Shown here piece after piece: positions 1-64,000 of a stretch of DNA of 64,000 nt; within the stretch, counting starts at the first letter, position 1, and every line of letters begins with the position of its first letter. A program made the translations under genes and the position numbers. The notes beneath the pieces are model-generated. The model was not told the DNA's origin. It saw only the letters and a program-made list of their open reading frames with translations, and did not search any database. This stretch comes from Mitsuaria sp. PDC51. Its GTDB lineage: Bacteria > Pseudomonadota > Gammaproteobacteria > Burkholderiales > Burkholderiaceae_C. The DNA is taken from NCBI RefSeq assembly GCF_900113225.1, contig NZ_FOZE01000004.1, forward strand, positions 115,630 through 179,629. The letters are read 5' to 3'.

Positions 1-132
1 CAGCGCCGGGTGCGCGAGCACCTCGGCGACCGGATGGCGCCCACGCGCGTGGCCGCGCTGCTGGCGATGGACGTCGAGCTCAACGCCCAGGGACTGGGCG
101 TGTGGCTGGACCGCCTCACGCGTCGAGGTTGA
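1..132 (+). CDS. 3' end of an unidentified protein (partial)
   Basis: Reading frame 1 is open from the window edge to a TGA at 130-132, giving the last 43 residues of a protein that starts outside the window and ends in LDRLTRRG. The tail has no hallmark motif I can assign to a family. It converges on ntrC and overlaps that gene's stop by 17 bases, a tight tail-to-tail arrangement common in compact genomes. Codon use (G/C at third positions) is like the neighbours, which supports real coding, but the call rests on one open frame with no visible start. Confidence 0.45.
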   Translation, partial: QRRVREHLGDRMAPTRVAALLAMDVELNAQGLGVWLDRLTRRG

Positions 133-1609
133 GCTCCTGGATCTTGCGCGTGATGGTGTTGCGGCCGATGCCCAGCTTCTGAGCGGCCTCGATGCGGCGG
201 CCGCGGGTCAGGTCCAGCGCGGTCAGGATCAGGCTGGCCTCGAAGCGGCGGGTCAGCACGTCCCAGACGTTGGGCTCGCCGGCGGCAAGCAGCCGGCGCG
301 CCTCGCGCGCCATCTCGGCGATCCAGGCGTCGGGCGACGGCGGGATCGGGACGGCCGGCAGCGGCAGCGGTGCCGCCGCGCCGGCACCGGTCAGGCCGCT
401 CGCAAGCGGCACCACCTCGGCCGAGAGCCCGCCCGATGGCGCCGCGTGCGCGCCCGGCGTCGCGAGCAGCTCCTGCGGCAGGTCCTTGGCCTCGACCACC
501 AGGCTGGGTGCCATCACGCTCAGCCAGTGGCAGATGTTCTCCAGCTGCCGCACGTTGCCCGGGAAGTCGAAACCGACCAGGCGCTGCAGCGCCGCCTCGG
601 ACAGCCGCTTCGGCTCGACGCCGAGCTCGCCCGCGCTGCGCTGCAGGAAGTAGCGCGCCAGCAGCGGCACGTCCTCGCGGCGCTCGCGCAGCGGCGGCAG
701 CCGCAGGCGGATCACGTTCAGGCGGTGGAACAGGTCCTCGCGGAAGCGGCCTTCCTTGACCAGCGTCTCCAGGTTCTGGTGCGTGGCCGCGACGACGCGC
801 ACATTGGCCTTCTGCGGGCTGTGGCCGCCGACGCGATAGAACTGGCCATCGGACAGCACGCGCAGCAGCCGCGTCTGCAGGTCCAGCGGCATGTCGCCGA
901 TCTCGTCGAGGAAGAGCGTGCCGCCCTCGGCCTGCTCGAAGCGGCCGCGCCGCGTCGCCTGCGCGCCGGTGAACGCGCCGCGCTCATGGCCGAAGAGTTC
1001 CGACTCCAGCAGGTCCTTGGGGATCGCCGCGGTGTTGATCGCGACGAACGGTCCTTCCGCGCGCGGGCTGTGCTTGTGCAGCGCACGCGCCACCAGTTCC
1101 TTGCCCGAGCCCGACTCGCCGGTGATCAACACCGTCACGTGGCTCTGGCTCAGGCGGCCGATCGCGCGGAAGACATCCTGCATCGCCGGCGCCTGGCCCA
1201 GCATCTCGGGCATCTGCACCTGCTCGGCCTCGCCGACCGCCTCGCGCTGGCTCTCCTCCTGCGCGCGCCGGATCAGCTCGACCGCGCGCGGCAGGTCGAA
1301 GGGCTTGGGCAGGTATTCGAAGGCCCCGCCCTGGAAGGCGCTGACCGCGCTGTCCAGGTCCGAGTAGGCCGTCATGATGATCACCGGCAGACCCGGCAGC
1401 TGCTTCTTGACCGTGGTCAACAGCTCCAGGCCGGAGCCGCCCGGCATGCGGATGTCCGACACCAGCACTTGCGGTGTGTCGTCCTCCAGCGCCGCCAGCA
1501 CGTCGCGCGTCTGGCTGAAGCTGCGCACCGGCAGCCCTTCGCGCGTCAGCGCCTTCTCGAGAACAAAACGGATCGAATGGTCGTCGTCAACAATCCAGAT
1601 CGACTTCAT
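116..1609 (-). CDS. ntrC: Nitrogen regulation response regulator NtrC (NR(I))
   Basis: A 497-residue sigma-54 activator with the full NtrC order. The receiver domain (about 1-120) has an acidic pocket and phosphoacceptor Asp52 in SDIRMP. The AAA+ domain has Walker A GESGSGKE (164-171) and the sigma-54 contact loop GAFTGA (211-216). A proline/alanine linker follows, then a Fis-type helix-turn-helix at the C-terminus ([16 protein letters not shown]). When phosphorylated by NtrB under nitrogen limitation it should drive sigma-54 promoters such as the one upstream of glnA in this window. It lies 42 bases downstream of ntrB and is almost certainly co-transcribed with it. Length and motifs match the family with no missing residue. 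Confidence 0.97.
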
Positions 1610-1651
1610 CTATGGCTCCCCTTTTCCCCGTTGTCGACTTGTGGCCGCGGC

Positions 1652-2755
1652 TCAGGGCAAAGGCAGGGTGATTCGGAAATCGGTCCGGCCCGGCTGGCTG
1701 TCGCAGTCGATCATCCCCTGGTGCTGTTGGGCGATCGTCTGCGCCAGCGTCAACCCGAGACCGGAACCGCCATCCCTCCCTGAAACCAGCGGAAAGAAGA
1801 TGCGGTCCTTGATCTCCTCGGGCACGCCCGGGCCGTTGTCCTCGACATGCAATTCCAATGCCAAGCGCCAGCGCTGCTTGCCGATCGTCACTTGCCGGGC
1901 CACTCGCGTGCGCAGGGCGATGACCGCGTCGCCGGCGGCGATGCGCTCGTGCAGCGCCTGCGCCGCGTTCTGGACGATGTTGAGCACCGCCTGGATCAGC
2001 TGCTCGCGGTCGCCGCGGAAGTCGGGCAGCGAGATGTCGTAGTCGCGCTGCAGCGTCAGCCCGCGCGGGTACTGCGCCAGCACCAGCGAGCGCACCCGCT
2101 CGCAGATCTCGTGGATGTTGACGTCGCCCACCACCTGCGCGCGCCGGTGCGGCGCCAGCAGCCGGTCCACCAGCGACTGCAGCCGGTCGGCCTCGTGGAT
2201 GATGACCTCGGTGTATTCCTCGAGCTCGCCCCACAGGTCGGTGGGCTGCAGCTCCAGCGCCAGCAGCTGCGCCGCGCCGCGGATGCCGCCCAGCGGGTTC
2301 TTGATCTCGTGCGCCAGGTTGCGCGTCAGTTCCTTGATCGAGTGGACCTGGTCGAGGTTGCGCTCCTCGCGGTCCTGGCGCGTCTGCTGCGCGTTCTCGA
2401 TCAGCTCGATCACCAGCCGCTGCGGATCGTCCGTCTGGCTGACGATGACGTGCACCGGCAGCAGGTCGTCATGGGTGCGCGGCCCGCGGCGGATGGTCGC
2501 GTCGAAGCGCGAGCTGGAGAAGGCGTTGCGGCTGACTTCCTCCAGCGCCTCGACCAGGCGGCCGGTGTCGGTGAACCACTCCAGCAGGTTGCTGCCCTGC
2601 ACCGCGCGGCGCGGCAGGTTGAACAGCGTCTCGACCGCGGTGTTGGCGAACTCGCAGGTGCCGTCGGGACGGACCACGGCGACCAGCGTCGCCAGGAGAT
2701 CGAAGCACGCGAACGGCTCGTCGGGTGAAACGGGGGTAACGGGTTTGGGATTCAT
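1652..2755 (-). CDS. glnL: Nitrogen regulation sensor histidine kinase NtrB (NR(II))
   Basis: A 367-residue soluble histidine kinase. It has an N-terminal PAS domain (about 20-120), an H-box with phosphorylatable His149 in LAHEIKNPLGG, and an ATPase domain with N-box and G-boxes (VLNIVQNAAQAL, DNGPGVP, GGSGLGL). No transmembrane segment is present, as expected for NtrB, which senses nitrogen through PII in the cytoplasm. It phosphorylates or dephosphorylates NtrC, encoded immediately downstream. A palindrome resembling an NtrC site lies 41-55 bases before the start codon, suggesting autoregulation. It is preceded by a DUF4124 gene on the same strand. Confidence 0.96.
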   Translation of the reverse strand: MNPKPVTPVSPDEPFACFDLLATLVAVVRPDGTCEFANTAVETLFNLPRRAVQGSNLLEWFTDTGRLVEALEEVSRNAFSSSRFDATIRRGPRTHDDLLPVHVIVSQTDDPQRLVIELIENAQQTRQDREERNLDQVHSIKELTRNLAHEIKNPLGGIRGAAQLLALELQPTDLWGELEEYTEVIIHEADRLQSLVDRLLAPHRRAQVVGDVNIHEICERVRSLVLAQYPRGLTLQRDYDISLPDFRGDREQLIQAVLNIVQNAAQALHERIAAGDAVIALRTRVARQVTIGKQRWRLALELHVEDNGPGVPEEIKDRIFFPLVSGRDGGSGLGLTLAQTIAQQHQGMIDCDSQPGRTDFRITLPLP

Positions 2756-2795
2756 GCGGTGTCGCCCTCGTCGCCGTCGTCGCCAATGACGCGCG

Positions 2796-2810
2796 ACACC
2801 GCGGCGGTGC
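2796..2810 (-). promoter_or_regulatory. Possible NtrC-binding palindrome upstream of ntrB
   Basis: The sequence ACACC-GCGGC-GGTGC matches the NtrC consensus GCACC-N5-GGTGC with one substitution. It sits 41-55 bases upstream of the ntrB ATG, where a bound regulator would overlap or abut a promoter. NtrC is known in enteric bacteria to control its own operon this way; its role here is inference. Confidence 0.4.
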
Positions 2811-2827
2811 GCCCCGCCGATCCCCGT

Positions 2828-3358
2828 TCAGAGGTTGGGCGGCGGCAGCTTCGCGAGCTCGCGCTTGATGGCCTGGACGTCGGCCTCCTGGCGCGAGACG
2901 GAGGCCTTGAGCTCGGTCGTGCGGTCCAGGTATTTCTGGTAGTTGCGCTCGTCGCCACGGCGCTCGGGCTGGCCGTTGTTGTACTCCTGCTGGAGCTTGG
3001 CGAGCTTGCCTTCGGCTTCGCGCAGTTCCTGCTCGAGGATGCGGCGGCGATCGTCGTCGCGCACGCGCTGGTCCTTGGCATCGACCTTGAGGTCACCTTG
3101 CGTCCCCGAGGCCGACACCGTCGGCGTACGCGGCTTGACCGGCGCGATCACCGAGATCGGCGTGCCCTCGATGCTGCGGCAGCCCTTCTCGGCGGCCTCC
3201 TTCGCGGACAGCGCGTCGGTGTACAGCACCGGCGGTCCGGGGCAGCGGTACACCACGCCCTGCGCCCCGGCAGAACCGGCGGCCATGGCCGCCATCGCGA
3301 CCAGCACCAGCGCCGGCCATCCCCGTCCCACCCGCTTCTTCTGCAGCGTCATCTGCAT
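2828..3358 (-). CDS. DUF4124 domain-containing secreted protein
   Basis: A 176-residue protein. After a basic N-terminus comes a hydrophobic signal segment ending at AGSAGAQG, then a short DUF4124-type domain (VVYRCPGPPVLYTDALSAKEA) typical of betaproteobacterial envelope proteins. The second half is rich in charged residues and predicted coiled coil (EQELREAEGKLAKLQQEYNN and onward to about 170). The function of DUF4124 proteins is not known; this one is likely periplasmic. It sits between glnA and ntrB on the same strand. A strong terminator after glnA separates it from that gene, so it probably starts the ntrBC transcript. A second in-frame ATG two codons later (3352) is an alternative start. 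Confidence 0.8.
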   Translation of the reverse strand: MQMTLQKKRVGRGWPALVLVAMAAMAAGSAGAQGVVYRCPGPPVLYTDALSAKEAAEKGCRSIEGTPISVIAPVKPRTPTVSASGTQGDLKVDAKDQRVRDDDRRRILEQELREAEGKLAKLQQEYNNGQPERRGDERNYQKYLDRTTELKASVSRQEADVQAIKRELAKLPPPNL

Positions 3359-3481
3359 TCCCTGCTTCCAACTGACCAGAGCCGGGAGGCATTGTGACGC
3401 AATCGGTCGCCGATGGGCATGGCGCCATGCGGAAGCGCTGTTGCCAGGTGTAGGGCTGTGGAACGTCGGACACGGCGCGGC

Positions 3482-3511
3482 AAAGGAAAAGGGACGGCCA
3501 TGGCCGTCCCT
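3482..3511 (-). terminator. Rho-independent terminator of glnA
   Basis: A perfect 22-base palindrome (AGGGACGGCCA / TGGCCGTCCCT, 3490-3511) lies 67 bases after the glnA stop. On the minus strand it is followed directly by TTTTCCTTTG, giving the hairpin plus U-tract of an intrinsic terminator. Confidence 0.8.
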
Positions 3512-3577
3512 GCGCGCGGTGGCAAGCGTGCGGAGCGGGCCGTGCCTGGGCGGTCATGGCGCGCTCCGCGCTTGCGA

Positions 3578-4996
3578 TCACAGCGAGTAGTACATGTCGA
3601 ACTCGACCGGGTGGGTGGTCATGCGGAAGCGCTGGACTTCCTGCATCTTCAGCTCGATGTAGGCATCGATGAAGCTGTCGGTGAACACGCCGCCCTTGGT
3701 CAGGAACGCGCGGTCCTTGTCCAGATACTCCAGCGCCTGGTCCAGCGAGTGGCAGACGGTCGGGATCTTCGCGTCTTCTTCCGGCGGCAGGTGGTACAGG
3801 TCCTTCGTGGCGGCTTCGCCCGGATGGATCTTGTTCTCGACGCCGTCCAGGCCCGCCATCAGCAGCGCGGCGAAGCACAGGTAGGGGTTGGCCGAGGGAT
3901 CCGGGAAGCGCGCCTCGATGCGGCGGCCCTTCGGGTTGGCGACGTAGGGGATGCGGATCGAGGCCGAGCGGTTCTTGGCCGAGTAGGCCAGCTTCACCGG
4001 GGCTTCGAAGCCGGGCACCAGGCGCTTGTACGAGTTGGTGCCGGGGTTGGTGATGGCATTGAGCGCGCGGGCGTGCTTGATGATGCCGCCGATGTAGTAC
4101 AGCGCGAAGTCGCTCAGGCCCGCGTAGCCGTCACCGGCGAACAGGTTCTTGCCGTCCTTCCAGACCGACTGGTGCACGTGCATGCCCGAGCCGTTGTCGC
4201 CGACGATGGGCTTCGGCATGAAGGTGGCCGTCTTGCCGTAGGCGTGCGCGACGTTCTGGATGATGTACTTCTGCAGCTGCAGCCAGTCGGCGCGTTGCAC
4301 CAGCGAGCTGAACTTGGTGCCGATCTCCATCTGGCCGGCGTTGGCGACCTCGTGGTGGTGGACTTCGACGGGGATGCCCATCTGTTCCAGGATCAGGCAC
4401 ATCTCCGAGCGCATGTCCTGGCCGCTGTCGACCGGGGGCACCGGGAAGTAGCCGCCCTTGACGGTGGGACGGTAGCCGCTGTTGCCGTGCTCGTAGTCCT
4501 TGCCGGTGTTCCAGGCGGCTTCTTCCGATTCGATCTTCACGAACGAGCCGGACATGTCCACGTTCCAGCGCACGCTGTCGAAGATGAAGAACTCGGGTTC
4601 CGGACCGAAGTAGGCGGTGTCGCCCAGGCCGGAGGACTTCAGGTAGGCCTCGGCGCGACGGGCCAGCGAGCGCGGGTCGCGCTCATAGGCCTTGCCGTCG
4701 GTCGGGTCGATGACGTCGCAGGACAGGATCAGCGTCGGCTCTTCGAAGAAGGGGTCGATGTTGGCCGTGTTCGGATCCGGGATCAGCAGCATGTCCGAGG
4801 CTTCGATGCCCTTCCAGCCGGCGATCGAGGAGCCATCGAAGGCATGGCCCGACTGGAACTTGTCCTCGTCGAAATGGGAGACGGGCACGGTCACGTGCTG
4901 CTCTTTGCCGCGGGTGTCGGTGAAGCGGAAGTCGACGAACTTGACTTCGTGCTCCTTCACCATGTTCATCACGTCGGCGACGGTCTTGGTGGCCAT
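3578..4996 (-). CDS. glnA: Type I glutamine synthetase
   Basis: A 472-residue GS-I enzyme that makes glutamine from glutamate, ammonia and ATP. It has the beta-grasp N-domain ([18 protein letters not shown]) and the catalytic signatures [10 protein letters not shown] and [10 protein letters not shown]. The adenylylation loop [10 protein letters not shown] carries Tyr401, so post-translational control by GlnE is expected. An in-frame TTG precedes the ATG, but the SD AGGAG (5004-5008) is placed 7 bases from the ATG at 4996, which I take as the start. Transcription is probably sigma-54 dependent (site at 5065-5080) with NtrC enhancers upstream. A terminator follows the gene. Confidence 0.98.
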
Positions 4997-5064
4997 CAAT
5001 CACTCCTAGGGGGGCTGGATGAGAAAGAAAGAGTCGTGGGGCTTCGGCCCAGCGCGGACGATTT

Positions 5065-5080
5065 AGCAGTTTGCATGCCA
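5065..5080 (-). promoter_or_regulatory. Sigma-54 (RpoN) type promoter of glnA
   Basis: Read on the minus strand the sequence is TGGCATGCAAACTGCT. Against TGGCACGNNNNTTGCW it keeps the GG and GC doublets at the exact 10-base separation and differs at two of the 12 defined positions. It lies 69-84 bases upstream of the glnA ATG, and NtrC-like palindromes are found further upstream. Confidence 0.65.
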
Positions 5081-5106
5081 GCGGATGGCAATCCGGTGAC
5101 AGCCAG

Positions 5107-5121
5107 GCGCCAGACCGGTGC
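5107..5121. promoter_or_regulatory. NtrC-like palindrome, promoter-proximal
   Basis: GCGCC-AGACC-GGTGC matches the NtrC consensus GCACC-N5-GGTGC with one mismatch. It lies about 27-41 bases upstream of the -24 element of the glnA sigma-54 promoter, a distance compatible with an activator site. Confidence 0.45.
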
Positions 5122-5237
5122 ATGAGGCGCAAGCCCTTGATGCCGAACGCGCCACCCGAGGGCAATGCCCGTCGTTCAGAGCGCAGCGACGCCTGGGCGA
5201 TCTCCGCCTGATCCGGACCGAAGCCCGAATCGGTGCA

Positions 5238-6032
5238 TCATCGCACCAACTCGGTGCCGATGACAGCACCAAATTGGACAACGCCCGCGCGCAGGGCCTC
5301 GTAGGCGGCGTCCATGGCCGCCGCGTCCCCCTTGACGCCCAGTTCGATGTGGCGACCCCACTGCGGGTGATCGACGCTGGGCAGCGAGAACACCTTGATG
5401 CCGGGGAAGTCGGATTCGATCCGCTCCATCAGCGGGGTCAGGCTGGCTTCCATCGCGCCCTGGACGATCAGCGAGCGCTCGCGCGTGCCGACCGCGCGGT
5501 GCAGCTCGGCATGGCGGTGGTCCAGCACCCACTCGATCATCGGATGGGCCATCACCGGGAAACCGGGGACGAAGTAGGCCGTGCCGACCGAGAAGCCGGG
5601 GATCTTGTTGTACGGATTCGGAATGATGGCCGCGCCCTGCGGGAACACGCCCATCTCCATGCGACGCAGGGTGTCGGGGTGCTCGCGCTCGGGCGTCGTG
5701 CCCTGCTCCGCCGCCATCTGCTGGACGCGTTGCCAGATCAGCTCGGCCGCCTCCGGATGCAGCTCGAGCGGCCGTCCCAGCGCCGCGGCGGCGGCCTGGC
5801 GCGTGTGGTCGTCGGGCGTCGCGCCGATGCCGCCGCAGCTGAAGAACAGGTCGCCGCTGGCGAAGGCGGCCCGGTACTCGCGCACCAGTTGCTCCCGGTC
5901 GTCGCCCAGGTACTTCGCCCAGGCCAGCGACAGGCCGCGCGCGCCCAGCAACTCGATCACCTTGGACAGGTGCTTGTCCTGGCGCTTCCCGGACAGGATC
6001 TCGTCGCCAATGATGAAGAGGCCGATGTTCAT
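5238..6032 (-). CDS. CinA/MoaB-fold molybdopterin-binding domain protein
   Basis: A 264-residue single-domain protein of the MoCF_biosynth (MoaB/Mog) fold, as in the N-terminal half of CinA. It begins MNIGLFIIGDEILSG, with the typical GDEILSG loop, and has the nucleotide/pterin loop GGIGATPDDHTRQA. The C-terminal amidase domain of CinA is absent. The longer open frame upstream contains low-complexity Arg-rich residues and is rejected; ATG 6032 starts the conserved domain. Family members act on damaged or pyrophosphate-containing nucleotides or bind molybdopterin; the substrate here cannot be told from sequence. Its last codons overlap a palindrome proposed as an NtrC site for the downstream glnA. 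Confidence 0.85.
   Translation of the reverse strand: MNIGLFIIGDEILSGKRQDKHLSKVIELLGARGLSLAWAKYLGDDREQLVREYRAAFASGDLFFSCGGIGATPDDHTRQAAAAALGRPLELHPEAAELIWQRVQQMAAEQGTTPEREHPDTLRRMEMGVFPQGAAIIPNPYNKIPGFSVGTAYFVPGFPVMAHPMIEWVLDHRHAELHRAVGTRERSLIVQGAMEASLTPLMERIESDFPGIKVFSLPSVDHPQWGRHIELGVKGDAAAMDAAYEALRAGVVQFGAVIGTELVR
5243..5257. promoter_or_regulatory. NtrC-like palindrome, distal enhancer
   Basis: GCACC-AACTC-GGTGC is a perfect match to GCACC-N5-GGTGC. Two further half-sites flank it (GGTGC 5232-5236 and GCACC 5266-5270). It lies about 190 bases upstream of the expected glnA transcription start and inside the 3' end of the neighbouring coding sequence, as sigma-54 enhancers may. Confidence 0.5.
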
Positions 6033-6111
6033 GCGGGTTCCTGCGAAAACGTGGGAGCGAAGAAGGCGATGAAGACGAAGGCGATCGCGGCGCTCGCCGC
6101 GTCGGCCGGCT

Positions 6112-7047
6112 TCAGAGCGGCGACGGCCGGTTCTCGATCGCGGGCGGCGGCGTCGGGTCCTCGGCGTCCAGGGGCGGCGCCGTCGCATAGTTGGCGGGCA
6201 ACGCGTCCATCACCGGATCGGGCGCGCGTTCGGCGCGGGTGTCGGCGCGGCGCATCTCCTGCAGCGCGGCCAGCGCGTAATGCGAGAACCACAGCGAGCT
6301 GAAGGCGAACACCAGCGTGTAGAGCCAGACCGACACCAGGATCAGCACCGGCGCGAAGGCGATCGTCAACGCGCCCATCGCCCAGATCGCCGCCGGCGCC
6401 GCGCCCAGGTAGCCCGTCGCCAGGCCCAGCAGCAGCAGCGGCAGCCGGTGCTCGGCCAGCAGGCGGCGGCGCTCGGGCGCGGACGCGTGCTCGGCCAGCA
6501 CGTCGAAGGTGAACACGCGATACCCCAGCCAGCCCCAGATCAGCGGCGGCAGGATCAGCGCCAGCGGCGGGATCAGCCAGAACGGCAGCGACGCCACCAG
6601 CAGCACGACGCACAGCAGCGTGTGGCCCAGCGACCAGCTCAGGCTGGCCACGAAGCCGGCGCCGCGCTTGCGCTCCAGCCCCGCGAAACGGCGCTGCGCG
6701 ACCAGGTCCACCATCGACGGCGTCATCAGCAGCGCCACCAGCAGCAGGCTCAGCACGACCAGCGCCGGCACGGCCATCGCCAGCACGATGATCGGCGCGA
6801 GCACCGTGCGGAAGGACGCGGCGCCGAGGCTGTCCAGCCACTTGAGCAGGCCGTCGATCAGGCTCCAGGACTCGAGCGTCGCGCGCACGCCGGCGACGGC
6901 GGCTTCCCAGAAGAAGTAGCCGAGCCCGAACGCGAGCGCCGCCGACACGATCAGCGGCAGCAGCGACAGGCCGATCACCCGCGGATGCAGGCAGTACGCG
7001 GCCGCCCGCCAGAACGCGTCCGCGATGCGGCTCATCGGCTTGATCAT
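6112..7047 (-). CDS. EI24/CysZ-family integral membrane protein
   Basis: A 311-residue inner-membrane protein with an EI24 (CysZ-like) arrangement. Hydrophobic segments lie near residues 22-48, 85-120, 135-175, 205-225 and 235-265, with a soluble proline-rich tail (DPTPPPAIENRP). CysZ in enterobacteria is a sulfate permease, but this branch in betaproteobacteria is annotated only as EI24 domain protein, so transport of sulfate is not claimed. The start overlaps the stop of the upstream fatty acid hydroxylase-family gene by four bases (ATGA), indicating translational coupling. A nearby alternative start (Met5) cannot be excluded. Confidence 0.8.
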   Translation of the reverse strand: MIKPMSRIADAFWRAAAYCLHPRVIGLSLLPLIVSAALAFGLGYFFWEAAVAGVRATLESWSLIDGLLKWLDSLGAASFRTVLAPIIVLAMAVPALVVLSLLLVALLMTPSMVDLVAQRRFAGLERKRGAGFVASLSWSLGHTLLCVVLLVASLPFWLIPPLALILPPLIWGWLGYRVFTFDVLAEHASAPERRRLLAEHRLPLLLLGLATGYLGAAPAAIWAMGALTIAFAPVLILVSVWLYTLVFAFSSLWFSHYALAALQEMRRADTRAERAPDPVMDALPANYATAPPLDAEDPTPPPAIENRPSPL

Positions 7048-8099
7048 CCCTGGTTCCCTCCAGCCGGCGCCTGGCCGGCGATGTCCATCGTCGCGCCGCC
7101 GGGCGGCAGGGCGCCGCCTCCGGGCGCGGCCGCGATCTTGTCACGTCCGGCGAGCCGCTTCAGCCCCAGCCACTGCTGGGCCCAGAAGCCGCGGCCGTAG
7201 TCGCGGCCGCCCTCTTCCGGCAACTGGTCGCGCACGCCGGTCGGGTCCCAGCGGTCCTCAAAGTTGGCGGTGCGGAACAGCACGTCCCAGATCGGGAACA
7301 TGACCGCGAAGTTGTGGCCGCCCAGCGTGCCGCGACCGAAGCCTTCATGGCCGATGCCGATCGAGTGATGCAGGCGGTGGAAACGCGGGCTCACCAGCAG
7401 GCGCTCGCCGATCGCGCCGAAGCTCAGCCGCAGGTTGGCATGCTGCAGGTTCTCCAGCAGCTGCGAGATCGCGACCAGCGCGACGAACTGGCCGGGCCCG
7501 ACGCCGATCAGCACCGCGGTCAGCGCGACCGCGCTGTCGATCAGCAGGTCGTCCAGCAGGTGGTTGCGGCTGTCGCTCCACATCGTCATCTGGCGCTGGC
7601 TGTGATGCAGCGCATGCAGCGCCCACCACCAGTGCCACGAATGCTGCGCGCGATGCAGCCAGTACTGCAGCAGGTCGAAGGCCACCAGGTACAGCACGAA
7701 GCTGACCCAGGCCTGGTCGGTGACGCCAGGCCAGATCGCGTCGAGCTGGAAGGACGGCAGGCCGAGCATGCGCATCTCGCCGACCAGGCTGTCGACCACC
7801 GGATCCAGCGAGAAGAACATCGCCAGCCGGAACACGCCCAGCCGCTGGATCAGCGTGTAGACGATGTCGATGCGGATCGCATGGCGATCGGTGACCGCCT
7901 CCGCGGGGCGCCAGCGCTGCAGCGAACCGATCACCGCCAGCATCACGACGATCTGGATCAGGCCCACCAGCAGCCAGCCGGTCGCGTCGAACGCGTCCTC
8001 CAGCAGGTTGCCGTAGCCCAGGTGGAAGACGACCGGTTGAATGACGCTCTCGAACAGCGCCTGCTGCGCCTGTGCGAACAGATCGGTGAGCCAGTCCAT
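7044..8099 (-). CDS. Sterol desaturase / fatty acid hydroxylase-family membrane protein
   Basis: A roughly 351-residue membrane di-iron protein. It carries the His clusters of the fatty acid hydroxylase superfamily: HRAQH (about residues 140-150), HALHH shortly after, and HRLHHS near 245-250, followed by a conserved GGHNFAVMFPIWDVLF stretch. Several hydrophobic spans flank these motifs. Members hydroxylate or desaturate sterols, fatty acids or carotenoids using O2; the substrate is not visible here. The start is ATG 8099 (a GTG lies one codon earlier). It ends overlapping the EI24 gene and follows the polysaccharide deacetylase on the same strand, so the three may be co-transcribed. Confidence 0.85.
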   Translation of the reverse strand: MDWLTDLFAQAQQALFESVIQPVVFHLGYGNLLEDAFDATGWLLVGLIQIVVMLAVIGSLQRWRPAEAVTDRHAIRIDIVYTLIQRLGVFRLAMFFSLDPVVDSLVGEMRMLGLPSFQLDAIWPGVTDQAWVSFVLYLVAFDLLQYWLHRAQHSWHWWWALHALHHSQRQMTMWSDSRNHLLDDLLIDSAVALTAVLIGVGPGQFVALVAISQLLENLQHANLRLSFGAIGERLLVSPRFHRLHHSIGIGHEGFGRGTLGGHNFAVMFPIWDVLFRTANFEDRWDPTGVRDQLPEEGGRDYGRGFWAQQWLGLKRLAGRDKIAAAPGGGALPPGGATMDIAGQAPAGGNQG

Positions 8100-8154
8100 C
8101 ACGCTGTCGGTCCTTCCATGAATCGGTGGATCGCGTCCGTGCCGCCCGCGCGCC

Positions 8155-9120
8155 TCAGCGCTTCAGGGCGTCCTTCGGCCCCGCGGGCCCGGGGGTGGCC
8201 GGCACGGCCGGAAGGCCCGCCGGAGCGCCAACCGGCACGCCGCTCGCGGCCGCCTTCGCAATCGCTTCCTGCGGCCGGCGCATCCAGGCGACGTAATCCG
8301 GATGATCGCGCAAGGGCGCGAAGCACATGCCCCGGGATTTCAAGCCTTGCAGCAGCGGCTCCAGCACCGTCGGCGCCCACGGGTCCTGGCGCGACCAGAT
8401 GCCCAGGTGCGCCATCAGGATGTCGCCCGGCTTGACGCGCCGCAGCGCCTGGTCGAGCAGCGCGGGGTTGGGGTACTTGTCGCTGGGCAGTTCGTCGCCG
8501 AGGAAACCGGAGGCGCTCCAGCCCACGTGCCGGAATCCGCAGGCCTGCGCCGCCGCGAGCAGCGCCGGCGAGGTGCGTCCGGCCGGTGCGCGGAAGATCA
8601 TCGACATCGGCCGGCCGGTCATCTCGAGGAAGCGGCGCGCGGGGCGCTTGAGCTCCTCGCAGTACTCGGCCGCGCTCAGCACGACGTTTTGCGGCACCTG
8701 CTCGCCGGCGGCGCGCTTGAAGCGGAACCGGCCGTCGGGCAGGTCCGCCGACCAGGCGTCGTGGTACCAGGTGTGCGAGCCGAAATCATGGCCCTGCGCG
8801 GCAAGCAGCTTCCACCACGGCGCCCACTTGTCGTCGAGCGTCTGCCCGCCGTCCATGGTCGGTTCCTGGGCGAGGAAGAAGGTCGCCTTCGCGTCGAAGC
8901 GCCGCAGCGTGTCGACGATCAGCGGCGCCACGCCCATGTGGCCGGTGTCGAAGGTGAGGTAGACGGGCTTGTCGCAGGGGGCCGGCGCCGGGGCCGAGGC
9001 GCCCTGCGGCTGCGCTTGCACCGCCATGGTCAGGCCGAGCGCGAGCGCCACGGCCGGACGCGCAAGCTGCGCAACTCGCGCAAGCTGCGCCGGACCACGC
9101 AGGACGAACGGGATCTTCAC
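8155..9120 (-). CDS. Exported polysaccharide deacetylase (CE4) with altered motif 1
   Basis: A 321-residue protein starting at GTG 9120. A signal segment (about 15-38) ends near MAVQAQPQG. A NodB-like domain follows, with motif 1 as TFDTGH, motif 2 as SHTWYH, motif 3 as RAPAGRTSP and a late DILMAHLG region. In the usual CE4 motif TFDDG the second Asp binds the metal. Here it is Thr, with a His just after the Gly, so either metal binding is rearranged or activity is lost. CE4 enzymes remove N-acetyl groups from chitin, peptidoglycan or exopolysaccharide. The protein ends in a Pro/Ala-rich tail. It is likely periplasmic and heads a run with the fatty acid hydroxylase-family and EI24 genes. Confidence 0.85.
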   Translation of the reverse strand: MKIPFVLRGPAQLARVAQLARPAVALALGLTMAVQAQPQGASAPAPAPCDKPVYLTFDTGHMGVAPLIVDTLRRFDAKATFFLAQEPTMDGGQTLDDKWAPWWKLLAAQGHDFGSHTWYHDAWSADLPDGRFRFKRAAGEQVPQNVVLSAAEYCEELKRPARRFLEMTGRPMSMIFRAPAGRTSPALLAAAQACGFRHVGWSASGFLGDELPSDKYPNPALLDQALRRVKPGDILMAHLGIWSRQDPWAPTVLEPLLQGLKSRGMCFAPLRDHPDYVAWMRRPQEAIAKAAASGVPVGAPAGLPAVPATPGPAGPKDALKR

Positions 9121-9145
9121 GGCCAGGGCCCTCGTCAGCCGGCGC

Positions 9146-10156
9146 TCACTGGCGCGGCATCTGGTCCAGCGTCCAGACGCCGTGCGGCGACTTGCCGACC
9201 TTGACCTGCTGCAGGATCTGCTTGGTCTGCAGGTCCATCACGGTGAGCTTGCGCGCCCAGCGCGAGGTGAACATCAGCGTGCGGCCGTCGGTCAGGATCT
9301 CCATGTCGTCCGGGCCGCCGGGCGCCTTGAAGGTGTCGACCACCTTGAAATCCGCCAGCGCGATCTTGCTGATCGTGTTGGCCGCGCGGTTGCTCACCAG
9401 CACATGCTTGCGGTCGCCCAGCGCGCGGAACGAATGCGCGCCGTCGCCGGTCTCCAGCTTCTTGACCAGCCGCGGCTGCGCGCCGCCGACGTCGTAGACC
9501 TCGACGCTGCGCTCGCCGGTCAGCGCCACCAGCAGGTACTTGTCGTCGGGCGTCAGGTAGAGGTCGGCCGGCAGCTTGCCGACGGGGATCTTCCAGCGCG
9601 GCGCCATCGTGTTCAGGTCGATGGCCAGCAGCTCCGAGCTGTCCTGCAGGCTGGCGTAGACAACGCTGCTCTTCGTGTCGATGGACAGGTGGCTCGGCGT
9701 CTTGGGCGCGGAGAAGCGCTTGAACAGCGCCAGCGGCTGCGCCGCGTTCTGCGGCTGCCACTTGTAGATGTCGACGTGATCCAGGCGGTTGCCGGCCAGC
9801 ACCAGCCACTTCATGTCGGGCGAGAAGCGCAGGTGATAGGGGTCGGGGATGCCGTGGACGGTGCGCTGCACCTCGGCCGTGACCGGGTCCAGGAAGGTCA
9901 GCGAGTCGCCCAGCGCGTTGGCCACGACCATGGTCTTGCGGTCGGGCGTCAGGTAGAGGTGGTGCGGCTCCTTGCCGGTCGGAATGCGCTTGACCTGGCG
10001 GAAGTCCTTCGGATCGATCACGCTGACGTCGGCGTCCAGCGAGTTCAGCACGAAGATGGGACTGCCGGTGGTGGCCAGCGCCGACGGCGCCGCGATCGAC
10101 GCGCTCAGCGCCACGGCCAGGGCGGCCAGCAGCGGCCGCGCGAGGGAAGACAGCAT
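9146..10156 (-). CDS. Exported YncE-like beta-propeller protein
   Basis: A 336-residue protein with a cleavable signal peptide (MLSSLARPLLAALAVALSAS, ending near ALA-TTG) followed by about seven blades of a YVTN/YncE-type propeller. Repeated blade ends include LYLTPDRKTMVVAN, LRFSPDMKWLVLAG and LYLTPDDKYLLVAL. The longer open frame upstream is rejected: ATG 10156 has a GAGGA-type SD and starts the signal peptide. YncE in E. coli is periplasmic and binds DNA in vitro; most relatives have no assigned role. It lies 25 bases upstream of the deacetylase gene on the same strand, which suggests joint expression. Confidence 0.85.
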   Translation of the reverse strand: MLSSLARPLLAALAVALSASIAAPSALATTGSPIFVLNSLDADVSVIDPKDFRQVKRIPTGKEPHHLYLTPDRKTMVVANALGDSLTFLDPVTAEVQRTVHGIPDPYHLRFSPDMKWLVLAGNRLDHVDIYKWQPQNAAQPLALFKRFSAPKTPSHLSIDTKSSVVYASLQDSSELLAIDLNTMAPRWKIPVGKLPADLYLTPDDKYLLVALTGERSVEVYDVGGAQPRLVKKLETGDGAHSFRALGDRKHVLVSNRAANTISKIALADFKVVDTFKAPGGPDDMEILTDGRTLMFTSRWARKLTVMDLQTKQILQQVKVGKSPHGVWTLDQMPRQ

Positions 10157-10462
10157 GGAGATCCTCAACAGGGAGATGCCCGGCGAGCCAGGCGGCACGC
10201 AGCCCTCAAGTGTAGGCGGGTTCTCCCTAGGTCCGACCCGGAACAGCGCCGCCAAGGCCCGCCTGATGCGGGTTTGGGGCGGGTTTCGTGCGGGTTGGGG
10301 ACGGACCTGGGCGTCAGGCAGGCGGCGTCGAAGCGGCGCGTTCACGCGCGGACGCTGCGGGCGTCGGAACGGGTGGAGCGCGCCGCCGCGGTTGCATCCG
10401 GTTGCGGAAGACTTGCCGCCAGGGTTGCGGCAAGTCTGCGCATCGCGAACTTCTTGGGCCGG
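10157..10462. other. Non-coding gap between the propeller gene and the AIM24-family gene
   Basis: I see no credible gene here. It holds a perfect 10-base hairpin (10410-10419 with 10427-10436, arms GACTTGCCGC/GCGGCAAGTC) 27 bases beyond the AIM24-family stop, probably a terminator without a strong U-tract, and presumably the promoter of the propeller gene. Confidence 0.5.
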
Positions 10463-11275
10463 TTACTCGTCGTCGCCGCCGAGCAGGCCGCCCAGCAGGC
10501 CACCGGTAGCGAAGCCGCCCAGCATGGAGCCCTCCTCGCGCGCGCCACCGCGCTGCGGGGCCGCGGCGAAGACGCGCGACGCCAGGCGCGAGAACGGCAG
10601 GCTCTGCAGCCAGACTTCGCCCGGGCCGGTCATCTTGGCCAGGAACAGGCCTTCGCCGCCGAACAGGGCGGTCTTGATCTTGCCCACATACTGGATCTCG
10701 AAACTCACGCTCGGCGTGTAGGCGACGACGCAGCCGGTGTCCACCAGCAGCGTCTGGCCCGGTTGCAGCGTGCGACGAACCACGGTTCCGCCCGCATGCA
10801 CGAACGCCAGCCCATCACCGTCGAGCTTCTGCATGATGAAACCTTCACCACCGAAGAAGCCAGTCGACAGCCGCTGCTGCAACGCGATGCCCAGAGACAC
10901 GCCGCGAGCCGCGCACAGGAACGCGTCCTTCTGGCAGATCAGCGTGCCGCCGAGCTTGCCCAGCTCCATCGGCAGGATCTTGCCGGGGTACGGCGCCGCG
11001 AAGGCGACGCGCTGCTTGCCATGAGCCTGGTTCGTGTAGACCGTGGTGAACAGCGATTCACCGGTCACCAGCCGCTTGCCGGCACCGAGCAACTTTCCGA
11101 AGAACCCGCCCTGGTTGGCGGAACCATCGCCGAACACCGTGTCCATGCCGATGCCGGCATCCATGAACATCATGCTGCCGGCCTCGCCGATGGCAGCTTC
11201 GCCGGGGTCGAGTTCGACCTCCACGAACTGCATCTCGGCACCCTTGATTTCGTAGTCGACAACGTCCATCGCCAT
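10463..11275 (-). CDS. AIM24-family (TIGR00266) protein
   Basis: A 270-residue beta-rich protein. It contains the typical AIM24 features: an early EAGSMMFMDAGI loop, internal GGFFGKLLGAGKRLVTGES, and repeated GGEG turns (FFGGEGFIMQKL, ALFGGEGLFLAKM). It ends in a glycine-rich hydrophobic segment, GGFATGGLLGGLLGG. Bacterial members are cytoplasmic or membrane-associated and of unknown function; the yeast namesake supports mitochondrial inner membrane organisation. A GTG at 11284 is in frame, but an AGAGGG stretch is better spaced for ATG 11275. It is transcribed divergently from the IclR regulator. Confidence 0.85.
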   Translation of the reverse strand: MAMDVVDYEIKGAEMQFVEVELDPGEAAIGEAGSMMFMDAGIGMDTVFGDGSANQGGFFGKLLGAGKRLVTGESLFTTVYTNQAHGKQRVAFAAPYPGKILPMELGKLGGTLICQKDAFLCAARGVSLGIALQQRLSTGFFGGEGFIMQKLDGDGLAFVHAGGTVVRRTLQPGQTLLVDTGCVVAYTPSVSFEIQYVGKIKTALFGGEGLFLAKMTGPGEVWLQSLPFSRLASRVFAAAPQRGGAREEGSMLGGFATGGLLGGLLGGDDE

Positions 11276-11349
11276 GGTGTTCACCCTCTGTCACATCACA
11301 AAGAAACGGGCGCGATATTAACGTTTCGCGGCCTTTCTATACTGCGGTC

Positions 11350-12165
11350 ATGACGCCCATGTCCCCTGACGAAAGCGCACCCCTCACTCCCCTGAAACCC
11401 GGCGACAGCTACGTGCAATCCTTCGCGCGCGGCCTGTCGGTGATCCGGACCTTCGACAGCCACCACGCCCGGCAGACCCTGACCGAGGTGGCCAAGCGCT
11501 GCGGCCTGACGCGCGCCGGCGCGCGCCGCATCCTGCTGACGCTCCAGACGCTGGGCTACGTCCGTTCCGAGGGGCGGATGTTCGAGTTGACGCCGAAGAT
11601 CCTGGACCTCGGCTTCGCCTATCTGTCCTCGCAGCCGCTGTGGCGCTTCGCCGAGCCGATCGCGATGCAGCTGGCCAACGACGTGCGGGAATCGGTCTCC
11701 ATCGCGGTGCTCGACGGCGACGACGCCGTCTTCGTGCTGCGCGTGCCGATGCGCAAGGTGCTGTCGGACCCGATGGGCGTGGGCAGCCGGCTGCCAGCGT
11801 GGGCCACGGCGACCGGCCGCGTGCTGCTGGCGGCACTTCCCGTCGAGGAACGCGAAGCCCGCTTGGCGCAGGTGCAGCTGGCGCGTCGCGCGGTCAACAC
11901 CGTGCGCACGCCGGAGGAACTGCGCGCCGCGGTCGAGCAGGCCCGGCGCCAGCATTGGTGCCTGGTGGACCAGGAGCTCGAGGACGGCGTGCTGACCGTG
12001 GCCGCGCCGATCGCCGGCCGCGATGGCAAGGTCGTCGCGGCGATCAACATCAGCACCCATGCGTCGCGGACGCCGCCGCAGGTGCTGCTCGAGCAGGGAC
12101 TGCCCAAGTTGCAGGCGGCGGCGCAGAGCCTGTCGCAGCTGCTGGTGTTGATGAAGAAGGACTGA
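11350..12165 (+). CDS. IclR-family transcriptional regulator
   Basis: A 271-residue regulator. The N-terminal winged helix (about 22-85: LSVIRTFDSHHARQTLTEVA, then CGLTRAGARRIL) is followed by the IclR effector domain (about 95-265), in the style of PcaR/PobR regulators of aromatic catabolism. No such operon is nearby; the flanking genes are AIM24 and the phb cluster, so the target is uncertain. A TATACT hexamer (11338-11343) lies 6 bases before the ATG and no Shine-Dalgarno is seen, consistent with a leaderless mRNA. A hairpin with a T-run follows the stop. Confidence 0.9.
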   Translation: MTPMSPDESAPLTPLKPGDSYVQSFARGLSVIRTFDSHHARQTLTEVAKRCGLTRAGARRILLTLQTLGYVRSEGRMFELTPKILDLGFAYLSSQPLWRFAEPIAMQLANDVRESVSIAVLDGDDAVFVLRVPMRKVLSDPMGVGSRLPAWATATGRVLLAALPVEEREARLAQVQLARRAVNTVRTPEELRAAVEQARRQHWCLVDQELEDGVLTVAAPIAGRDGKVVAAINISTHASRTPPQVLLEQGLPKLQAAAQSLSQLLVLMKKD

Positions 12166-12173
12166 TCGCTGGG

Positions 12174-12209
12174 GAGCCTAGTCCGCGGGACTGGGCTCGG
12201 TCCCCTTTT
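12174..12209 (+). terminator. Terminator after the IclR gene
   Basis: An 11-base stem with one G-T pair (GAGCCTAGTCC, loop GCG, GGACTGGGCTC) is followed by GGTCCCCTTTT. It lies 9 bases past the IclR stop and abuts the convergent phaB stop. Confidence 0.7.
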
Positions 12210-12946
12210 CACCCCATGTGCAGGCCGCCGTTGCAGCTGAAGTCCGCCCCGGTGGTGAACCCGGACGACTCGCCCGCCAGCCAGCCGACGATGGAGGCGA
12301 TCTCATCCGGCTCACCCAGGCGCTTGACCGGGATGCCGGCGACGATCTTCTCCAGCACGTCCGGGCGCACCGCCCTGACCATGTCGGTGCCGATGTAGCC
12401 CGGGCTGACCGTGTTCACCGTGACGCCCTTGGCGGCGAGTTCCTGCGCCAGCGCCATCGTGAAGCCATGCATGCCGGCCTTGGCCGCCGAGTAGTTGGTC
12501 TGGCCCGCCTGCCCCTTCTCGCCGTTGACCGACGAGATGTTGATGATGCGGCCCCATCCCTTGTCCACCATGCCGGGCACCACCTGCTTGGTGACGTTGA
12601 ACATGCTGTTCAGGTTGGTGTCGATGACGGTGTCCCACTCGTCGCGGGTCATCTTCAGGAACATGCGGTCCTTGGTCACGCCCGCGTTGTTGACCAGCAC
12701 ATCGATCTTGCCGTGCTCGGCGATCGCGCGGTCGAAGGCCGCGACGGTCGAGTCCCAGTCGGCGACGTTGCCGACCGACGCATGGAAGGTGTAACCCAGC
12801 GCGGACTGCTCCGCCAACCACTTGGCATGGTCGCGGCTGGGGCCGCAACCGGCGATGACCTTGAAGCCATCCTTGTGGAGGCGCTGGCAGATGGCGGTGC
12901 CGATGCCGCCCATCCCGCCGGTGACGTATGCAACTTTCTGACTCAT
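12209..12946 (-). CDS. phaB: Acetoacetyl-CoA reductase
   Basis: A 245-residue short-chain dehydrogenase that reduces acetoacetyl-CoA to (R)-3-hydroxybutyryl-CoA with NADPH, the second step of polyhydroxybutyrate synthesis. It has the Rossmann start [18 protein letters not shown] at 86-89, and a catalytic Ser139-Tyr152-Lys156 set (NISS, YSAAK). The [11 protein letters not shown] and [18 protein letters not shown] regions are typical of PhaB rather than FabG. The start at ATG 12946 has the SD AGGAGG 9 bases upstream; the longer frame is rejected. It is the last gene of the phaC-phaA-phaB set on the minus strand. Confidence 0.95.
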
Positions 12947-13043
12947 CTTGCTTGCCTCCTGAGGGGCCCGCCGGGCCGCCGCGTCCGCGGCCGGGGTGCC
13001 TGGAATGTCGGAACGGATACGACGCGCGAAAGGGAATCCGCGC

Positions 13044-14231
13044 TCAGCGCTCGACGCACAGGGCCACGCCCATGCCGCCGCCGATGCACAGGCTGGCGAT
13101 GCCCTTCCTGGCATCGCGCTTGATCATCTCGTGCAGCAGCGTCACCAGGATCCGGGCGCCGGACGCGCCGATCGGATGGCCCAGCGCGATCGCGCCGCCG
13201 TTGACGTTGACCTTGCTCAGGTCCCAGCCCATCTCCTGATGGACGGCGCAGGCCTGTGCGGCGAAGGCCTCGTTGATCTCGAGCAGGTCCAGGTCCTTGG
13301 CCTGCCAGCCGGCGCGCTCCAGCGCCTTGCGCGACGCCGGCACCGGGCCCATGCCCATGGTCTTGGGATCCACGCCGGCGCTCGCGTAGGACGCGATCCG
13401 CGCCAGCGGCGTCAGTCCCAGTGCCTTCGCCTTCGCATCGGTCATCAGCACCAGGCCGGCCGCGCCGTCGTTCAGGCCCGACGCGTTGCCGGCGGTCACC
13501 GAGCCCGCCTTGTCGAAGGCCGGCTTCAGGCCCGCGAGCGCCTCGGCGGTCGACTTGCGGTTGATGAACTCGTCCGCCGCGAACACGACCGGATCGCCCT
13601 TCTTCTGCGGAATCGTCACCGGCACGATCTCGGCGGTGAAGCGGCCGGCGTCCTGCGCCGCCGCGGCCTTCTGCTGGCTGGCCAGCGCCAGTTCGTCCTG
13701 CTGCGCGCGGCTGACGTGGTACTCCTTGGCCACGTTCTCGGCGGTGATGCCCATGTGGTACTGGTTGTACACATCCCACAGGCCGTCGACGATCATCGTG
13801 TCCACGAGCTTCCAGTCGCCCATGCGCTGGCCGTCGCGCGAGCCCGGCAGCACGTGCGGTGCCAGGCTCATGCTCTCCTGGCCGCCGGCGATGACGATCT
13901 CGGAGTCGCCGTCGCGGATCGCCTGCGCCGCCAGCATCACGGCCTTCAGGCCGGAGCCGCAGACCTTGTTGATCGTCAGCGCCGGCACCGTGACCGGCAG
14001 GCCCGCCTTGATCACCGCCTGGCGCGCGGGGTTCTGGCCCACGCCCGCGGTCAGCACCTGGCCGAGGATGACCTCGTTGATCTGCTCGCCCTGCAGGCCG
14101 CTGCGGCGCAGCAGTTCCTGGATCACGATCGCGCCCAGCTCGCTGGCCGGCGTCTTCGACAGCGTCCCTCCGAACTTGCCGATCGGCGTGCGTGCCGCGG
14201 CGACGATGACGATGTCTTGCGGTGAACTCAT
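13044..14231 (-). CDS. phaA: Acetyl-CoA C-acetyltransferase (beta-ketothiolase)
   Basis: A 395-residue biosynthetic thiolase condensing two acetyl-CoA to acetoacetyl-CoA. The nucleophile Cys91 lies in NKVCGSG, the His in [15 protein letters not shown], and the second Cys in CIGGGMG near the C-terminus. Length and motifs match PhaA. It lies 82 bases downstream of phaC and 97 bases upstream of phaB on the same strand, forming the classic class I PHB operon. Confidence 0.96.
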
Positions 14232-14313
14232 GACTCGCTCCTCTTTCGAAACTGCTGAACTGCGGATGTCAGCGGGATGAAGGTGATGACTCCTGGACGC
14301 GGCGCGGGCGGTC

Positions 14314-16062
14314 TCACGCGCGCTGCTTCACATAACGGCCCGGCGCCGGCTCGATCGCCGCATGGCCGCGGCCGCCCGGCGCGCGCGGTGCCGCCTTCAG
14401 CGGGCCCGCGTGGCCGGCCAACCACTGCGACCAGTCGGGCCACCAGCTGCCGGGATGCTCGGTGGCGTTCTGCAGCCATTGCTGAGGATCGGCCGGCAGC
14501 GCCGTGCCCTTGCCGATCCAGTGGCTGCGTTTCTTCTTCTCCGGCGGATTGATGACGCCGGCGATGTGCCCGGACGCGCCGAGCACGAAACGCCGCTTGC
14601 CCTTGAAGACCTGCGTGCTGCGGTAGGCGGCATCCCAGGGGACGATGTGGTCCTCGCGCGAGCCGTAGATGTAGACCGGGGCCTGGATCCGGCCGAGGTC
14701 GATCGCCTCGCCGCAGACGGTCAGGCGGCCGGGGATGCGCAGCTCGTTCTGCAGGTAGGTGTGGCGCAGGTACCAGCAGTACATCGGGCCCGGCAGGTTG
14801 GTCGCATCGCCGTTCCAGTACAGCAGGTCGAAGGCCGGCGGCGCGTCGCCCTTGAGGTAGTTGCCGACGACGTAGTTCCACACCAGGTCGTTCGGGCGCA
14901 GGAAGCTGAAGGTCGTCGCCAGCTCCTGGCCCTTGAGCAGGCCGGGCCCGCTCACCGCCTGGTCGCCCAGCGTCATCTCGCGCAGCTTCACCGCCTGCTC
15001 GTCGATGAACAGGTCCAGCACGCCGTTGCTGCTGAAGTCGATCAGCGTGGTCAGCAGCGTGACGCTCTCGGCGGGCTGCTGGCCTCTGGCGGCCAGCACC
15101 GCCAGCGCGGTCGCCAGGATCGTGCCGCCGACGCAGAAACCCAGCGTGTTGATCGTCTCGGTCCCGGCGATCTCGCGCACCACCTCGATGGCCTTGATCG
15201 CGGCCTGGCCGATGTAGTCGTCCCAGGTCCAGTGCACGCAGTCCGCATCCGGGTTGCGCCAGCTCACCACGAAGGTGCGGTGGCCCTGCGCGACCGCGTG
15301 GCGGATCAGCGAGTTCTCCGGCTGCAGGTCGAGGATGTAGTACTTGTTGATGCAGGGCGGCACCATCAGCAGCGGCCGGGCATGCACCTTCGTGGTGAGC
15401 GGCTTGTACTCGAGCAGCTGGAAGAAGTCGTTCTCGAAGACCACGCTGCCTTCGGTCGTCGCGACGTTGCGGCCGACCTCGAAAGCCGATTCGTCCGTCT
15501 GCGACACATGGCCGCGCCGCACATCGGCCATCAGCAGCTGCAGGCCGCGGGCGAGGCTCTCGCCCTGCGTGTTCAGCGCGCGCTGCTGGGCCTCGGGATT
15601 GAGGGCGAGGAAGTTGCTCGGCGAGGCCGCGTCGATGAACTGCTGCACGGCGAAGCGGACGCGGGCGCGGGTCTTGTCGTCGCCCTGCACCTGATCGGCC
15701 ATGCGCTGCAGCGTCTTCGCATTGAGCAGGTAAAGCTGCGCGGTGAAGTGGGCCAGGCGGTTGTTGTTCCAGGAGGCATCGGCGAAGCGGCGGTCCTTCA
15801 GCGCGGCGCCGGAGGCCGGTGCGCCATCGCTCGCGTGGGACTCGGCAAGCGCCGCGTTCCAGAGCTCGCCGGCCTGGCGGAGATAGTCCGATTGCAGCTG
15901 CGACCAGGCGTCGGGCGCGACCTGCATGGCCTGCAGCTGCTTGAAGGCGTCGCCGAATCCATGCGACAGGCCGGCCGCGGCCTGCTGCGCCTGCTGGGCC
16001 CACTGCTCGAAACCGGGGAACGATGCGCCGGGGAATCCGGCCGCGGCGTTGTTCGCGCTCAT
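14314..16062 (-). CDS. phaC: Class I poly(3-hydroxybutyrate) synthase
   Basis: A 582-residue PHA synthase. The N-terminal domain (1 to about 200) is followed by an alpha/beta hydrolase core with the lipase-like box GFCVGG carrying nucleophile Cys310. A catalytic Asp lies in SREDHIVPW and a His in [13 protein letters not shown]. It polymerises (R)-3-hydroxybutyryl-CoA on granule surfaces. The open frame extends upstream, but ATG 16062 has a GAGGAG SD 5 bases before it and starts [10 protein letters not shown], as in related synthases. No phaR or phasin gene is adjacent within the window. Confidence 0.96.
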
Positions 16063-16212
16063 GTGTCTCCTCATGCCGACTTGAGCAAGAAGCTTGCCAC
16101 AGCCGATCACGAGGATCACCGAGGTCGCTTCGCATATGCTCAGGCGCTTTGTAGCCCGTTCAGCTTACCCCCGCGTGACGATGATGTCGCCGATGACCCG
16201 AGGAATTTGCTG

Positions 16213-16560
16213 ATGTATCTGGTGGCCATCGCCTGGATGTATGTGGTGCTGATGATGGCCGTGGCCGAGGCCTTCAGCCCGCAAGGCACGGTGCTCGGCG
16301 CGCTGGTCACGCTGGTGTTCTACGGCCTGCTGCCGCTCTCGATCGTGATGTACCTGATGGGCACACCACGGCGGCGCGCCGCGCGCCGGCGGGCCGAGGC
16401 CGACGAAGCGGCTCAAGCGACGAAAGCGACGAAAGCGAATCAAGCCGACGAAGCCGCCACGGCGGCCCGCGCGCCGGCCTCACCGCAGCCGGATGACGGC
16501 CGCCATGCGGCCGCTGCGCAGCCCATCGACACGTTCGTGGCGGAACGAAAAGAATCGTGA
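16213..16560 (+). CDS. Small two-span membrane protein of unknown function
   Basis: A 115-residue protein starting at ATG 16213, with AGGA 8 bases upstream. It has two hydrophobic spans (about 2-20, YLVAIAWMYVVLMMAVAEA; and 27-47, VLGALVTLVFYGLLPLSIV). A strongly basic stretch, [10 protein letters not shown], follows, then an Ala/Lys/Asp-rich cytoplasmic tail. I do not recognise a characterised family. It is divergent from phaC across 150 bases, and its last 81 bases overlap the 3' end of pgeF on the other strand. The membrane half is clearly protein-like; the overlapping tail may be a read-through artefact of high GC. Confidence 0.7.
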   Translation: MYLVAIAWMYVVLMMAVAEAFSPQGTVLGALVTLVFYGLLPLSIVMYLMGTPRRRAARRRAEADEAAQATKATKANQADEAATAARAPASPQPDDGRHAAAAQPIDTFVAERKES

Positions 16561-17295
16561 CGGCTCGCTCAAGGTGCACCAGCCGCCGCCGCTGATCGCG
16601 CCCAGGCCCAGCGCCGCCAGCCTGCGCCGCGCCAGTCCGTAGAGATCGGCCCGCCAGCGCGGCTCGCCCTGCGCATTGGGCTCGAAGCGGAACAGCGGCT
16701 GGTCGGCGTGCACCGGCTCGGCACCGAAGGCCGCCAGCACGTCGGCGCCGACCTCGAAGCGTGCCGGGCCGATGCCCGCGCCCATCCAGGCCCGGATCTC
16801 GCGGGCGTCGCAGCCGGTCGCCTCGCGCATGGCGGCGACCGTGTTCTCCAGCACCCCACCGGCCAGGCCGCGCCAACCCGCGTGCGCGGCGCCGACCACG
16901 CCCGGTCCGGCGAACAGCACCGGCAGGCAGTCCGCCACCATGACCGCGCAGGCCAGCGCGGGGTCGGTGCTGACGGCGGCGTCGGCGGGCTCGGGGTCGG
17001 CGTCCGGCGCCGCATGCATGGCGCGCAGCCGCAACACCGTGGTCCCGTGAACCTGCTTCAGGAAGACCGGCTGACCGCCGATCGCGGCGGCGACGCGACG
17101 CCGGTTCTCGGCGACATGCGCCGGGTCGTCGCCCACCGACCGGCCCAGGTTCAGGCTCGCGAGGCCCCGCCGCTCGGCCGGGCCCTCCGCGCCGCCGCTG
17201 ACGCCGCCCGCGCGCGTGGTCATGAACGCGACGACCTCGGGCACGGCCCAGTCGGGCCGCAGCCAGTCGGGATGCGGCGCGTCGACGGAGTTCAT
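16480..17295 (-). CDS. pgeF: Purine nucleoside phosphorylase-like YfiH/LACC1 (PgeF) protein
   Basis: A roughly 271-residue protein of the YfiH/DUF152 family, known as a multicopper-oxidase-like or purine nucleoside enzyme and, in E. coli, as a peptidoglycan editing factor. Conserved metal-site motifs are visible: LKQVHGTTV, VMVADCLPVLF and GAAHAGWRGL, with the C-terminal GRMAAVIRL. The start at ATG 17295 gives the expected N-terminus (HPDWLRPDW). An ATG at 17325 that overlaps the maiA stop is an alternative, as neither has a strong SD. It lies downstream of maiA on the same strand. Confidence 0.9.
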   Translation of the reverse strand: MNSVDAPHPDWLRPDWAVPEVVAFMTTRAGGVSGGAEGPAERRGLASLNLGRSVGDDPAHVAENRRRVAAAIGGQPVFLKQVHGTTVLRLRAMHAAPDADPEPADAAVSTDPALACAVMVADCLPVLFAGPGVVGAAHAGWRGLAGGVLENTVAAMREATGCDAREIRAWMGAGIGPARFEVGADVLAAFGAEPVHADQPLFRFEPNAQGEPRWRADLYGLARRRLAALGLGAISGGGWCTLSEPSRFFSFRHERVDGLRSGRMAAVIRLR

Positions 17296-17314
17296 GGCCG
17301 CGTCGCCCGCAGGC

Positions 17315-17953
17315 TCACTCCGCATCGGGACAGGCGCTGGGCTGCGTCTGGCGGAAGGCCTCCTGCGACATGCAGTGCTCGAAGATCGCCATGACCGTGG
17401 GCACGTGATCGAGGCGGCAGTCGAAGCGCTGGGCGTTGAAGATCTGCGGCACCAGCACGCAATCAGCCATCGTGGGCGCATCGCCGAAGCAGAAGCGGCC
17501 GGCGCGGCCCTCCGCCTTCAGGCGCTGCTCGACCACGGCCAGCCCGCTCTCCACCCAGTGCTGGTACCAGCGGGTCTTGTTGTCGTCGCCGACGCCGAGT
17601 TCCTTCACCAGGTAGCGCAGCACCCGCAGGTTGTTGAGCGGATGGATCTCGCAGGCGATGTCCTGCGACAGCGCGCGGATGTAGGCGCGGCACAGCGCGT
17701 CGCCGGGCAGCAGCGGGGGCTCGGGATGGACCTCGTCGAGGTACTCGATGATGGCCATCGACTGCGTGACGACGGCTTCGCCGTCCTTGAGCAGCGGCAC
17801 CAGGCGCGAGGCCGACACGGCCGAGTACGACTCGTTGAACTGCTCGTTCTTCGCGAGGTGCACCGACTTGTAGTCGAAGTCCAGGCCCTTGAGCGCCAGC
17901 GCGATGCGGACCCGGTAGGACGCCGACGAGCGGAAGTAGTTGTAGAGCTCCAT
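17315..17953 (-). CDS. maiA: Maleylacetoacetate isomerase (zeta-class GST)
   Basis: A 212-residue zeta-class glutathione transferase. The N-terminal thioredoxin fold begins ELYNYFRSSASYRVRIAL, with the Ser-rich catalytic loop, and the helical C-domain contains the DIACEIHPLNNLRVLRYL region typical of maleylacetoacetate isomerases. It isomerises maleylacetoacetate to fumarylacetoacetate in tyrosine/homogentisate breakdown; no other gene of that pathway is in the window. ATG 17953 is preferred to a GTG six codons upstream because it starts the conserved fold. It is divergent from the Nudix gene and followed closely by pgeF. Confidence 0.88.
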   Translation of the reverse strand: MELYNYFRSSASYRVRIALALKGLDFDYKSVHLAKNEQFNESYSAVSASRLVPLLKDGEAVVTQSMAIIEYLDEVHPEPPLLPGDALCRAYIRALSQDIACEIHPLNNLRVLRYLVKELGVGDDNKTRWYQHWVESGLAVVEQRLKAEGRAGRFCFGDAPTMADCVLVPQIFNAQRFDCRLDHVPTVMAIFEHCMSQEAFRQTQPSACPDAE

Positions 17954-18006
17954 GGCCGGCGATGATGCCACGGGGGCCCGCGATGGAGGCCGCTACACTG
18001 CGCCCC

Positions 18007-18555
18007 ATGTTCCAAGCGCGGCGCTACCAGCATTGCCCCACCTGCGGCGGCCAGATCGAATACCGCGTCCCGGCCGACGACAACCGGGAGCGGGCCACCT
18101 GCACGCAGTGCGGGGCGATCCATTACGAGAACCCGCTGAACGTCGTGGGCACCTTGCCTGTCTGGGGCGAACAGGTGCTGCTGTGCAAGCGCGCGATCGA
18201 GCCGCGACTGGGCAAGTGGACCTTGCCGGCCGGCTTCATGGAGCTGGGCGAGACGCTGGCCGAGGGCGCGCGGCGCGAGACGGTCGAGGAGGCCGGCGCG
18301 CGGATCGAGCTCGAGAACCTGTACTGCGTGATGAACGTGGTGCGCGTCGGCCAGGTCCACCTGTTCTACCGCGCCCGGCTGCTGAGCCCCGACTTCGATC
18401 CGGGCCCGGAGACGCTCGAGGCCCGGCTGTTCCACGAACACGAGATCCCCTGGGACGAGATCGCGTTCCACACGATCCGCGAAACGCTGCAGCGCTTCTT
18501 CGACGACCGCCGCAGCGGCAACGGGTACCCGTTGCATACGGCGGATATCGATTGA
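18007..18555 (+). CDS. Nudix hydrolase with N-terminal zinc ribbon
   Basis: A 182-residue protein. A zinc ribbon (CPTCGG at about 9-14 and CTQCG at about 35-39) precedes a Nudix domain whose box reads GFMELGETLAEGARRETVEE and continues AGA, matching GX5EX7REUXEEXGU. This architecture is common to NADH pyrophosphatase-like and other nucleoside diphosphate-X hydrolases. The NudC specificity motif SQPWPFPxS is absent, so the substrate is not assigned. A TACACT hexamer (17994-17999) lies 7 bases before the ATG without an SD, suggesting a leaderless transcript. Divergent from maiA. Confidence 0.9.
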   Translation: MFQARRYQHCPTCGGQIEYRVPADDNRERATCTQCGAIHYENPLNVVGTLPVWGEQVLLCKRAIEPRLGKWTLPAGFMELGETLAEGARRETVEEAGARIELENLYCVMNVVRVGQVHLFYRARLLSPDFDPGPETLEARLFHEHEIPWDEIAFHTIRETLQRFFDDRRSGNGYPLHTADID

Positions 18556-18573
18556 GCATTCACCAGTCGGCTC

Positions 18574-18906
18574 TCAACCGACGAGCTCCTGGCGACGACG
18601 GATGTCAGCCATCATCTGCGCGTCTTCGGCTTCGATCTCTTCCTCTGGAACCAGATCGCCACGCAACGCGGCCTTGATGCTGTTGTCCTCCTGACGCTCC
18701 ATGAGCACTTCATGCTCGGTCACATCAGGCTCGTCAGGATGCGTGCGCTCGACCCAGCGCTTGACGAGGAACTCGACGAGTTCGTCCATGTCGATCGTCA
18801 GGCGGCTCGCGAGCGCCTCGACGCGGGCCTTGATCTGCTCGTCAATCTGGACATGGAAATCGACGCGCGGCATGAACGGTTCAAGGGGTTGGAGAACGGC
18901 GGACAT
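18574..18906 (-). CDS. Ribbon-helix-helix-like small protein
   Basis: A 110-residue acidic protein. Residues 12-55 have a beta-helix-helix pattern (VDFHVQID, EQIKARVEALASRL, DMDELVEFLVKRWVER) like RHH DNA-binding domains of antitoxin or CopG type. The rest is charged and helical (IEAEDAQMMADIRRRQE). No toxin-like gene adjoins it: the Nudix gene ends 18 bases away on the opposite strand and lapD lies upstream. Met12 is an alternative start. Its role could be as a solitary regulator; function is not assigned. Confidence 0.7.
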   Translation of the reverse strand: MSAVLQPLEPFMPRVDFHVQIDEQIKARVEALASRLTIDMDELVEFLVKRWVERTHPDEPDVTEHEVLMERQEDNSIKAALRGDLVPEEEIEAEDAQMMADIRRRQELVG

Positions 18907-18973
18907 TCTGCACCTGCTCTTTCAGCGACAAGAGGAAGGCGCGCATTCTGAGAGCTTCAGATCGCTTGGCAAG

Positions 18974-18997
18974 AGCGCTTGACGGCGGTCAAGCGCT
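18974..18997 (-). terminator. Hairpin after lapD
   Basis: A perfect 10-base stem (AGCGCTTGAC / GTCAAGCGCT) with a GGCG loop lies 17 bases beyond the lapD stop. No long T-run follows, so it is either a weak terminator or a regulatory palindrome before the downstream small gene. Confidence 0.5.
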
Positions 18998-19014
18998 TCA
19001 CCGACTTGGATCAG

Positions 19015-20943
19015 TCAGGGCTTGATCTCCTGCGCGGACGCCCACGGACCGGTGATGCCGTCGAGTTCGCAATCCCACAGCGCCTGCGCGTCCAGCGCGT
19101 CGGTCACGCCTTCGGCATAGACCTTCAGCGACAGGCTGCGCAGCATGACCACCAGGCTGCGCACGAAGGCTGCGCGCGCCACATCCGCCGACACCCCGCT
19201 CACCACCGAGCTGTCCAGCTTCACGTAGTCCAGGCCCGCCTGGAAAAGACGATCAATTTGAGCCAGTCCCGCGCCCGCGTGTTCCAGGCCCAGCTGGACG
19301 CCCAGCGGTCGCAGCTGCCGGCCCAGTTCCTGCAGCGTCTCGAAGTGTTGCACCGCGGCTGGCTCGGCCAGTTCCAGGCCGATGGCGCGCCGCACCGAGG
19401 CCGGCGCGGCCTGCACCAGTTCGCGCGCCCGCGCGATGAAGCTGCCGTCGTTGAGCGTGGCCGGCGCCACGTTGACGCAGCGCGCGCGCTGGTCCTGCTG
19501 CGTGGCCTGCAGCGCAAGCGCCAGCGCCTGCAGGTCCGCCTCCGCGCTCAGCCGGTGGCGCAGCGCCAGTGGCAGCCAGCGCGCGGCCGGCTCGAACTCG
19601 CCGACCGGATTGAGCTTGAGCTGCAGCGGACATTCCAGGTGCAGCACCTGCCGCTCGCGGCCGATCAGCGGGAACTCCAGCAGCCGGCTGCGCTGCTGCG
19701 CCAGCGCGTCCGAGATCAGCGCGCGCCAGGCACGCTCGCCCTGCGCGACCTCGTCCGACGGCGGCGCCTCGCGCAGCTCCAGCACGACGCCCTCGCCCTG
19801 CTCGGCCTTGGCCAGCGCCGCATCGGCCGCGGCGAACCAGGCGCTCATCGGCTGGTCGCGCATCAGCTCGACCGCGCCCAGCGCGACGCCCACGCCCGAA
19901 CCGAGGTTCTGCAGGCCCGCCCGCAGCGCATCGGCCAGCGCCTGCGCCGTGTCGCCGACCACGTTCGGCGCCGGCAGCCACAACGCGAAGTCCGAGCCGT
20001 TGAGCCGGCCGGCCAGGCAGCCTCGGACCTGCTCCGGATAGACACGCAGGGCCTGCGCGATCGCCACCAGCGCCTGGTCGGTCGCCCCATGGCCGAGCCG
20101 CTGGTTCAGGCCCTGCAGGTCCTTCAGCCGCAGCAGCACCAGGCCGGCGCGCAGCGGACCGTCATCGCGCTCGAGCGCGGAATTGAGCTCCGCCACGAAC
20201 TGCCGCCGGTGCGACAGCCCGGTCAGCTCGTCGCACAGCAGCTGGTGATGCAGCGTGCGCAGCTGCTCGGCCTGGGCCTCGAACATCTGCCGGGTGCGCA
20301 CCACCATCGTGTTCATCGCGCTGGTCAGCTTGCGCATCTCCGGCACCCGCGGCTCGAGCACGGTCTCGAAGCGCCCCTGCGTCACGCCCTCGGCCTGGCG
20401 CACCGCCGTGTCCAGCGGCCGCCGCAGCCGCGACAGCACGATCGCCGCCGCCACGCCCGTGACCACGCCCACCAGCAGCAGCCAGCTCGCCGTGCTCAGC
20501 GTCGCGCGCCACAGCGCCTCGTGGACGTAGCCGGTCTGGCCGCGCAGCTCGATCTCGCCGACCGCCTTCCAGCCGTCCGACACCTTGGCCACGCCCGGCG
20601 CCACGTCCAGCGGCAGCAAGGCCACGAACCAGCGCGGCGCATGCGCGACCTGCGGCGTCTCCAGGTGCCGCTCGAACACCTGCGCCCCGCCGCCGTCGCG
20701 CCAGCGCACGCTTTCGTAGGCGCCCGCGTCGAACTGCGCTGAGATCAGCAGCGACATCAGCTCCGCGTCGCCCTTCTGCTGCGACAGCGCCAGCGCCAGC
20801 GCATTCGCGTTGTCGGCATTCTTCAGCTGGGCCTGCGTCTGCAGCAGCTCGCGCAGCGACCAGGTGCTCACCGCCACGCCGCCCAGCACGGACGCCAGCA
20901 CCGCGCCCAGGACCAGGCACCAGATTTGTCTTATCAGGGACAT
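19015..20943 (-). CDS. lapD: LapD-type c-di-GMP receptor with degenerate GGDEF and EAL domains
   Basis: A 642-residue inner-membrane protein. It has one span at the N-terminus, a periplasmic LapD/MoxY domain (about 28-150), a second span (about 152-172), a HAMP linker, and GGDEF-like and EAL-like domains. The GGDEF signature is replaced by NGSDF and the EAL signature is lost, so neither synthesis nor hydrolysis of c-di-GMP is expected. In Pseudomonas LapD, such a protein binds c-di-GMP inside the cell and holds LapG outside. lapG lies directly upstream (76-base gap), supporting the assignment. No LapA-type adhesin is present in the window. Confidence 0.92.
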   Translation of the reverse strand: MSLIRQIWCLVLGAVLASVLGGVAVSTWSLRELLQTQAQLKNADNANALALALSQQKGDAELMSLLISAQFDAGAYESVRWRDGGGAQVFERHLETPQVAHAPRWFVALLPLDVAPGVAKVSDGWKAVGEIELRGQTGYVHEALWRATLSTASWLLLVGVVTGVAAAIVLSRLRRPLDTAVRQAEGVTQGRFETVLEPRVPEMRKLTSAMNTMVVRTRQMFEAQAEQLRTLHHQLLCDELTGLSHRRQFVAELNSALERDDGPLRAGLVLLRLKDLQGLNQRLGHGATDQALVAIAQALRVYPEQVRGCLAGRLNGSDFALWLPAPNVVGDTAQALADALRAGLQNLGSGVGVALGAVELMRDQPMSAWFAAADAALAKAEQGEGVVLELREAPPSDEVAQGERAWRALISDALAQQRSRLLEFPLIGRERQVLHLECPLQLKLNPVGEFEPAARWLPLALRHRLSAEADLQALALALQATQQDQRARCVNVAPATLNDGSFIARARELVQAAPASVRRAIGLELAEPAAVQHFETLQELGRQLRPLGVQLGLEHAGAGLAQIDRLFQAGLDYVKLDSSVVSGVSADVARAAFVRSLVVMLRSLSLKVYAEGVTDALDAQALWDCELDGITGPWASAQEIKP

Positions 20944-21019
20944 GTCGTGAATTCTCCGTCGCCCTTCGTCTTGTCGTCTCCGGCCTCTCCCGGGGGACCC
21001 GCCGCGCCGCGCCGGTCCC

Positions 21020-21706
21020 TCAGAAGCCCTCCGCCTTCGCCTTCGCCAGCAGGTCGCGCCACAGCGACAGCCGCACCAGCGGATTGCCCGCGGTGGTGGC
21101 GCCCACGCCGCTCCACAGGCCCTCGCCGTTGAAGCTGAACACCGGCGTGAGATCCGGCCGCAGCGACGCAGGCCGGATCTCCGGATTGATATTGTCCAGA
21201 ATCAGGGGCTCCGCCTCCGGCTGCGCATAGTAGGCCAGGACCATGTGCGCCTGGGGCCGCCCCTGGAACTGCGCCCGCACGTAGACCATCCGCAGCCGCG
21301 ACTGCGGCACCCCGGCGGCCAGCAGGCTCATGTACTTCGCGATCGCGTAGTCCTCGCAGTCGCCGGCGCCCTTGTCCAGCAGCTCCAGCGGCGTCGCCCA
21401 GTAGTCGATCTGGCCCCACACCTCGATGTCGTCGCGGAACGCCACCCGCTGGTTGAAGAAGCCGTTGACCGCGGCCAGCCGGTCGCGCTCGTCCGGCATC
21501 GCGGCCGCGCGGTCGGCCATCTGGATCATCGCCTTCACCGCGGCCTGCGTCCGGGGCGACAGCTTCGCGGCCGATTCGGTCAGCCGATCCTGGTCCCAGC
21601 CCCAGGCCAGCGCCGACCACAGTCCCGCCGTCCACGCGAGCGCCCACAGCGCCGGCCGGATTCTCCGGCCAGCACGGGACACCGTACGCGTGACGAAACG
21701 TGACAT
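21020..21706 (-). CDS. lapG: LapG-type periplasmic cysteine protease
   Basis: A 228-residue bacterial transglutaminase-like cysteine protease. It has an N-terminal signal/anchor (about 18-37) and a catalytic triad visible as Cys117 (GAGDCEDY), His154 (AHMVLAYY) and Asp171 (LILDNI). LapG cuts the N-terminus of large RTX-type adhesins to release biofilm cells when LapD is not loaded with c-di-GMP. ATG 21706 is chosen because the extra upstream residues are not signal-like. The gene precedes lapD and is divergent from the HDOD gene. Confidence 0.93.
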   Translation of the reverse strand: MSRFVTRTVSRAGRRIRPALWALAWTAGLWSALAWGWDQDRLTESAAKLSPRTQAAVKAMIQMADRAAAMPDERDRLAAVNGFFNQRVAFRDDIEVWGQIDYWATPLELLDKGAGDCEDYAIAKYMSLLAAGVPQSRLRMVYVRAQFQGRPQAHMVLAYYAQPEAEPLILDNINPEIRPASLRPDLTPVFSFNGEGLWSGVGATTAGNPLVRLSLWRDLLAKAKAEGF

Positions 21707-21833
21707 GCGCTGCAATGTATCTGCCTCCACGCCTGCCCGAGGGCGAACCGCGACGCGCCCCCCGGGGACCGGCAATTTGCCGCACCGCCTTCACGCGGCG
21801 CCCGGGGAGCGGCCGGGATAATCCGGCGCTCAG

Positions 21834-22700
21834 ATGAAGACCCATGCCATCCGCCAGGAACTGGACCAGGCGCGCGCCAACGGACCGCTGCGCCAGATCC
21901 AGATTCCCCCCTGTCCCGAGCTGCTGCAGCGCCTGCGCGCGGCGATGGACCAGCCGCAGCCCGACCTCAACGAGGTGGCGCGCATCGCCGCCGCCGACGT
22001 CGCCATGTCCGCCACCCTGCTGCGCGTGGCTAACAGCCCGCTGCACCTGGTGGCAGGCCACGTGCCCTGCACCACCGTGGGCCAGGCGATGTACCGGCTC
22101 GGCCTGGACGAGAGCGCGGCGCTGATGCAGGCCTTCCTGGTCCGTCACGCGATCCCGGTCAACAGCCCGCACCTGCTGCGCTTCTGGCAGCGCTCCACCA
22201 AACGCTCGATCGCGATGGGTTTCATCGCCGGCCAGCTGCCCGGCATGCGGGTCGACCTGGCGCAGAGCTACGGCCTGTTCTGCCACGTCGGCATGCCGGT
22301 GCTGCTGCAGAGCGTGCGCGGCTACGGCGCCACCATGGTCGAGGCCGCCGCCCGCATCGACCGGCCCTTCATCGCCACCGAGAACGTCAATCACCGCACC
22401 GACCATGCGGTCGTGGGCGCGCTGGTGATCAAGGTGTGGCACCTGGCGCCGGAGCTGATGACGGCGATCCGGCTGCACCACGACTTCGACGCGTTGCGGG
22501 ATGAAGGCGTCGAGCCCGAAGTCCGCACGCTCATTGCCGCCGGCCTGATCGCCGAGCACCTGATGCGCCGGCACGAAGGCCTGGACGAGGACGTCGACTG
22601 GGCCGCCAACCGCGCGGCGGCGATGGCCTGGCTGCACCTGTCGGAGGACGAGCTCGAGCAGTGGGACGAGGCGCTGCGTCCGAGGCTGGACGAGGCCTGA
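21834..22700 (+). CDS. HDOD domain protein
   Basis: A 288-residue protein made of an HDOD domain (about 20-220). The family marks are PPCPELLQRLRAAM, IAAADVAMSATLLRVANSPL and a later FCHVGMPVLLQ region. HDOD proteins are non-enzymatic relatives of HD phosphohydrolases, often tied to c-di-GMP, stress or competence signalling. Adjacency to lapDG hints at the same signalling sphere, but that is inference. A GATAAT hexamer (21817-21822) lies 11 bases before the ATG. Divergent from lapG. Confidence 0.88.
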   Translation: MKTHAIRQELDQARANGPLRQIQIPPCPELLQRLRAAMDQPQPDLNEVARIAAADVAMSATLLRVANSPLHLVAGHVPCTTVGQAMYRLGLDESAALMQAFLVRHAIPVNSPHLLRFWQRSTKRSIAMGFIAGQLPGMRVDLAQSYGLFCHVGMPVLLQSVRGYGATMVEAAARIDRPFIATENVNHRTDHAVVGALVIKVWHLAPELMTAIRLHHDFDALRDEGVEPEVRTLIAAGLIAEHLMRRHEGLDEDVDWAANRAAAMAWLHLSEDELEQWDEALRPRLDEA

Positions 22701-22739
22701 GGACCTCACGCGGGCGTCACCCGGGGCGCCCGGGGCGCT

Positions 22740-23621
22740 TCAGCCACGCACCGCGACGCGCGCCGCGGCCAGGTCCCAGCGGGCGCAGCCGACGCTCTTG
22801 AACAGCCGCGTGCGACCGTCGTCGACGGGCCGCTGGCCCATCACCAGGTCCTCGATCGAGGCCTGCGGCTCGAAGCGGCCGGCCGCCATCAGGTCGCCGG
22901 CCTCGGCCTGCGCGCCGACCGGGTCGTCGACCCACACCTGCGCGCCGCGGACCAGCTCCGGCGGCAACTCGACCATGTCGTCGCGGAACGCGCCGACGCC
23001 GATCACCACCGCCCCCTCGCCGACGCCGGGCCGCAGCACCGGCACGCGGCTGGTCGTGGCGCAGACGATCAGGTCCCAGGCGTGGCGCGCCTGGGACTCG
23101 GCCGGCAGGGGCTCGACGCCGAGTTCCTCGACGAAGCCCGGCTCCGCCTGATGGCCCTGGACATGGATGGTGGCCTGCGGATGCAGCGCCTGCAGCGCTT
23201 CCACATGGGCCCGCGCCTGCACCCCGCCGCCGACGACCAGCGCGCGGCGCGGCGCCTCGCGGGCCAGGTGCTGCAGCGCCAGCATGCTGACCGCGGCGGT
23301 GCGGCGCGCCGTCAGCGCGGGGCCGTCCAGCACCGCCAGGCGCTGGCCGGTGCGGCTGTCCATGACGACGACCTCGCCCGAGATCGTCGGCAGGCCCAGC
23401 GAGGCATTGAGCGGATGCACGCTGACGAGCTTGGTGATCGACAGCGTGTCGCTCAGGCAAGGCATCACCAGCAGCACGCCGTCCTGACGCAGCGGCAGGA
23501 CCTGCCGCGGCGGACAGGTCAGGCGGCCATCGCGATGCTCGCGGCACACCAGCGCGATCTCCTCCATCAGGAGGGACCACGGCAGCGCCCGCGCGGTGGC
23601 GGCGGCGTCCAGGACCAGCAT
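22740..23621 (-). CDS. Ornithine cyclodeaminase / delta1-pyrroline-2-carboxylate reductase family
   Basis: A 293-residue member of the OCD/mu-crystallin family. It has the substrate-binding LVSVHPLNASLGLPTISGEVVV segment, the loop LDGPALTARRTAAVS and a Rossmann region ALVVGGGVQARAH, and ends in a C-terminal cap. Members deaminate ornithine to proline or reduce delta1-pyrroline-2-carboxylate in D-proline and hydroxyproline use; the short length and lack of nearby ornithine genes favour the reductase branch, weakly. ATG 23621 is chosen; the longer frame runs into lpdA antisense sequence. It lies 26 bases after lpdA on the same strand. Confidence 0.82.
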   Translation of the reverse strand: MLVLDAAATARALPWSLLMEEIALVCREHRDGRLTCPPRQVLPLRQDGVLLVMPCLSDTLSITKLVSVHPLNASLGLPTISGEVVVMDSRTGQRLAVLDGPALTARRTAAVSMLALQHLAREAPRRALVVGGGVQARAHVEALQALHPQATIHVQGHQAEPGFVEELGVEPLPAESQARHAWDLIVCATTSRVPVLRPGVGEGAVVIGVGAFRDDMVELPPELVRGAQVWVDDPVGAQAEAGDLMAAGRFEPQASIEDLVMGQRPVDDGRTRLFKSVGCARWDLAAARVAVRG

Positions 23622-23647
23622 CCGCTCGTCGACTTCCTGCCCGAGGC

Positions 23648-25456
23648 TTACTTGCGCGGCGGCGGCACGTCGGTGCACGAGCCGTGCGCGACTTCCGCGG
23701 CCAGGCCGATCGACTCGCCCAGCGTCGGGTGCGGGTGGATGGTCTTGCCGATATCGACCGCGTCCGCGCCCATCTCGATCGCCAGCGCGATCTCGCCGAT
23801 CATGTCGCCCGCATGCGTGCCGACGATGCCGCCGCCGATGATGCGGTGGGTCTCCTCGTCGAACAGCAGCTTGGTGAAGCCCTCGTCGCGCCCGTTGGCG
23901 ATCGCGCGGCCCGAGGCGGTCCACGGCAGCAGGCCCTTCTTGACCTTGATGCCACGCGCCTTGGCCTCGTCCTCGGTGACGCCGACCCAGGCCACTTCCG
24001 GATCGGTGTAGGCGACGCTGGGGATCACGCGCGCGTCGAAGCGCGACTTGGCCAGCGCGTCGTCGCCGAGCAGCTCGCCGGCGATGACTTCCGCCGCCAC
24101 GTGGCCCTCGTGCACCGCCTTGTGCGCCAGCATCGGCTGGCCGACGATGTCGCCGATCGCGAAGACGTTGGGCACGTTGGTGCGCATCTGCACGTCGACC
24201 GGGATGAAGCCGCGGTCGGTGACCACGACGCCGGCCTTGTCCGCGCCGATCTTCCTGCCGTTGGGCGTGCGGCCCACCGCCTGCAGCACCAGGTCGTAGA
24301 CCTGCGGTTCCTTCGGGGCGCCCTCGCCTTCGAACGTCACCTTGATGCCTTCGGGCGTGGCTTCGGCCGCGACCGTCTTCGTGTTCAACATGATGTTGTC
24401 GAAGCGCGGCGCGTTCATCTTCTGCCAGACCTTGACCAGGTCGCGGTCCGCGCCGGTCATCAGCGTGGGCAGCATCTCCACGACGTCCAGGCGCGCGCCC
24501 AGCGTCGAGTACACCGTGCCCATCTCCAGGCCGATGATGCCGCCACCGACGATCAGCATGCGCCTGGGCTTGCTCGTGAGCTCCAGCGCGCCGGTCGAAT
24601 CGATCACGCGCGGGTCGTTCGGCATGAAGGGCAGGCGCACCGCCTGCGAGCCCGCAGCCAGGATGATCTTCTTGAACTTCAGCGTCTGGGTCTTGCCGGT
24701 GCGTTCCTGGCCCTCGCCGCCGGTCTCCTCCACCGACAGGTGGTTGGCGTCCAGCAGCGAGCCGTAGCCGCGCACGACCGTGACCTTGCGCATCTTGGCC
24801 ATCATGGCCAGCCCGCCGGTCAGCTTGCCGATGACCTTCTTCTTGTGCGTGAGCAGCTTGGGGAGCTCGACCTTGGGCTCGCCGAACTCGACGCCCAGAT
24901 CGGCGAAGTGCTTGACCTCGTCCATCACCGCCGCGACGTGCAGCAGCGCCTTGGACGGGATGCAGCCGACGTTCAGGCAGACGCCGCCCAGCGTCGCGTA
25001 ACGCTCGACCAGCGCGACCTTCAGGCCCAGGTCGGCCGCGCGGAACGCCGCGGAGTAGCCGCCGGGACCGCCGCCGAGCACGATCACGTCGTACTCGCCT
25101 TCGGCGGGGCCGGTGTAGGTGGCGGCCTGCGGGGCCGGCGCCGCAGGTGCGGCCGCCGGAGCGGGCGCCGCTGCGGCCGGAGCCGGCGCAGGGGCCGCTG
25201 GCGCGGGCGCTGCCGCCGCATCGCTCTCCAGCACGACGATCAGGTCGCCCTGGTTGATCTTGTCGCCCAGCTTGACCTTGAGCTCCTTGACCACGCCGGC
25301 CGTCGAGGACGGGATCTCCATCGAGGCCTTGTCGGACTCGACGGTCACCAGGCTCTGCTCCTGCTTGATCGTGTCGCCGACCTTGACCAGGACTTCGATG
25401 ATCGCGACGTCCTTGAAGTCCCCGATGTCGGGAACCTTGACTTCAACCAATGCCAT
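23648..25456 (-). CDS. lpdA: Dihydrolipoyl dehydrogenase (E3) with N-terminal lipoyl domain
   Basis: A 602-residue E3 subunit of pyruvate dehydrogenase. A lipoyl domain (1 to about 80, lipoyl Lys in [11 protein letters not shown]) and an Ala/Pro-rich flexible linker (about 83-115) precede the flavoprotein core. That core shows the FAD motif [18 protein letters not shown], the redox disulfide in [13 protein letters not shown], the NAD motif [13 protein letters not shown] and a dimer domain. It reoxidises dihydrolipoamide with NAD+. A lipoyl domain on E3 is common in betaproteobacteria. It lies 15 bases after aceF. Its first 61 bases are identical to those of aceF except for one base. Confidence 0.96.
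25308..25342 (-). repeat. Lipoyl-site DNA repeat, three identical copies
   Basis: The 35 bases encoding the lipoyl attachment site are identical at 25308-25342 (lpdA), 26661-26695 and 27024-27058 (aceF lipoyl domains). In addition, the first 61 bases of lpdA (25396-25456) and aceF (27112-27172) differ at one base. This points to duplication with recent homogenisation. Confidence 0.85.
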
Positions 25457-25471
25457 GTCAGGTCCTTCCGA

Positions 25472-27172
25472 TCAGAGCGCGATCCGACGGAAGTCGGCCA
25501 GCAGCGAGGCGAAGTACACGTTGAAGCGGGCTGCGGCCGCGCCGTCGATGACGCGGTGGTCCCAGCTCAGCGACAGCGGCAGGATCAAGCGCGGCGCGAA
25601 CTGCTTGCCGTCCCACACCGGCCGCGTCTGCGACTTGCACACGCCCATGATCGCGACTTCAGGCGCGTTGATGATCGGCGTGAAGTAGGTGCCGCCGATG
25701 CCGCCCAGCGACGAGATCGAGAAGCAGCCGCCGGTCATGTCGGCCGGGCCGAGCTTGCCGTCGCGGGCCTTCTTGGCCAGCTCCGACATCTCCTGGCTGA
25801 TCTGGAAGATGCCCTTCTTGTCGCAATCGCGGATCACCGGCACGACCAGCCCGTTGGGTGTGTCGGCCGCGAAGCCGATGTGGAAGTAGTTCTTCAGGAC
25901 CAGCGTGTCGCCATCCAGCGAGGCGTTGAATTCGGGGAACTTCTTCAGCGCCGCGACGGTCGCCTTGATCATGAAGGCCAGCATCGTCACCTTGATGCCG
26001 GATTTCTCGTTCTCCTTGTTCAGCTGGACGCGGAAGGCTTCCAGCTCGGTGATGTCCGCGTCGTCGTGGTTGGTGACGTGCGGGATCGTGACCCAGTTGC
26101 GATGCAGGTTGGCGCCGCTGATCTTCTTGATCCGCGACAGGTCCTTGCGCTCGACCGGGCCGAACTTCTCGAAGTCGACCTTGGGCCAGGGCAGCAGGCC
26201 CGGGAAGGCGCCACCACCGGCAGCGCCGCCGGCCGGCGCGGCCGCCTTCTGCGCCGAGGTCTGCGCGGTGCCGGCCATCACGGCCTTCACGAAGGACTGG
26301 ATGTCGGACTCGGTGATGCGGCCCTTGGCGCCGGAGCCCTTCACTTCCTCGAGCGGCACGCCCAGCTCGCGCGCGAGCTTGCGGATGCTCGGCGAGGCGT
26401 GCGGCAGCTTGCCGGTGGGCTTGGTCGGCTCGTGCGGGGGCAGCGCGGCGGTCGGGACCTGGCGCTCCACCGGCGCGGTGGCCGGGGCGCTCGCGGTGGC
26501 CGGAGCCGGTGCCGCCGCGGCTTGCGCCGGGGCGGGCGCGGCAGCGGCGGGTGCCGGCGAGGCAGCGCCACCGGTGGCCTCGATCACGGCGATCTTCGTG
26601 CCCTTGGACACCTTGTCGCCCAGCTTGACCAGCAACTCCTTGATCACGCCGCCGTGCGACGACGGGATCTCCATCGAGGCCTTGTCGGACTCGACGGTGA
26701 TCAGGCTCTGCTCGGTCTTCACCGTGTCGCCGACCTTGACCAGCACCTCGATCACCGCGACTTCGTCGAAGTCGCCGATATCCGGCACGACGATGTCGAC
26801 CGGACCGGCCGATGCGGCCGGGGCGGCTGCGGCCGCGGGGGCCGGAGCGGGCGCGGCCTGCGGCGCCGGGGCGGCGGCCGCGGGAGCCGGCGCAGAGGCC
26901 GGCACGGCAGCGGCCGGCGCGGGGGCCGCGGCGGCGTCGCTTTCCAGCACGACGATCAGGTCGCCTTCGTTCAGCTTGTCGCCGAGCTTGACCTTCACTT
27001 CCTTGACGACGCCCGCCGCCGAGGACGGGATCTCCATCGAGGCCTTGTCGGACTCGACCGTGACCAGGCTCTGCTCAGCCTTCACCGTGTCGCCGGGCTT
27101 GACCAGCAGCTCGATGATCGCGACGTCCTTGAAGTCCCCGATGTCGGGAACCTTGACTTCCACCAATGCCAT
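25472..27172 (-). CDS. aceF: Dihydrolipoamide acetyltransferase (E2) of pyruvate dehydrogenase
   Basis: A 566-residue E2. Two lipoyl domains (about 1-80 and 120-195) each carry DKASMEIP, joined by Ala/Pro-rich linkers. A peripheral subunit-binding domain follows (about 255-290, SIRKLARELGVPLEEVKGSG), then the catalytic domain ending with SLSWDHRVIDG, whose His and Asp are active-site residues. It transfers acetyl groups to CoA. It lies 24 bases downstream of aceE and 15 upstream of lpdA, so the three form one operon. Confidence 0.97.
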   Translation of the reverse strand: MALVEVKVPDIGDFKDVAIIELLVKPGDTVKAEQSLVTVESDKASMEIPSSAAGVVKEVKVKLGDKLNEGDLIVVLESDAAAAPAPAAAVPASAPAPAAAAPAPQAAPAPAPAAAAAPAASAGPVDIVVPDIGDFDEVAVIEVLVKVGDTVKTEQSLITVESDKASMEIPSSHGGVIKELLVKLGDKVSKGTKIAVIEATGGAASPAPAAAAPAPAQAAAAPAPATASAPATAPVERQVPTAALPPHEPTKPTGKLPHASPSIRKLARELGVPLEEVKGSGAKGRITESDIQSFVKAVMAGTAQTSAQKAAAPAGGAAGGGAFPGLLPWPKVDFEKFGPVERKDLSRIKKISGANLHRNWVTIPHVTNHDDADITELEAFRVQLNKENEKSGIKVTMLAFMIKATVAALKKFPEFNASLDGDTLVLKNYFHIGFAADTPNGLVVPVIRDCDKKGIFQISQEMSELAKKARDGKLGPADMTGGCFSISSLGGIGGTYFTPIINAPEVAIMGVCKSQTRPVWDGKQFAPRLILPLSLSWDHRVIDGAAAARFNVYFASLLADFRRIAL

Positions 27173-27196
27173 TTGGGTTGTCTCCGAGTCCTGCGC

Positions 27197-29902
27197 TTAT
27201 GCGTACAGCGGGTTGATCTTGTCGACGTTGATGCCGTACTTCTTGATGGCTTCCGCGACCTTGGCCTGCGGGATCTTGCCTTCGTCAGCCAGGCTCTTCA
27301 GCGCGGCCACGACGATGTAATGGCGGTTGATCTCGAAGTGCTCGCGCAGCTTGGAGCGGAAATCGCTGCGGCCGAAGCCGTCGGTCCCGAGCACCTTGTA
27401 CGAGCGGCCCGCCGGGATGAAGGCGCGGATCTGCTCCGCGTAGTTCTTCATGTAGTCGGTCGACGCGATCACCGGCCCCTGCACCTTGCTCAGCTGCTGC
27501 GTCACGAACGGCACGCAGGCCAGCTCGGTCGGGTGCAGCAGGTTCCAGCGCTCGGCGTTCTGGCCATCGCGGGCCAGCTCGTTGAAGCTGGGGCAGGACC
27601 AGACGTTGGCGCCCACGCCCCAGTCGGCCTCGAGCAGCTTCTTGGCGGCCTGGCTTTCGCGCAGGATGGTGCCCGAGCCGAGCAGGTTCACCGTCAGCGG
27701 TTGGGCGGCGGCCTCCTCCAGCAGGTACATGCCCTTGAGGATCTGCTCCTCGGTGCCGGCCTTCAGGCCGGGCATCGGGTAGTTCTCGTTGAGCAGCGTC
27801 AGGTAGAAGTAGACGTTCTCCTGGTTCTCGACCATGCGCTTCAGGCCCGAGTGCAGGATCACCGCCACCTCATGCGCGAAGGTCGGGTCGTAGCTGATGC
27901 AGTTCGGGATGGTGCCGGCCAGGATGTGGCTGTGGCCGTCCTCGTGCTGCAGGCCTTCGCCGTTCAGCGTCGTGCGGCCCGAGGTGCCGCCCAGCAGGAA
28001 GCCGCGCGCCTGCATGTCGCCGGCGGCCCAGGCCAGGTCGCCGATGCGCTGGAAGCCGAACATCGAGTAGTAGACGTAAAACGGGATCATCACGCGGTTG
28101 TTCGTCGAGTACGACGTCGCCGCGGCGATCCAGCTGGCCATGCCGCCGGCCTCGTTGATGCCTTCCTGCAGGATCTGGCCGGCCTTGTCCTCCCGGTAGT
28201 ACATGACCTGGTCCTTGTCGACCGGCGTGTAGTTCTGACCCGCGGGGTTGTAGATGCCGATCTGGCGGAACAGGCCTTCCATGCCGAAGGTGCGGGCCTC
28301 GTCGACCAGGATGGGCACGGTGCGCGGGCCCAGTTCCTTGTCGCGCAGCAGCGTGGTCAGGAAGCGGACGTAGGCCTGCGTGGTCGAGATCTCGCGGCCC
28401 TCGGCGGTCGGGTCCAGCACGGCCTGGAAGGTGGCCAGGTCGGGCACCTTCAGCGCTTCCTCGGCCTGCGGGCGGCGCTTGGGCAGGTAGCCGCCCAGCG
28501 ACTTGCGGCGCTCGTGCAGGTACTGCATCTCGGGCGTGTCGTCGGCCGGCTTGTAGAACGGGATCTTGGCCAGCTCGCTGTCCGGGATGGGGATGTTGAA
28601 GCGATCGCGGAAGGCCTTGATGTCCTCGTCCTGCAGCTTCTTGGTCTGGTGCGCGGTGTTCTTGCCCTCGCCGATCTTGCCCATGCCGTAGCCCTTGACG
28701 GTCTTGATCAGCATGACGGTGGGCTGGCCGACGGTGTTCACCGCCTTGTGGTAGGCCGCGTAGACCTTCTGCGGGTCGTGGCCGCCGCGGTTCAGGCGCC
28801 AGATGTCCTCGTCGGACATGTTCTCGACCATCTTCAGCAGCTCCGGATGCTTGCCGAAGAAATGCTTGCGCACGAACGCGCCGTCATTGGCCTTGTAGGC
28901 CTGGTAGTCGCCGTCCAGCGTCTCCAGCATGACCTTGCGCAGCAGCTCCTGCTTGTCGCGCGCCAGCAGCGGATCCCAGTAGGAGCCCCAGATCAGCTTG
29001 ATGACGTTCCAGCCGGCGCCGCGGAACTCGCCCTCGAGTTCCTGGATGATCTTGCCGTTGCCGCGCACCGGGCCGTCCAGGCGCTGCAGGTTGCAGTTGA
29101 CGACGAAGATCAGGTTGTCGAGCTTCTCGCGCGCGGCCAGGCCGATCGCGCCCAGGCTTTCCGGCTCGTCCATCTCGCCGTCGCCCAGGAAGACCCAGAC
29201 CTTGCGCTTGGAGGTGTCGGCGATGCCGCGCGCATGCAGGTACTTCAGGAAGCGCGCCTGGTAGATCGCCATCAGCGGGCCCAGGCCCATGGACACCGTC
29301 GGGAACTGCCAGAACTCCGGCATCAGCTTCGGGTGCGGGTAGCTCGACAGGCCCTTGCCGTCGACTTCCTGGCGGAAGTTGTTCAGCTGTTCCTCGGTGA
29401 TGCGGCCTTCCAGGAAGGCGCGGGCATAGATGCCGGGCGCGCTGTGGCCCTGGATGTAGAGCAGGTCGCCGCCGTGCACGCCATCGTCGCCATGCCAGAA
29501 GTGGTTGAACCCGCAACCCAGCATCGTCGCCAGCGAGGCGAAGCTGGAGATGTGGCCGCCCAGGTCGCCGCCGTCTTCCGGATGCAGGCGGTTGGCGCGC
29601 ACCACCATCGCCATCGCGTTCCAGCGCATGAAGGCGCGCAGGCGCTCTTCCATGTCGATGTTGCCGGGGAAGCGCTCTTCCTGGTCGGCCGGGATGGTGT
29701 TGACGTAGGCGGTGGTGGCCGAGAACGGCACGTCGATGCCGGCCTGGCGCGCGTGGTCGATCAAGGTCTCGAGCAGGAAGTGCGCGCGCTCGCCGCCCTC
29801 CTCGCCGATGACGGCGGACAGCGCGTCCAGCCATTCCTTGGTTTCGAGAGCGTCGGTGTCATTGGCGGCTGCGCCGAGGAACGACTGGGGCTGCGCGGAC
29901 AT
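27197..29902 (-). CDS. aceE: Pyruvate dehydrogenase E1 component, homodimeric
   Basis: A 901-residue thiamine-diphosphate E1 enzyme that decarboxylates pyruvate and acetylates the lipoyl group of AceF. Conserved stretches include GHISSFAS, GDGEMDEPES with a following NCNLQRLDGPVRGN region (ThDP/Mg site) and QHEDGHSH near residue 650. The start is ATG 29902, with GGAGA 7-8 bases upstream; the seven extra upstream residues are rejected. It is the first gene of aceE-aceF-lpdA and is divergent from a PAS histidine kinase across 324 bases. Confidence 0.97.
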   Translation of the reverse strand: MSAQPQSFLGAAANDTDALETKEWLDALSAVIGEEGGERAHFLLETLIDHARQAGIDVPFSATTAYVNTIPADQEERFPGNIDMEERLRAFMRWNAMAMVVRANRLHPEDGGDLGGHISSFASLATMLGCGFNHFWHGDDGVHGGDLLYIQGHSAPGIYARAFLEGRITEEQLNNFRQEVDGKGLSSYPHPKLMPEFWQFPTVSMGLGPLMAIYQARFLKYLHARGIADTSKRKVWVFLGDGEMDEPESLGAIGLAAREKLDNLIFVVNCNLQRLDGPVRGNGKIIQELEGEFRGAGWNVIKLIWGSYWDPLLARDKQELLRKVMLETLDGDYQAYKANDGAFVRKHFFGKHPELLKMVENMSDEDIWRLNRGGHDPQKVYAAYHKAVNTVGQPTVMLIKTVKGYGMGKIGEGKNTAHQTKKLQDEDIKAFRDRFNIPIPDSELAKIPFYKPADDTPEMQYLHERRKSLGGYLPKRRPQAEEALKVPDLATFQAVLDPTAEGREISTTQAYVRFLTTLLRDKELGPRTVPILVDEARTFGMEGLFRQIGIYNPAGQNYTPVDKDQVMYYREDKAGQILQEGINEAGGMASWIAAATSYSTNNRVMIPFYVYYSMFGFQRIGDLAWAAGDMQARGFLLGGTSGRTTLNGEGLQHEDGHSHILAGTIPNCISYDPTFAHEVAVILHSGLKRMVENQENVYFYLTLLNENYPMPGLKAGTEEQILKGMYLLEEAAAQPLTVNLLGSGTILRESQAAKKLLEADWGVGANVWSCPSFNELARDGQNAERWNLLHPTELACVPFVTQQLSKVQGPVIASTDYMKNYAEQIRAFIPAGRSYKVLGTDGFGRSDFRSKLREHFEINRHYIVVAALKSLADEGKIPQAKVAEAIKKYGINVDKINPLYA

Positions 29903-30226
29903 GTGTTGTCTCCTGTGTCTCAATCACGGCCTTCGGACGGGCGGGTCGCGCGGCGCGGTGTCCGTTCCGAACAGGCAATCCTGCCCGAGCTTGAGGAAAC
30001 ACGCATGCGTCGGCACCCTCCAGAAGGGCTATGGCGGCGGAGTGTCGCATAAGCCGTGGATTTTCCAAATAGCGCGATGCGTTTCCGTATCGTGAAATTT
30101 CCAAGGCGTTTTCAGCGGGGTTTCGTGATGGATGTCTTTCACGATGCGATCCGGGAATGCCCGGATCGGGAATGCCCGGGGCCGCCGGAGCCGGGTCGCA
30201 CCAAAGGCGCCGGGATAATCGCGCCC
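29903..30226. other. Divergent control region of aceE and the PAS kinase
   Basis: No gene is seen. The gap holds a 13-base direct repeat, CGGGAATGCCCGG (30152-30164 and 30167-30179, 15-base period). It also holds a scattered TCGTGA motif: one copy near 30089, one near 30123, and the inverted form near 30140. A GATAAT hexamer (30214-30219) lies 7 bases before the kinase ATG. These are candidates for operator sites shared by the two transcription units. Confidence 0.45.
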
Positions 30227-32824
30227 ATGTTGTCCCGCCTCGATGTCCAAGGCTTTGCGCGCCGTGCCCTGAACCCTCTCAAACGCCTGGTCTCGGCGTG
30301 GTGGCGGCGGCAGTCGCCGTCGCGGCAGGACCGCTTCGCGACGCTGGGCCCGCTGCTGTCGGTGGTGCTGTTCCTGGCGGCGATCGTCTCGGCCTTCTGG
30401 TACCTGCGCAACGAGGAGATCGAGCGCGAGGCCGAGGCCGTCAAGCGCGACACCGAGATGGCGCAGCAGCAGATCCGCTCGCGCCTGATCGAGAACGAGG
30501 ACTTCCTGATCCCGCTGCAGCGCGACCTGGCCAACCGCGCGATCGACAACCTCGAATTCACGCAGCGCGCGATGGCGATCGCCCGCAACCGCCCCGAGAT
30601 CACCCACATCACCTGGCTGAACGCGCGCCGCGAGCGCCGCGTCAGCGTGGCGGCGATCGGCGAGCAGGCCGACTCGCTGATGACGCTGGACGGCAGCGAC
30701 CCGTCGATGCCCAACGGCCATGCCAACAGCGAGCCCGAGCGCGCCTTCCAGGGCGCCCGCGACCGACGCACCCGGGTTTACTCGGCCTCCTTCGCCGACG
30801 CCAACAACACCACCGTCTTCCAGCTGCAGCTGCCGCTGAGCGACCGCGCCGGTTTCGCCGGCGTGCTGATCGCCGAGTACGCGGTGGAGGGCCTGCTGCG
30901 CTATTCGGTGCCCAACGAGCTGACTTCGCGTCACGCGGTGGCGGTGCTCGATCCGCGCGAGCAGGTCGTCGCCAGCACGGTGACGCCGATGCCGGGCAAG
31001 CGCATCACGCGCGCGCCGATCTACTACGAGGTGCCGATGGCGCCGGCCCCCGGGCTGGTGCTGCGCGGCCAGGGCTACCGGACCTCGATCGGGCTGATCT
31101 CCAACACGCTGTTCTGGATGGTGATGGCGCTGTCGGTGCTGACCGTCTGGATGCTGCTGGGCACCTGGAAGCACATGCGCCGGCGCGCGCAGGTGCAGAA
31201 CGCGCTCGCCGCCGAGACCAACTTCCGGCGCGCGATGGAGAACTCCATGCTGACCGGCATGCGCGCCATGGACCTGGAGACGCGCATCAGCTACGTCAAC
31301 CCGGCCTTCTGCGCGATGACCGGCTTCGCCGAGTCGGAGCTGATCGGCCGCAAGCCGCCCTTCCCCTACTGGCCGCCCGACCGCTACGAGGAAAACCTGC
31401 GCCTGCTGCAGCAGGAGATGCAGGGCCGCAGCCCCGCCGGCGGCTCCGAGGTCAAGGTGATGCGCAAGGACGGCAGCATCTTCGACGCCCGCATGTATGT
31501 CTCGCCGCTGATCGACCCCAAGGGCAAGCAGAACGGCTGGATGACCTCGATGACCAACATCACCGAGGCCAAGCGGGTGCGCGACCAGCTGTCCGCGTCG
31601 CACGAGCGCTTCACCACGGTGCTGGAAGGCCTGGACGCGGCGGTGTCGGTGCTGTCGGTGCAGCAGGGCGAGCTGCTCTTCGCCAACCGCAGCTACCGCC
31701 TCTGGTTCGGCGCCGATCCCAAGGGGCACGCGATGCTCGCGGGCTCGCAGCTGGCCGGCGCGACCAGCACCAAGGAAACCAACTTCGAGACCGACGAGGA
31801 CGTCGACGACTACGGCGGCCTGCCGGCGCAGCACCTGACCGAGGTCGGCGGCGATTCGCGCGAGGTCTTCATCGCGCAGCTCGACATGTGGTTCGACGTC
31901 CGCGCCCGCTACCTGCAGTGGACCGACGGCCGCCTGGCGCAGATGCTGATCGCCACCGACATCACCGCGCGCCGCCATGCCGAGGCCCAGCAGCAGCAGC
32001 AGGCCGAGAAGGCGCAGGTCACCAGCCGCCTGATCACGATGGGCGAGATGGCCTCGAGCGTCGCGCATGAGCTCAACCAGCCGCTGACCGCGATCACCAA
32101 CTACTGCAACGGCATGGTCTCGCGGGTGCGCAACGACAACATCCAGAAGGACGACCTGATCGTCGCGCTGGAAAAGACCGCCAAGCAGGCGCAGCGCGCG
32201 GGCCAGATCATCCATCGCATCCGCGCCTTCGTGAAGAAGAGCGAGCCGCAGCGCCAGCCGGCGTTCGCGGCCTCGATCGTGGAGGACGCGGTCGAGCTCG
32301 CCGGCATCGAGCTGCGCCGGCGCAACGTGCAGATCCACACCTACGTCGCGCAGCGGCTGCCGGTGATGCGGGTCGATCCCATCCTGATCGAGCAGGTGCT
32401 GCTGAACCTGCTCAAGAACGCCGCCGAGGCCATCGACAACGCGGCGCTGCCGCCCTCGCGCCGCCACATCGAGCTGCGCGTCGTGCCCAAGCACACGGCG
32501 GAGCTGGGCGCCAACATCGAGTTCTCGGTGACCGACATGGGACCGGGCCTGCCGGTCGAGGTCATCGAGCGCATGTACGAGGCCTTCTTCTCCACGAAGG
32601 CCGATGGATTGGGCATCGGCCTAGGGTTATGCCGGTCCATCATCGAGTCCCACCAGGGTCGGATCCGCGCCGAGAACCTCTACAATGGCCCGTCCATCGT
32701 CGGGTGCCGGTTCGCGTTCACGATCCCCGTGGACATTCCGCGTCCGGAGCCCCAGCTGGCTCCGCTCGACAAGAGCGGCGACCCGGGGACGGGCACTGCT
32801 CACAACACCGCAGCAACACCATGA
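30227..32824 (+). CDS. Membrane PAS-domain sensor histidine kinase (FixL/TodS-like)
   Basis: An 865-residue kinase. The first span (about 38-58) and second span (about 295-320) enclose a periplasmic or extracytoplasmic sensor region. A PAS domain (about 335-445, YVNPAFCAMTGF) and a second PAS-like segment (about 455-580) follow. The H-box is AHELNQPLTAI with His614, and the ATPase domain has LNLLKNAAEAI, DMGPGLP and GLGIGLGLCRSI. The HELNQPL form is that of FixL-type kinases; no haem-binding residue can be confirmed. It is coupled to the FixJ-type regulator by an ATGA overlap. The upstream 57 residues of the open frame are rejected because ATG 30227 follows a -10-like hexamer and starts the protein-like sequence. 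Confidence 0.9.
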   Translation: MLSRLDVQGFARRALNPLKRLVSAWWRRQSPSRQDRFATLGPLLSVVLFLAAIVSAFWYLRNEEIEREAEAVKRDTEMAQQQIRSRLIENEDFLIPLQRDLANRAIDNLEFTQRAMAIARNRPEITHITWLNARRERRVSVAAIGEQADSLMTLDGSDPSMPNGHANSEPERAFQGARDRRTRVYSASFADANNTTVFQLQLPLSDRAGFAGVLIAEYAVEGLLRYSVPNELTSRHAVAVLDPREQVVASTVTPMPGKRITRAPIYYEVPMAPAPGLVLRGQGYRTSIGLISNTLFWMVMALSVLTVWMLLGTWKHMRRRAQVQNALAAETNFRRAMENSMLTGMRAMDLETRISYVNPAFCAMTGFAESELIGRKPPFPYWPPDRYEENLRLLQQEMQGRSPAGGSEVKVMRKDGSIFDARMYVSPLIDPKGKQNGWMTSMTNITEAKRVRDQLSASHERFTTVLEGLDAAVSVLSVQQGELLFANRSYRLWFGADPKGHAMLAGSQLAGATSTKETNFETDEDVDDYGGLPAQHLTEVGGDSREVFIAQLDMWFDVRARYLQWTDGRLAQMLIATDITARRHAEAQQQQQAEKAQVTSRLITMGEMASSVAHELNQPLTAITNYCNGMVSRVRNDNIQKDDLIVALEKTAKQAQRAGQIIHRIRAFVKKSEPQRQPAFAASIVEDAVELAGIELRRRNVQIHTYVAQRLPVMRVDPILIEQVLLNLLKNAAEAIDNAALPPSRRHIELRVVPKHTAELGANIEFSVTDMGPGLPVEVIERMYEAFFSTKADGLGIGLGLCRSIIESHQGRIRAENLYNGPSIVGCRFAFTIPVDIPRPEPQLAPLDKSGDPGTGTAHNTAATP

Positions 32825-33456
32825 GCTTGATTCCGAAGAAGGGTAATGTCTACGTCGTCGACGATGACGAGGCCGTGCGAGATTCCTTGCAGTGGTTGCT
32901 GGAAGGCAAGGACTACCGGGTCAAGTGCTACGACTCCGCCGAGAGCTTCCTGAGCCGCTACGACCCGCGCGAAGTGGCCTGCCTGATCGCCGACATCCGC
33001 ATGGAGGGCATGAGCGGCCTGGAACTGCAGGACAAGCTGATCGAGCGCAAGAGCCCGCTGCCCATCGTGTTCATCACCGGTCATGGCGACGTGCCGATGG
33101 CGGTGCAGACGATGAAGAAGGGCGCGGTCGACTTCATCGAGAAGCCGTTCAAGGAAGAAGAGCTGCTGTCGCTGGTGGAGCGCATGCTGGACCAGGCGCG
33201 CGGCGCCTTCGCGACGCAGCAGGAAGCGGCCAGCCGCGACGCCCTGCTGTCGCGCCTGACGACGCGCGAGGCGCAGGTGCTGGAGCGCATCGTCGCCGGC
33301 CGCCTGAACAAGCAGATCGCCGACGACCTGGGCATCAGCATCAAGACGGTGGAGGCGCACCGCGCCAACATCATGGAGAAGCTCAACGCCAACACCGTGG
33401 CCGATCTGCTGAAGATCGCGCTCGGCGCGAACACGGCGGCCGCCAAGGCGGGCTGA
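32821..33456 (+). CDS. FixJ-family response regulator
   Basis: A 211-residue two-domain regulator. The receiver (about 8-125) has acidic residues in VVDDDE, phosphoacceptor Asp58 in ADIRMEG and the Lys in IEKPF. A LuxR-type helix-turn-helix (about 148-205, LTTREAQVLERIVAGRLNKQ, IKTVEAHRANIMEKL) follows. It overlaps the kinase stop by four bases and should be its partner. A terminator follows, so the pair forms its own operon. Targets are unknown; the divergent pyruvate dehydrogenase operon is the nearest candidate. Confidence 0.95.
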   Translation: MSLIPKKGNVYVVDDDEAVRDSLQWLLEGKDYRVKCYDSAESFLSRYDPREVACLIADIRMEGMSGLELQDKLIERKSPLPIVFITGHGDVPMAVQTMKKGAVDFIEKPFKEEELLSLVERMLDQARGAFATQQEAASRDALLSRLTTREAQVLERIVAGRLNKQIADDLGISIKTVEAHRANIMEKLNANTVADLLKIALGANTAAAKAG

Positions 33457-33474
33457 TCCGACGTCCCATCCGAA

Positions 33475-33496
33475 GGCCGCTGCGAAGCGGCCTTTT
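33475..33496 (+). terminator. Terminator after the FixJ-type regulator
   Basis: Stem GGCCGCT / AGCGGCC with a GCGA loop (33475-33492) is followed by TTTT, 18 bases after the stop codon. A second hairpin (GGGCAGAG / CTCTGCCC, 33520-33540) lies further on in the folD leader. Confidence 0.75.
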
Positions 33497-33570
33497 GCAT
33501 TCAGCCTTTTGCATTCCCCGGGCAGAGCGATCCTCTGCCCTTGCGCTTTTCTGATTCCGGAGTACCGACC

Positions 33571-34428
33571 ATGACTGCTCAACTGATCGACGGCAACGCG
33601 CTGTCCAAGCAACTGCGCGCCGAGGTGGCGACGCGCGCCGCCGCGCTGACCGCCAAGGGCCTCAAGCCCGGCCTGGCGGTGGTGCTGGTCGGCGAGAACC
33701 CCGCGAGCCAGGTCTACGTGCGCAACAAGGTCAAGGCCTGCGAGGACGCCGGCATGCATTCGGTGCTGGAGAAGTACGCCGACACGATGACCGAGGAGGA
33801 GCTGCTGGCGCGGGTCGATGCGCTCAACAACGATCCGGCCATCCACGGCATCCTGGTGCAGCTGCCGCTGCCCAAGGGCATCGATGCGCACAAGGTGATC
33901 GAGGCGATCGCGCCGGAGAAGGACGTCGACGGCTTCCACGTCGCCAGCGCCGGCGCGTTGATGGTGGGCCAGGACGGCTTCAAGCCCTGCACGCCCTACG
34001 GCTGCATGAAGATGCTGGAGTTCATCGGCTATGACCCGAAGGGCAAGCATGCGGTCGTGATCGGCCGCAGCAACATCGTCGGCAAGCCGATGGCGATGCT
34101 GCTGCTGCAGGCCAACGCGACGGTGACGGTGTGCCACAGCGCGACGCCGGACCTGGCGCACTTCACCCGCCAGGCCGACATCGTCGTGGCGGCGGTGGGC
34201 AAGCGCAACGTGCTGACCGCGGACATGGTCAAGCCGGGCGCGGTGGTCCTGGACGTGGGCATGAACCGCACCGAGGAAGGCAAGCTCTGCGGCGACGTGG
34301 ACTTCGACGGCGTCAAGGAAGTCGCCGGCTGGATCACGCCGGTGCCGGGCGGTGTCGGACCGATGACGATCACGATGCTGCTGGTCAACACCATCGAATC
34401 GGCCGAGCGCGCCGCCGCACAGCGCTGA
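33571..34428 (+). CDS. folD: Methylenetetrahydrofolate dehydrogenase / cyclohydrolase
   Basis: A 285-residue bifunctional enzyme interconverting 5,10-methylene-, methenyl- and 10-formyl-THF with NADP+. Characteristic motifs are the catalytic Tyr/Lys region [40 protein letters not shown] and [14 protein letters not shown]. An SD-like CGGAG precedes the ATG. It lies after the two-component operon but behind a terminator, so it probably has its own promoter. Confidence 0.97.
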
Positions 34429-34563
34429 CTGAGGCTCTTTCGCTATAGGGAATAGACCAGCTCAAAGAGGTCGGTCGGCCGACTTTGAAGATGGTTTGGA
34501 GCGACTGACGGAAGTGAGGTCGGTTCGCACACTGCGCTCCCCTTCAAGTGCAGAAAGCGAACC

Positions 34564-35718
34564 ATGCGCTCCACATTCAAGCTTCCTTCCCGTTCCACCA
34601 TCCGGCGTTGCGCCGCATCGGTCCCCGTGCTGCTCGCACTAGGACTGGTCCACGGCCTCTCGCTGGCCCAGAACTGTGATGTGCTCGGCGGCGGGCGCGG
34701 CTACAGCGCCGCGCTTCGCGCCGAACAGATGCCGGGACATGTGGTGGCCCGCGACTTCGCCTCGCTCAAGGCCGCCGTCGACAGCGGTGCCCGCCACATC
34801 CATGTGCCGAGCGACGCGACCATCGATCTGCCCAATCAATCCTCCGCGCTGTGGCTGCGCGCCGGGCAGACGCTCTTCGGCGACCGAGGCCTCGAGGGCC
34901 GCCCCGGCGGACTGTTGCGCACCCGCTGGGTCGACGCCGCCGCGCGCAACTATCCCGTCATCGTGGTTGAAAGCGGCGCGCGCATCTCGGGCCTGCGCAT
35001 CGAAGGGCCGTCGGGAGAGGCCACCTCCACCAACAGCACCATCGGCATCCAGCTGCTTCCCGGCACGCAAGGCGTCGAGATCGACAACAACGAGCTCTAC
35101 CACTGGCCCTGGGCGGCGGTCAGCGTCAAGCAATCCGTCGACAACCGGATTCACCACAACCACATCCACGACAACCTTCGCTCACAGCTGGGTTATGGCG
35201 TCGTGGTCCAGAATGGCCACGCCCAGGCGGACATTCACTGCAACGTCTTCAACGCCAATCGTCACGCGATTGCCGGCAGCGGAGAGCCCGGCGAGCGCTA
35301 CCAGGCCCGGGACAACCTGGTCCTCAACGGCGGCGGCAGGGGCGCGTATCACCAGTTCGACATGCACGCCGGGTCGACCGGCGCTGGCGGGCAATCCGTC
35401 GAGATCACCGGCAATGTCTTCGACTACGGCCGCTTCGGCACCTCGAACCGATCCAGCGTCCTGATCCGGGGCGTGCCCAAGGAGGGGCCGATCACCGTGG
35501 TCGGCAACCTCTTCACGCAGGGATGGGTGGTGGGATCACAGACCGCGGTCGCCGGCGTGGCGGGCTCGATTCCCGACGTCGAGCAGATCCATCATTGGAA
35601 CCGCTTCCAGACCCCGGCCCTCTATAGCAGCCATCCGGCGGGAGAGTGCCGCCTGACCATCGCCGGCCGCACGACCCGGGTGAATTGCGAGGCCGTGCAG
35701 CAGCCCGTGCTTCCCTGA
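34564..35718 (+). CDS. Secreted right-handed parallel beta-helix protein
   Basis: A 384-residue exported protein. A signal peptide (about 12-36, PVLLALGLVHGLSLAQN) precedes a beta-helix resembling polysaccharide lyases: VIVVESGARISGLRIEG, GIQLLPGTQGVEIDNNEL, VSVKQSVDNRIHHNHIH, VVVQNGHAQADIHCNVF. The pattern of Asn-rich turns fits pectate-lyase-like folds, but no catalytic signature identifies a substrate. Two Cys near the C-terminus could form a disulfide. It stands alone between folD and the convergent FtsX-type permease, whose stop is only 7 bases away. Confidence 0.75.
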   Translation: MRSTFKLPSRSTIRRCAASVPVLLALGLVHGLSLAQNCDVLGGGRGYSAALRAEQMPGHVVARDFASLKAAVDSGARHIHVPSDATIDLPNQSSALWLRAGQTLFGDRGLEGRPGGLLRTRWVDAAARNYPVIVVESGARISGLRIEGPSGEATSTNSTIGIQLLPGTQGVEIDNNELYHWPWAAVSVKQSVDNRIHHNHIHDNLRSQLGYGVVVQNGHAQADIHCNVFNANRHAIAGSGEPGERYQARDNLVLNGGGRGAYHQFDMHAGSTGAGGQSVEITGNVFDYGRFGTSNRSSVLIRGVPKEGPITVVGNLFTQGWVVGSQTAVAGVAGSIPDVEQIHHWNRFQTPALYSSHPAGECRLTIAGRTTRVNCEAVQQPVLP

Positions 35719-35725
35719 GCGCCGA

Positions 35726-38344
35726 TCAGTTGGTGTCGGCCTCGCGCAGCGTCTGCACCACCGGGCGCTGCAGCACGCCGCGCAGCGCCCACCAGCCCGC
35801 GAGCTGGGCCAGCACCGCGCCGCCGATCGTCGTGCCGATCAGCACCCAGGGCTTGAACTGCCATTCGAACTCGAAGGCGTAATGCGTCAGCGCCCAGCCC
35901 AGCGCCTGCGCCGCGAGACCCGCGAGCAGGCCGGCGAGCGCGCCCAGCCCCAGCAGCTCCGCGCGCTGCACCGCCGCCATCAGCGCACTGGACGCGCCGA
36001 AGGCCCGCATCAACGCGAACTCGCGCGTGCGCGCGTCCCGTGAACCCACCGCCGCCACCAGCAGCACCACCACGCCCAGCGCCAGCGCGACCGCGAACAG
36101 CAGCTGCACGGCCATGATCACCTGCTCCAGCACCTGCTGGACCTGGTGCAGTTCAGCCGAGACATCGATCAGCGTCAGGTTGGGGAAGGCGTTGACCAGC
36201 TTGCGATCGAGCGCCGCGGCGCCGCCCTCGCCCTGCGGCGACCGGTAGGCGGAAATGAAGCTGACCGGCAGCTCCGGCATGGCCGCATGCGGGTACAGCA
36301 CGAAGAAGTTGACCCGCATCGAGCCCCAGTCCACCTTGCGCAGCGAGGTGATCCGCGAATCGACCGGCACGCCGGCGATGTCGAAGCGCAGCGTGTCGCC
36401 GAGCTTGAGCCCCAGCTGGTCCGCCAGGCCCTGCTCGACGCTCACGCCGCCCTGCTCCTCGGCGGTCCACTTGCCGCCGGAGATCTGGTTGTGTGACGGC
36501 AGTTCGGCGCTGTGGCTGAGGTTGAACTCGCGCTCGACCAGGCGCTGCGCGCGCTCCTCGGTGAAGCGGCTGGCCTGCACCGCCTCGCCGTTGATCGCGA
36601 CCAGGCGGCCGCGGATCATCGGGTACCAGTCGTAGTCCTTGACGCCGGCCCGTTCGAGTTCGCCGCGGAATCCCGCGCCCTGGTCCGGCTGGATGTTGAT
36701 GACGAAGCGGTCCGGCGCGTTCACCGGCGTCGCGGCGCGCCAGCTCTCGATCAGGTCGGTGCGCATCAGCACCAGCAGCGCCAGCGCCAGCAGCCCCAGC
36801 GACAGCGAGCCGACCTGCAGCACCGCGAAGGCGGGCCGGGCGGCCACCTGCCGCGTCGCCAGCAGCAGCCAGCGCGGGGCGCCGGCCTGCGGCACCAGGC
36901 GCCGCAGCGCCAGCACCGCGCCATAGGCCAGCAGCGCGAAGCATCCCAGCGCGACGGCGAAGCCGCCGGTCGCGACCAGCCCCAGGCGCCAATCGGCCGA
37001 CAGCGCGGTGAGCACCGCCGCGAAGCCCATCACGCCGGCCAGCAGCACGGCGATGGAGCCCATCTTCGGACGCCCCAGTTCGCGCCGGATCACCCGCAGC
37101 GGCGGCACGGCCGACAGCTGCAACACCGGCGGCAGGCCGAAGCCCAGCAGCAGGCTCATGCCCATGCCCAGCCCCAGCAGCACCGGCCAGGCGCCGGGCG
37201 CGGGCAGGTCGACGGAGATCAGGCCGGCCAGCAGCGCGATGAAGCCGTAATGCAGCAGGAAGCCGAGCAGCACGCCGATCGCACTGGCGACCAGCCCGAC
37301 CGTGGCGAACTCCAGCGTGAAGACCCAGGCCAGGCGCCGCTGCGGCTGGCCGAGCACGCGCAGCATGGCGCAGTCGTCGAGGTGGCGGTTGGCGAACTCG
37401 CGCGCCGCCAGCGCGACGGCGATCGCCGCCAGCAAGGCGGCCAGCAGCGCCACCAGGTTCAGGAACTTGGTCGCGCGGTCCAGCGTCTGGCGCATCTCGG
37501 GCCGGCCGGTCTCCAGCGACTCCAGCCGCACGCCGCGCCAGTGGCCGTCCTTCATCTGCTGGCGGGTCTGCGTGGTGAACTGCTGCACCGCGCTGCCCGG
37601 TTCCTGCCCCTGGCCGATCACCGCGAAGCGGTAGGTGACCCGGCTCGCCGGCTGGATCAGCGCGGTGGCGGCGAGGTCCGACTGCGCCAGCATCACCCGC
37701 GGCGCGAAGTTGAGGAAACCGGCGCCCCGGTCGGGCTCATTGGCGATCTCGCCAGCGATGGTGAGCGTCGCGTCGCCCAGCAGCAGCGGATCGCCGACCT
37801 TCAGGCCCAGCGCGCTCAACACGCCCGCGTCGACCCAGACCGTGCCGGCGGCCGGCGCACCGACCTGACGACCGTCCTTCAAGCTCAGCGCCCCACGCAG
37901 CGGGTAGCGCGCCCCGACGGCCTTGACCGCCACCAGGCGGCTGCCGCCGCCCTGGTCCTCGCCGGCGCGCGCCATGCTCGGGAAGTTCAGCGTCTCGACG
38001 CTGCGCAGGTTCAGGCGATCGGCCAGCTGCCGCACCGCGGCGGGCGTCGGCTGGTCGCTCGCGACCACCGCGTCACCGCCGAGCAGTTGGGCGGCGTCGC
38101 GTCGCAGGCCCTGGTCCAGTCGGTCCGACAGGAAGGCCACCGCGCACACGGCGGCCACCGCCAGCATCAGGGCCAGGATCAGCAGGTGCAATTCGCCGGC
38201 GCGCGCATCGCGCCAGGTCTGCAGGGACATCTGACGCCACAGGGACGGCGGACGCCGGCCGGCCGGGTCGGCGGCGGGCCGGGCCGTGGAAGCTCCAGCG
38301 GGGCCGGTTGGGTCGGCGGAAGGGGAAGACGGGTGCGCGCTCAT
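35726..38344 (-). CDS. FtsX-type ABC transporter permease (YbbP-like)
   Basis: An 872-residue permease starting at ATG 38344; a much longer open frame upstream is antisense to the dioxygenase gene and rejected. It has a first span (about 53-72), a large extracytoplasmic domain, a three-span FtsX module (about 305-420), further spans (about 440-500), a second periplasmic domain, and a final FtsX module (about 740-860). This duplicated ten-span plan is that of YbbP, which works with the ATPase YbbA in lipid or lipoprotein-related export. No ATPase gene is adjacent, so its partner must lie elsewhere. Confidence 0.88.
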   Translation of the reverse strand: MSAHPSSPSADPTGPAGASTARPAADPAGRRPPSLWRQMSLQTWRDARAGELHLLILALMLAVAAVCAVAFLSDRLDQGLRRDAAQLLGGDAVVASDQPTPAAVRQLADRLNLRSVETLNFPSMARAGEDQGGGSRLVAVKAVGARYPLRGALSLKDGRQVGAPAAGTVWVDAGVLSALGLKVGDPLLLGDATLTIAGEIANEPDRGAGFLNFAPRVMLAQSDLAATALIQPASRVTYRFAVIGQGQEPGSAVQQFTTQTRQQMKDGHWRGVRLESLETGRPEMRQTLDRATKFLNLVALLAALLAAIAVALAAREFANRHLDDCAMLRVLGQPQRRLAWVFTLEFATVGLVASAIGVLLGFLLHYGFIALLAGLISVDLPAPGAWPVLLGLGMGMSLLLGFGLPPVLQLSAVPPLRVIRRELGRPKMGSIAVLLAGVMGFAAVLTALSADWRLGLVATGGFAVALGCFALLAYGAVLALRRLVPQAGAPRWLLLATRQVAARPAFAVLQVGSLSLGLLALALLVLMRTDLIESWRAATPVNAPDRFVINIQPDQGAGFRGELERAGVKDYDWYPMIRGRLVAINGEAVQASRFTEERAQRLVEREFNLSHSAELPSHNQISGGKWTAEEQGGVSVEQGLADQLGLKLGDTLRFDIAGVPVDSRITSLRKVDWGSMRVNFFVLYPHAAMPELPVSFISAYRSPQGEGGAAALDRKLVNAFPNLTLIDVSAELHQVQQVLEQVIMAVQLLFAVALALGVVVLLVAAVGSRDARTREFALMRAFGASSALMAAVQRAELLGLGALAGLLAGLAAQALGWALTHYAFEFEWQFKPWVLIGTTIGGAVLAQLAGWWALRGVLQRPVVQTLREADTN

Positions 38345-38467
38345 GCGCGGACTGTAGCGAACCGCATGCCCGCCTGCTGCCGCGGGGAGACGGCCATGCA
38401 ATCGGCTTGAACAGTCCGTGCAACCGGTTTTGACGATGCGGCCGGGCGGCGGGCGTTCAATGAGCCC

Positions 38468-39355
38468 ATGACGCTGCCCTTCCCTTCCCTGTTCGTCTCG
38501 CACGGCTCGCCGATGATCGCGCTGGAACCCGGCGAGACCGGCACCTTCCTGCAACATCTCGGCCGGACGCTCGCCGCCGGCTGGGGCCGGCCGCGCGCGG
38601 TGCTCGCGATCTCCGCGCACACCACCGCGCGCGCGGCGCTGCTGCTCGGCGCGCCACGGCACGAGGCGGTCTACGACTTCGGCGGTTTCCCGCCGGCGCT
38701 GTCCGCGCTGCGCTACGACGCGCCCGGCGATCCGGCGCTGGCCGAGCGGCTCGGCCAGACGCTGGCCTTGCCCGTCGTCGAGCACGGCGGACTGGACCAC
38801 GGCATCTGGACCGCGCTGCGCTACCTGATCCCCGCGGCGGACGTGCCGGTGATCCCGTTGACGCTGACGCCGCACGCGTCGCCGGCGCAGCTGATGGCGC
38901 TCGGCGAGCAGCTGCAGGGCCTGGGCGCGGACGGGGTGCTGGTCCTGGGGACCGGCAGCATCACGCACAACCTGAGGCTGCTGATGCGCTCCGCGGTCAC
39001 CGGGACCGCCGCTGGCGACGGCGTGCCGGAGATGCCGGAATCGGCTGCCTTCCGGCGCTGGTTCGCGGAGCGCTCGGCGGCCCGGGACTGGCCGGCGCTC
39101 GCGGCCTACCGGGCGCAGGCACCCCATGCGACGCTGATGCACCCGACCGACGAGCACCTGCTGCCCTGGTATGTCGCCGCCGGTGCCGGCGGTCGCGATC
39201 ATGCGCCGTTGCGGATCCACGAGGGCGTCACCTTCGGCTGCCTCGGAATGGATGCCTATGCGTTCGGGCCGCAGGCCGGCGCGCTCCAGGACGCGCTGGC
39301 GCATGCCGATGCGCGTGCCGATACGCCGGCCGACGCGCCCGCCGCGGCCTCCTGA
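38468..39355 (+). CDS. 4,5-DOPA dioxygenase-family extradiol dioxygenase (YgiD-like)
   Basis: A 295-residue class III extradiol ring-cleavage dioxygenase. Conserved metal-site and family motifs are SLFVSHGSPM (His), AISAHTT, VVEHGGLDHGIWTAL, GTGSITHNLR and HPTDEHLLPWYVA. YgiD in E. coli cleaves catechols such as L-DOPA. It is divergent from the FtsX permease across 123 bases. A TTCAAT hexamer ends 6 bases before the ATG with no SD. The C-terminal 25 residues are a low-complexity Ala/Asp tail. Confidence 0.9.
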   Translation: MTLPFPSLFVSHGSPMIALEPGETGTFLQHLGRTLAAGWGRPRAVLAISAHTTARAALLLGAPRHEAVYDFGGFPPALSALRYDAPGDPALAERLGQTLALPVVEHGGLDHGIWTALRYLIPAADVPVIPLTLTPHASPAQLMALGEQLQGLGADGVLVLGTGSITHNLRLLMRSAVTGTAAGDGVPEMPESAAFRRWFAERSAARDWPALAAYRAQAPHATLMHPTDEHLLPWYVAAGAGGRDHAPLRIHEGVTFGCLGMDAYAFGPQAGALQDALAHADARADTPADAPAAAS

Positions 39356-39373
39356 TCCGCCGACCCACCAACG

Positions 39374-39397
39374 ACAACGGCCCCGCAGGGCCGTTGT
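39374..39397. terminator. Shared terminator hairpin between the dioxygenase gene and lpxO
   Basis: A perfect 10-base stem (ACAACGGCCC / GGGCCGTTGT) with a CGCA loop sits between the convergent stops at 39355 and 39422. It could serve both strands; U-tracts are short. Confidence 0.6.
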
Positions 39398-39421
39398 TCA
39401 TCAGGGACACCACGTCGGCGA

Positions 39422-40339
39422 TCAGAGGAAGATCGCCGCGAGGATCCCGAGGATCAGCGCCCACTTGACGATGTAGTAGCCGAGGCGGGATCTCGCCTTG
39501 AACGCCTTGAAGAACAGGCGCACCTTGTACGCGTGATAGAAGAACTTGTTGAGGCCGCCGATGGGCTCGCTCTCCAGGTTCTGCGTCGCCGCCGAGGTCA
39601 TCACCAGCTTGCCGAAGGCGCGGTTGAGCCAGCGGATCGGCGCGAAGTGGACCGGGCGCTCCACGTCGCAGAACAGGATCACGCGCTGATGCGTCGTGGT
39701 GTTCTCGGCGTAGTGGATGAAGGTCTCGTCGAACATCACGTCCTCGCCGTCCTTCCAGTGGTAGCGCTGGCCGTCGACCTCGATGTAGCAGCCCGGGTCG
39801 TTGGGCGTGGTCAGGCCCAGGTGGTAGCGCAGCGAGCCCGCGTAGGGGTCGCGGTGACGCACCAGCTTCGCGCCCGGCGGCAGCGACGCGAACATCGCCG
39901 CCTTCACGCCGGGGATCTGCTTGAGCAGCTCGACCGTGCGGGGGCACAGCGCGTTGGCCGAGGCCATGTCCCGGTCATACCACTTCAGGTAGAAGCGCTT
40001 CCAGCCGGTCTTGAAGAACGAGTTGAAGCCGATGTCGTTGTAGCCGGACGCGGCCTTGATGAAGCCCTCGTCGTTGAGCTTGAGGGCTTCCTCGCGGATC
40101 ACCTGCCAGTTGTCGCGCAGCAGCTTGAGCTCGGGGAACTCGGCCGTGTTCAGGTAGGGCGTGGCGGGGGCGCGGGAGAACAGGTACATGACCGCGTTGA
40201 TCGGCGAGATCAGCACGGTGAAGTCGGTGAGCGCGCGGGCCAGCTTGAAGCGGACGCGGCCGCGGAAATGGGCGTACAGCGCCGAGGCGATGAAGATCGC
40301 CAGCACCCAGTAACGCGTGGGCGGCAGCCAGTCGGCCAT
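39422..40339 (-). CDS. lpxO: LpxO-type aspartyl/asparaginyl beta-hydroxylase (lipid A hydroxylase)
   Basis: A 305-residue Fe(II)/2-oxoglutarate dioxygenase of the LpxO family. It has a hydrophobic anchor near residues 8-25 and another at the C-terminus (about 288-305). The metal ligands are visible in VRHRDPYAGSLRYHLGL (HxD) and IHYAENTT (His), with an Arg for 2-oxoglutarate in HQRVILF. LpxO adds a 2-hydroxyl to a lipid A acyl chain at the inner membrane. It lies 30 bases downstream of an MFS gene on the same strand, but functional linkage is not evident. Confidence 0.9.
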   Translation of the reverse strand: MADWLPPTRYWVLAIFIASALYAHFRGRVRFKLARALTDFTVLISPINAVMYLFSRAPATPYLNTAEFPELKLLRDNWQVIREEALKLNDEGFIKAASGYNDIGFNSFFKTGWKRFYLKWYDRDMASANALCPRTVELLKQIPGVKAAMFASLPPGAKLVRHRDPYAGSLRYHLGLTTPNDPGCYIEVDGQRYHWKDGEDVMFDETFIHYAENTTTHQRVILFCDVERPVHFAPIRWLNRAFGKLVMTSAATQNLESEPIGGLNKFFYHAYKVRLFFKAFKARSRLGYYIVKWALILGILAAIFL

Positions 40340-40369
40340 GTGTCGGAACTCCTGAAGACAAGCGGCGGA

Positions 40370-41572
40370 TTATCGGCGATCGAGCGCCAGCGACGCCGCC
40401 CAGAAGGCCATTCCCCCGAAGGCCAGGGCGACGCCCACCCATCCGGTGGAGGTCCAGCCGTGGCCCGCGGCGATCGCCAGCCCGCCCAGCCAGGGGCCCA
40501 GCGCATTGGCAGCGTTGAAGGCGGAATGGTTGAGCGCCGCGGCCAGCGTCTGCGCGTCGCCGGCGACATCCATCAGCCGCGTCTGCAGCACCGTGCCCAG
40601 CCCGCCGCCGCAACCGATCAGGAAGACCACCGGCAGCAGCGTCCACAAGTGGCCGGCGGCGAAGGGGTACAGCGCCAGCGACGCGGCGCTCCACAGCAGC
40701 AGCCCGCCGACGGTGGGCATCAGCGCGCGGTCGGCGGCCCAGGCGGCGCCAAGCGTGCCGGCCGTCATCCCCATGCCGAACACGCTCAGCACCACTGGCA
40801 GCAGGCCGGGGCCGGCGCGGGTGACCTCGAGCAGCGTCGAGCCCAGGTAGGTGTAGACGGCGAACATGCCGCCGAAGCCGATCGTCGCGATGCCCAGCGT
40901 CAACCAGACCTGGCGGCGGCCGAGCGCGCCGAGCTCGCGCATCGCGCTGGCGCCGGGCTGGACGCGGTCCTTCGGCGCATGCATCGCGACCAGGGCCGCC
41001 GTCAGCAGTGCCAGCAGCGTCACCACGCCGAAGCCCCAGCGCCAGCCCGCCCACTGCCCCAGCGCGTTGGCCAGCGGCACGCCGACGATGGTGGCCACGG
41101 TGAGGCCGAGCATCATCAGGCTCACCGCCTGGGCGCGGCGCTGCGGCGCCACCATCGACGCCGCGACCAGCGCGCCGACGCCGAAATAGGCGCCATGCGG
41201 CAGCCCGCTCAGGAAGCGGAACAGCAGCATCGCGTGATACCCCGGCGCCAGCGCGCTGAGCCCGTTGCCGACGGCGAAGGCCAGCATCAGCAGGATCAGC
41301 AGCGCGCGGCGCGGGACCTTGGCGCCGAGCACCGCCAGCAGCGGCGCGCCGACGACCACGCCCAAGGCATAGGCGCTGATCACGTGTCCGGCGGCGGGGA
41401 TGTCGATGCCCAGGTCGGGCGCGAAGAACGGCACCAGGCTCATCGCCGCGAATTCGGTGGTGCCGATCGCGAAGCCGCCGATCGCCAGCGCGAGCAGCGC
41501 CCAGCCGGTATGGGCACTGGGCAGGGGATCGTCGGAAAACTCGGGCGAGGCGATCGGTGAGGCGGCGGACAT
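40370..41572 (-). CDS. MFS transporter, DHA1/AraJ-like
   Basis: A 400-residue 12-span major facilitator. It begins with the DHA1 signature GFAIGTTEFAAMSLVP and has motif B-like LFRFLSGLPHGAYFGVGALV and GVPLANALGQWAGWRWGF. This branch exports arabinose-like sugars, drugs or purine ribonucleosides in different species; the substrate is unknown. It resembles the MFS protein at 44286-45494. Two copies of AAACGTTCAG lie just upstream of the start and may be operators. lpxO follows. Confidence 0.88.
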   Translation of the reverse strand: MSAASPIASPEFSDDPLPSAHTGWALLALAIGGFAIGTTEFAAMSLVPFFAPDLGIDIPAAGHVISAYALGVVVGAPLLAVLGAKVPRRALLILLMLAFAVGNGLSALAPGYHAMLLFRFLSGLPHGAYFGVGALVAASMVAPQRRAQAVSLMMLGLTVATIVGVPLANALGQWAGWRWGFGVVTLLALLTAALVAMHAPKDRVQPGASAMRELGALGRRQVWLTLGIATIGFGGMFAVYTYLGSTLLEVTRAGPGLLPVVLSVFGMGMTAGTLGAAWAADRALMPTVGGLLLWSAASLALYPFAAGHLWTLLPVVFLIGCGGGLGTVLQTRLMDVAGDAQTLAAALNHSAFNAANALGPWLGGLAIAAGHGWTSTGWVGVALAFGGMAFWAASLALDRR

Positions 41573-41590
41573 GTCGGAACGGCTGAAAGA

Positions 41591-41611
41591 AAACGTTCAG
41601 GAAACGTTCAG
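41591..41611. repeat. Direct repeat AAACGTTCAG before the MFS gene
   Basis: AAACGTTCAG occurs at 41591-41600 and 41602-41611, one base apart, and each copy contains the palindrome AACGTT. The pair lies 19-39 bases upstream of the MFS ATG (minus strand), as expected for an operator. No regulator gene adjoins. Confidence 0.45.
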
Positions 41612-41796
41612 CATTGCAACATGAATCGATCGCCGGGACGGCGCAGGGGTTCTGGAGAGCGCCCCGAAAGCGGGGAGCGGCCGCATCGCGACCGCTGGAA
41701 TGGGGAAATCGGGGGGGAATAGCCCGGGCGGGCCAGGGAACCAGGGGAACCCCAAGGGAGGAGACCCAGCACCGCGAAAAGACCGGCGCGCGTGGG

Positions 41797-41871
41797 TGGA
41801 GCGGGCGAAGGGAGTCGAACCCTCGTCATTGGCTTGGGAAGCCAAGGTAATAGCCGTTATACGACGCCCGC
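41797..41871 (-). tRNA. tRNA-Gly (anticodon CCC)
   Basis: The minus strand reads GCGGGCGTCGTATAACGGCT at the 5' end and folds into a standard cloverleaf. The acceptor stem is GCGGGCG/CGCCCGC, and the anticodon arm TTGGC-TTCCCAA-GCCAA places CCC at positions 34-36. The T arm GAGGGTTCGACTCCC is followed by discriminator T and an encoded CCA (41797-41799). It reads GGG codons. A CATAAT hexamer lies upstream of the 5' end. Confidence 0.95.
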
Positions 41872-41918
41872 GGTGGGAGCGGATTATGGCCCAAGCCGGC
41901 GAGGCGCCGACCCAGGCC

Positions 41919-42656
41919 TCACAGCATGTACCCGCCGTCGATGGTCAGGCTCGTGCCGGTCATGTAGCCCGACTCGGGCCCCGCGAGGAAGGACACCAGC
42001 GCGCCGATCTCGCCTGGCCGGCCCATGCGGCCCATCGGCAGCTTGTCCTTCAGGTAATCGGCGAACGGCGCGGTCATGTCGGTCTCCACGGGCCCCGGCT
42101 GGACGTTGTTGATCGTGATGCCCCGCGGCGCCAGGTCCAGCGCCAGGTTCTGGGCCATCGACGCGACCGCCGCCTTGGTCATCGCGTAGACGCTGGAGCC
42201 GGGCGTGCCGATGCGGATCGCCGTGTTGCTGCCGATCGTGATCACGCGCCCGCCCTCGCGCATCTGCGCCACCGCCGCCTGGATCGCGAGGAAGACGCCC
42301 CGCACGTTGACGTTCAGCGACAGGTCCAGGTCCTCCAGCGACACCGCGTCGACGGTGCCATGGCGCAAGACGCCGGCATTGACCACGGCCGCGTCCAGCG
42401 GCCCCAGGCGCTCGACCGCGCGCTCGACCGCCGTGCGCAGCGCCGCCGGATCGGCGCTGTCGGCCGGGATCGCCAGCCCTCGCCCGCCGGCGGCCTCGAT
42501 CGCGGCAACCACCGCCTCCGCCGCGTCCGGCCGCGACACATAGGTCAGCGCGACGTCGAAGCCATCGCTGGCCAGCCGCTGCGCGATGCCCGCGCCGATC
42601 CCGCGCGAGCCGCCGAAAACCAGCGCCACGCGGCGCGTCCGGGGTGATGTCGTCAT
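41919..42656 (-). CDS. Short-chain dehydrogenase/reductase under TetR control
   Basis: A 245-residue classical SDR. The cofactor motif is ALVFGGSRGIGAGIAQ, then NAG in VVNAGVL, an active-site Ser in TIGSNTA, Tyr in SSVYAMTKAA (YxxxK) and the C-terminal GTSLTIDGGYML. The cofactor is probably NADP(H), given the Arg after the first glycines; the substrate is unknown. AGGAAGG precedes the ATG. A palindrome, TGGAAC-N4-GTTCCA, 36-51 bases upstream matches one before the adjacent TetR gene, so it is probably repressed by that regulator. Confidence 0.9.
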   Translation of the reverse strand: MTTSPRTRRVALVFGGSRGIGAGIAQRLASDGFDVALTYVSRPDAAEAVVAAIEAAGGRGLAIPADSADPAALRTAVERAVERLGPLDAAVVNAGVLRHGTVDAVSLEDLDLSLNVNVRGVFLAIQAAVAQMREGGRVITIGSNTAIRIGTPGSSVYAMTKAAVASMAQNLALDLAPRGITINNVQPGPVETDMTAPFADYLKDKLPMGRMGRPGEIGALVSFLAGPESGYMTGTSLTIDGGYML

Positions 42657-42691
42657 CGCTGCTTCCTTCCTTTGATCCTCGGATCGTTTAC

Positions 42692-42707
42692 TGGAACAGT
42701 CGTTCCA
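42692..42707. promoter_or_regulatory. Operator palindrome upstream of the SDR gene
   Basis: TGGAAC-AGTC-GTTCCA is a perfect inverted repeat located between the TetR stop and the SDR start. An almost identical element lies before the TetR gene (43326-43341). Confidence 0.65.
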
Positions 42708-42729
42708 CAATCAAGCAAAAAAAACGGGC

Positions 42730-43305
42730 TCACTTCAGAGCCCGCAAGGCAAGTCGCGCCAGGGCGCGCAGTTCGGCTTCGCCCGCGCCGCCGCGCGCGG
42801 CCAGCCGCAGCGCCGCGATCTGAGCAAACAGGAAACTCACCGCCTGGCGCGGGTCGAGCGCCGCCGACAGCTCGCCATCGGCCTGCGCCGCGCGGACCCG
42901 CTCGAGCAGCGCCGCCTGCAAGGCCTGGCCAGCCGGCGCGCGGACCTCGATCAGTTCGGCGCTGCCTTCGCTGTCGGTGCCGAACTCCTGGACCGAGCTC
43001 ACGCCCAGGCAGGGCCGGTGGGCCGTCGCCGCGACGCGCTTGAGCATCCGCTCCAGGCCATCGAGTCCGGTCTTGCCGGCCTTGAGTTCGCGCAGGTGCT
43101 CGCCGGTCTCGTCGTCGGCATACCGGCGCAGCGCCGCGCAGTACAGCGGCCACTTGCCGCCATAGGTGTTGTAGAGGCTCTGCTTGCCGATGCCCATTGC
43201 GGTGGTGAGCATCTCGGCGGACGTGCCCGCGTAGCCATGCTCGCGGAACAGCGCCACCGCGGCGTCCAGCGCGAGCTCGGGATCGAATTGCTTGGGTCGG
43301 GCCAT
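42730..43305 (-). CDS. TetR-family repressor
   Basis: A 191-residue TetR regulator. The N-terminal helix-turn-helix (about 9-55: ELALDAAVALFREHGYAGTS, MGIGKQSLYNTYGGKW) is followed by a helical ligand domain of the YcdC/AcrR-like C-terminal type with a Cys in ATAHRPCLGVSS. It is located directly upstream of the SDR gene on the same strand. Matching palindromes before both genes suggest autorepression and control of the SDR by one ligand. Confidence 0.92.
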   Translation of the reverse strand: MARPKQFDPELALDAAVALFREHGYAGTSAEMLTTAMGIGKQSLYNTYGGKWPLYCAALRRYADDETGEHLRELKAGKTGLDGLERMLKRVAATAHRPCLGVSSVQEFGTDSEGSAELIEVRAPAGQALQAALLERVRAAQADGELSAALDPRQAVSFLFAQIAALRLAARGGAGEAELRALARLALRALK

Positions 43306-43325
43306 GCGGCGGACTGTAGCGATTC

Positions 43326-43341
43326 TGGAATGGCCGTTCCA
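43326..43341. promoter_or_regulatory. Operator palindrome upstream of the TetR gene
   Basis: TGGAAT-GGCC-GTTCCA lies 21-36 bases before the TetR ATG. It matches the SDR operator in both arms except for one base, the expected signature of a TetR autoregulatory site. Confidence 0.65.
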
Positions 43342-43409
43342 GATAAAGGGGATTGGCGGGAAGCGCGACGCGGTCCGCCGCCGCGATTCGCGCCACCTTG
43401 CCGCGCCGC

Positions 43410-44225
43410 TCAGTCCCAGGTGGGCGCGAAGTCCGGATTGGCCAGGCGCTCGCCGCGGTCCAGGGTGGCGATGCGTTCCATGTCGGCATCGTCCAGCCGC
43501 AGCGACAAGGCCTGCAGGTTGGCCGCCTGGTTGGCCGGTCGGGTGGAGGACGGAATCACCGCGAAGCCCTGCTGCAGCAGCCAGGCCAGGGAGACCTGCG
43601 CCGGCGTGGTGCCGTGTTTGGCGGCGATGTCCTGCAGCACCGGGTCGGCCATGACCTTGCCGTAGGCCAGCGGCATGTAGGCCGTCAAGTGCAGGCCCTG
43701 CGCCCGCGCGAAATCGGCCACCGCGCGGTTCTGCAGGAAGGGATGGCACTCGACCTGGTTGGTGGCCAGCGCCGCGACGCCGACAAGTTCGATCGCCTCG
43801 CGCATCTGCGCGACGGTGAAGTTGGACAGGCCGATCGCGTGCGTCAGGCCCTGGCGTCGCGCGTCGAGCAGCGCTTGCAGCGTCTCCTTGAGCGGCACCG
43901 CGCCGCCGGGCGACGGCCAGTGGATCAGCGTCAGGTCGATGGCGTCCAGGCGGAGCCTGGCCAGGCTCTCGCGCAGGCTCGGGACCAGGCGGTCACCAGC
44001 CAGCGATTCGGTCCAGATCTTGGTCGTGACGAAGAGCTCGGCGCGCGGCACGCCGCTCTCGGCGATCGCCTGGCCGACCTCGGCCTCGTTGCCGTAGATC
44101 TGAGCGGTGTCGATGTGGCGATAGCCGAGCGACAGGCCGCTCCTGACGGCGTCGATGACGGTCTGGTCCTTCAGGCGGAAAGTGCCGAGACCGAGGGCGG
44201 GCATGGGGCGTGTGGAGGGGGTCAT
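43410..44225 (-). CDS. dkgB: Aldo/keto reductase (2,5-diketo-D-gluconate reductase B-like)
   Basis: A 271-residue aldo/keto reductase. The catalytic tetrad is recognisable: Asp and Tyr in YRHIDTAQIYGNE, Lys in VTTKIW and His in LIHWPSP. The NADPH site is in VIPSSTRPANQAANLQ. Overall it resembles DkgB, which reduces methylglyoxal and 2,5-diketogluconate. An SD, GGAG, precedes the ATG. It lies downstream of the MFS gene at 44286-45494 on the same strand, so the two may act on one toxic aldehyde or sugar compound. Confidence 0.88.
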   Translation of the reverse strand: MTPSTRPMPALGLGTFRLKDQTVIDAVRSGLSLGYRHIDTAQIYGNEAEVGQAIAESGVPRAELFVTTKIWTESLAGDRLVPSLRESLARLRLDAIDLTLIHWPSPGGAVPLKETLQALLDARRQGLTHAIGLSNFTVAQMREAIELVGVAALATNQVECHPFLQNRAVADFARAQGLHLTAYMPLAYGKVMADPVLQDIAAKHGTTPAQVSLAWLLQQGFAVIPSSTRPANQAANLQALSLRLDDADMERIATLDRGERLANPDFAPTWD

Positions 44226-44285
44226 GGGAACTCCAGAAGGGAGAAATCGGGGAGGAACAGGAAGGGCGGCGGCGGGCGGTCGCGT

Positions 44286-45494
44286 TCAATGTCCGACGAC
44301 GACCGGACCGGCGCCCGGCGCGCGTCGCGGCAGCGGGAAGCGGCGGTCCAGGCGGCCGGCCAGCACCGTCAGCGCGAAGGCGCCGAGCACCACGATCGCG
44401 CCGATCCACGGCGTGTGCAGCAGCCCGAGCCGGTCGACGATCAGGCCGCCGCCCCAGGCGCCACCGGCGATGCCGAGGTTGAACGCGGCGATGTTCAGGC
44501 CCGAGGCGACGTCCACCGCCTTCGGCGCATGGGCCTCGGCCTGCTGGACGACGTAGAGCTGCAGGCCCGGCACGTTGCCGAAGGCGAAGGCGCCCCAGGC
44601 CAGCACGGTCAGCACCGCGGCGATCGGCGAGTGCACGGTGACGCTGAGCACGACCAGCACCACGGCCAGGCCGAGGAAGATGCGCTTGAGCGCGCCCACC
44701 GGGCCGCGCCGGTCGGCGAGCCTGCCGCCCCAGACATTGCCGAAGGCCACCGACACGCCATACACGAGCAGCACCAGGCTGACACCGTTGGCCGAGATGC
44801 CGCTGACCTGCTGCAGGATCGGCGCGAGGTAGGTGAAGGCGATGAACGAACCGCCGTAGCCGACGGCCGTCATCGCATAGACGAGCAGCAGGCGCGGCTG
44901 GCGCAGCGGCTCGAGCTGCTGCAGCAGGCGGGCCGGCGCGGGCTGGGCCAGTTGACGCGGCACGAAGACCAGGCTGGCGACGAAGGCGACCAGGCCCAGC
45001 GCGGCGACGGCCAGGAAGGTGGCGCGCCAGCCGAAATGCTGGCCGACGAAGGTGCCCAGCGGCACGCCCGTGACCAGCGCGACGGTCAATCCCGAGAACA
45101 TCGTGGCGATGGCGCTGGCCGCCTTCTCACGGGGCACCAGGCTGGTGGCGATGGTCGAGCCGATCGAGAAGAACACGCCGTGCGCCAGGCCGGTCAGCAC
45201 GCGCGCGACGACCAGCGCGCCGTAACCGGGCGCCAGCCATGCCAGCAGGTTGCCGGCGGTGAACAGCAGCATCAGCGCCAGCAGCAGCTGCTTGCGCGGC
45301 CAGCGGCCCGACAGCGCGGTGAGCACCGGCGCACCGATGGCCACGCCCAGCGCGTAGAGCGAGACCAGCAGGCCCGCGGAGGGAAGGCTGACGCCGAGGT
45401 CGGCGGCCATGGTCGGGATCAGGCCCACGATGACGAATTCCGTGGTCCCGATGGCGAAGGCGCTGACGGTCAGCGCCCAGAGGGCGATCGGCAT
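44286..45494 (-). CDS. MFS transporter, DHA1/AraJ (YdeA/SotB-like)
   Basis: A 402-residue 12-span transporter of the same branch as the protein at 40370-41572. It has SAFAIGTTEFVIVGLIPTMA, VSLYALGVAIGAPVLTAL, VLTGLAHGVFFSIGSTIA and GVPLGTFVGQHFGWRATF. The start at ATG 45494 has AGGAG 8 bases upstream. Relatives export sugars or drugs. It is divergent from a LysR gene, whose likely binding site lies in the intergenic gap, and is followed by the aldo/keto reductase gene. Confidence 0.9.
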   Translation of the reverse strand: MPIALWALTVSAFAIGTTEFVIVGLIPTMAADLGVSLPSAGLLVSLYALGVAIGAPVLTALSGRWPRKQLLLALMLLFTAGNLLAWLAPGYGALVVARVLTGLAHGVFFSIGSTIATSLVPREKAASAIATMFSGLTVALVTGVPLGTFVGQHFGWRATFLAVAALGLVAFVASLVFVPRQLAQPAPARLLQQLEPLRQPRLLLVYAMTAVGYGGSFIAFTYLAPILQQVSGISANGVSLVLLVYGVSVAFGNVWGGRLADRRGPVGALKRIFLGLAVVLVVLSVTVHSPIAAVLTVLAWGAFAFGNVPGLQLYVVQQAEAHAPKAVDVASGLNIAAFNLGIAGGAWGGGLIVDRLGLLHTPWIGAIVVLGAFALTVLAGRLDRRFPLPRRAPGAGPVVVGH

Positions 45495-45580
45495 GAGGAG
45501 GACTCCTGCGGTGAGGGGACGATGGGCGCCAGTGTGCGCATTCATCCCTTGCAGAAAAAGCCTCGAACATCCAAATGATT

Positions 45581-45597
45581 TTTGCATCGGTCGCAAA
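45581..45597. promoter_or_regulatory. LysR-type binding box between the MFS and LysR genes
   Basis: TTTGC-ATCGGTC-GCAAA is an inverted repeat with a 7-base spacer that fits the T-N11-A pattern of LysR regulators. It lies 65-81 bases before the LysR start and 87-103 before the MFS start. Confidence 0.55.
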
Positions 45598-45661
45598 TAT
45601 GATGCCGTGACCCCGGGGCGCGGCCCGCCTCGGGCCCGACCTTGGACAGGAGCGCCCGCCC

Positions 45662-46561
45662 ATGAAGAGCACCCTCGACGAACTCGCCGTCCTCGCCGCC
45701 ATCGTGGATGCCGGCTCGATCAGCGCGGCTGCGGAGCAGCTCGGGCAGGCGGTCTCGGCCGTCAGCCGGGCGCTGAGCCGGCTTGAGCAGAAGCTGGGCA
45801 CGACGCTGATGCGACGCTCGACGCGCCGCCTGGAACTGACCGAGGAGGGCCAGTTCTTCCTGGCCCGCGCCCGCAAGGTGCTGGCCTCGGTCGAGGAGGC
45901 GGAGGAGCAGCTCGCCCTGCGCCGCGACCAGCCGGCCGGGCGGCTGCGCATCAATGCCGCCTCGCCCTTCATGCTGCATGTGCTGGTGCCGCTGATCGGC
46001 GGCTTTCGCGAACGCTTCCCGCAGATCGAGCTCGAGCTCAACAGCAGCGACCAGATCATCGACCTGCTGGAGCAACGCACCGATGTCGCGCTGCGCATCG
46101 GCACGCTGGCGGATTCCTCGCTGCATGCGCGGCCGCTGGGCAGTTTCCGGCTGCGCGTGCTCGCCAGTCCGGCCTATCTGGCGGCGCACGGCCGGCCCAC
46201 CAAGGTCGAACAGCTGAGCGGGCATTGGCTGCTCGGCTTCACCGCGCCGGAGAGCCTCAACACCTGGCCCCTGCGCTGGTCCGGCGGCGAGGGATATCTG
46301 ATCAACGCCACGCTCAGCGCGTCCAGCGGCGAGACCCTGCGCCAGCTCGCCCTCGCCGGCCAGGGGCTGGTGACGCTCTCGGACTTCATGACGACGCAGG
46401 ACCGCGCCGACGGGACGCTGGTGCAGGTGCTGGCGCCGCACACCGTCGACACCCGCCAACCGGTGCACGCGGTCTATTACCGCAACACGGCGCTGGCCTC
46501 CCGCATCAGTTGCTTCCTCGACTACCTGGCCGAACACATGGCCGTGTTGCAGGGCGCCTGA
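45662..46561 (+). CDS. LysR-family transcriptional regulator
   Basis: A 299-residue LTTR. The winged helix-turn-helix (about 5-65: LAVLAAIVDAGSISAAAEQL, AVSRALSRLEQKLGTTLM) and a periplasmic-binding-protein-like effector domain (about 90-295) are both complete. It belongs to the type that carries an RRSTRRLELTEEG segment after the helix-turn-helix, as in many small-operon LTTRs. Divergent from the MFS/aldo-keto reductase pair, which it probably controls through the box at 45581-45597. Confidence 0.93.
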   Translation: MKSTLDELAVLAAIVDAGSISAAAEQLGQAVSAVSRALSRLEQKLGTTLMRRSTRRLELTEEGQFFLARARKVLASVEEAEEQLALRRDQPAGRLRINAASPFMLHVLVPLIGGFRERFPQIELELNSSDQIIDLLEQRTDVALRIGTLADSSLHARPLGSFRLRVLASPAYLAAHGRPTKVEQLSGHWLLGFTAPESLNTWPLRWSGGEGYLINATLSASSGETLRQLALAGQGLVTLSDFMTTQDRADGTLVQVLAPHTVDTRQPVHAVYYRNTALASRISCFLDYLAEHMAVLQGA

Positions 46562-46587
46562 AGCGCGCGTGGCGGGCCGCCCTCCCC

Positions 46588-46613
46588 TGGAGAGGCTGTG
46601 GCCCACCTCTCCA
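46588..46613. repeat. Inverted repeat between the LysR and chitinase genes
   Basis: TGGAGAGG and CCTCTCCA are perfect complements separated by 10 bases, 27 bases after the LysR stop. It may be a terminator lacking a U-tract or an operator for the chitinase gene. Confidence 0.45.
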
Positions 46614-46679
46614 TGCGATAGCCCTCGCCGACAGACGCAGATGGACGGAATGGTGCCCGGCCGCCCACGCCGCGAGCAT

Positions 46680-46705
46680 CTCGGCTCCCTCACTACGGAG
46701 CCGAG
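46680..46705 (+). promoter_or_regulatory. Hairpin sequestering the chitinase Shine-Dalgarno
   Basis: CTCGGCTCC (46680-46688) pairs perfectly with GGAGCCGAG (46697-46705) around an 8-base loop. The SD-like GGAG (46697-46700) is inside the 3' arm and the ATG follows at 46708, so the folded RNA would hide the ribosome site. No U-tract follows, arguing against a terminator. Confidence 0.6.
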
Positions 46706-46707
46706 CC

Positions 46708-48387
46708 ATGACGCTCTCCTTCCCCCGTCTCCCTCTCCTCGCGCGGTCCATCCTGCCGCCTTTCCTTGCCACTTCCGCCCTGCTGATCGGCGCGGGTCCG
46801 GCCACCGCGGCGGACGGCGCCACGGGCGGCCACGTGCTGAAGCAGTCGGCCTTGCTCGCCGACGAAGCGCGCCTCACCAACGGCCCGCTCATGACGGCGA
46901 TCAAGCGGGCGATCGCCACGCTGCCCAACGAGCAGGTCGAAGCGATCGTGCCCAATCGCAGCGCGAACCCGGCCAATGTCCGGCGCGTCGAGCGCCTGAT
47001 GTCCAGCGCCGACTGGGACTATCTGTTCCCGCTGCGCGCGCCCGAGTACACCTACGGCGGCTTCCTGCGCGCGATCGGCAAGTTCCCGGCGGTCTGCGGC
47101 GACTACACCGACGGCCGGGATGCCGACACCATCTGCCGCAAGACCCTGGCGACGATGTTCGCCCACTTCGCGCAGGAAACCGGGGCGCACGAGAGCTACC
47201 GTCCCGAACCCGAATGGCGCCAGGGCCTGCGCTGGGTGCGCGAGATGGGCTGGACCGAGGACATGCGCGGCGGCTACAACGGCGAGTGCAATCCGGCCAC
47301 CTGGCAAGGCAAGACCTGGCCCTGCGGCACCTTCGCCAATGGCGACTACAAGAGCTACTTCGGCCGCGGCGCCAAGCAGCTGTCCTACAACTACAACTAC
47401 GGCCCGTTCTCGCTGGCGATGTTCGGGTCCGTGCGCCCGCTGCTGGACAAGCCGGAACTGGTCGCCGACACCTGGCTGAACCTGGCCAGCGCGGTCTTCT
47501 TCTACATGTACCCGCAGCCGCCCAAGCCGCCGATGCTGTTTGTCGTCGACGGCACCTGGCAGCCCAATGCGCGCGACCTGGAGAACGGCCTCAAGCCCGG
47601 CTTCGGCGTGACCACGCAGATCATCAACGGCGGCGTCGAATGCGGCGGCTCGGTGGAGGTCGCGCAATCGCTGAACCGGATCAGCTACTACCGCGCGTTC
47701 GCCGCCCACTTCAAGGTGGCGGTCCCCGCCGATGAAGTGCTCGGCTGCAAGGGCATGAAGCAGTTCGACGAAGGCGGCGCCGGCGCCACCCCGATCTACT
47801 GGGAGCAGGACTATCGCTGGGTTCCCACGAACCCGGAAGGTCGCAGCTACGCCTGCAAGCTGGTCGGCTACCAGACGCCGCATTCGGCGCTGACGGCCGG
47901 GGACTACGTGGCCTGCGTCAAGCATCACTTCCCCGACGCCACCATCGTCGATGACCGCGTCCAGACCTGGGGCAGCAACGACCGCAAGGGCACGCTGGAC
48001 ACCGTCTACGAGTACCAGAATCCCTACACCCGCCAGACCGAGTACTTCAGCCTGCAGGGCCTGGGCAGCGACGGTCGCTACTGGTACTTCCCGACTGACA
48101 AGACCAACAACCGCTTCTGGGTCTACCTGGGCACGGACAAGACCGAGGCGCTGGTCGCCAACGGCCGGATCGCCGCGCTCCAGTCCTGGGGCGCCAATGA
48201 TCGCAAGGCGGCGATCGGCGACCGCTTCCGCTACCTGAACCCGCACAAGCCGGGCCTGCCGATGGAGGTCTACGAGCTCCGCGCCACGGGGTCCGACGGC
48301 CGCTACTGGTACTTCCCGACGACGTCCAGCGCCAACACGTACTGGACCTATGTCGGCCCCGCGGTGACGAGCGCCGGCTCGCGCTGA
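46708..48387 (+). CDS. Secreted GH19 chitinase with C-terminal tandem repeat
   Basis: A 559-residue exported protein. A signal peptide ends near ATAADGA (about 36). The GH19 catalytic domain covers roughly 60-345: FAHFAQETGAHESY contains the probable acid Glu162, and GRGAKQLSYNYNYG and NGGVECGG are family hallmarks. It hydrolyses beta-1,4-GlcNAc polymers, likely outside the cell. After about residue 420 come two copies of an unassigned module (421-475 and 494-550), each with WG.NDRK, an NP turn and GSDGRYWYFPT; they may bind polysaccharide. The start ATG sits just after a hairpin that buries the SD. Confidence 0.88.
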   Translation: MTLSFPRLPLLARSILPPFLATSALLIGAGPATAADGATGGHVLKQSALLADEARLTNGPLMTAIKRAIATLPNEQVEAIVPNRSANPANVRRVERLMSSADWDYLFPLRAPEYTYGGFLRAIGKFPAVCGDYTDGRDADTICRKTLATMFAHFAQETGAHESYRPEPEWRQGLRWVREMGWTEDMRGGYNGECNPATWQGKTWPCGTFANGDYKSYFGRGAKQLSYNYNYGPFSLAMFGSVRPLLDKPELVADTWLNLASAVFFYMYPQPPKPPMLFVVDGTWQPNARDLENGLKPGFGVTTQIINGGVECGGSVEVAQSLNRISYYRAFAAHFKVAVPADEVLGCKGMKQFDEGGAGATPIYWEQDYRWVPTNPEGRSYACKLVGYQTPHSALTAGDYVACVKHHFPDATIVDDRVQTWGSNDRKGTLDTVYEYQNPYTRQTEYFSLQGLGSDGRYWYFPTDKTNNRFWVYLGTDKTEALVANGRIAALQSWGANDRKAAIGDRFRYLNPHKPGLPMEVYELRATGSDGRYWYFPTTSSANTYWTYVGPAVTSAGSR

Positions 48388-48438
48388 CCTGCCGGTCCGC
48401 GGATCCGTTGATCCGCTGATCGCGGAACGGCGACCGCA

Positions 48439-48470
48439 CCGGCGGCGCGTCGGCAACGACGCGCCGCCGG
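48439..48470. terminator. Strong hairpin between the chitinase and gabD stops
   Basis: A perfect 14-base GC-rich stem (48439-48452 with 48457-48470) carries a GCAA tetraloop. It sits between convergent stops at 48387 and 48476 and probably terminates transcription from both sides. Confidence 0.7.
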
Positions 48471-48475
48471 CCACA

Positions 48476-49963
48476 TCAACGATTGATGTCGCCGATGCAC
48501 AGGTATTTGGTCTCGACGTATTCGTCGATGCCCTGGTGCCCGCCCTCGCGCCCCAGCCCCGACTGCTTGACGCCACCGAACGGCACCTCCGCCGACGAGA
48601 TCAGCCCCGTGTTGATGCCCACCATCCCGGATTCCAGACCCTCCGCCACGCGGTAGATGCGGCCGATGTCACGGCTGAAGAAGTAGCTCGCCAGCCCGAA
48701 CTCGGTGGCGTTGGCCATCGCGATGCCCTCGGCCTCGGTGTTGAAGCGGAACACCGGCGCCACCGGCCCGAAGGTCTCCTCGCGCGCGCACAGCATCTCG
48801 GACGTCGCCTCGGACAGCACCGTCGGCTGGAAGAAGCGGTCGTGCAGCCGCGCGCCGCCCACCAGCACCTTGGCGCCCTTGGCCACGGCGTCGGCGAGAT
48901 GGCGCTCGACCTTCTCGACGGCGGCGTCCTCGATCAACGGTCCCTGCGTCACGCCGGGCTCGAAGCCGTTGCCCACCTTCAGGCCACCCACCTTCTCCGC
49001 CAGCTTCGCGACAAAGGCGTCGTAGACCCCGGCCTGAACGTACAGCCGGTTCGCGCAGACGCAGGTCTGGCCGGCATTGCGGTACTTGCTGGCGATCGCA
49101 CCCTCGACGGCACTGTCCAGGTCCGCGTCGTCGAAGACCAGGAAGGGCGCGTTGCCGCCCAGTTCCAGCGACAGCTTCTTGATCGTCGGCGCGCACTGCG
49201 CCATCAGGATCCGGCCGACCTCGGTGGAGCCGGTGAACGAGAGGTGCCGCACCACCTCGCTCTCGCACAGCACCCGGCCGATGGCGATCGAGTGCTCGCC
49301 GTCGCCGGTGACCACGTTCAGCACCCCGGCCGGCATGCCGGCGCGCTGCGCCAGTTCGGCCGCGGCCAGCGCGGTCAGCGGCGTCTGCTCGGCCGGCTTG
49401 ATCACCACTGGGCAACCGGCCGCCAGCGCCGGCGCGACCTTGCGCGTGATCATCGCCAGCGGGAAGTTCCACGGCGTGATGGCGGCGCACACCCCCACCG
49501 GCTGCTTGATGACCAGGGTGCGCTTGGACGCGTCGGTGGTCGGCACCACCTCGCCGCGCACGCGCTTGGCCTCCTCCGCGAACCATTCGACGAAGCTCGC
49601 GCCGTAGACGATCTCGCCGCGCGCCTCGGCCAGCGGCTTGCCTTGCTCGGCCGTCAGGATGCGCGCCAGGTCGTCGGCATGCTGGATCAGCAGGTGATAC
49701 CAGCGCATCAGGATGGCCGCGCGCTCCTTGGCCGTCTTCGACCGCCAGGCCGGCCAGGCGGCGTTCGCGGCGGTGATCGCCGCGTCGGCCTCCGACGCCC
49801 CGAGGTTGGCCACATGCGTCAGCAGCGCGCCGGTGGCCGGATCATCGACGTCGAAGCGGCTGACGCCGCCGACCCATTCGCCGTTGATCAGCGCGTCGGT
49901 CTTGAGCAGGCTCGGATCCTTGAGCTGTGCCAGCGGGGAGGTCTTGGGGTCCATCGTCGCCAT
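48476..49963 (-). CDS. gabD: Succinate-semialdehyde dehydrogenase (NADP+)
   Basis: A 495-residue aldehyde dehydrogenase. It has the NAD(P) site PWNFPLAMITRKVAPALAAG, a catalytic Glu in LELGGNAPFLVFDDAD and Cys in GQTCVCANRLYVQ, and the C-terminal EVPFGGVKQSGLGREGG. It is the GabD type, oxidising succinic semialdehyde to succinate in GABA breakdown. No gabT or gabP is nearby. Divergent from alaS across 234 bases. Confidence 0.92.
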   Translation of the reverse strand: MATMDPKTSPLAQLKDPSLLKTDALINGEWVGGVSRFDVDDPATGALLTHVANLGASEADAAITAANAAWPAWRSKTAKERAAILMRWYHLLIQHADDLARILTAEQGKPLAEARGEIVYGASFVEWFAEEAKRVRGEVVPTTDASKRTLVIKQPVGVCAAITPWNFPLAMITRKVAPALAAGCPVVIKPAEQTPLTALAAAELAQRAGMPAGVLNVVTGDGEHSIAIGRVLCESEVVRHLSFTGSTEVGRILMAQCAPTIKKLSLELGGNAPFLVFDDADLDSAVEGAIASKYRNAGQTCVCANRLYVQAGVYDAFVAKLAEKVGGLKVGNGFEPGVTQGPLIEDAAVEKVERHLADAVAKGAKVLVGGARLHDRFFQPTVLSEATSEMLCAREETFGPVAPVFRFNTEAEGIAMANATEFGLASYFFSRDIGRIYRVAEGLESGMVGINTGLISSAEVPFGGVKQSGLGREGGHQGIDEYVETKYLCIGDINR

Positions 49964-50057
49964 GTCCGTGCTCCGTGTCTCTGTCCGGGGAAGGCCGGCA
50001 TCCTAGCCGCGCCATCCCGGCCGCCATGTCAACGCCGCGTCAACGGGCTCGGCTCCC

Positions 50058-50063
50058 TATAAT
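50058..50063 (+). promoter_or_regulatory. -10 element of alaS
   Basis: A perfect TATAAT occurs in the gabD-alaS gap, 135-140 bases before the alaS ATG. No good -35 is seen at the usual distance, so the promoter assignment is tentative. It implies a leader of roughly 125 bases. Confidence 0.4.
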
Positions 50064-50197
50064 CGAAAGCTTCGCGAAATCAAGCGTTTGGCCCCGTTCT
50101 CCGGCAAACCGCGCACCCGCGAAGACACAAACTGATTCATGTCGCAGCGACGTCTGCGCCACACCGCACCGCCAGGCCCATCAAGCAAAGGACAGGC

Positions 50198-52825
<2,628 letters not shown>

Positions 52826-52901
52826 CACACAAGCGGCGCAGACTCCGGGTGGCGGCGGTCATCGAACCGCCCGGCCCGGCGCGCTGACGAACCCTCTTCT
52901 T

Positions 52902-52924
52902 CAAGGGCCCCGGTCGGGCCCTTG
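52902..52924 (+). terminator. Terminator-like hairpin after alaS
   Basis: Stem CAAGGGCCC / GGGCCCTTG with a CGGTC loop and a following TCGTTT lies 77 bases past the alaS stop and 25 bases before the next ATG, near its SD. It may end alaS transcription. Confidence 0.6.
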
Positions 52925-52948
52925 TCGTTTCATGCAACTGGAGTAGCA

Positions 52949-53698
52949 ATGACTGACACCCCGATGGCCGACGAGTTCGGCGACTCGATTGACGTCGAGA
53001 ACGCGCAGCGCCTCGGCGAGCTGCTGGCCGTGCTGGCCGGCCAGGCTGATCCGGATGCCCCGGCGATCACGCTGGACACGCTGGATGGCTACCTGACCGC
53101 GCTGCGCGTCGGCCCTTCGGACGCCGCGCCGATCCAGGCGATGGACGCGCTGTTCGGCGAGGACTGGCCCGCCGGCCTGGACGAGGAGGACCTGACCGAC
53201 GCGTTCATGGAAGCGCTGCACGTGCGTTGGAACGAGATCGGCGACAGCCTCGAGCCGCAGCCGCTGCTGGAGGCGCCGGAGCAGATGCACCTGACGCCGC
53301 TGATTTCCGAATTCGATGAGGAAACCAAGGCCGAGTTGGTCGCGCAAGGCGCGATCACCGCCGAACTGCTGGAGCGCATGCCCGCGCCCGGCGCGATGTG
53401 GGCCCAGGGCTTCCTGCAGGCGGTCGAGGACACGCACGCCTGGACGCTGCCCGACGGCGACGGCGCCGACGACCTGCGGCTGATGCTGGAGGCGGTCGAG
53501 GCGGTGACGCTGGCGGCGGACTCGACGCCGCGCGCGGCCTACATCGAGAAGGCCTATGAAGAACCGGACGGCATCGACCAGAACGCGCTGATCGACGACA
53601 TGCTCTTCACCGTGCAGGACCTGCGCCTGTTCTGGATGCAGCAACGGGTGCTGAAGGATGCGATCTCCGGCCTGGCGGGCGACGACTCGACGCACTGA
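52949..53698 (+). CDS. YecA/UPF0149-family protein
   Basis: A 249-residue acidic protein of the YecA/UPF0149 family. The N-terminal TLDTLDGYLTALRVGP (helical UPF0149 motif) and GAMWAQGFLQAVED are the recognisable parts. No SEC-C zinc motif is present at the C-terminus. The function of the family is unknown. ATG 52949 has GGAG 5 bases upstream; nine residues of upstream frame are rejected. It follows alaS, with a hairpin between, and is itself followed by a terminator. Confidence 0.88.
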   Translation: MTDTPMADEFGDSIDVENAQRLGELLAVLAGQADPDAPAITLDTLDGYLTALRVGPSDAAPIQAMDALFGEDWPAGLDEEDLTDAFMEALHVRWNEIGDSLEPQPLLEAPEQMHLTPLISEFDEETKAELVAQGAITAELLERMPAPGAMWAQGFLQAVEDTHAWTLPDGDGADDLRLMLEAVEAVTLAADSTPRAAYIEKAYEEPDGIDQNALIDDMLFTVQDLRLFWMQQRVLKDAISGLAGDDSTH

Positions 53699-53727
53699 GC
53701 CTCACACGGACATCACACCGACCACCG

Positions 53728-53753
53728 AACGCCGGCCTCGCGCCGGCGTTGTT
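53728..53753 (+). terminator. Terminator after the YecA-family gene
   Basis: Stem AACGCCGGC / GCCGGCGTT with loop CTCGC, followed by GTTC, 29 bases after the stop codon. Confidence 0.6.
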
Positions 53754-53844
53754 CATGGTGCCGGCGGAGGGGCCTCGACGGCCTGGTTCGACCTCGGCCT
53801 GCCCGCGCGGTTCGTCCTTCCCAGGGCCCGGCGCGCCTTCAGCG

Positions 53845-54333
53845 TCAGAGCCGGCCCTTGCAATTCGGCGCGCCGCAGCGGCAACGCAATCGCCCCTCGT
53901 GATGGCTCTCGCCGTAATCGGCGCAGATCTCCTCGCCGGGCGCGATGTCGCGGATCGCGTAGAACTCGGCCCGTCCCTGCCGGATGCGCAGCACCGCGTT
54001 GGGCGCACAGCTGTGATTGACGTGGCGCAGCGCGCAGTCGGACTTCGTTGCGTCGATCGCCGTCTTGTCGGTCACCTCGACGACGTGGATGCGGCGTCGA
54101 CCCTCGATGCGCCGGCGGGCCTCGCGCACCGGCACGATTTCGCCGCGCATCTCGCCGATCTTGAGTCGCGCCGGGATCGGCTCGGCGGCGAACACGCCCA
54201 GGCCATCGATCGGGCTCTTGTCCACGGTGAGCGCAAAGCGCTCGGCCGGCTGCGGCTCGCCCTTGCGACGCGCCGGTGCCTCGGTGGCAACGGCAGCGGC
54301 GGGGACGGGAGCGACGGAACTCAGTCGAGGCAT
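53845..54333 (-). CDS. SET-domain protein methyltransferase-like protein
   Basis: A 162-residue protein with a short disordered N-terminus and a compact SET domain (about 32-162). It shows GLGVFAAEPI, the pseudoknot motif NHSCAPNA, GEEICADYGE with the catalytic-type Tyr, and a post-SET zinc cluster CRCGAPNCKG. These features imply S-adenosylmethionine-dependent lysine methylation; the target in bacteria is unknown. The start at ATG 54333 lacks a clear SD, so it may begin elsewhere. Converges on the YecA-family gene. Confidence 0.82.
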   Translation of the reverse strand: MPRLSSVAPVPAAAVATEAPARRKGEPQPAERFALTVDKSPIDGLGVFAAEPIPARLKIGEMRGEIVPVREARRRIEGRRRIHVVEVTDKTAIDATKSDCALRHVNHSCAPNAVLRIRQGRAEFYAIRDIAPGEEICADYGESHHEGRLRCRCGAPNCKGRL

Positions 54334-54426
54334 GAAGACGAGGCGCGGTCCTGGCCGCGGAGAATCGGGAAAGGCGCATTGTCGCGCCGTTGCCACTCGC
54401 CGCCGGGCGCCGCCGGAAGTTCGCGG

Positions 54427-54456
54427 TTGACGGCCGCGACGCACGTCCAAGATACT
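54427..54456 (+). promoter_or_regulatory. Sigma-70 promoter of the small Cys/His-rich ORF
   Basis: TTGACG (54427-54432) and GATACT (54451-54456) are separated by 18 bases, a good match to TTGACA-N17-TATAAT. The next ATG starts 8 bases after the -10, where transcription itself would begin. Confidence 0.55.
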
Positions 54457-54463
54457 GGCCCGC

Positions 54464-54568
54464 ATGTCCCTCGCGAACCGCACCGTCTTCGTCGTCCAGC
54501 CGTGCTGCATGTGCCTGATGCATGCGCACCTGTGCGCACGCCAGCCGGGGCAGCGTCGATCGCGGTAG
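54464..54568 (+). CDS. Possible leaderless 34-residue Cys/His-rich leader peptide
   Basis: The ORF is 34 codons long and includes PCCMCLMHAHLC: four Cys, two His and two Met within twelve residues. It begins at the predicted transcription start and has no SD, so it would be read as a leaderless mRNA. The TAG is followed 11 bases later by a GGATCC...GGATCC hairpin (54580-54612), then a strong terminator (54625-54655) before the GNAT gene. The layout is that of an attenuator or metal/cysteine-sensing leader peptide. I do not recognise the family, and coding is inferred from layout and composition only. Confidence 0.4.
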   Translation: MSLANRTVFVVQPCCMCLMHAHLCARQPGQRRSR

Positions 54569-54624
54569 ACCCTCCCCACGGATCCGGACCTCGACGTCCA
54601 CCCCCTGGATCCCCGACTCCCCCC

Positions 54625-54660
54625 GACAAGGCCCGCGTTACCCGCGGGCCTTGTCGCTTT
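54625..54660 (+). terminator. Strong terminator upstream of the GNAT gene
   Basis: A perfect 13-base stem (GACAAGGCCCGCG / CGCGGGCCTTGTC, 54625-54637 with 54643-54655) with loop TTACC is followed by GCTTT. It lies 36 bases before the GNAT start with no evident promoter between them. Confidence 0.75.
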
Positions 54661-54695
54661 CCGCCCTCGGTCCTTCACCCCACCAGGAGACCCCG

Positions 54696-55271
54696 ATGCA
54701 GACCCCGCCCCCTTCCCCCCGCGACCTCAGGATCGCCGACGGCCTGACGCTGAGGCGCCCGCGCGTCGAGGACGCTCGCGCCCATGCCGGGCTGATGGGC
54801 CATGCCGGCGTGCAACCCTGGTTGCTGCAGACGCCTTACCCCTCGGAACTGCAGTGGCAGGAGCGCTTCGGCAAGGCGCCCGACACCAGCAGCGGCGAAC
54901 TGGTGCTGCTGGCCTTCGATGGCGACCGCCTGGTGGGGTCCGCCGGCTTGCATCCGGTCGGTCCGCAGGCCCGCCGTCGTCACGCGATGATGCTCGGCAT
55001 CGGCGTGCATCCGGACGCGCACGGCCGCGGCGTCGGCTCGGCGCTGATGGACGCGCTGGTGCGTCACGCGGACGACTGGCTGGGCTTGCAACGCATCGAG
55101 TTGACCGTCTTCGTCGACAACCTGCGGGCGATCCGGTTGTACGAGCGCTTCGGCTTCGAGCACGAGGGGCGTCTGCGCGGTTTCGCGCTTCGCGAGGGTC
55201 GCTACGTCGATGCGTTCACGATGGCGCGCCTGCATCCGCGGCCGCCGGTGATGGAACGCTCCGAGGGATGA
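54696..55271 (+). CDS. GNAT-family N-acetyltransferase
   Basis: A 191-residue acetyltransferase. The GNAT core contains the acetyl-CoA loop GVHPDAHGRGVGSALMDALV (Q/RxxGxG/A-type) and a C-terminal ELTVFVDNLRAIRLYERFGF followed by EGRLRGFALREGRYVDAFTM, as in RimJ/PhnO-like and YhhY-like enzymes. The substrate is unknown. AGGAGA lies 6 bases before the ATG. A strong terminator just upstream suggests its expression depends on read-through. Confidence 0.9.
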   Translation: MQTPPPSPRDLRIADGLTLRRPRVEDARAHAGLMGHAGVQPWLLQTPYPSELQWQERFGKAPDTSSGELVLLAFDGDRLVGSAGLHPVGPQARRRHAMMLGIGVHPDAHGRGVGSALMDALVRHADDWLGLQRIELTVFVDNLRAIRLYERFGFEHEGRLRGFALREGRYVDAFTMARLHPRPPVMERSEG

Positions 55272-55333
55272 AATCAGGCGGCGCCACGCGGCGCCGCTTG
55301 TCCGGGCCGGCCCGGGGCGCGCGCCCTGTGCGA

Positions 55334-55639
55334 TCAGTCCATCGAGACGAGCGCGCCTTCGGCGCTGCGCCGCTGGGTTTGCGCATGCAAGTCACCGTCG
55401 GAGGCGCGGCCTTGCGGTTGGGAGGAGCTGTCGGTGCTGCGGTCGGGAACCGCGGGCTGGGGGGCTGGCGGACGGCTGGGCTGCCGCTTGCCGGTGATCA
55501 GCAGGCGAGCCAGCTTGACGACCTCGCTGGCCTGCGCTGGAGCGGCGGGCAGGAGCAAGGCAACGCCCAGCAGGGCGGCCCCCAGCAGGGCCAGAGGATG
55601 CCGGTGGGCGGTCTGCGCTTGTCGTTGTCGGCTCTGCAT
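55334..55639 (-). CDS. Small secreted protein of unknown function
   Basis: A 101-residue protein with a signal peptide (hydrophobic LALLGAALLGVALLLPAAP, cleavage near AQASE). The mature part is rich in Pro, Ser and Gln (KRQPSRPPAPQPAVPDRSTD). I do not recognise a family. It lies 126 bases beyond the pbpC stop on the same strand and converges on the GNAT gene. The clear signal peptide supports coding; the mature part is low complexity. Confidence 0.6.
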   Translation of the reverse strand: MQSRQRQAQTAHRHPLALLGAALLGVALLLPAAPAQASEVVKLARLLITGKRQPSRPPAPQPAVPDRSTDSSSQPQGRASDGDLHAQTQRRSAEGALVSMD

Positions 55640-55765
55640 GGTCTCCCCGCGCGAATCTGGATCTTGGCGTCGATGGTGGAGTATCGAAAGTCAGCCCCCT
55701 CGCCGCTAGAGGCTGGCGACGAATTGCGCCCTGGAGCGGCTGACTTGCGGTCAGGCGGGATGGGT

Positions 55766-57994
55766 TCACCCCGGCGAGGAGGCGCCGGCACCGGCCTGCG
55801 GCGCCCCGCGGCGCGTGGGTGCTCGCAGCCCCGCACCGCGCACCTCGAACCGGACTTGCTGCAGCACATGCCCGCGGTTGTCCAGCAGCGCGAGTTCATG
55901 ACGCCCCGGCATCGGCAGCCAGTCCAGCGTTGCCCCCTGGCCAATGACGCGACCATCGAGGCGCCATCTGGCCGTCGCGCCGCGTTCGAGCCGCCCCTCA
56001 TGGGCGAAACGAAGCCGCTGCGCTGCCGGCGGGATGTCCGGATCCAGGGCGTAGATTGCCCCGTCGGCGGGATTGCTGAGCGCGACGGCCGTGCCGGCGG
56101 ACTGGATCACCGCCTGTTCGGTCCCGGCGATGAACCACTCCCGTCGCGGCGGCTCCTGCGCGCTGTCGAATCGCGTCTGCCGAGCGACCACCCCGCGGGG
56201 GGGATCGACCGACTCGGGCAACCGTCCCGCGTGCAAGGCCAGCATCACCTCGCGCCAGACCGGCGCGGCGCCGCTCACACCGGAGACCTGCTGCATCGCC
56301 TCCCCGCTGGAGTTGCCGACCCACACGCCCACGGTGTAGCGGCTGGTCCAGCCGACGCACCAGTTGTCCCGCATGTCCTTGCTGGTACCCGTCTTGACCG
56401 ACGCCGGGAATGGCAAGGCCAGCGCGCTGGACAGGCCGAAGGTGAGCGCCCGCGCGTTGTTGTCCGCCAGCACGTCGCCGACGATGAAGCTGGCCTTGGG
56501 GTCCGCGACCTGACGGGACGATGCGCGCTTGCCGCCCGCCGCCCGCTGCCCGCCCGGCAGCGCCGCGTCGGCATACCTGCCGCCGTTGGCCAGCGCTCGG
56601 TAGGCGTTGGTCAGCCCCAGCAAGGTGACATCCGCGCTGCCTAAGGCCAGCGAGGGACCGTAAAAGCCGCCCGTCTCAGGCAAGCGCAGCCCGAGGGCAT
56701 TGAGACGTTCGAAAACCGCCTCCGGCGTGAGCATCAGCGACAGCCGCACCGCCGGGATGTTGAGGCTGCTGCCCAGCGAAGCCCGCGCGCTGACCCAGCC
56801 GCGGTACTGCTTGTCGTAGTTCTGCGGCAGATAGAGTCCAGCCGCCGTCGCGATCTGGGCCGGTGAGTCGTCCAGCAGGCTCGCCGCCGTGATCAGGCGG
56901 CGCTCGATCGCCAGTTCATAGAGGAAGGGCTTGAGCGTCGAGCCGGGCTGCCGCCGGGCCAGCACATGATCCACCTGCGCCGACTCCGACAACTGGCTGC
57001 CGCTGGAGCCGACCCAGACCCGGACTTCGCCGCTGGCGTTGTCGAGCACGAGGACCGCGCCATCCTCGACCTGTCGACCGGACAGTTCCGCCAGATGCCG
57101 CCGCAGCGACTGGACGGCGACCCGCTGCCAGGTGGCGTCCAGCGTGCTGCGCTGCGCCGCGGGTCCGCCCGGCTGGAGCGCGAGGCGGGCGAAATGCGGC
57201 GCCCACTGCGGTGCGTCGGCCACCGTCAGCACCTTGCGACGCAGGACCGCCCCCACTTCGTCCACGAGGCCATCGCAGCTCTGACGCATCGCCTGCAGCA
57301 CGCCGCAAGCCCGCGCGCTGATCGTCTCCACCGGCGAATTCGGCCCCCGCAGCATCGCGGCGAGCATCGCTGACTCTCGCGCGTCAAGTCCGCTCGCCCG
57401 CTTGCCGAAAAGCGCTTGCGCGGCGGCCGGCACCCCGACCAGTTCGCCGCGCAAGGGCACGCGGTTCAGATAAGCCTCGAGGATCTGCGCCTTGGTCCAC
57501 TGGGTCTCCAGGCGACTGGCCACCCACGCCTGCCCCAGCTTCTGCCGGAAACTGCGGCCCCCCCGGCGCGCCAGATCCTCGTCGAGCAGACCCGCGAGTT
57601 GCATCGTCACCGTCGAGGCCCCACGCGTACGCGTGTTCCATAGGTTCGCCCAGGCGCTGGAGGCGACTGCCGACCAGTCGACGCCGCTGTGCTCGTAAAA
57701 GCGCTGATCCTCGGACAACAGCATGGCCCGCAACAGCGACGGCGACATGTGCTCGACCGTCACCCAGGCGAGGACGCGACGTTTCGGATCCAAGCGGACC
57801 GTCTGCAGGACCTCGCCGCGTCGGTCCAGCAACTGGAAGTCCGACACCGGATGCGAGGCGCGCGTCTGCGCGAAGGTGGGCAGCGTCTGGGCGCAGGCGC
57901 CCCCCAACAGCCCCACCAAGCCGGCGACAAACACAGCGCCCCGCTTCGCCGCTCGTGCAAAGCGGGCGCGCAAGCAGTCGCCGGCCCCCTTCAA
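55766..57994 (-). CDS. pbpC: Penicillin-binding protein 1C
   Basis: A 742-residue bifunctional class A PBP. Its N-terminal anchor is near residues 20-36. The glycosyltransferase domain has catalytic Glu95 in SEDQRFYEHSGVDW and STVTMQLAGLL. The transpeptidase domain has Ser352 (GSTLKP, SxxK), SLN (410-412) and KTGTS (534-538). A C-terminal BiPBP_C domain (about 640-725) completes the PBP1C plan. The start is TTG 57994, not ATG: GGAGGT is 6 bases upstream and it overlaps the alpha-2-macroglobulin stop (TTGA). The two are known partners in envelope repair. Confidence 0.95.
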   Translation of the reverse strand: MKGAGDCLRARFARAAKRGAVFVAGLVGLLGGACAQTLPTFAQTRASHPVSDFQLLDRRGEVLQTVRLDPKRRVLAWVTVEHMSPSLLRAMLLSEDQRFYEHSGVDWSAVASSAWANLWNTRTRGASTVTMQLAGLLDEDLARRGGRSFRQKLGQAWVASRLETQWTKAQILEAYLNRVPLRGELVGVPAAAQALFGKRASGLDARESAMLAAMLRGPNSPVETISARACGVLQAMRQSCDGLVDEVGAVLRRKVLTVADAPQWAPHFARLALQPGGPAAQRSTLDATWQRVAVQSLRRHLAELSGRQVEDGAVLVLDNASGEVRVWVGSSGSQLSESAQVDHVLARRQPGSTLKPFLYELAIERRLITAASLLDDSPAQIATAAGLYLPQNYDKQYRGWVSARASLGSSLNIPAVRLSLMLTPEAVFERLNALGLRLPETGGFYGPSLALGSADVTLLGLTNAYRALANGGRYADAALPGGQRAAGGKRASSRQVADPKASFIVGDVLADNNARALTFGLSSALALPFPASVKTGTSKDMRDNWCVGWTSRYTVGVWVGNSSGEAMQQVSGVSGAAPVWREVMLALHAGRLPESVDPPRGVVARQTRFDSAQEPPRREWFIAGTEQAVIQSAGTAVALSNPADGAIYALDPDIPPAAQRLRFAHEGRLERGATARWRLDGRVIGQGATLDWLPMPGRHELALLDNRGHVLQQVRFEVRGAGLRAPTRRGAPQAGAGASSPG

Positions 57995-60900
57995 GGCGCC
58001 ACCTCCAAGGTGGCGTTGGGCAGCTCGCCGAACCGGTCGGGCGAGTACATCGCTTCGGCGCGTGTGGTCGGCATCTGGAAGTGCCCGGCATTGTTCAGGC
58101 GCACCGTGTAGGTCAGCACATGTCGACCGCGCGGCAGATAGCCGAAGTAGGCTCGCCAGGCGGTGAAGCTGCGCTCGATGAAATCGGGCCAGGCCTCACC
58201 CTCGGCGCGTTCTCCCTGGCTGTCGATCGTGCCCTCGAGAACGGCGGCGCCGGTCGGCAACGGATCGCTCAACACCACCCAGGACATGTCGGCCGCCGCC
58301 TCGACCTCGAGCCGCACTCGCATCACGTCGCCACGCGACCAACGCGGCGCCGCCTTCTGAGACACCGCCGTGACGGTCCGCTTCACGGTGTATCCCGAGT
58401 TCAGCGGCGCTTTCAAGGGAACGGCCGACAAGGCCTGGATCGTGGCCCAGGGCTTGCCCTCGCCCGACTGCTGGACCGACAAGGTGGCCTCGCCCGAAGC
58501 GGGCCAGGGCAGACGCAGTTCGCCGCCACCGGGCTTGCCTGTCCAGTCCAGCGTCGCGGAAGCGGTGGCGAGCTTGGCCTCGGTTCGCCCCTTCACCGCC
58601 TGCGATTCGAAGCGAGCGGAGAATTTTTCCAATGCGAGGGCCCCCCAGAGGTTCGCGGTCGTATTGAACCAGGCCCCTCGTTCCTGACGAGCGAGCGCGC
58701 CGACGACCAGCCGCGGCAGGTCCTCCTTCCATGCCGGATCGTCGACCAGCGCGAGGATCGCGCGCGCCGCCGTGGCGTCACCGCTGCCCATCAGCCACCA
58801 GGCATCACCCCCTTCGTTGACGAAACGCAACGTGGTTCCCGCGAAGCTCAAGCGGCTTCGCAACTGGTTCTGCGCCGCGGCGATCTGGGCAGCGCGGTCC
58901 GGCGCCGAGGCCATCCTCTGATGCAGCACCAACCAATCGATGACGGCGCTGGTGGGCCAGTTCGGCAGGTTGCGGCCGTCCACCGTCCCCAGCTGCCGCA
59001 CCGTCGCCTTGTCGTGGCGCGCCAGCGCGGCCAGGGCGGCAATGCGCCGCGGTTCCTCGTCGGGCCGAGGCGACCAATGCCCACGTTCGATGCGCCCCTC
59101 CACGAAGGCGGCCAGGCCGTCGAGCGCCTTGGTGAGCTGCGTCGTAGGCAGGGCGCGCCCCGACTCCTGCGCGGCGGCCAGCAGATGGGCCGTCAGGACG
59201 TCGCTCCCCTGGGTGAGATGGCGCGACAGCGGGAAGTAGGCAAAGAGCCCATCGCTGTCCTGGTAGCTGGACAGCTGTCCCATCAGCCCCGCCCATGCGG
59301 CGTCGTCGTGCAAGGCGATGAATCGCGAACTCTGCTGCTCAAGGCAGGTGAACGGGTATTGCTCGAAGTAGCGCCTGACGCCGGGCAGCGCGCTCGACAG
59401 CCGAGGCTGAAGCCCGATCTGCAGTCCGCCACGTTTGACGCCCTGCGCCGGCAAGGCGTCGGCCGGAGCGGCGACGGGAAGGCTGAGCGGACCATCGAGT
59501 TGACGCAGTGTCGCCTGGAGCACCCGCAAGGGCACCGCCGCCTGGACGGCTTGCGTCGTCCGCATGGCGTCCTTGGCTCGCGCACCGCCCTGTTCCTCGG
59601 CTTGCGCTTCCCAGACGATGCGCTGCGCGCCTTCGGGGATCACGATGTCCCAACCTACTTCCTGCGCAGCGCCCGCCGCCAACTTCACGAGGCGTGCTTC
59701 CGTCGGCACCGGTTGCTCCCCGGCCTCCAGGCTGGCCTGCCCCTTGAGACTCACGCGCAAGTCCATTGCGCGCTGCGTCGCGTTGCGCACCGTGACCATG
59801 GCCTGGACGCGATCGCCTTCGCGCACGAGCGGCGGCAGGCCGGAGAGCAGTTGGAGGTCCTGGCTCACGTTGATGCTGCCCTCCCCCGTGCCAAAACGCT
59901 GCCCGGGCGCGTCCGCGACGGCAACCAGCCGAAAGCGCGTCAGCGAGTCGTTCAGCGTCACCTGGACGAGGGCTTCGCCCTGCGCGTTCAGCTTGACCAC
60001 CGGCTGCCAGGCCAACAGCGTGTCGAAGAGTTCCCGCGTGGCGAAGCCGCCTCCACCACCGGCCGCCACCGCTTTCCGCCCGTAATGGCGCCGACCGATG
60101 ATCTCGCTGTGCGCGGTCGCTGTCGTCACCCCCCAGGCGCGGCTCTGGATCATGCCTTCCAGCAGCTTCCAGCTCGGGTTCGGTGCCAAGGCCAGCAGGC
60201 CTTCGTCGACCGCCGCGAAAGCGATCTGCGCGTCGGGGACCGGCTTGCCATCCTGCGTGACCCGAAGCTTCACCTGGGCACTCTGGCGAACCCCATACTG
60301 GGGTTGCTGAGGCACCACCTCGACCTGCAGGCGATGCTTGGCCTGCCCGATCTCGATGGCCGCCATGCCGAACTTGAAGGAGGGTTTGGACAGGTCGACC
60401 ATGGCCGTCGGCGGCTGGTAATCGCCGGAGGCCCGCCACTCACGCCACCAGTTGACCGGCTCGCGCCATCCCCAGGAGAAGAACGAATACCAGGGCACGT
60501 CACGCAAACGCCCCCGAAGGACCATCACGCCGACGTAGGCGTTCGGCGTCCAATTGCGGTCGATCTTCAAATCCAGCCAGGGATCACGCCCGGAGAGCCG
60601 CCGCACCTCGCTGTGGAGCACCCCTTCGCGTTCAACGGTGATCAGCGCGGTCGCCTCCCGGTAAGGCATGCGCACCTGGAAGCGGGCCGTCTCGCCCGGC
60701 TCATAGCGACGGCGTTCCGGGATCACGTCGATGCGGTCGTCGTTGTCCTGGGCGAACCACAGTTCACCGGCTCGCGTCACCCACAACGAGCGAGCGGCGC
60801 GCGCAGTGCGGCCACCCTCGTCCGCCGCCGAACCGAGCAGTTCGACCTGACCGCCCTGGTTCAGCTTGATTTCGCAGCGCATCAGTCCCATGGCGTCGGT

Positions 60901-63747
60901 CTTGCCGTTGCAGAGCTCTCCCAGGTCCTTCAGCTGGCGCTGATGCTCGTAGGCGTAGAAGCCTCCCACCAGACGCTTGCGCGTGCTCAGCGTCTGGATC
61001 TGACGCGCGCCCACGCTGATCTTCTGATTGGCGAGCGGCTTGCCGTTCGTGTCCAGCGCCACCGCCTGGATCTGCAAGGGCTGTCCGTTGGCGACCCAGC
61101 TCGGTGCGCGCAGGCCCACGACCACGTTCGCCGGCCACACGACTTGCGAAGCCGCACGCGTGTGCGTCTGGCCATCGGGATCCCGGTAGTTCAGCTCCAC
61201 GCGCAGCTCGGATGGCCGGTCCACGGTGCCCTTCAGCGGCACCTTGAACTGGATCCCGCCTTTCGCGTCGGTCTGCAAGGCGAGCTTGTCGAGCAGCAAC
61301 CGGCTCGTGCCGGCCGGACCGCCTGGAGCTTCGTCATCACCCGGGTCGCTTTCGCTCCCGCTGTCCGGCCCCTGCGCGGAGGGAGGATCGAACACGAAGT
61401 CCTCGAATCCTGGAAACTGGGCCCATCGAGCTTGCAACAGCGCACTCACCTCGGTCGCCGCCTTGGCCATCGGACCACCGGCCATGAAGTTCAATTGCGC
61501 CGCCCAGGATTGCTCCTGCGCACCGGGGGCAGGAGACTTCGGTGGAATCAGTCGCGCATCGACCAGCGGCACGCGGAACTCTTCCACCTTCACGCCGCCG
61601 CTGTCCCAACTCCGCGGTCCCGACGTTTCGCCGCTGCGCTCCATCACGAAGCGATAGCGTCCCAGCTTCGCGTCCGCGGGGACCTTCCAGGAACTCACGG
61701 CGTAGCGTGCCCCCTCCCAGCGCAGGTCCAGCGAGGCGACATCCTCGCCCGTCCCTTCGAACTGGATCCTCAGCCTGTTTGGCAGTTGATCCGCAGAAGG
61801 GTCGGAGAGACCCTGGACCGTCTCCAGACGGAAGAAATGCTTCATTGAGACCGTCTCACCGGCCCGCAGGAGAGGCCGATCGGTCACCGTATGCGCCCGT
61901 GCGGCGCGTTCAGAACCCCAGGCGACGGGCACGTTGAAACGCCACGGCTCGATGCCACGACTCCAACCGCTGAACATGAAGGCCATGTCCTGCGGCTTAC
62001 CAGGCTGATCAAGCCGCGCCGTGATGAAGAGCCCCGACTCGGCAATGCACTCGCCACGCCCTCGATCCGCATCGAGGTTGGGGCGATCGATGCTTGCAAG
62101 TCCTCGCGCGTCGGTCCGCCCCGTCCACAGGGACTTGCCCCGACAGTCATACACCGACACCTGCGCCGATTCGACCGGACGACCTCCATCGAGCGAGGTC
62201 ACCCAGACGAGGCTATCGTCTTTTCCCAGCTTGAAGTGCAGACCGAGATTGGTGACCAGGGTTCCGGTCCGGACGAACATCGGCTGAACGGGGTCGAGCA
62301 GCGATTGTCCGAGCTTCGGCGACTTCAGCTCGAGCACGTGATAGCCCGGTTGCGACAGCGGAATGCCGATCACGTCGATCGCCTTGTCCGGATTCGGTGG
62401 CGGTACCGTCATCGACTGCAGATCCGCCGCGCCCTTCAACCATTCGGACTTGCGGTCTTCCCATTCGTTCTGCTTGTGCAGCCGACCGTACCAACGAAGG
62501 ATGTCAACGTCGTCGCTGATGCGCTTGATGCGTAGATGTCCGCCAGAACGCGGTTGCAGATCCGCTTGCACGTGCCGCATGCTCAGGGGCACGAGGCTGG
62601 GGCCCTTGAATTCCCACTCCACGATGCCAAAAGGTGCCGCCGCGAACTTGGCCAAGGGAGGCGCGGCGGCGGTCCGGATCTTCATCGGAAAACTCGCAGC
62701 GTTCGAGAGCGTTCGGCCACTCTCGTCCTTGATGCCAGGAGGGAGCTCCAGGACATAGTCCTGCTGTTCGGCCAGTGGCGCAGGAAAGCGCAACGAGGAC
62801 AACGCGTTCGTCGAATCCTGATCCTGATCTGTCGGCAGAACCGGCGACAGGCTGACACCGCCTGGGCCCTTCAGCCTCACCTTGAGCGCTTGCTCTCTGA
62901 CGATCGGCTCAGAGAAGGACACCGACAGGGGACGCACCGGTAGGCACGGCGCATTCGCGCGCTCACGTTCACAAGAGAAGTCCGCCGTCAGGGGAGGACG
63001 CACGGAGAAGTGCAACCGCCGCTCCCCACGTGTACGTACCGCCGCGTTGGATGCGCCAGTAATCCCGGGCCCCCAAACGAGACTGGCATCCGCGCCTGCT
63101 GGCAGCGGTCGTTTGCATGCAACAAGAATCCAGATCTCGCTGTCGGTATGCCGCTGCCCGACGGTTCGAAGTGCTGCATCGCGCTCCGCATTCGGCCGCA
63201 GCTCCACGGGAATGCGCTCACCAAGTGCCTTCGATTCGCACCACATGTTGGGCGCGACCGTGTCCAAGCGCGGCGTTCCGGACAGTTGGAGCAGGAAACG
63301 CTGATCCTCCTCGATGCGCCCGCCTTCCCATGGCCTCACCTGTCGCACGGTTGGCGCGCTCAGCTGGAACATGAACTGTTGAGCGCCGGACCAGCCCGGT
63401 GTCGCTCCGCGCGCGGTGGGGCGGAAATCGGCGCGCGCGGTGACAACGCACTTCGCGCCGGCGGCCAATGGACGGGAGAAGTCGAAGATCCACTCGCGCT
63501 CGTTAGTCCATCGACCTGTGCCGGCGACGTCGATGCCGTCGCACCGCAGCTCGACAGGACTAGGCAATCGGGGATCTCCGATACGTGCGACCTCAGCCTT
63601 GAAACGAACGACAACGTTCTGAACCGTAGCGATTTCTCCTTGAGGAGAAACGGACGCAATTTCGGCCGCGTTACAGGACGCGCCGATCGAAAACAATGCC
63701 AGTAGCGCCAGCTGCAAAAAGCTCGCTGTCTTTCGTGCTCGATACAC
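57991..63747 (-). CDS. Bacterial alpha-2-macroglobulin (YfhM-like) with thioester
   Basis: A roughly 1918-residue periplasmic protease trap. MG domains fill the first 1000 residues, then the bait region and A2M domain (about 1180-1300, ATRELFDTLLAWQP). The thioester motif TCLEQ with Cys1468 comes next, then the TED helical domain and C-terminal receptor-like domain. The annotated ATG at 63831 is less likely than GTG 63747, which has GAGGAG 5-6 bases upstream and starts directly at a signal peptide (FLQLALLALFSIGASCN). The Cys is not in a canonical lipobox, so lipidation is uncertain. The stop overlaps the pbpC start. Confidence 0.92.
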   Translation of the reverse strand: MYRARKTASFLQLALLALFSIGASCNAAEIASVSPQGEIATVQNVVVRFKAEVARIGDPRLPSPVELRCDGIDVAGTGRWTNEREWIFDFSRPLAAGAKCVVTARADFRPTARGATPGWSGAQQFMFQLSAPTVRQVRPWEGGRIEEDQRFLLQLSGTPRLDTVAPNMWCESKALGERIPVELRPNAERDAALRTVGQRHTDSEIWILVACKRPLPAGADASLVWGPGITGASNAAVRTRGERRLHFSVRPPLTADFSCERERANAPCLPVRPLSVSFSEPIVREQALKVRLKGPGGVSLSPVLPTDQDQDSTNALSSLRFPAPLAEQQDYVLELPPGIKDESGRTLSNAASFPMKIRTAAAPPLAKFAAAPFGIVEWEFKGPSLVPLSMRHVQADLQPRSGGHLRIKRISDDVDILRWYGRLHKQNEWEDRKSEWLKGAADLQSMTVPPPNPDKAIDVIGIPLSQPGYHVLELKSPKLGQSLLDPVQPMFVRTGTLVTNLGLHFKLGKDDSLVWVTSLDGGRPVESAQVSVYDCRGKSLWTGRTDARGLASIDRPNLDADRGRGECIAESGLFITARLDQPGKPQDMAFMFSGWSRGIEPWRFNVPVAWGSERAARAHTVTDRPLLRAGETVSMKHFFRLETVQGLSDPSADQLPNRLRIQFEGTGEDVASLDLRWEGARYAVSSWKVPADAKLGRYRFVMERSGETSGPRSWDSGGVKVEEFRVPLVDARLIPPKSPAPGAQEQSWAAQLNFMAGGPMAKAATEVSALLQARWAQFPGFEDFVFDPPSAQGPDSGSESDPGDDEAPGGPAGTSRLLLDKLALQTDAKGGIQFKVPLKGTVDRPSELRVELNYRDPDGQTHTRAASQVVWPANVVVGLRAPSWVANGQPLQIQAVALDTNGKPLANQKISVGARQIQTLSTRKRLVGGFYAYEHQRQLKDLGELCNGKTDAMGLMRCEIKLNQGGQVELLGSAADEGGRTARAARSLWVTRAGELWFAQDNDDRIDVIPERRRYEPGETARFQVRMPYREATALITVEREGVLHSEVRRLSGRDPWLDLKIDRNWTPNAYVGVMVLRGRLRDVPWYSFFSWGWREPVNWWREWRASGDYQPPTAMVDLSKPSFKFGMAAIEIGQAKHRLQVEVVPQQPQYGVRQSAQVKLRVTQDGKPVPDAQIAFAAVDEGLLALAPNPSWKLLEGMIQSRAWGVTTATAHSEIIGRRHYGRKAVAAGGGGGFATRELFDTLLAWQPVVKLNAQGEALVQVTLNDSLTRFRLVAVADAPGQRFGTGEGSINVSQDLQLLSGLPPLVREGDRVQAMVTVRNATQRAMDLRVSLKGQASLEAGEQPVPTEARLVKLAAGAAQEVGWDIVIPEGAQRIVWEAQAEEQGGARAKDAMRTTQAVQAAVPLRVLQATLRQLDGPLSLPVAAPADALPAQGVKRGGLQIGLQPRLSSALPGVRRYFEQYPFTCLEQQSSRFIALHDDAAWAGLMGQLSSYQDSDGLFAYFPLSRHLTQGSDVLTAHLLAAAQESGRALPTTQLTKALDGLAAFVEGRIERGHWSPRPDEEPRRIAALAALARHDKATVRQLGTVDGRNLPNWPTSAVIDWLVLHQRMASAPDRAAQIAAAQNQLRSRLSFAGTTLRFVNEGGDAWWLMGSGDATAARAILALVDDPAWKEDLPRLVVGALARQERGAWFNTTANLWGALALEKFSARFESQAVKGRTEAKLATASATLDWTGKPGGGELRLPWPASGEATLSVQQSGEGKPWATIQALSAVPLKAPLNSGYTVKRTVTAVSQKAAPRWSRGDVMRVRLEVEAAADMSWVVLSDPLPTGAAVLEGTIDSQGERAEGEAWPDFIERSFTAWRAYFGYLPRGRHVLTYTVRLNNAGHFQMPTTRAEAMYSPDRFGELPNATLEVAP

Positions 63748-63903
63748 ACTCGCTCCTCGGAATCCCGGACGAGCAAGCAGTCTATTTCGCGCAAGACTGA
63801 AAACACAGCCCCACAAAAGGGGCCATCGCATCCCCCGAAAGTCGGCCGGGTGTTCAGCGCATCATTGACGATCGGAGAGATGCCGGAGAGCGGCATCCCA
63901 AAT

Positions 63904-63938
63904 GCAAAACCCCTCGACTGTTTCCAATCGAGGGGTTT
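63904..63938 (-). terminator. rRNA operon terminator
   Basis: An 11-base stem (AAACCCCTCGA / TCGAGGGGTTT, 63907-63917 with 63928-63938), followed on the minus strand by TTTTGCATTT, lies directly downstream of the 5S rRNA 3' end. Confidence 0.85.
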
Positions 63939-63949
63939 GCCGGATATTA

Positions 63950-64000
63950 GCCTGACGATGACCTACTTTCACACGGGAATCCGCACTATCATCGGCGCTG
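63950..64000 (-). rRNA. rrf: 5S rRNA, 3' portion (partial)
   Basis: The minus strand reads CGCCGATGATAGTGCGGATT followed by the conserved CCCGTGTGAAAGTAGGTCATCGTCAGGC tail, the well-known 3' end of betaproteobacterial 5S rRNA. The gene continues past the window edge, so the end of an rRNA operon on the minus strand lies here. Confidence 0.95.

Follow-up and report, generated by a model that had tools for sequence, protein, structure and literature searches.

The window analysed here is a stretch of 64,000 nucleotides from Mitsuaria sp. PDC51. It contains a gene for a GNAT acetyltransferase that is preceded by a promoter-like sequence, a short open reading frame and several predicted hairpins (Table 1). 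The original prediction had described a promoter TTGACG-N18-GATACT aimed at the ATG of a 34-codon ORF, followed by a GGATCC hairpin, a terminator with a 13-base stem and a GNAT gene with its own Shine-Dalgarno sequence. Promoter and ORF are read in this arrangement at 54427-54568, and the order of the elements behind them was confirmed by the sequence together with the predicted fold. The predicted terminator hairpin likewise stands, but its stem comprises 14 bp and not 13.

Table 1. Features of the leader region and adjoining genes, with positions in the window
Feature	Position	Strand	Remarks
Divergent SET-domain gene	53845..54333	-	also upstream in 29/48 leader loci
Predicted promoter TTGACG-18-GATACT	54427..54456	+	-35 TTGACG 54427-54432, 18-nt spacer, -10 GATACT 54451-54456
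Leader ORF, 34 codons, predicted leaderless, MSLANRTVFVVQPCCMCLMHAHLCARQPGQRRSR	54464..54568	+	ATG 54464; TAG stop 54566-54568
Predicted stop-codon hairpin H2	54552..54573	+	loop 54558-54567 contains CGCGG; window copy with one C-C mismatch
Putative antiterminator element CGCGG	54561..54565	+	complement of terminator 5' arm CCGCG
Hairpin H3, GGATCC...GGATCC and inner GGAC/GTCC	54580..54612	+	GGATCC copies at 54580 and 54607; pairing from predicted fold
Intrinsic-terminator-like hairpin, stem CGACAAGGCCCGCG/CGCGGGCCTTGTCG	54624..54656	+	14 bp, loop TTACC, poor U-tract CTTTCCG
Shine-Dalgarno-like AGGAG of GNAT gene	54685..54689	+	
GNAT acetyltransferase gene, 191 aa	54696..55271	+	ATG 54696; nearest solved relative PA1377 (2vi7)

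At 50198-55271 of the window, alaS, a UPF0149 gene, the divergent SET gene and the GNAT gene lie close together, a neighbourhood that recurs at related loci. Between the SET gene and the leader promoter (54334-54426), GCATTGTCGC or a near match to it recurs in relatives as judged by eye. Further downstream, on the minus strand of 55766-63831, lie two long ORFs which we take to resemble penicillin-binding protein 1C and an alpha-2-macroglobulin-like protein.

A promoter scan of both strands of 53500-56000 returned the leader promoter as the sole sigma-70-like match (0.1 expected). No such promoter was found 3' of the terminator in this region, in line with the earlier statement that the GNAT gene has no visible promoter of its own. 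The pattern TTGAC-N20-ATACT-N5-8-ATG occurs a single time in the 5.85-Mb genome, at the leader, and the reversed-pattern control gave 0 occurrences. The ATG is situated 7 nt 3' of the -10 box, and the leader mRNA is predicted to be leaderless with its start at this ATG. The fold of the 197-nt leader is better than that of 200/200 dinucleotide shuffles (z -3.3); hairpin H2 is absent from the minimum-energy fold of the window leader, and the sequence of H3 is variable among relatives. The mini-ORF has no NCBIfam or Pfam match.

Conservation was assessed within a same-genus set of 16 genomes, here called Roseateles, whose members also bear the names Mitsuaria and Pelomonas and include a Rubrivivax MAG. 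At E<=1e-40 the GNAT gene is present in 15 of the 16, the window's own genome included, and the closest named GNAT, from Roseateles chitinivorans, is 95% identical to that of the window. The full layout of promoter, open ORF, stop element and terminator is found at all 15 loci, each with the ATG 7 nt 3' of the -10 box. The leader ORF stays open between the corresponding start and stop codons in 15/15 orthologs at lengths of 32-115 codons, and the peptides vary in length and sequence. In the closest species pair, 6 base differences in the ORF are nonsynonymous and 1 is synonymous, as compared to 13 and 43, respectively, in the GNAT gene; a GNAT comparison of L005 with L006, being out of register, is not included. 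Thus, with a divergent peptide in a frame that is kept, translation of the leader ORF rather than its peptide seems to be the conserved feature, while the last leader codons look conserved as RNA. One same-genus leader (L011) has an ORF of 115 codons with Gln/His/Met-rich repeats and yet an identical stop element at its end. Every element of the layout is, taken singly, common in GC-rich DNA, and the mini-ORF might be a chance ORF between the promoter region of the SET gene and the GNAT gene. A frame that is kept in 15/15 orthologs and a promoter-to-ATG pattern unique in the genome argue against this, and we regard it as hardly credible.

A covariance model of the hairpin plus the terminator (R1) was built from the 15 same-genus sequences and searched against 399 family genomes. 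Scores of 68-113 bits were obtained for the window's genome and for four others of the same genus; among the matches listed, all others reached at most 41. Most of the 24 non-genus matches inspected by eye (L063 and L064 were empty) resemble ordinary terminators 3' of genes, one (L065) is the leader of a GNAT ortholog, and by their coordinates eight more weak matches lie just upstream of a GNAT gene (G075, G101, G177, G212, G264, G296, G329 and G388). Leaders were therefore sought via the GNAT gene instead, which is present at E<=1e-25 in 99 of the 399 genomes; six of these (G123, G371, G146, G318, G122, G074) and the weak GNAT matches L020-L030 were left out. Among the 183 loci examined, 159 are distinct, of which 48 show the leader layout, 35 have GNAT at most 250 nt behind alaS without a leader, and 76 show neither; the layout search requires a terminator and a promoter-like match, and leaders among these 76 may be missed. 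The mini-ORF that the original prediction had proposed to look for upstream of GNAT genes in relatives is seen in many of them. The script yielded 59 leaders; one ORF (L110) was replaced by hand and two leaders (L016, L134) were added by hand, and the resulting 61 entries were reduced by identical peptide to 48, of which 45 come from the script and 3 from hand work. These are not independent, as 15/48 stem from one genus, and 27 representatives, one chosen per lineage but including three same-genus leaders, were used in addition. Within 1.5 kb upstream, a SET gene lies at 29/48 leader loci, a UPF0149 gene at 34/48 and the end of alaS at 10/48.

In the 45 distinct script-placed leaders, the spacer is 18 nt long in 41 (script range 17-19), a TTGAC -35 box is present in 43, CATACT or GATACT serves as -10 box in 39, and the gap between -10 box and ATG is 6 or 7 nt in 43 (script range 4-9). 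The terminator hairpin is present in the window and at 15/15 same-genus loci, its presence being a search condition in the wider set beyond the genus. The 12 inner pairs of the stem are preserved in 15/15 same-genus sequences, 10 of them without change. A terminator scan of 53500-56000 gave no match and so missed the leader hairpin; this result and the poor U-tract of the window copy are points against an attenuator.

In same-genus leaders the predicted hairpin H2 carries the stop codon in or at its loop. This loop has an unchanged CGCGGTA in 15/15 sequences, and the stem shows the compensatory variants GGCGTC/GACGCC, GGAAGG/CCTTCC and GGTGTC/GACACC around it. The covariation score of 0.364, as compared to 0.162 in shuffles, was reached by 0/500 of these (15 sequences). 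Double-sided changes at 4/8 pairs are not outstanding (2.9 in shuffles, 109/500 reach), nor is the number of further pair types above that of shuffles (6 vs 6.6, 452/500). Over the 27 lineage representatives, enclosing hairpins have a mean z of 0.78 (p 0.001), with the H2 score below that of the leader's own shuffles in 8/27.

The element at the stop and the 5' arm of the terminator differ between lineages in a matched manner. CGCGG faces a CCGCG arm in Roseateles, CAGCGG a CCGCTG arm in L076, L088 and L090, GCGGGCG a CGCCCGC arm in L091 and L124, and GGCGGGCTTT a GAAGCCCGCT arm in L200. In 32/48 leaders, where about 12 would be expected, the terminator arm has its best complement at most 20 nt from the stop; in 16/48 it is elsewhere. 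For the 27 representatives, the element fits its own arm better than a swapped one (Wilcoxon p 4.6e-4; 0/2000 permutations reach the fit), and the fit exceeds that of mononucleotide-shuffled windows (z 1.6, p 1.1e-5) and of upstream windows (z 1.5, p 5e-4). Taken singly, only 9/48 leaders have a shuffle fraction <=0.05 in whole-leader shuffles, and in the window copy no more than 5 bp can form between element and arm, a score equalled in 84% of such shuffles. Alternative antiterminator pairing is thus supported by co-variation for the leader class, and in the window copy, taken alone, it is weak. The short match in Roseateles makes a loop-arm pseudoknot possible there, and the element may act in this form.

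The behaviour of the leader RNA was also modelled. In folds of 19 nascent leaders without a ribosome, the pairing probability between arm and stop region was >=0.89 in five (L090, L124, L134, L200, L207) and <=0.02 in four, including the window leader (L001). In co-transcriptional folding, a ribosome placed at the control codon gave an arm pairing of 0.63 and one placed at the stop 0.28, an order that holds in 46/48 leaders. With a shuffled stop window arm pairing still amounted to 0.56 as compared to 0.63 (p 0.03), so that part of the rise is simply due to more free RNA. Co-transcriptional folding therefore favours an attenuator only modestly.

Under either reading the locus is predicted to give a terminated transcript of about 200 nt, and this could be a free-standing sRNA, or a dual-function sRNA and leader peptide, with the GNAT gene reached only by leaky read-through. 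The invariant loop of the Roseateles hairpin would suit such an RNA, and we count in its favour that rnTrpL of Sinorhizobium is an sRNA by-product of an attenuator (PMC7298713). However, the element follows the terminator arm of its own locus between lineages, which would be needless for an sRNA seed, and no sigma-70-like promoter is seen 3' of the terminator. The position of the leaders is no evidence here, since they were sought almost exclusively ahead of GNAT genes. Altogether we consider this explanation improbable.

Furthermore, the codons of the leader ORFs were examined for a possible signal. The original prediction had emphasized the Cys/His-rich character of the mini-ORF, and the peptide might accordingly sense copper, zinc or cysteine. 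A CxxC or CCxC motif is indeed present in the window and three other leaders (4/48), and TGC is enriched overall (64 vs 9.1 expected). However, TGC is found 136 times in one other frame, as would be expected if hairpin sequence and not codon choice were the cause, and in the window the Cys/His run overlaps TGCAT/ATGCA inverted repeats in the DNA. The 48 distinct peptides contain no Cys in 8 cases, one in 20, two in 12, three in 4 and four in 4, so that 28/48 have at most one, and the excess of nonsynonymous differences in the closest species pair also speaks against this. As the Cys/His residues are not conserved among the 48 leaders, metal or cysteine sensing was rejected on the basis of the peptide comparison, and we rate it as very unlikely. 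What stands out instead is the leucine codon CTA.

CTA occurs 42 times in 1986 leader codons, where about 1.5 would be expected from GNAT-gene usage (a background of only 16 codons in the case of L016). It is found in 36/48 leaders and 20/27 representatives. The counts per frame are 42/6/1 without and 42/6/10 with the stop codon, the 42 being in frame. CTA is located at a median of 24 codons ahead of the stop, with 25/42 at 20-28 codons. Among Roseateles leaders 11/15 contain it; the window copy, with CTG at the position of the CTA in its sister L002, is CTA-free, as are 11 other distinct leaders (12/48). CGG is mildly enriched (69 vs 43.9) and CCN is not (122 vs 130.3).

An independent check is provided by a 2-isopropylmalate synthase gene (leuA) of the same genome, which matches TIGR00970 above the cut-off. 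Its leader (L237; G000:C6, upstream of 1044544) contains the ORF MTFVSASTSQAFGLSLLLLAEPRVR with CTA CTA CTA, is predicted to be leaderless with the ATG 8 nt 3' of the -10 box, and has a terminator-like hairpin behind the ORF. With a script that used a looser promoter pattern and preferred candidate ORFs with CTA, leuA leaders with 2-3 CTA and a distance of 8-9 nt from -10 box to ATG were found at 16/16 same-genus loci. Upstream of ilvB, no CTA-bearing ORF of 12-60 codons was found within 420 nt. CTA is presumed, on this basis, to act in the genus as the control codon for leucine. In E. coli, leuL contains four CUA codons, and pausing at these in m1G37 deficiency lowers termination (PMC8384417). 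That the present leader senses m1G37-tRNA is speculation. For the leader class as a whole, we see even chances that leucine-tRNA is the signal. For the window copy the chances are lower, as with CTG in place of CTA its response may be weaker or come from other codons.

The closest solved relative of the GNAT protein is PA1377 (2vi7), which a profile of 15 sequences matches at E 1.2e-49; no paper on PA1377 as an acetyltransferase was found among the titles and abstract starts listed from the open-access literature. Among the best 25 of 40 profile matches no NCBIfam cut-off is reached, the best being PRK10140 with 108 of 236 bits, and there is no leucine link among the family matches. Acetyltransferases of antibiotics and analogues are among the same best 25 of 40, none of them near its cut-off. 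The leader might sense ribosome-targeting antibiotics or generally slow translation instead of leucine, with the GNAT protein as a detoxifying enzyme. A non-conserved peptide and the 12/48 leaders that retain the layout without CTA would agree with this, whereas the in-frame enrichment of CTA and the design shared with the leuA leaders point to leucine; we find this alternative possible but rather unlikely. That the GNAT gene follows alaS or lies close to it is no more than a hint at its substrate.

Overall, we propose that the locus is a ribosome-dependent transcription attenuator of the GNAT gene, with a probability of roughly 80%. Promoter-ATG spacing, open frame and predicted terminator hairpin are seen in the sequence comparison, as is the co-variation of element and arm across lineages. 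From the promoter 7 nt ahead of the ATG, a transcript would arise on which the short leader ORF is translated. On reaching the end of the ORF, a ribosome would mask the stop element, so that the terminator could form and GNAT expression would remain low. A ribosome stalled within the ORF would leave the element free, termination would be blocked, and read-through into GNAT would follow. In most relatives the cause of the stall could be the rare Leu codon CTA with slow or uncharged tRNA-Leu UAG, a step that is less certain. Of the translation- or metal-dependent leader suggested originally, the translation-dependent part is supported by the conserved layout and the tracking of arm by element; the metal and Cys/His part finds no support in the peptide comparison.

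A bolder proposal, which we hold to be doubtful, is that the leaders form a widespread undescribed attenuator class of Burkholderiales, in which an antiterminator displayed in a loop over the stop codon is erased by the terminating ribosome and the avoided codon CTA senses charging or modification of tRNA-Leu(UAG). If true, an alaS-linked GNAT, possibly acetylating aminoacyl compounds or tRNA, would be under translation-stress control. Attenuator logic apparently guards a GNAT gene that at many of the examined loci adjoins alaS or lies close to it, which should be helpful as a regulatory clue to the role of the enzyme, perhaps one needed when leucine or translation becomes limiting. The leader set, with its co-varying element and terminator and its marked rare codon, could also become a new RNA family.

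The original prediction had found no match to a known leader, and indeed Rfam 15 gave none at 54300-54760 up to E 1, with only a tRNA reaching gathering thresholds in the window; nor was a paper on this leader found among the titles and abstract starts listed from the open-access literature. Attenuators of such design are established for amino-acid operons. Among leader ORFs identified by comparative genomics, the candidate motif uORFC-8-2 of Rhodobacterales has a similar attenuation logic and differs in its Cys codons and its target cysS (PMC8632094); in the main text of this source, no word starts with acetyltransferase, GNAT, Burkholderi or Betaproteobacteria. Leader mRNA of Sinorhizobium meliloti (rnTrpL/peTrpL) is leaderless with its 5' end at the ATG (PMC7298713), and differs in its Trp codons, its target trpE and its origin in alphaproteobacteria. 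The locus is not filed as a leucine-operon attenuator, because the control codon is missing from the window copy and the target has no role in leucine synthesis that would be recognisable from its family matches. That the target is a GNAT and not an amino-acid biosynthesis gene counts against a leu-type attenuator. Further differences from the leu and trp type are a single CTA (two in a few leaders, none in the window) in place of a run, a CTA mostly 20-28 codons ahead of the stop as compared to fewer than 10 in the leuA leaders, and an antiterminator that is often situated in a predicted hairpin loop. With leuL and trpL of E. coli and the same-genus leuA leader, the GNAT leader shares the promoter, the short ORF, a terminator-like hairpin and a stop element that would pair with the 5' arm, and, in most members of the leader class, a putative rare control codon.
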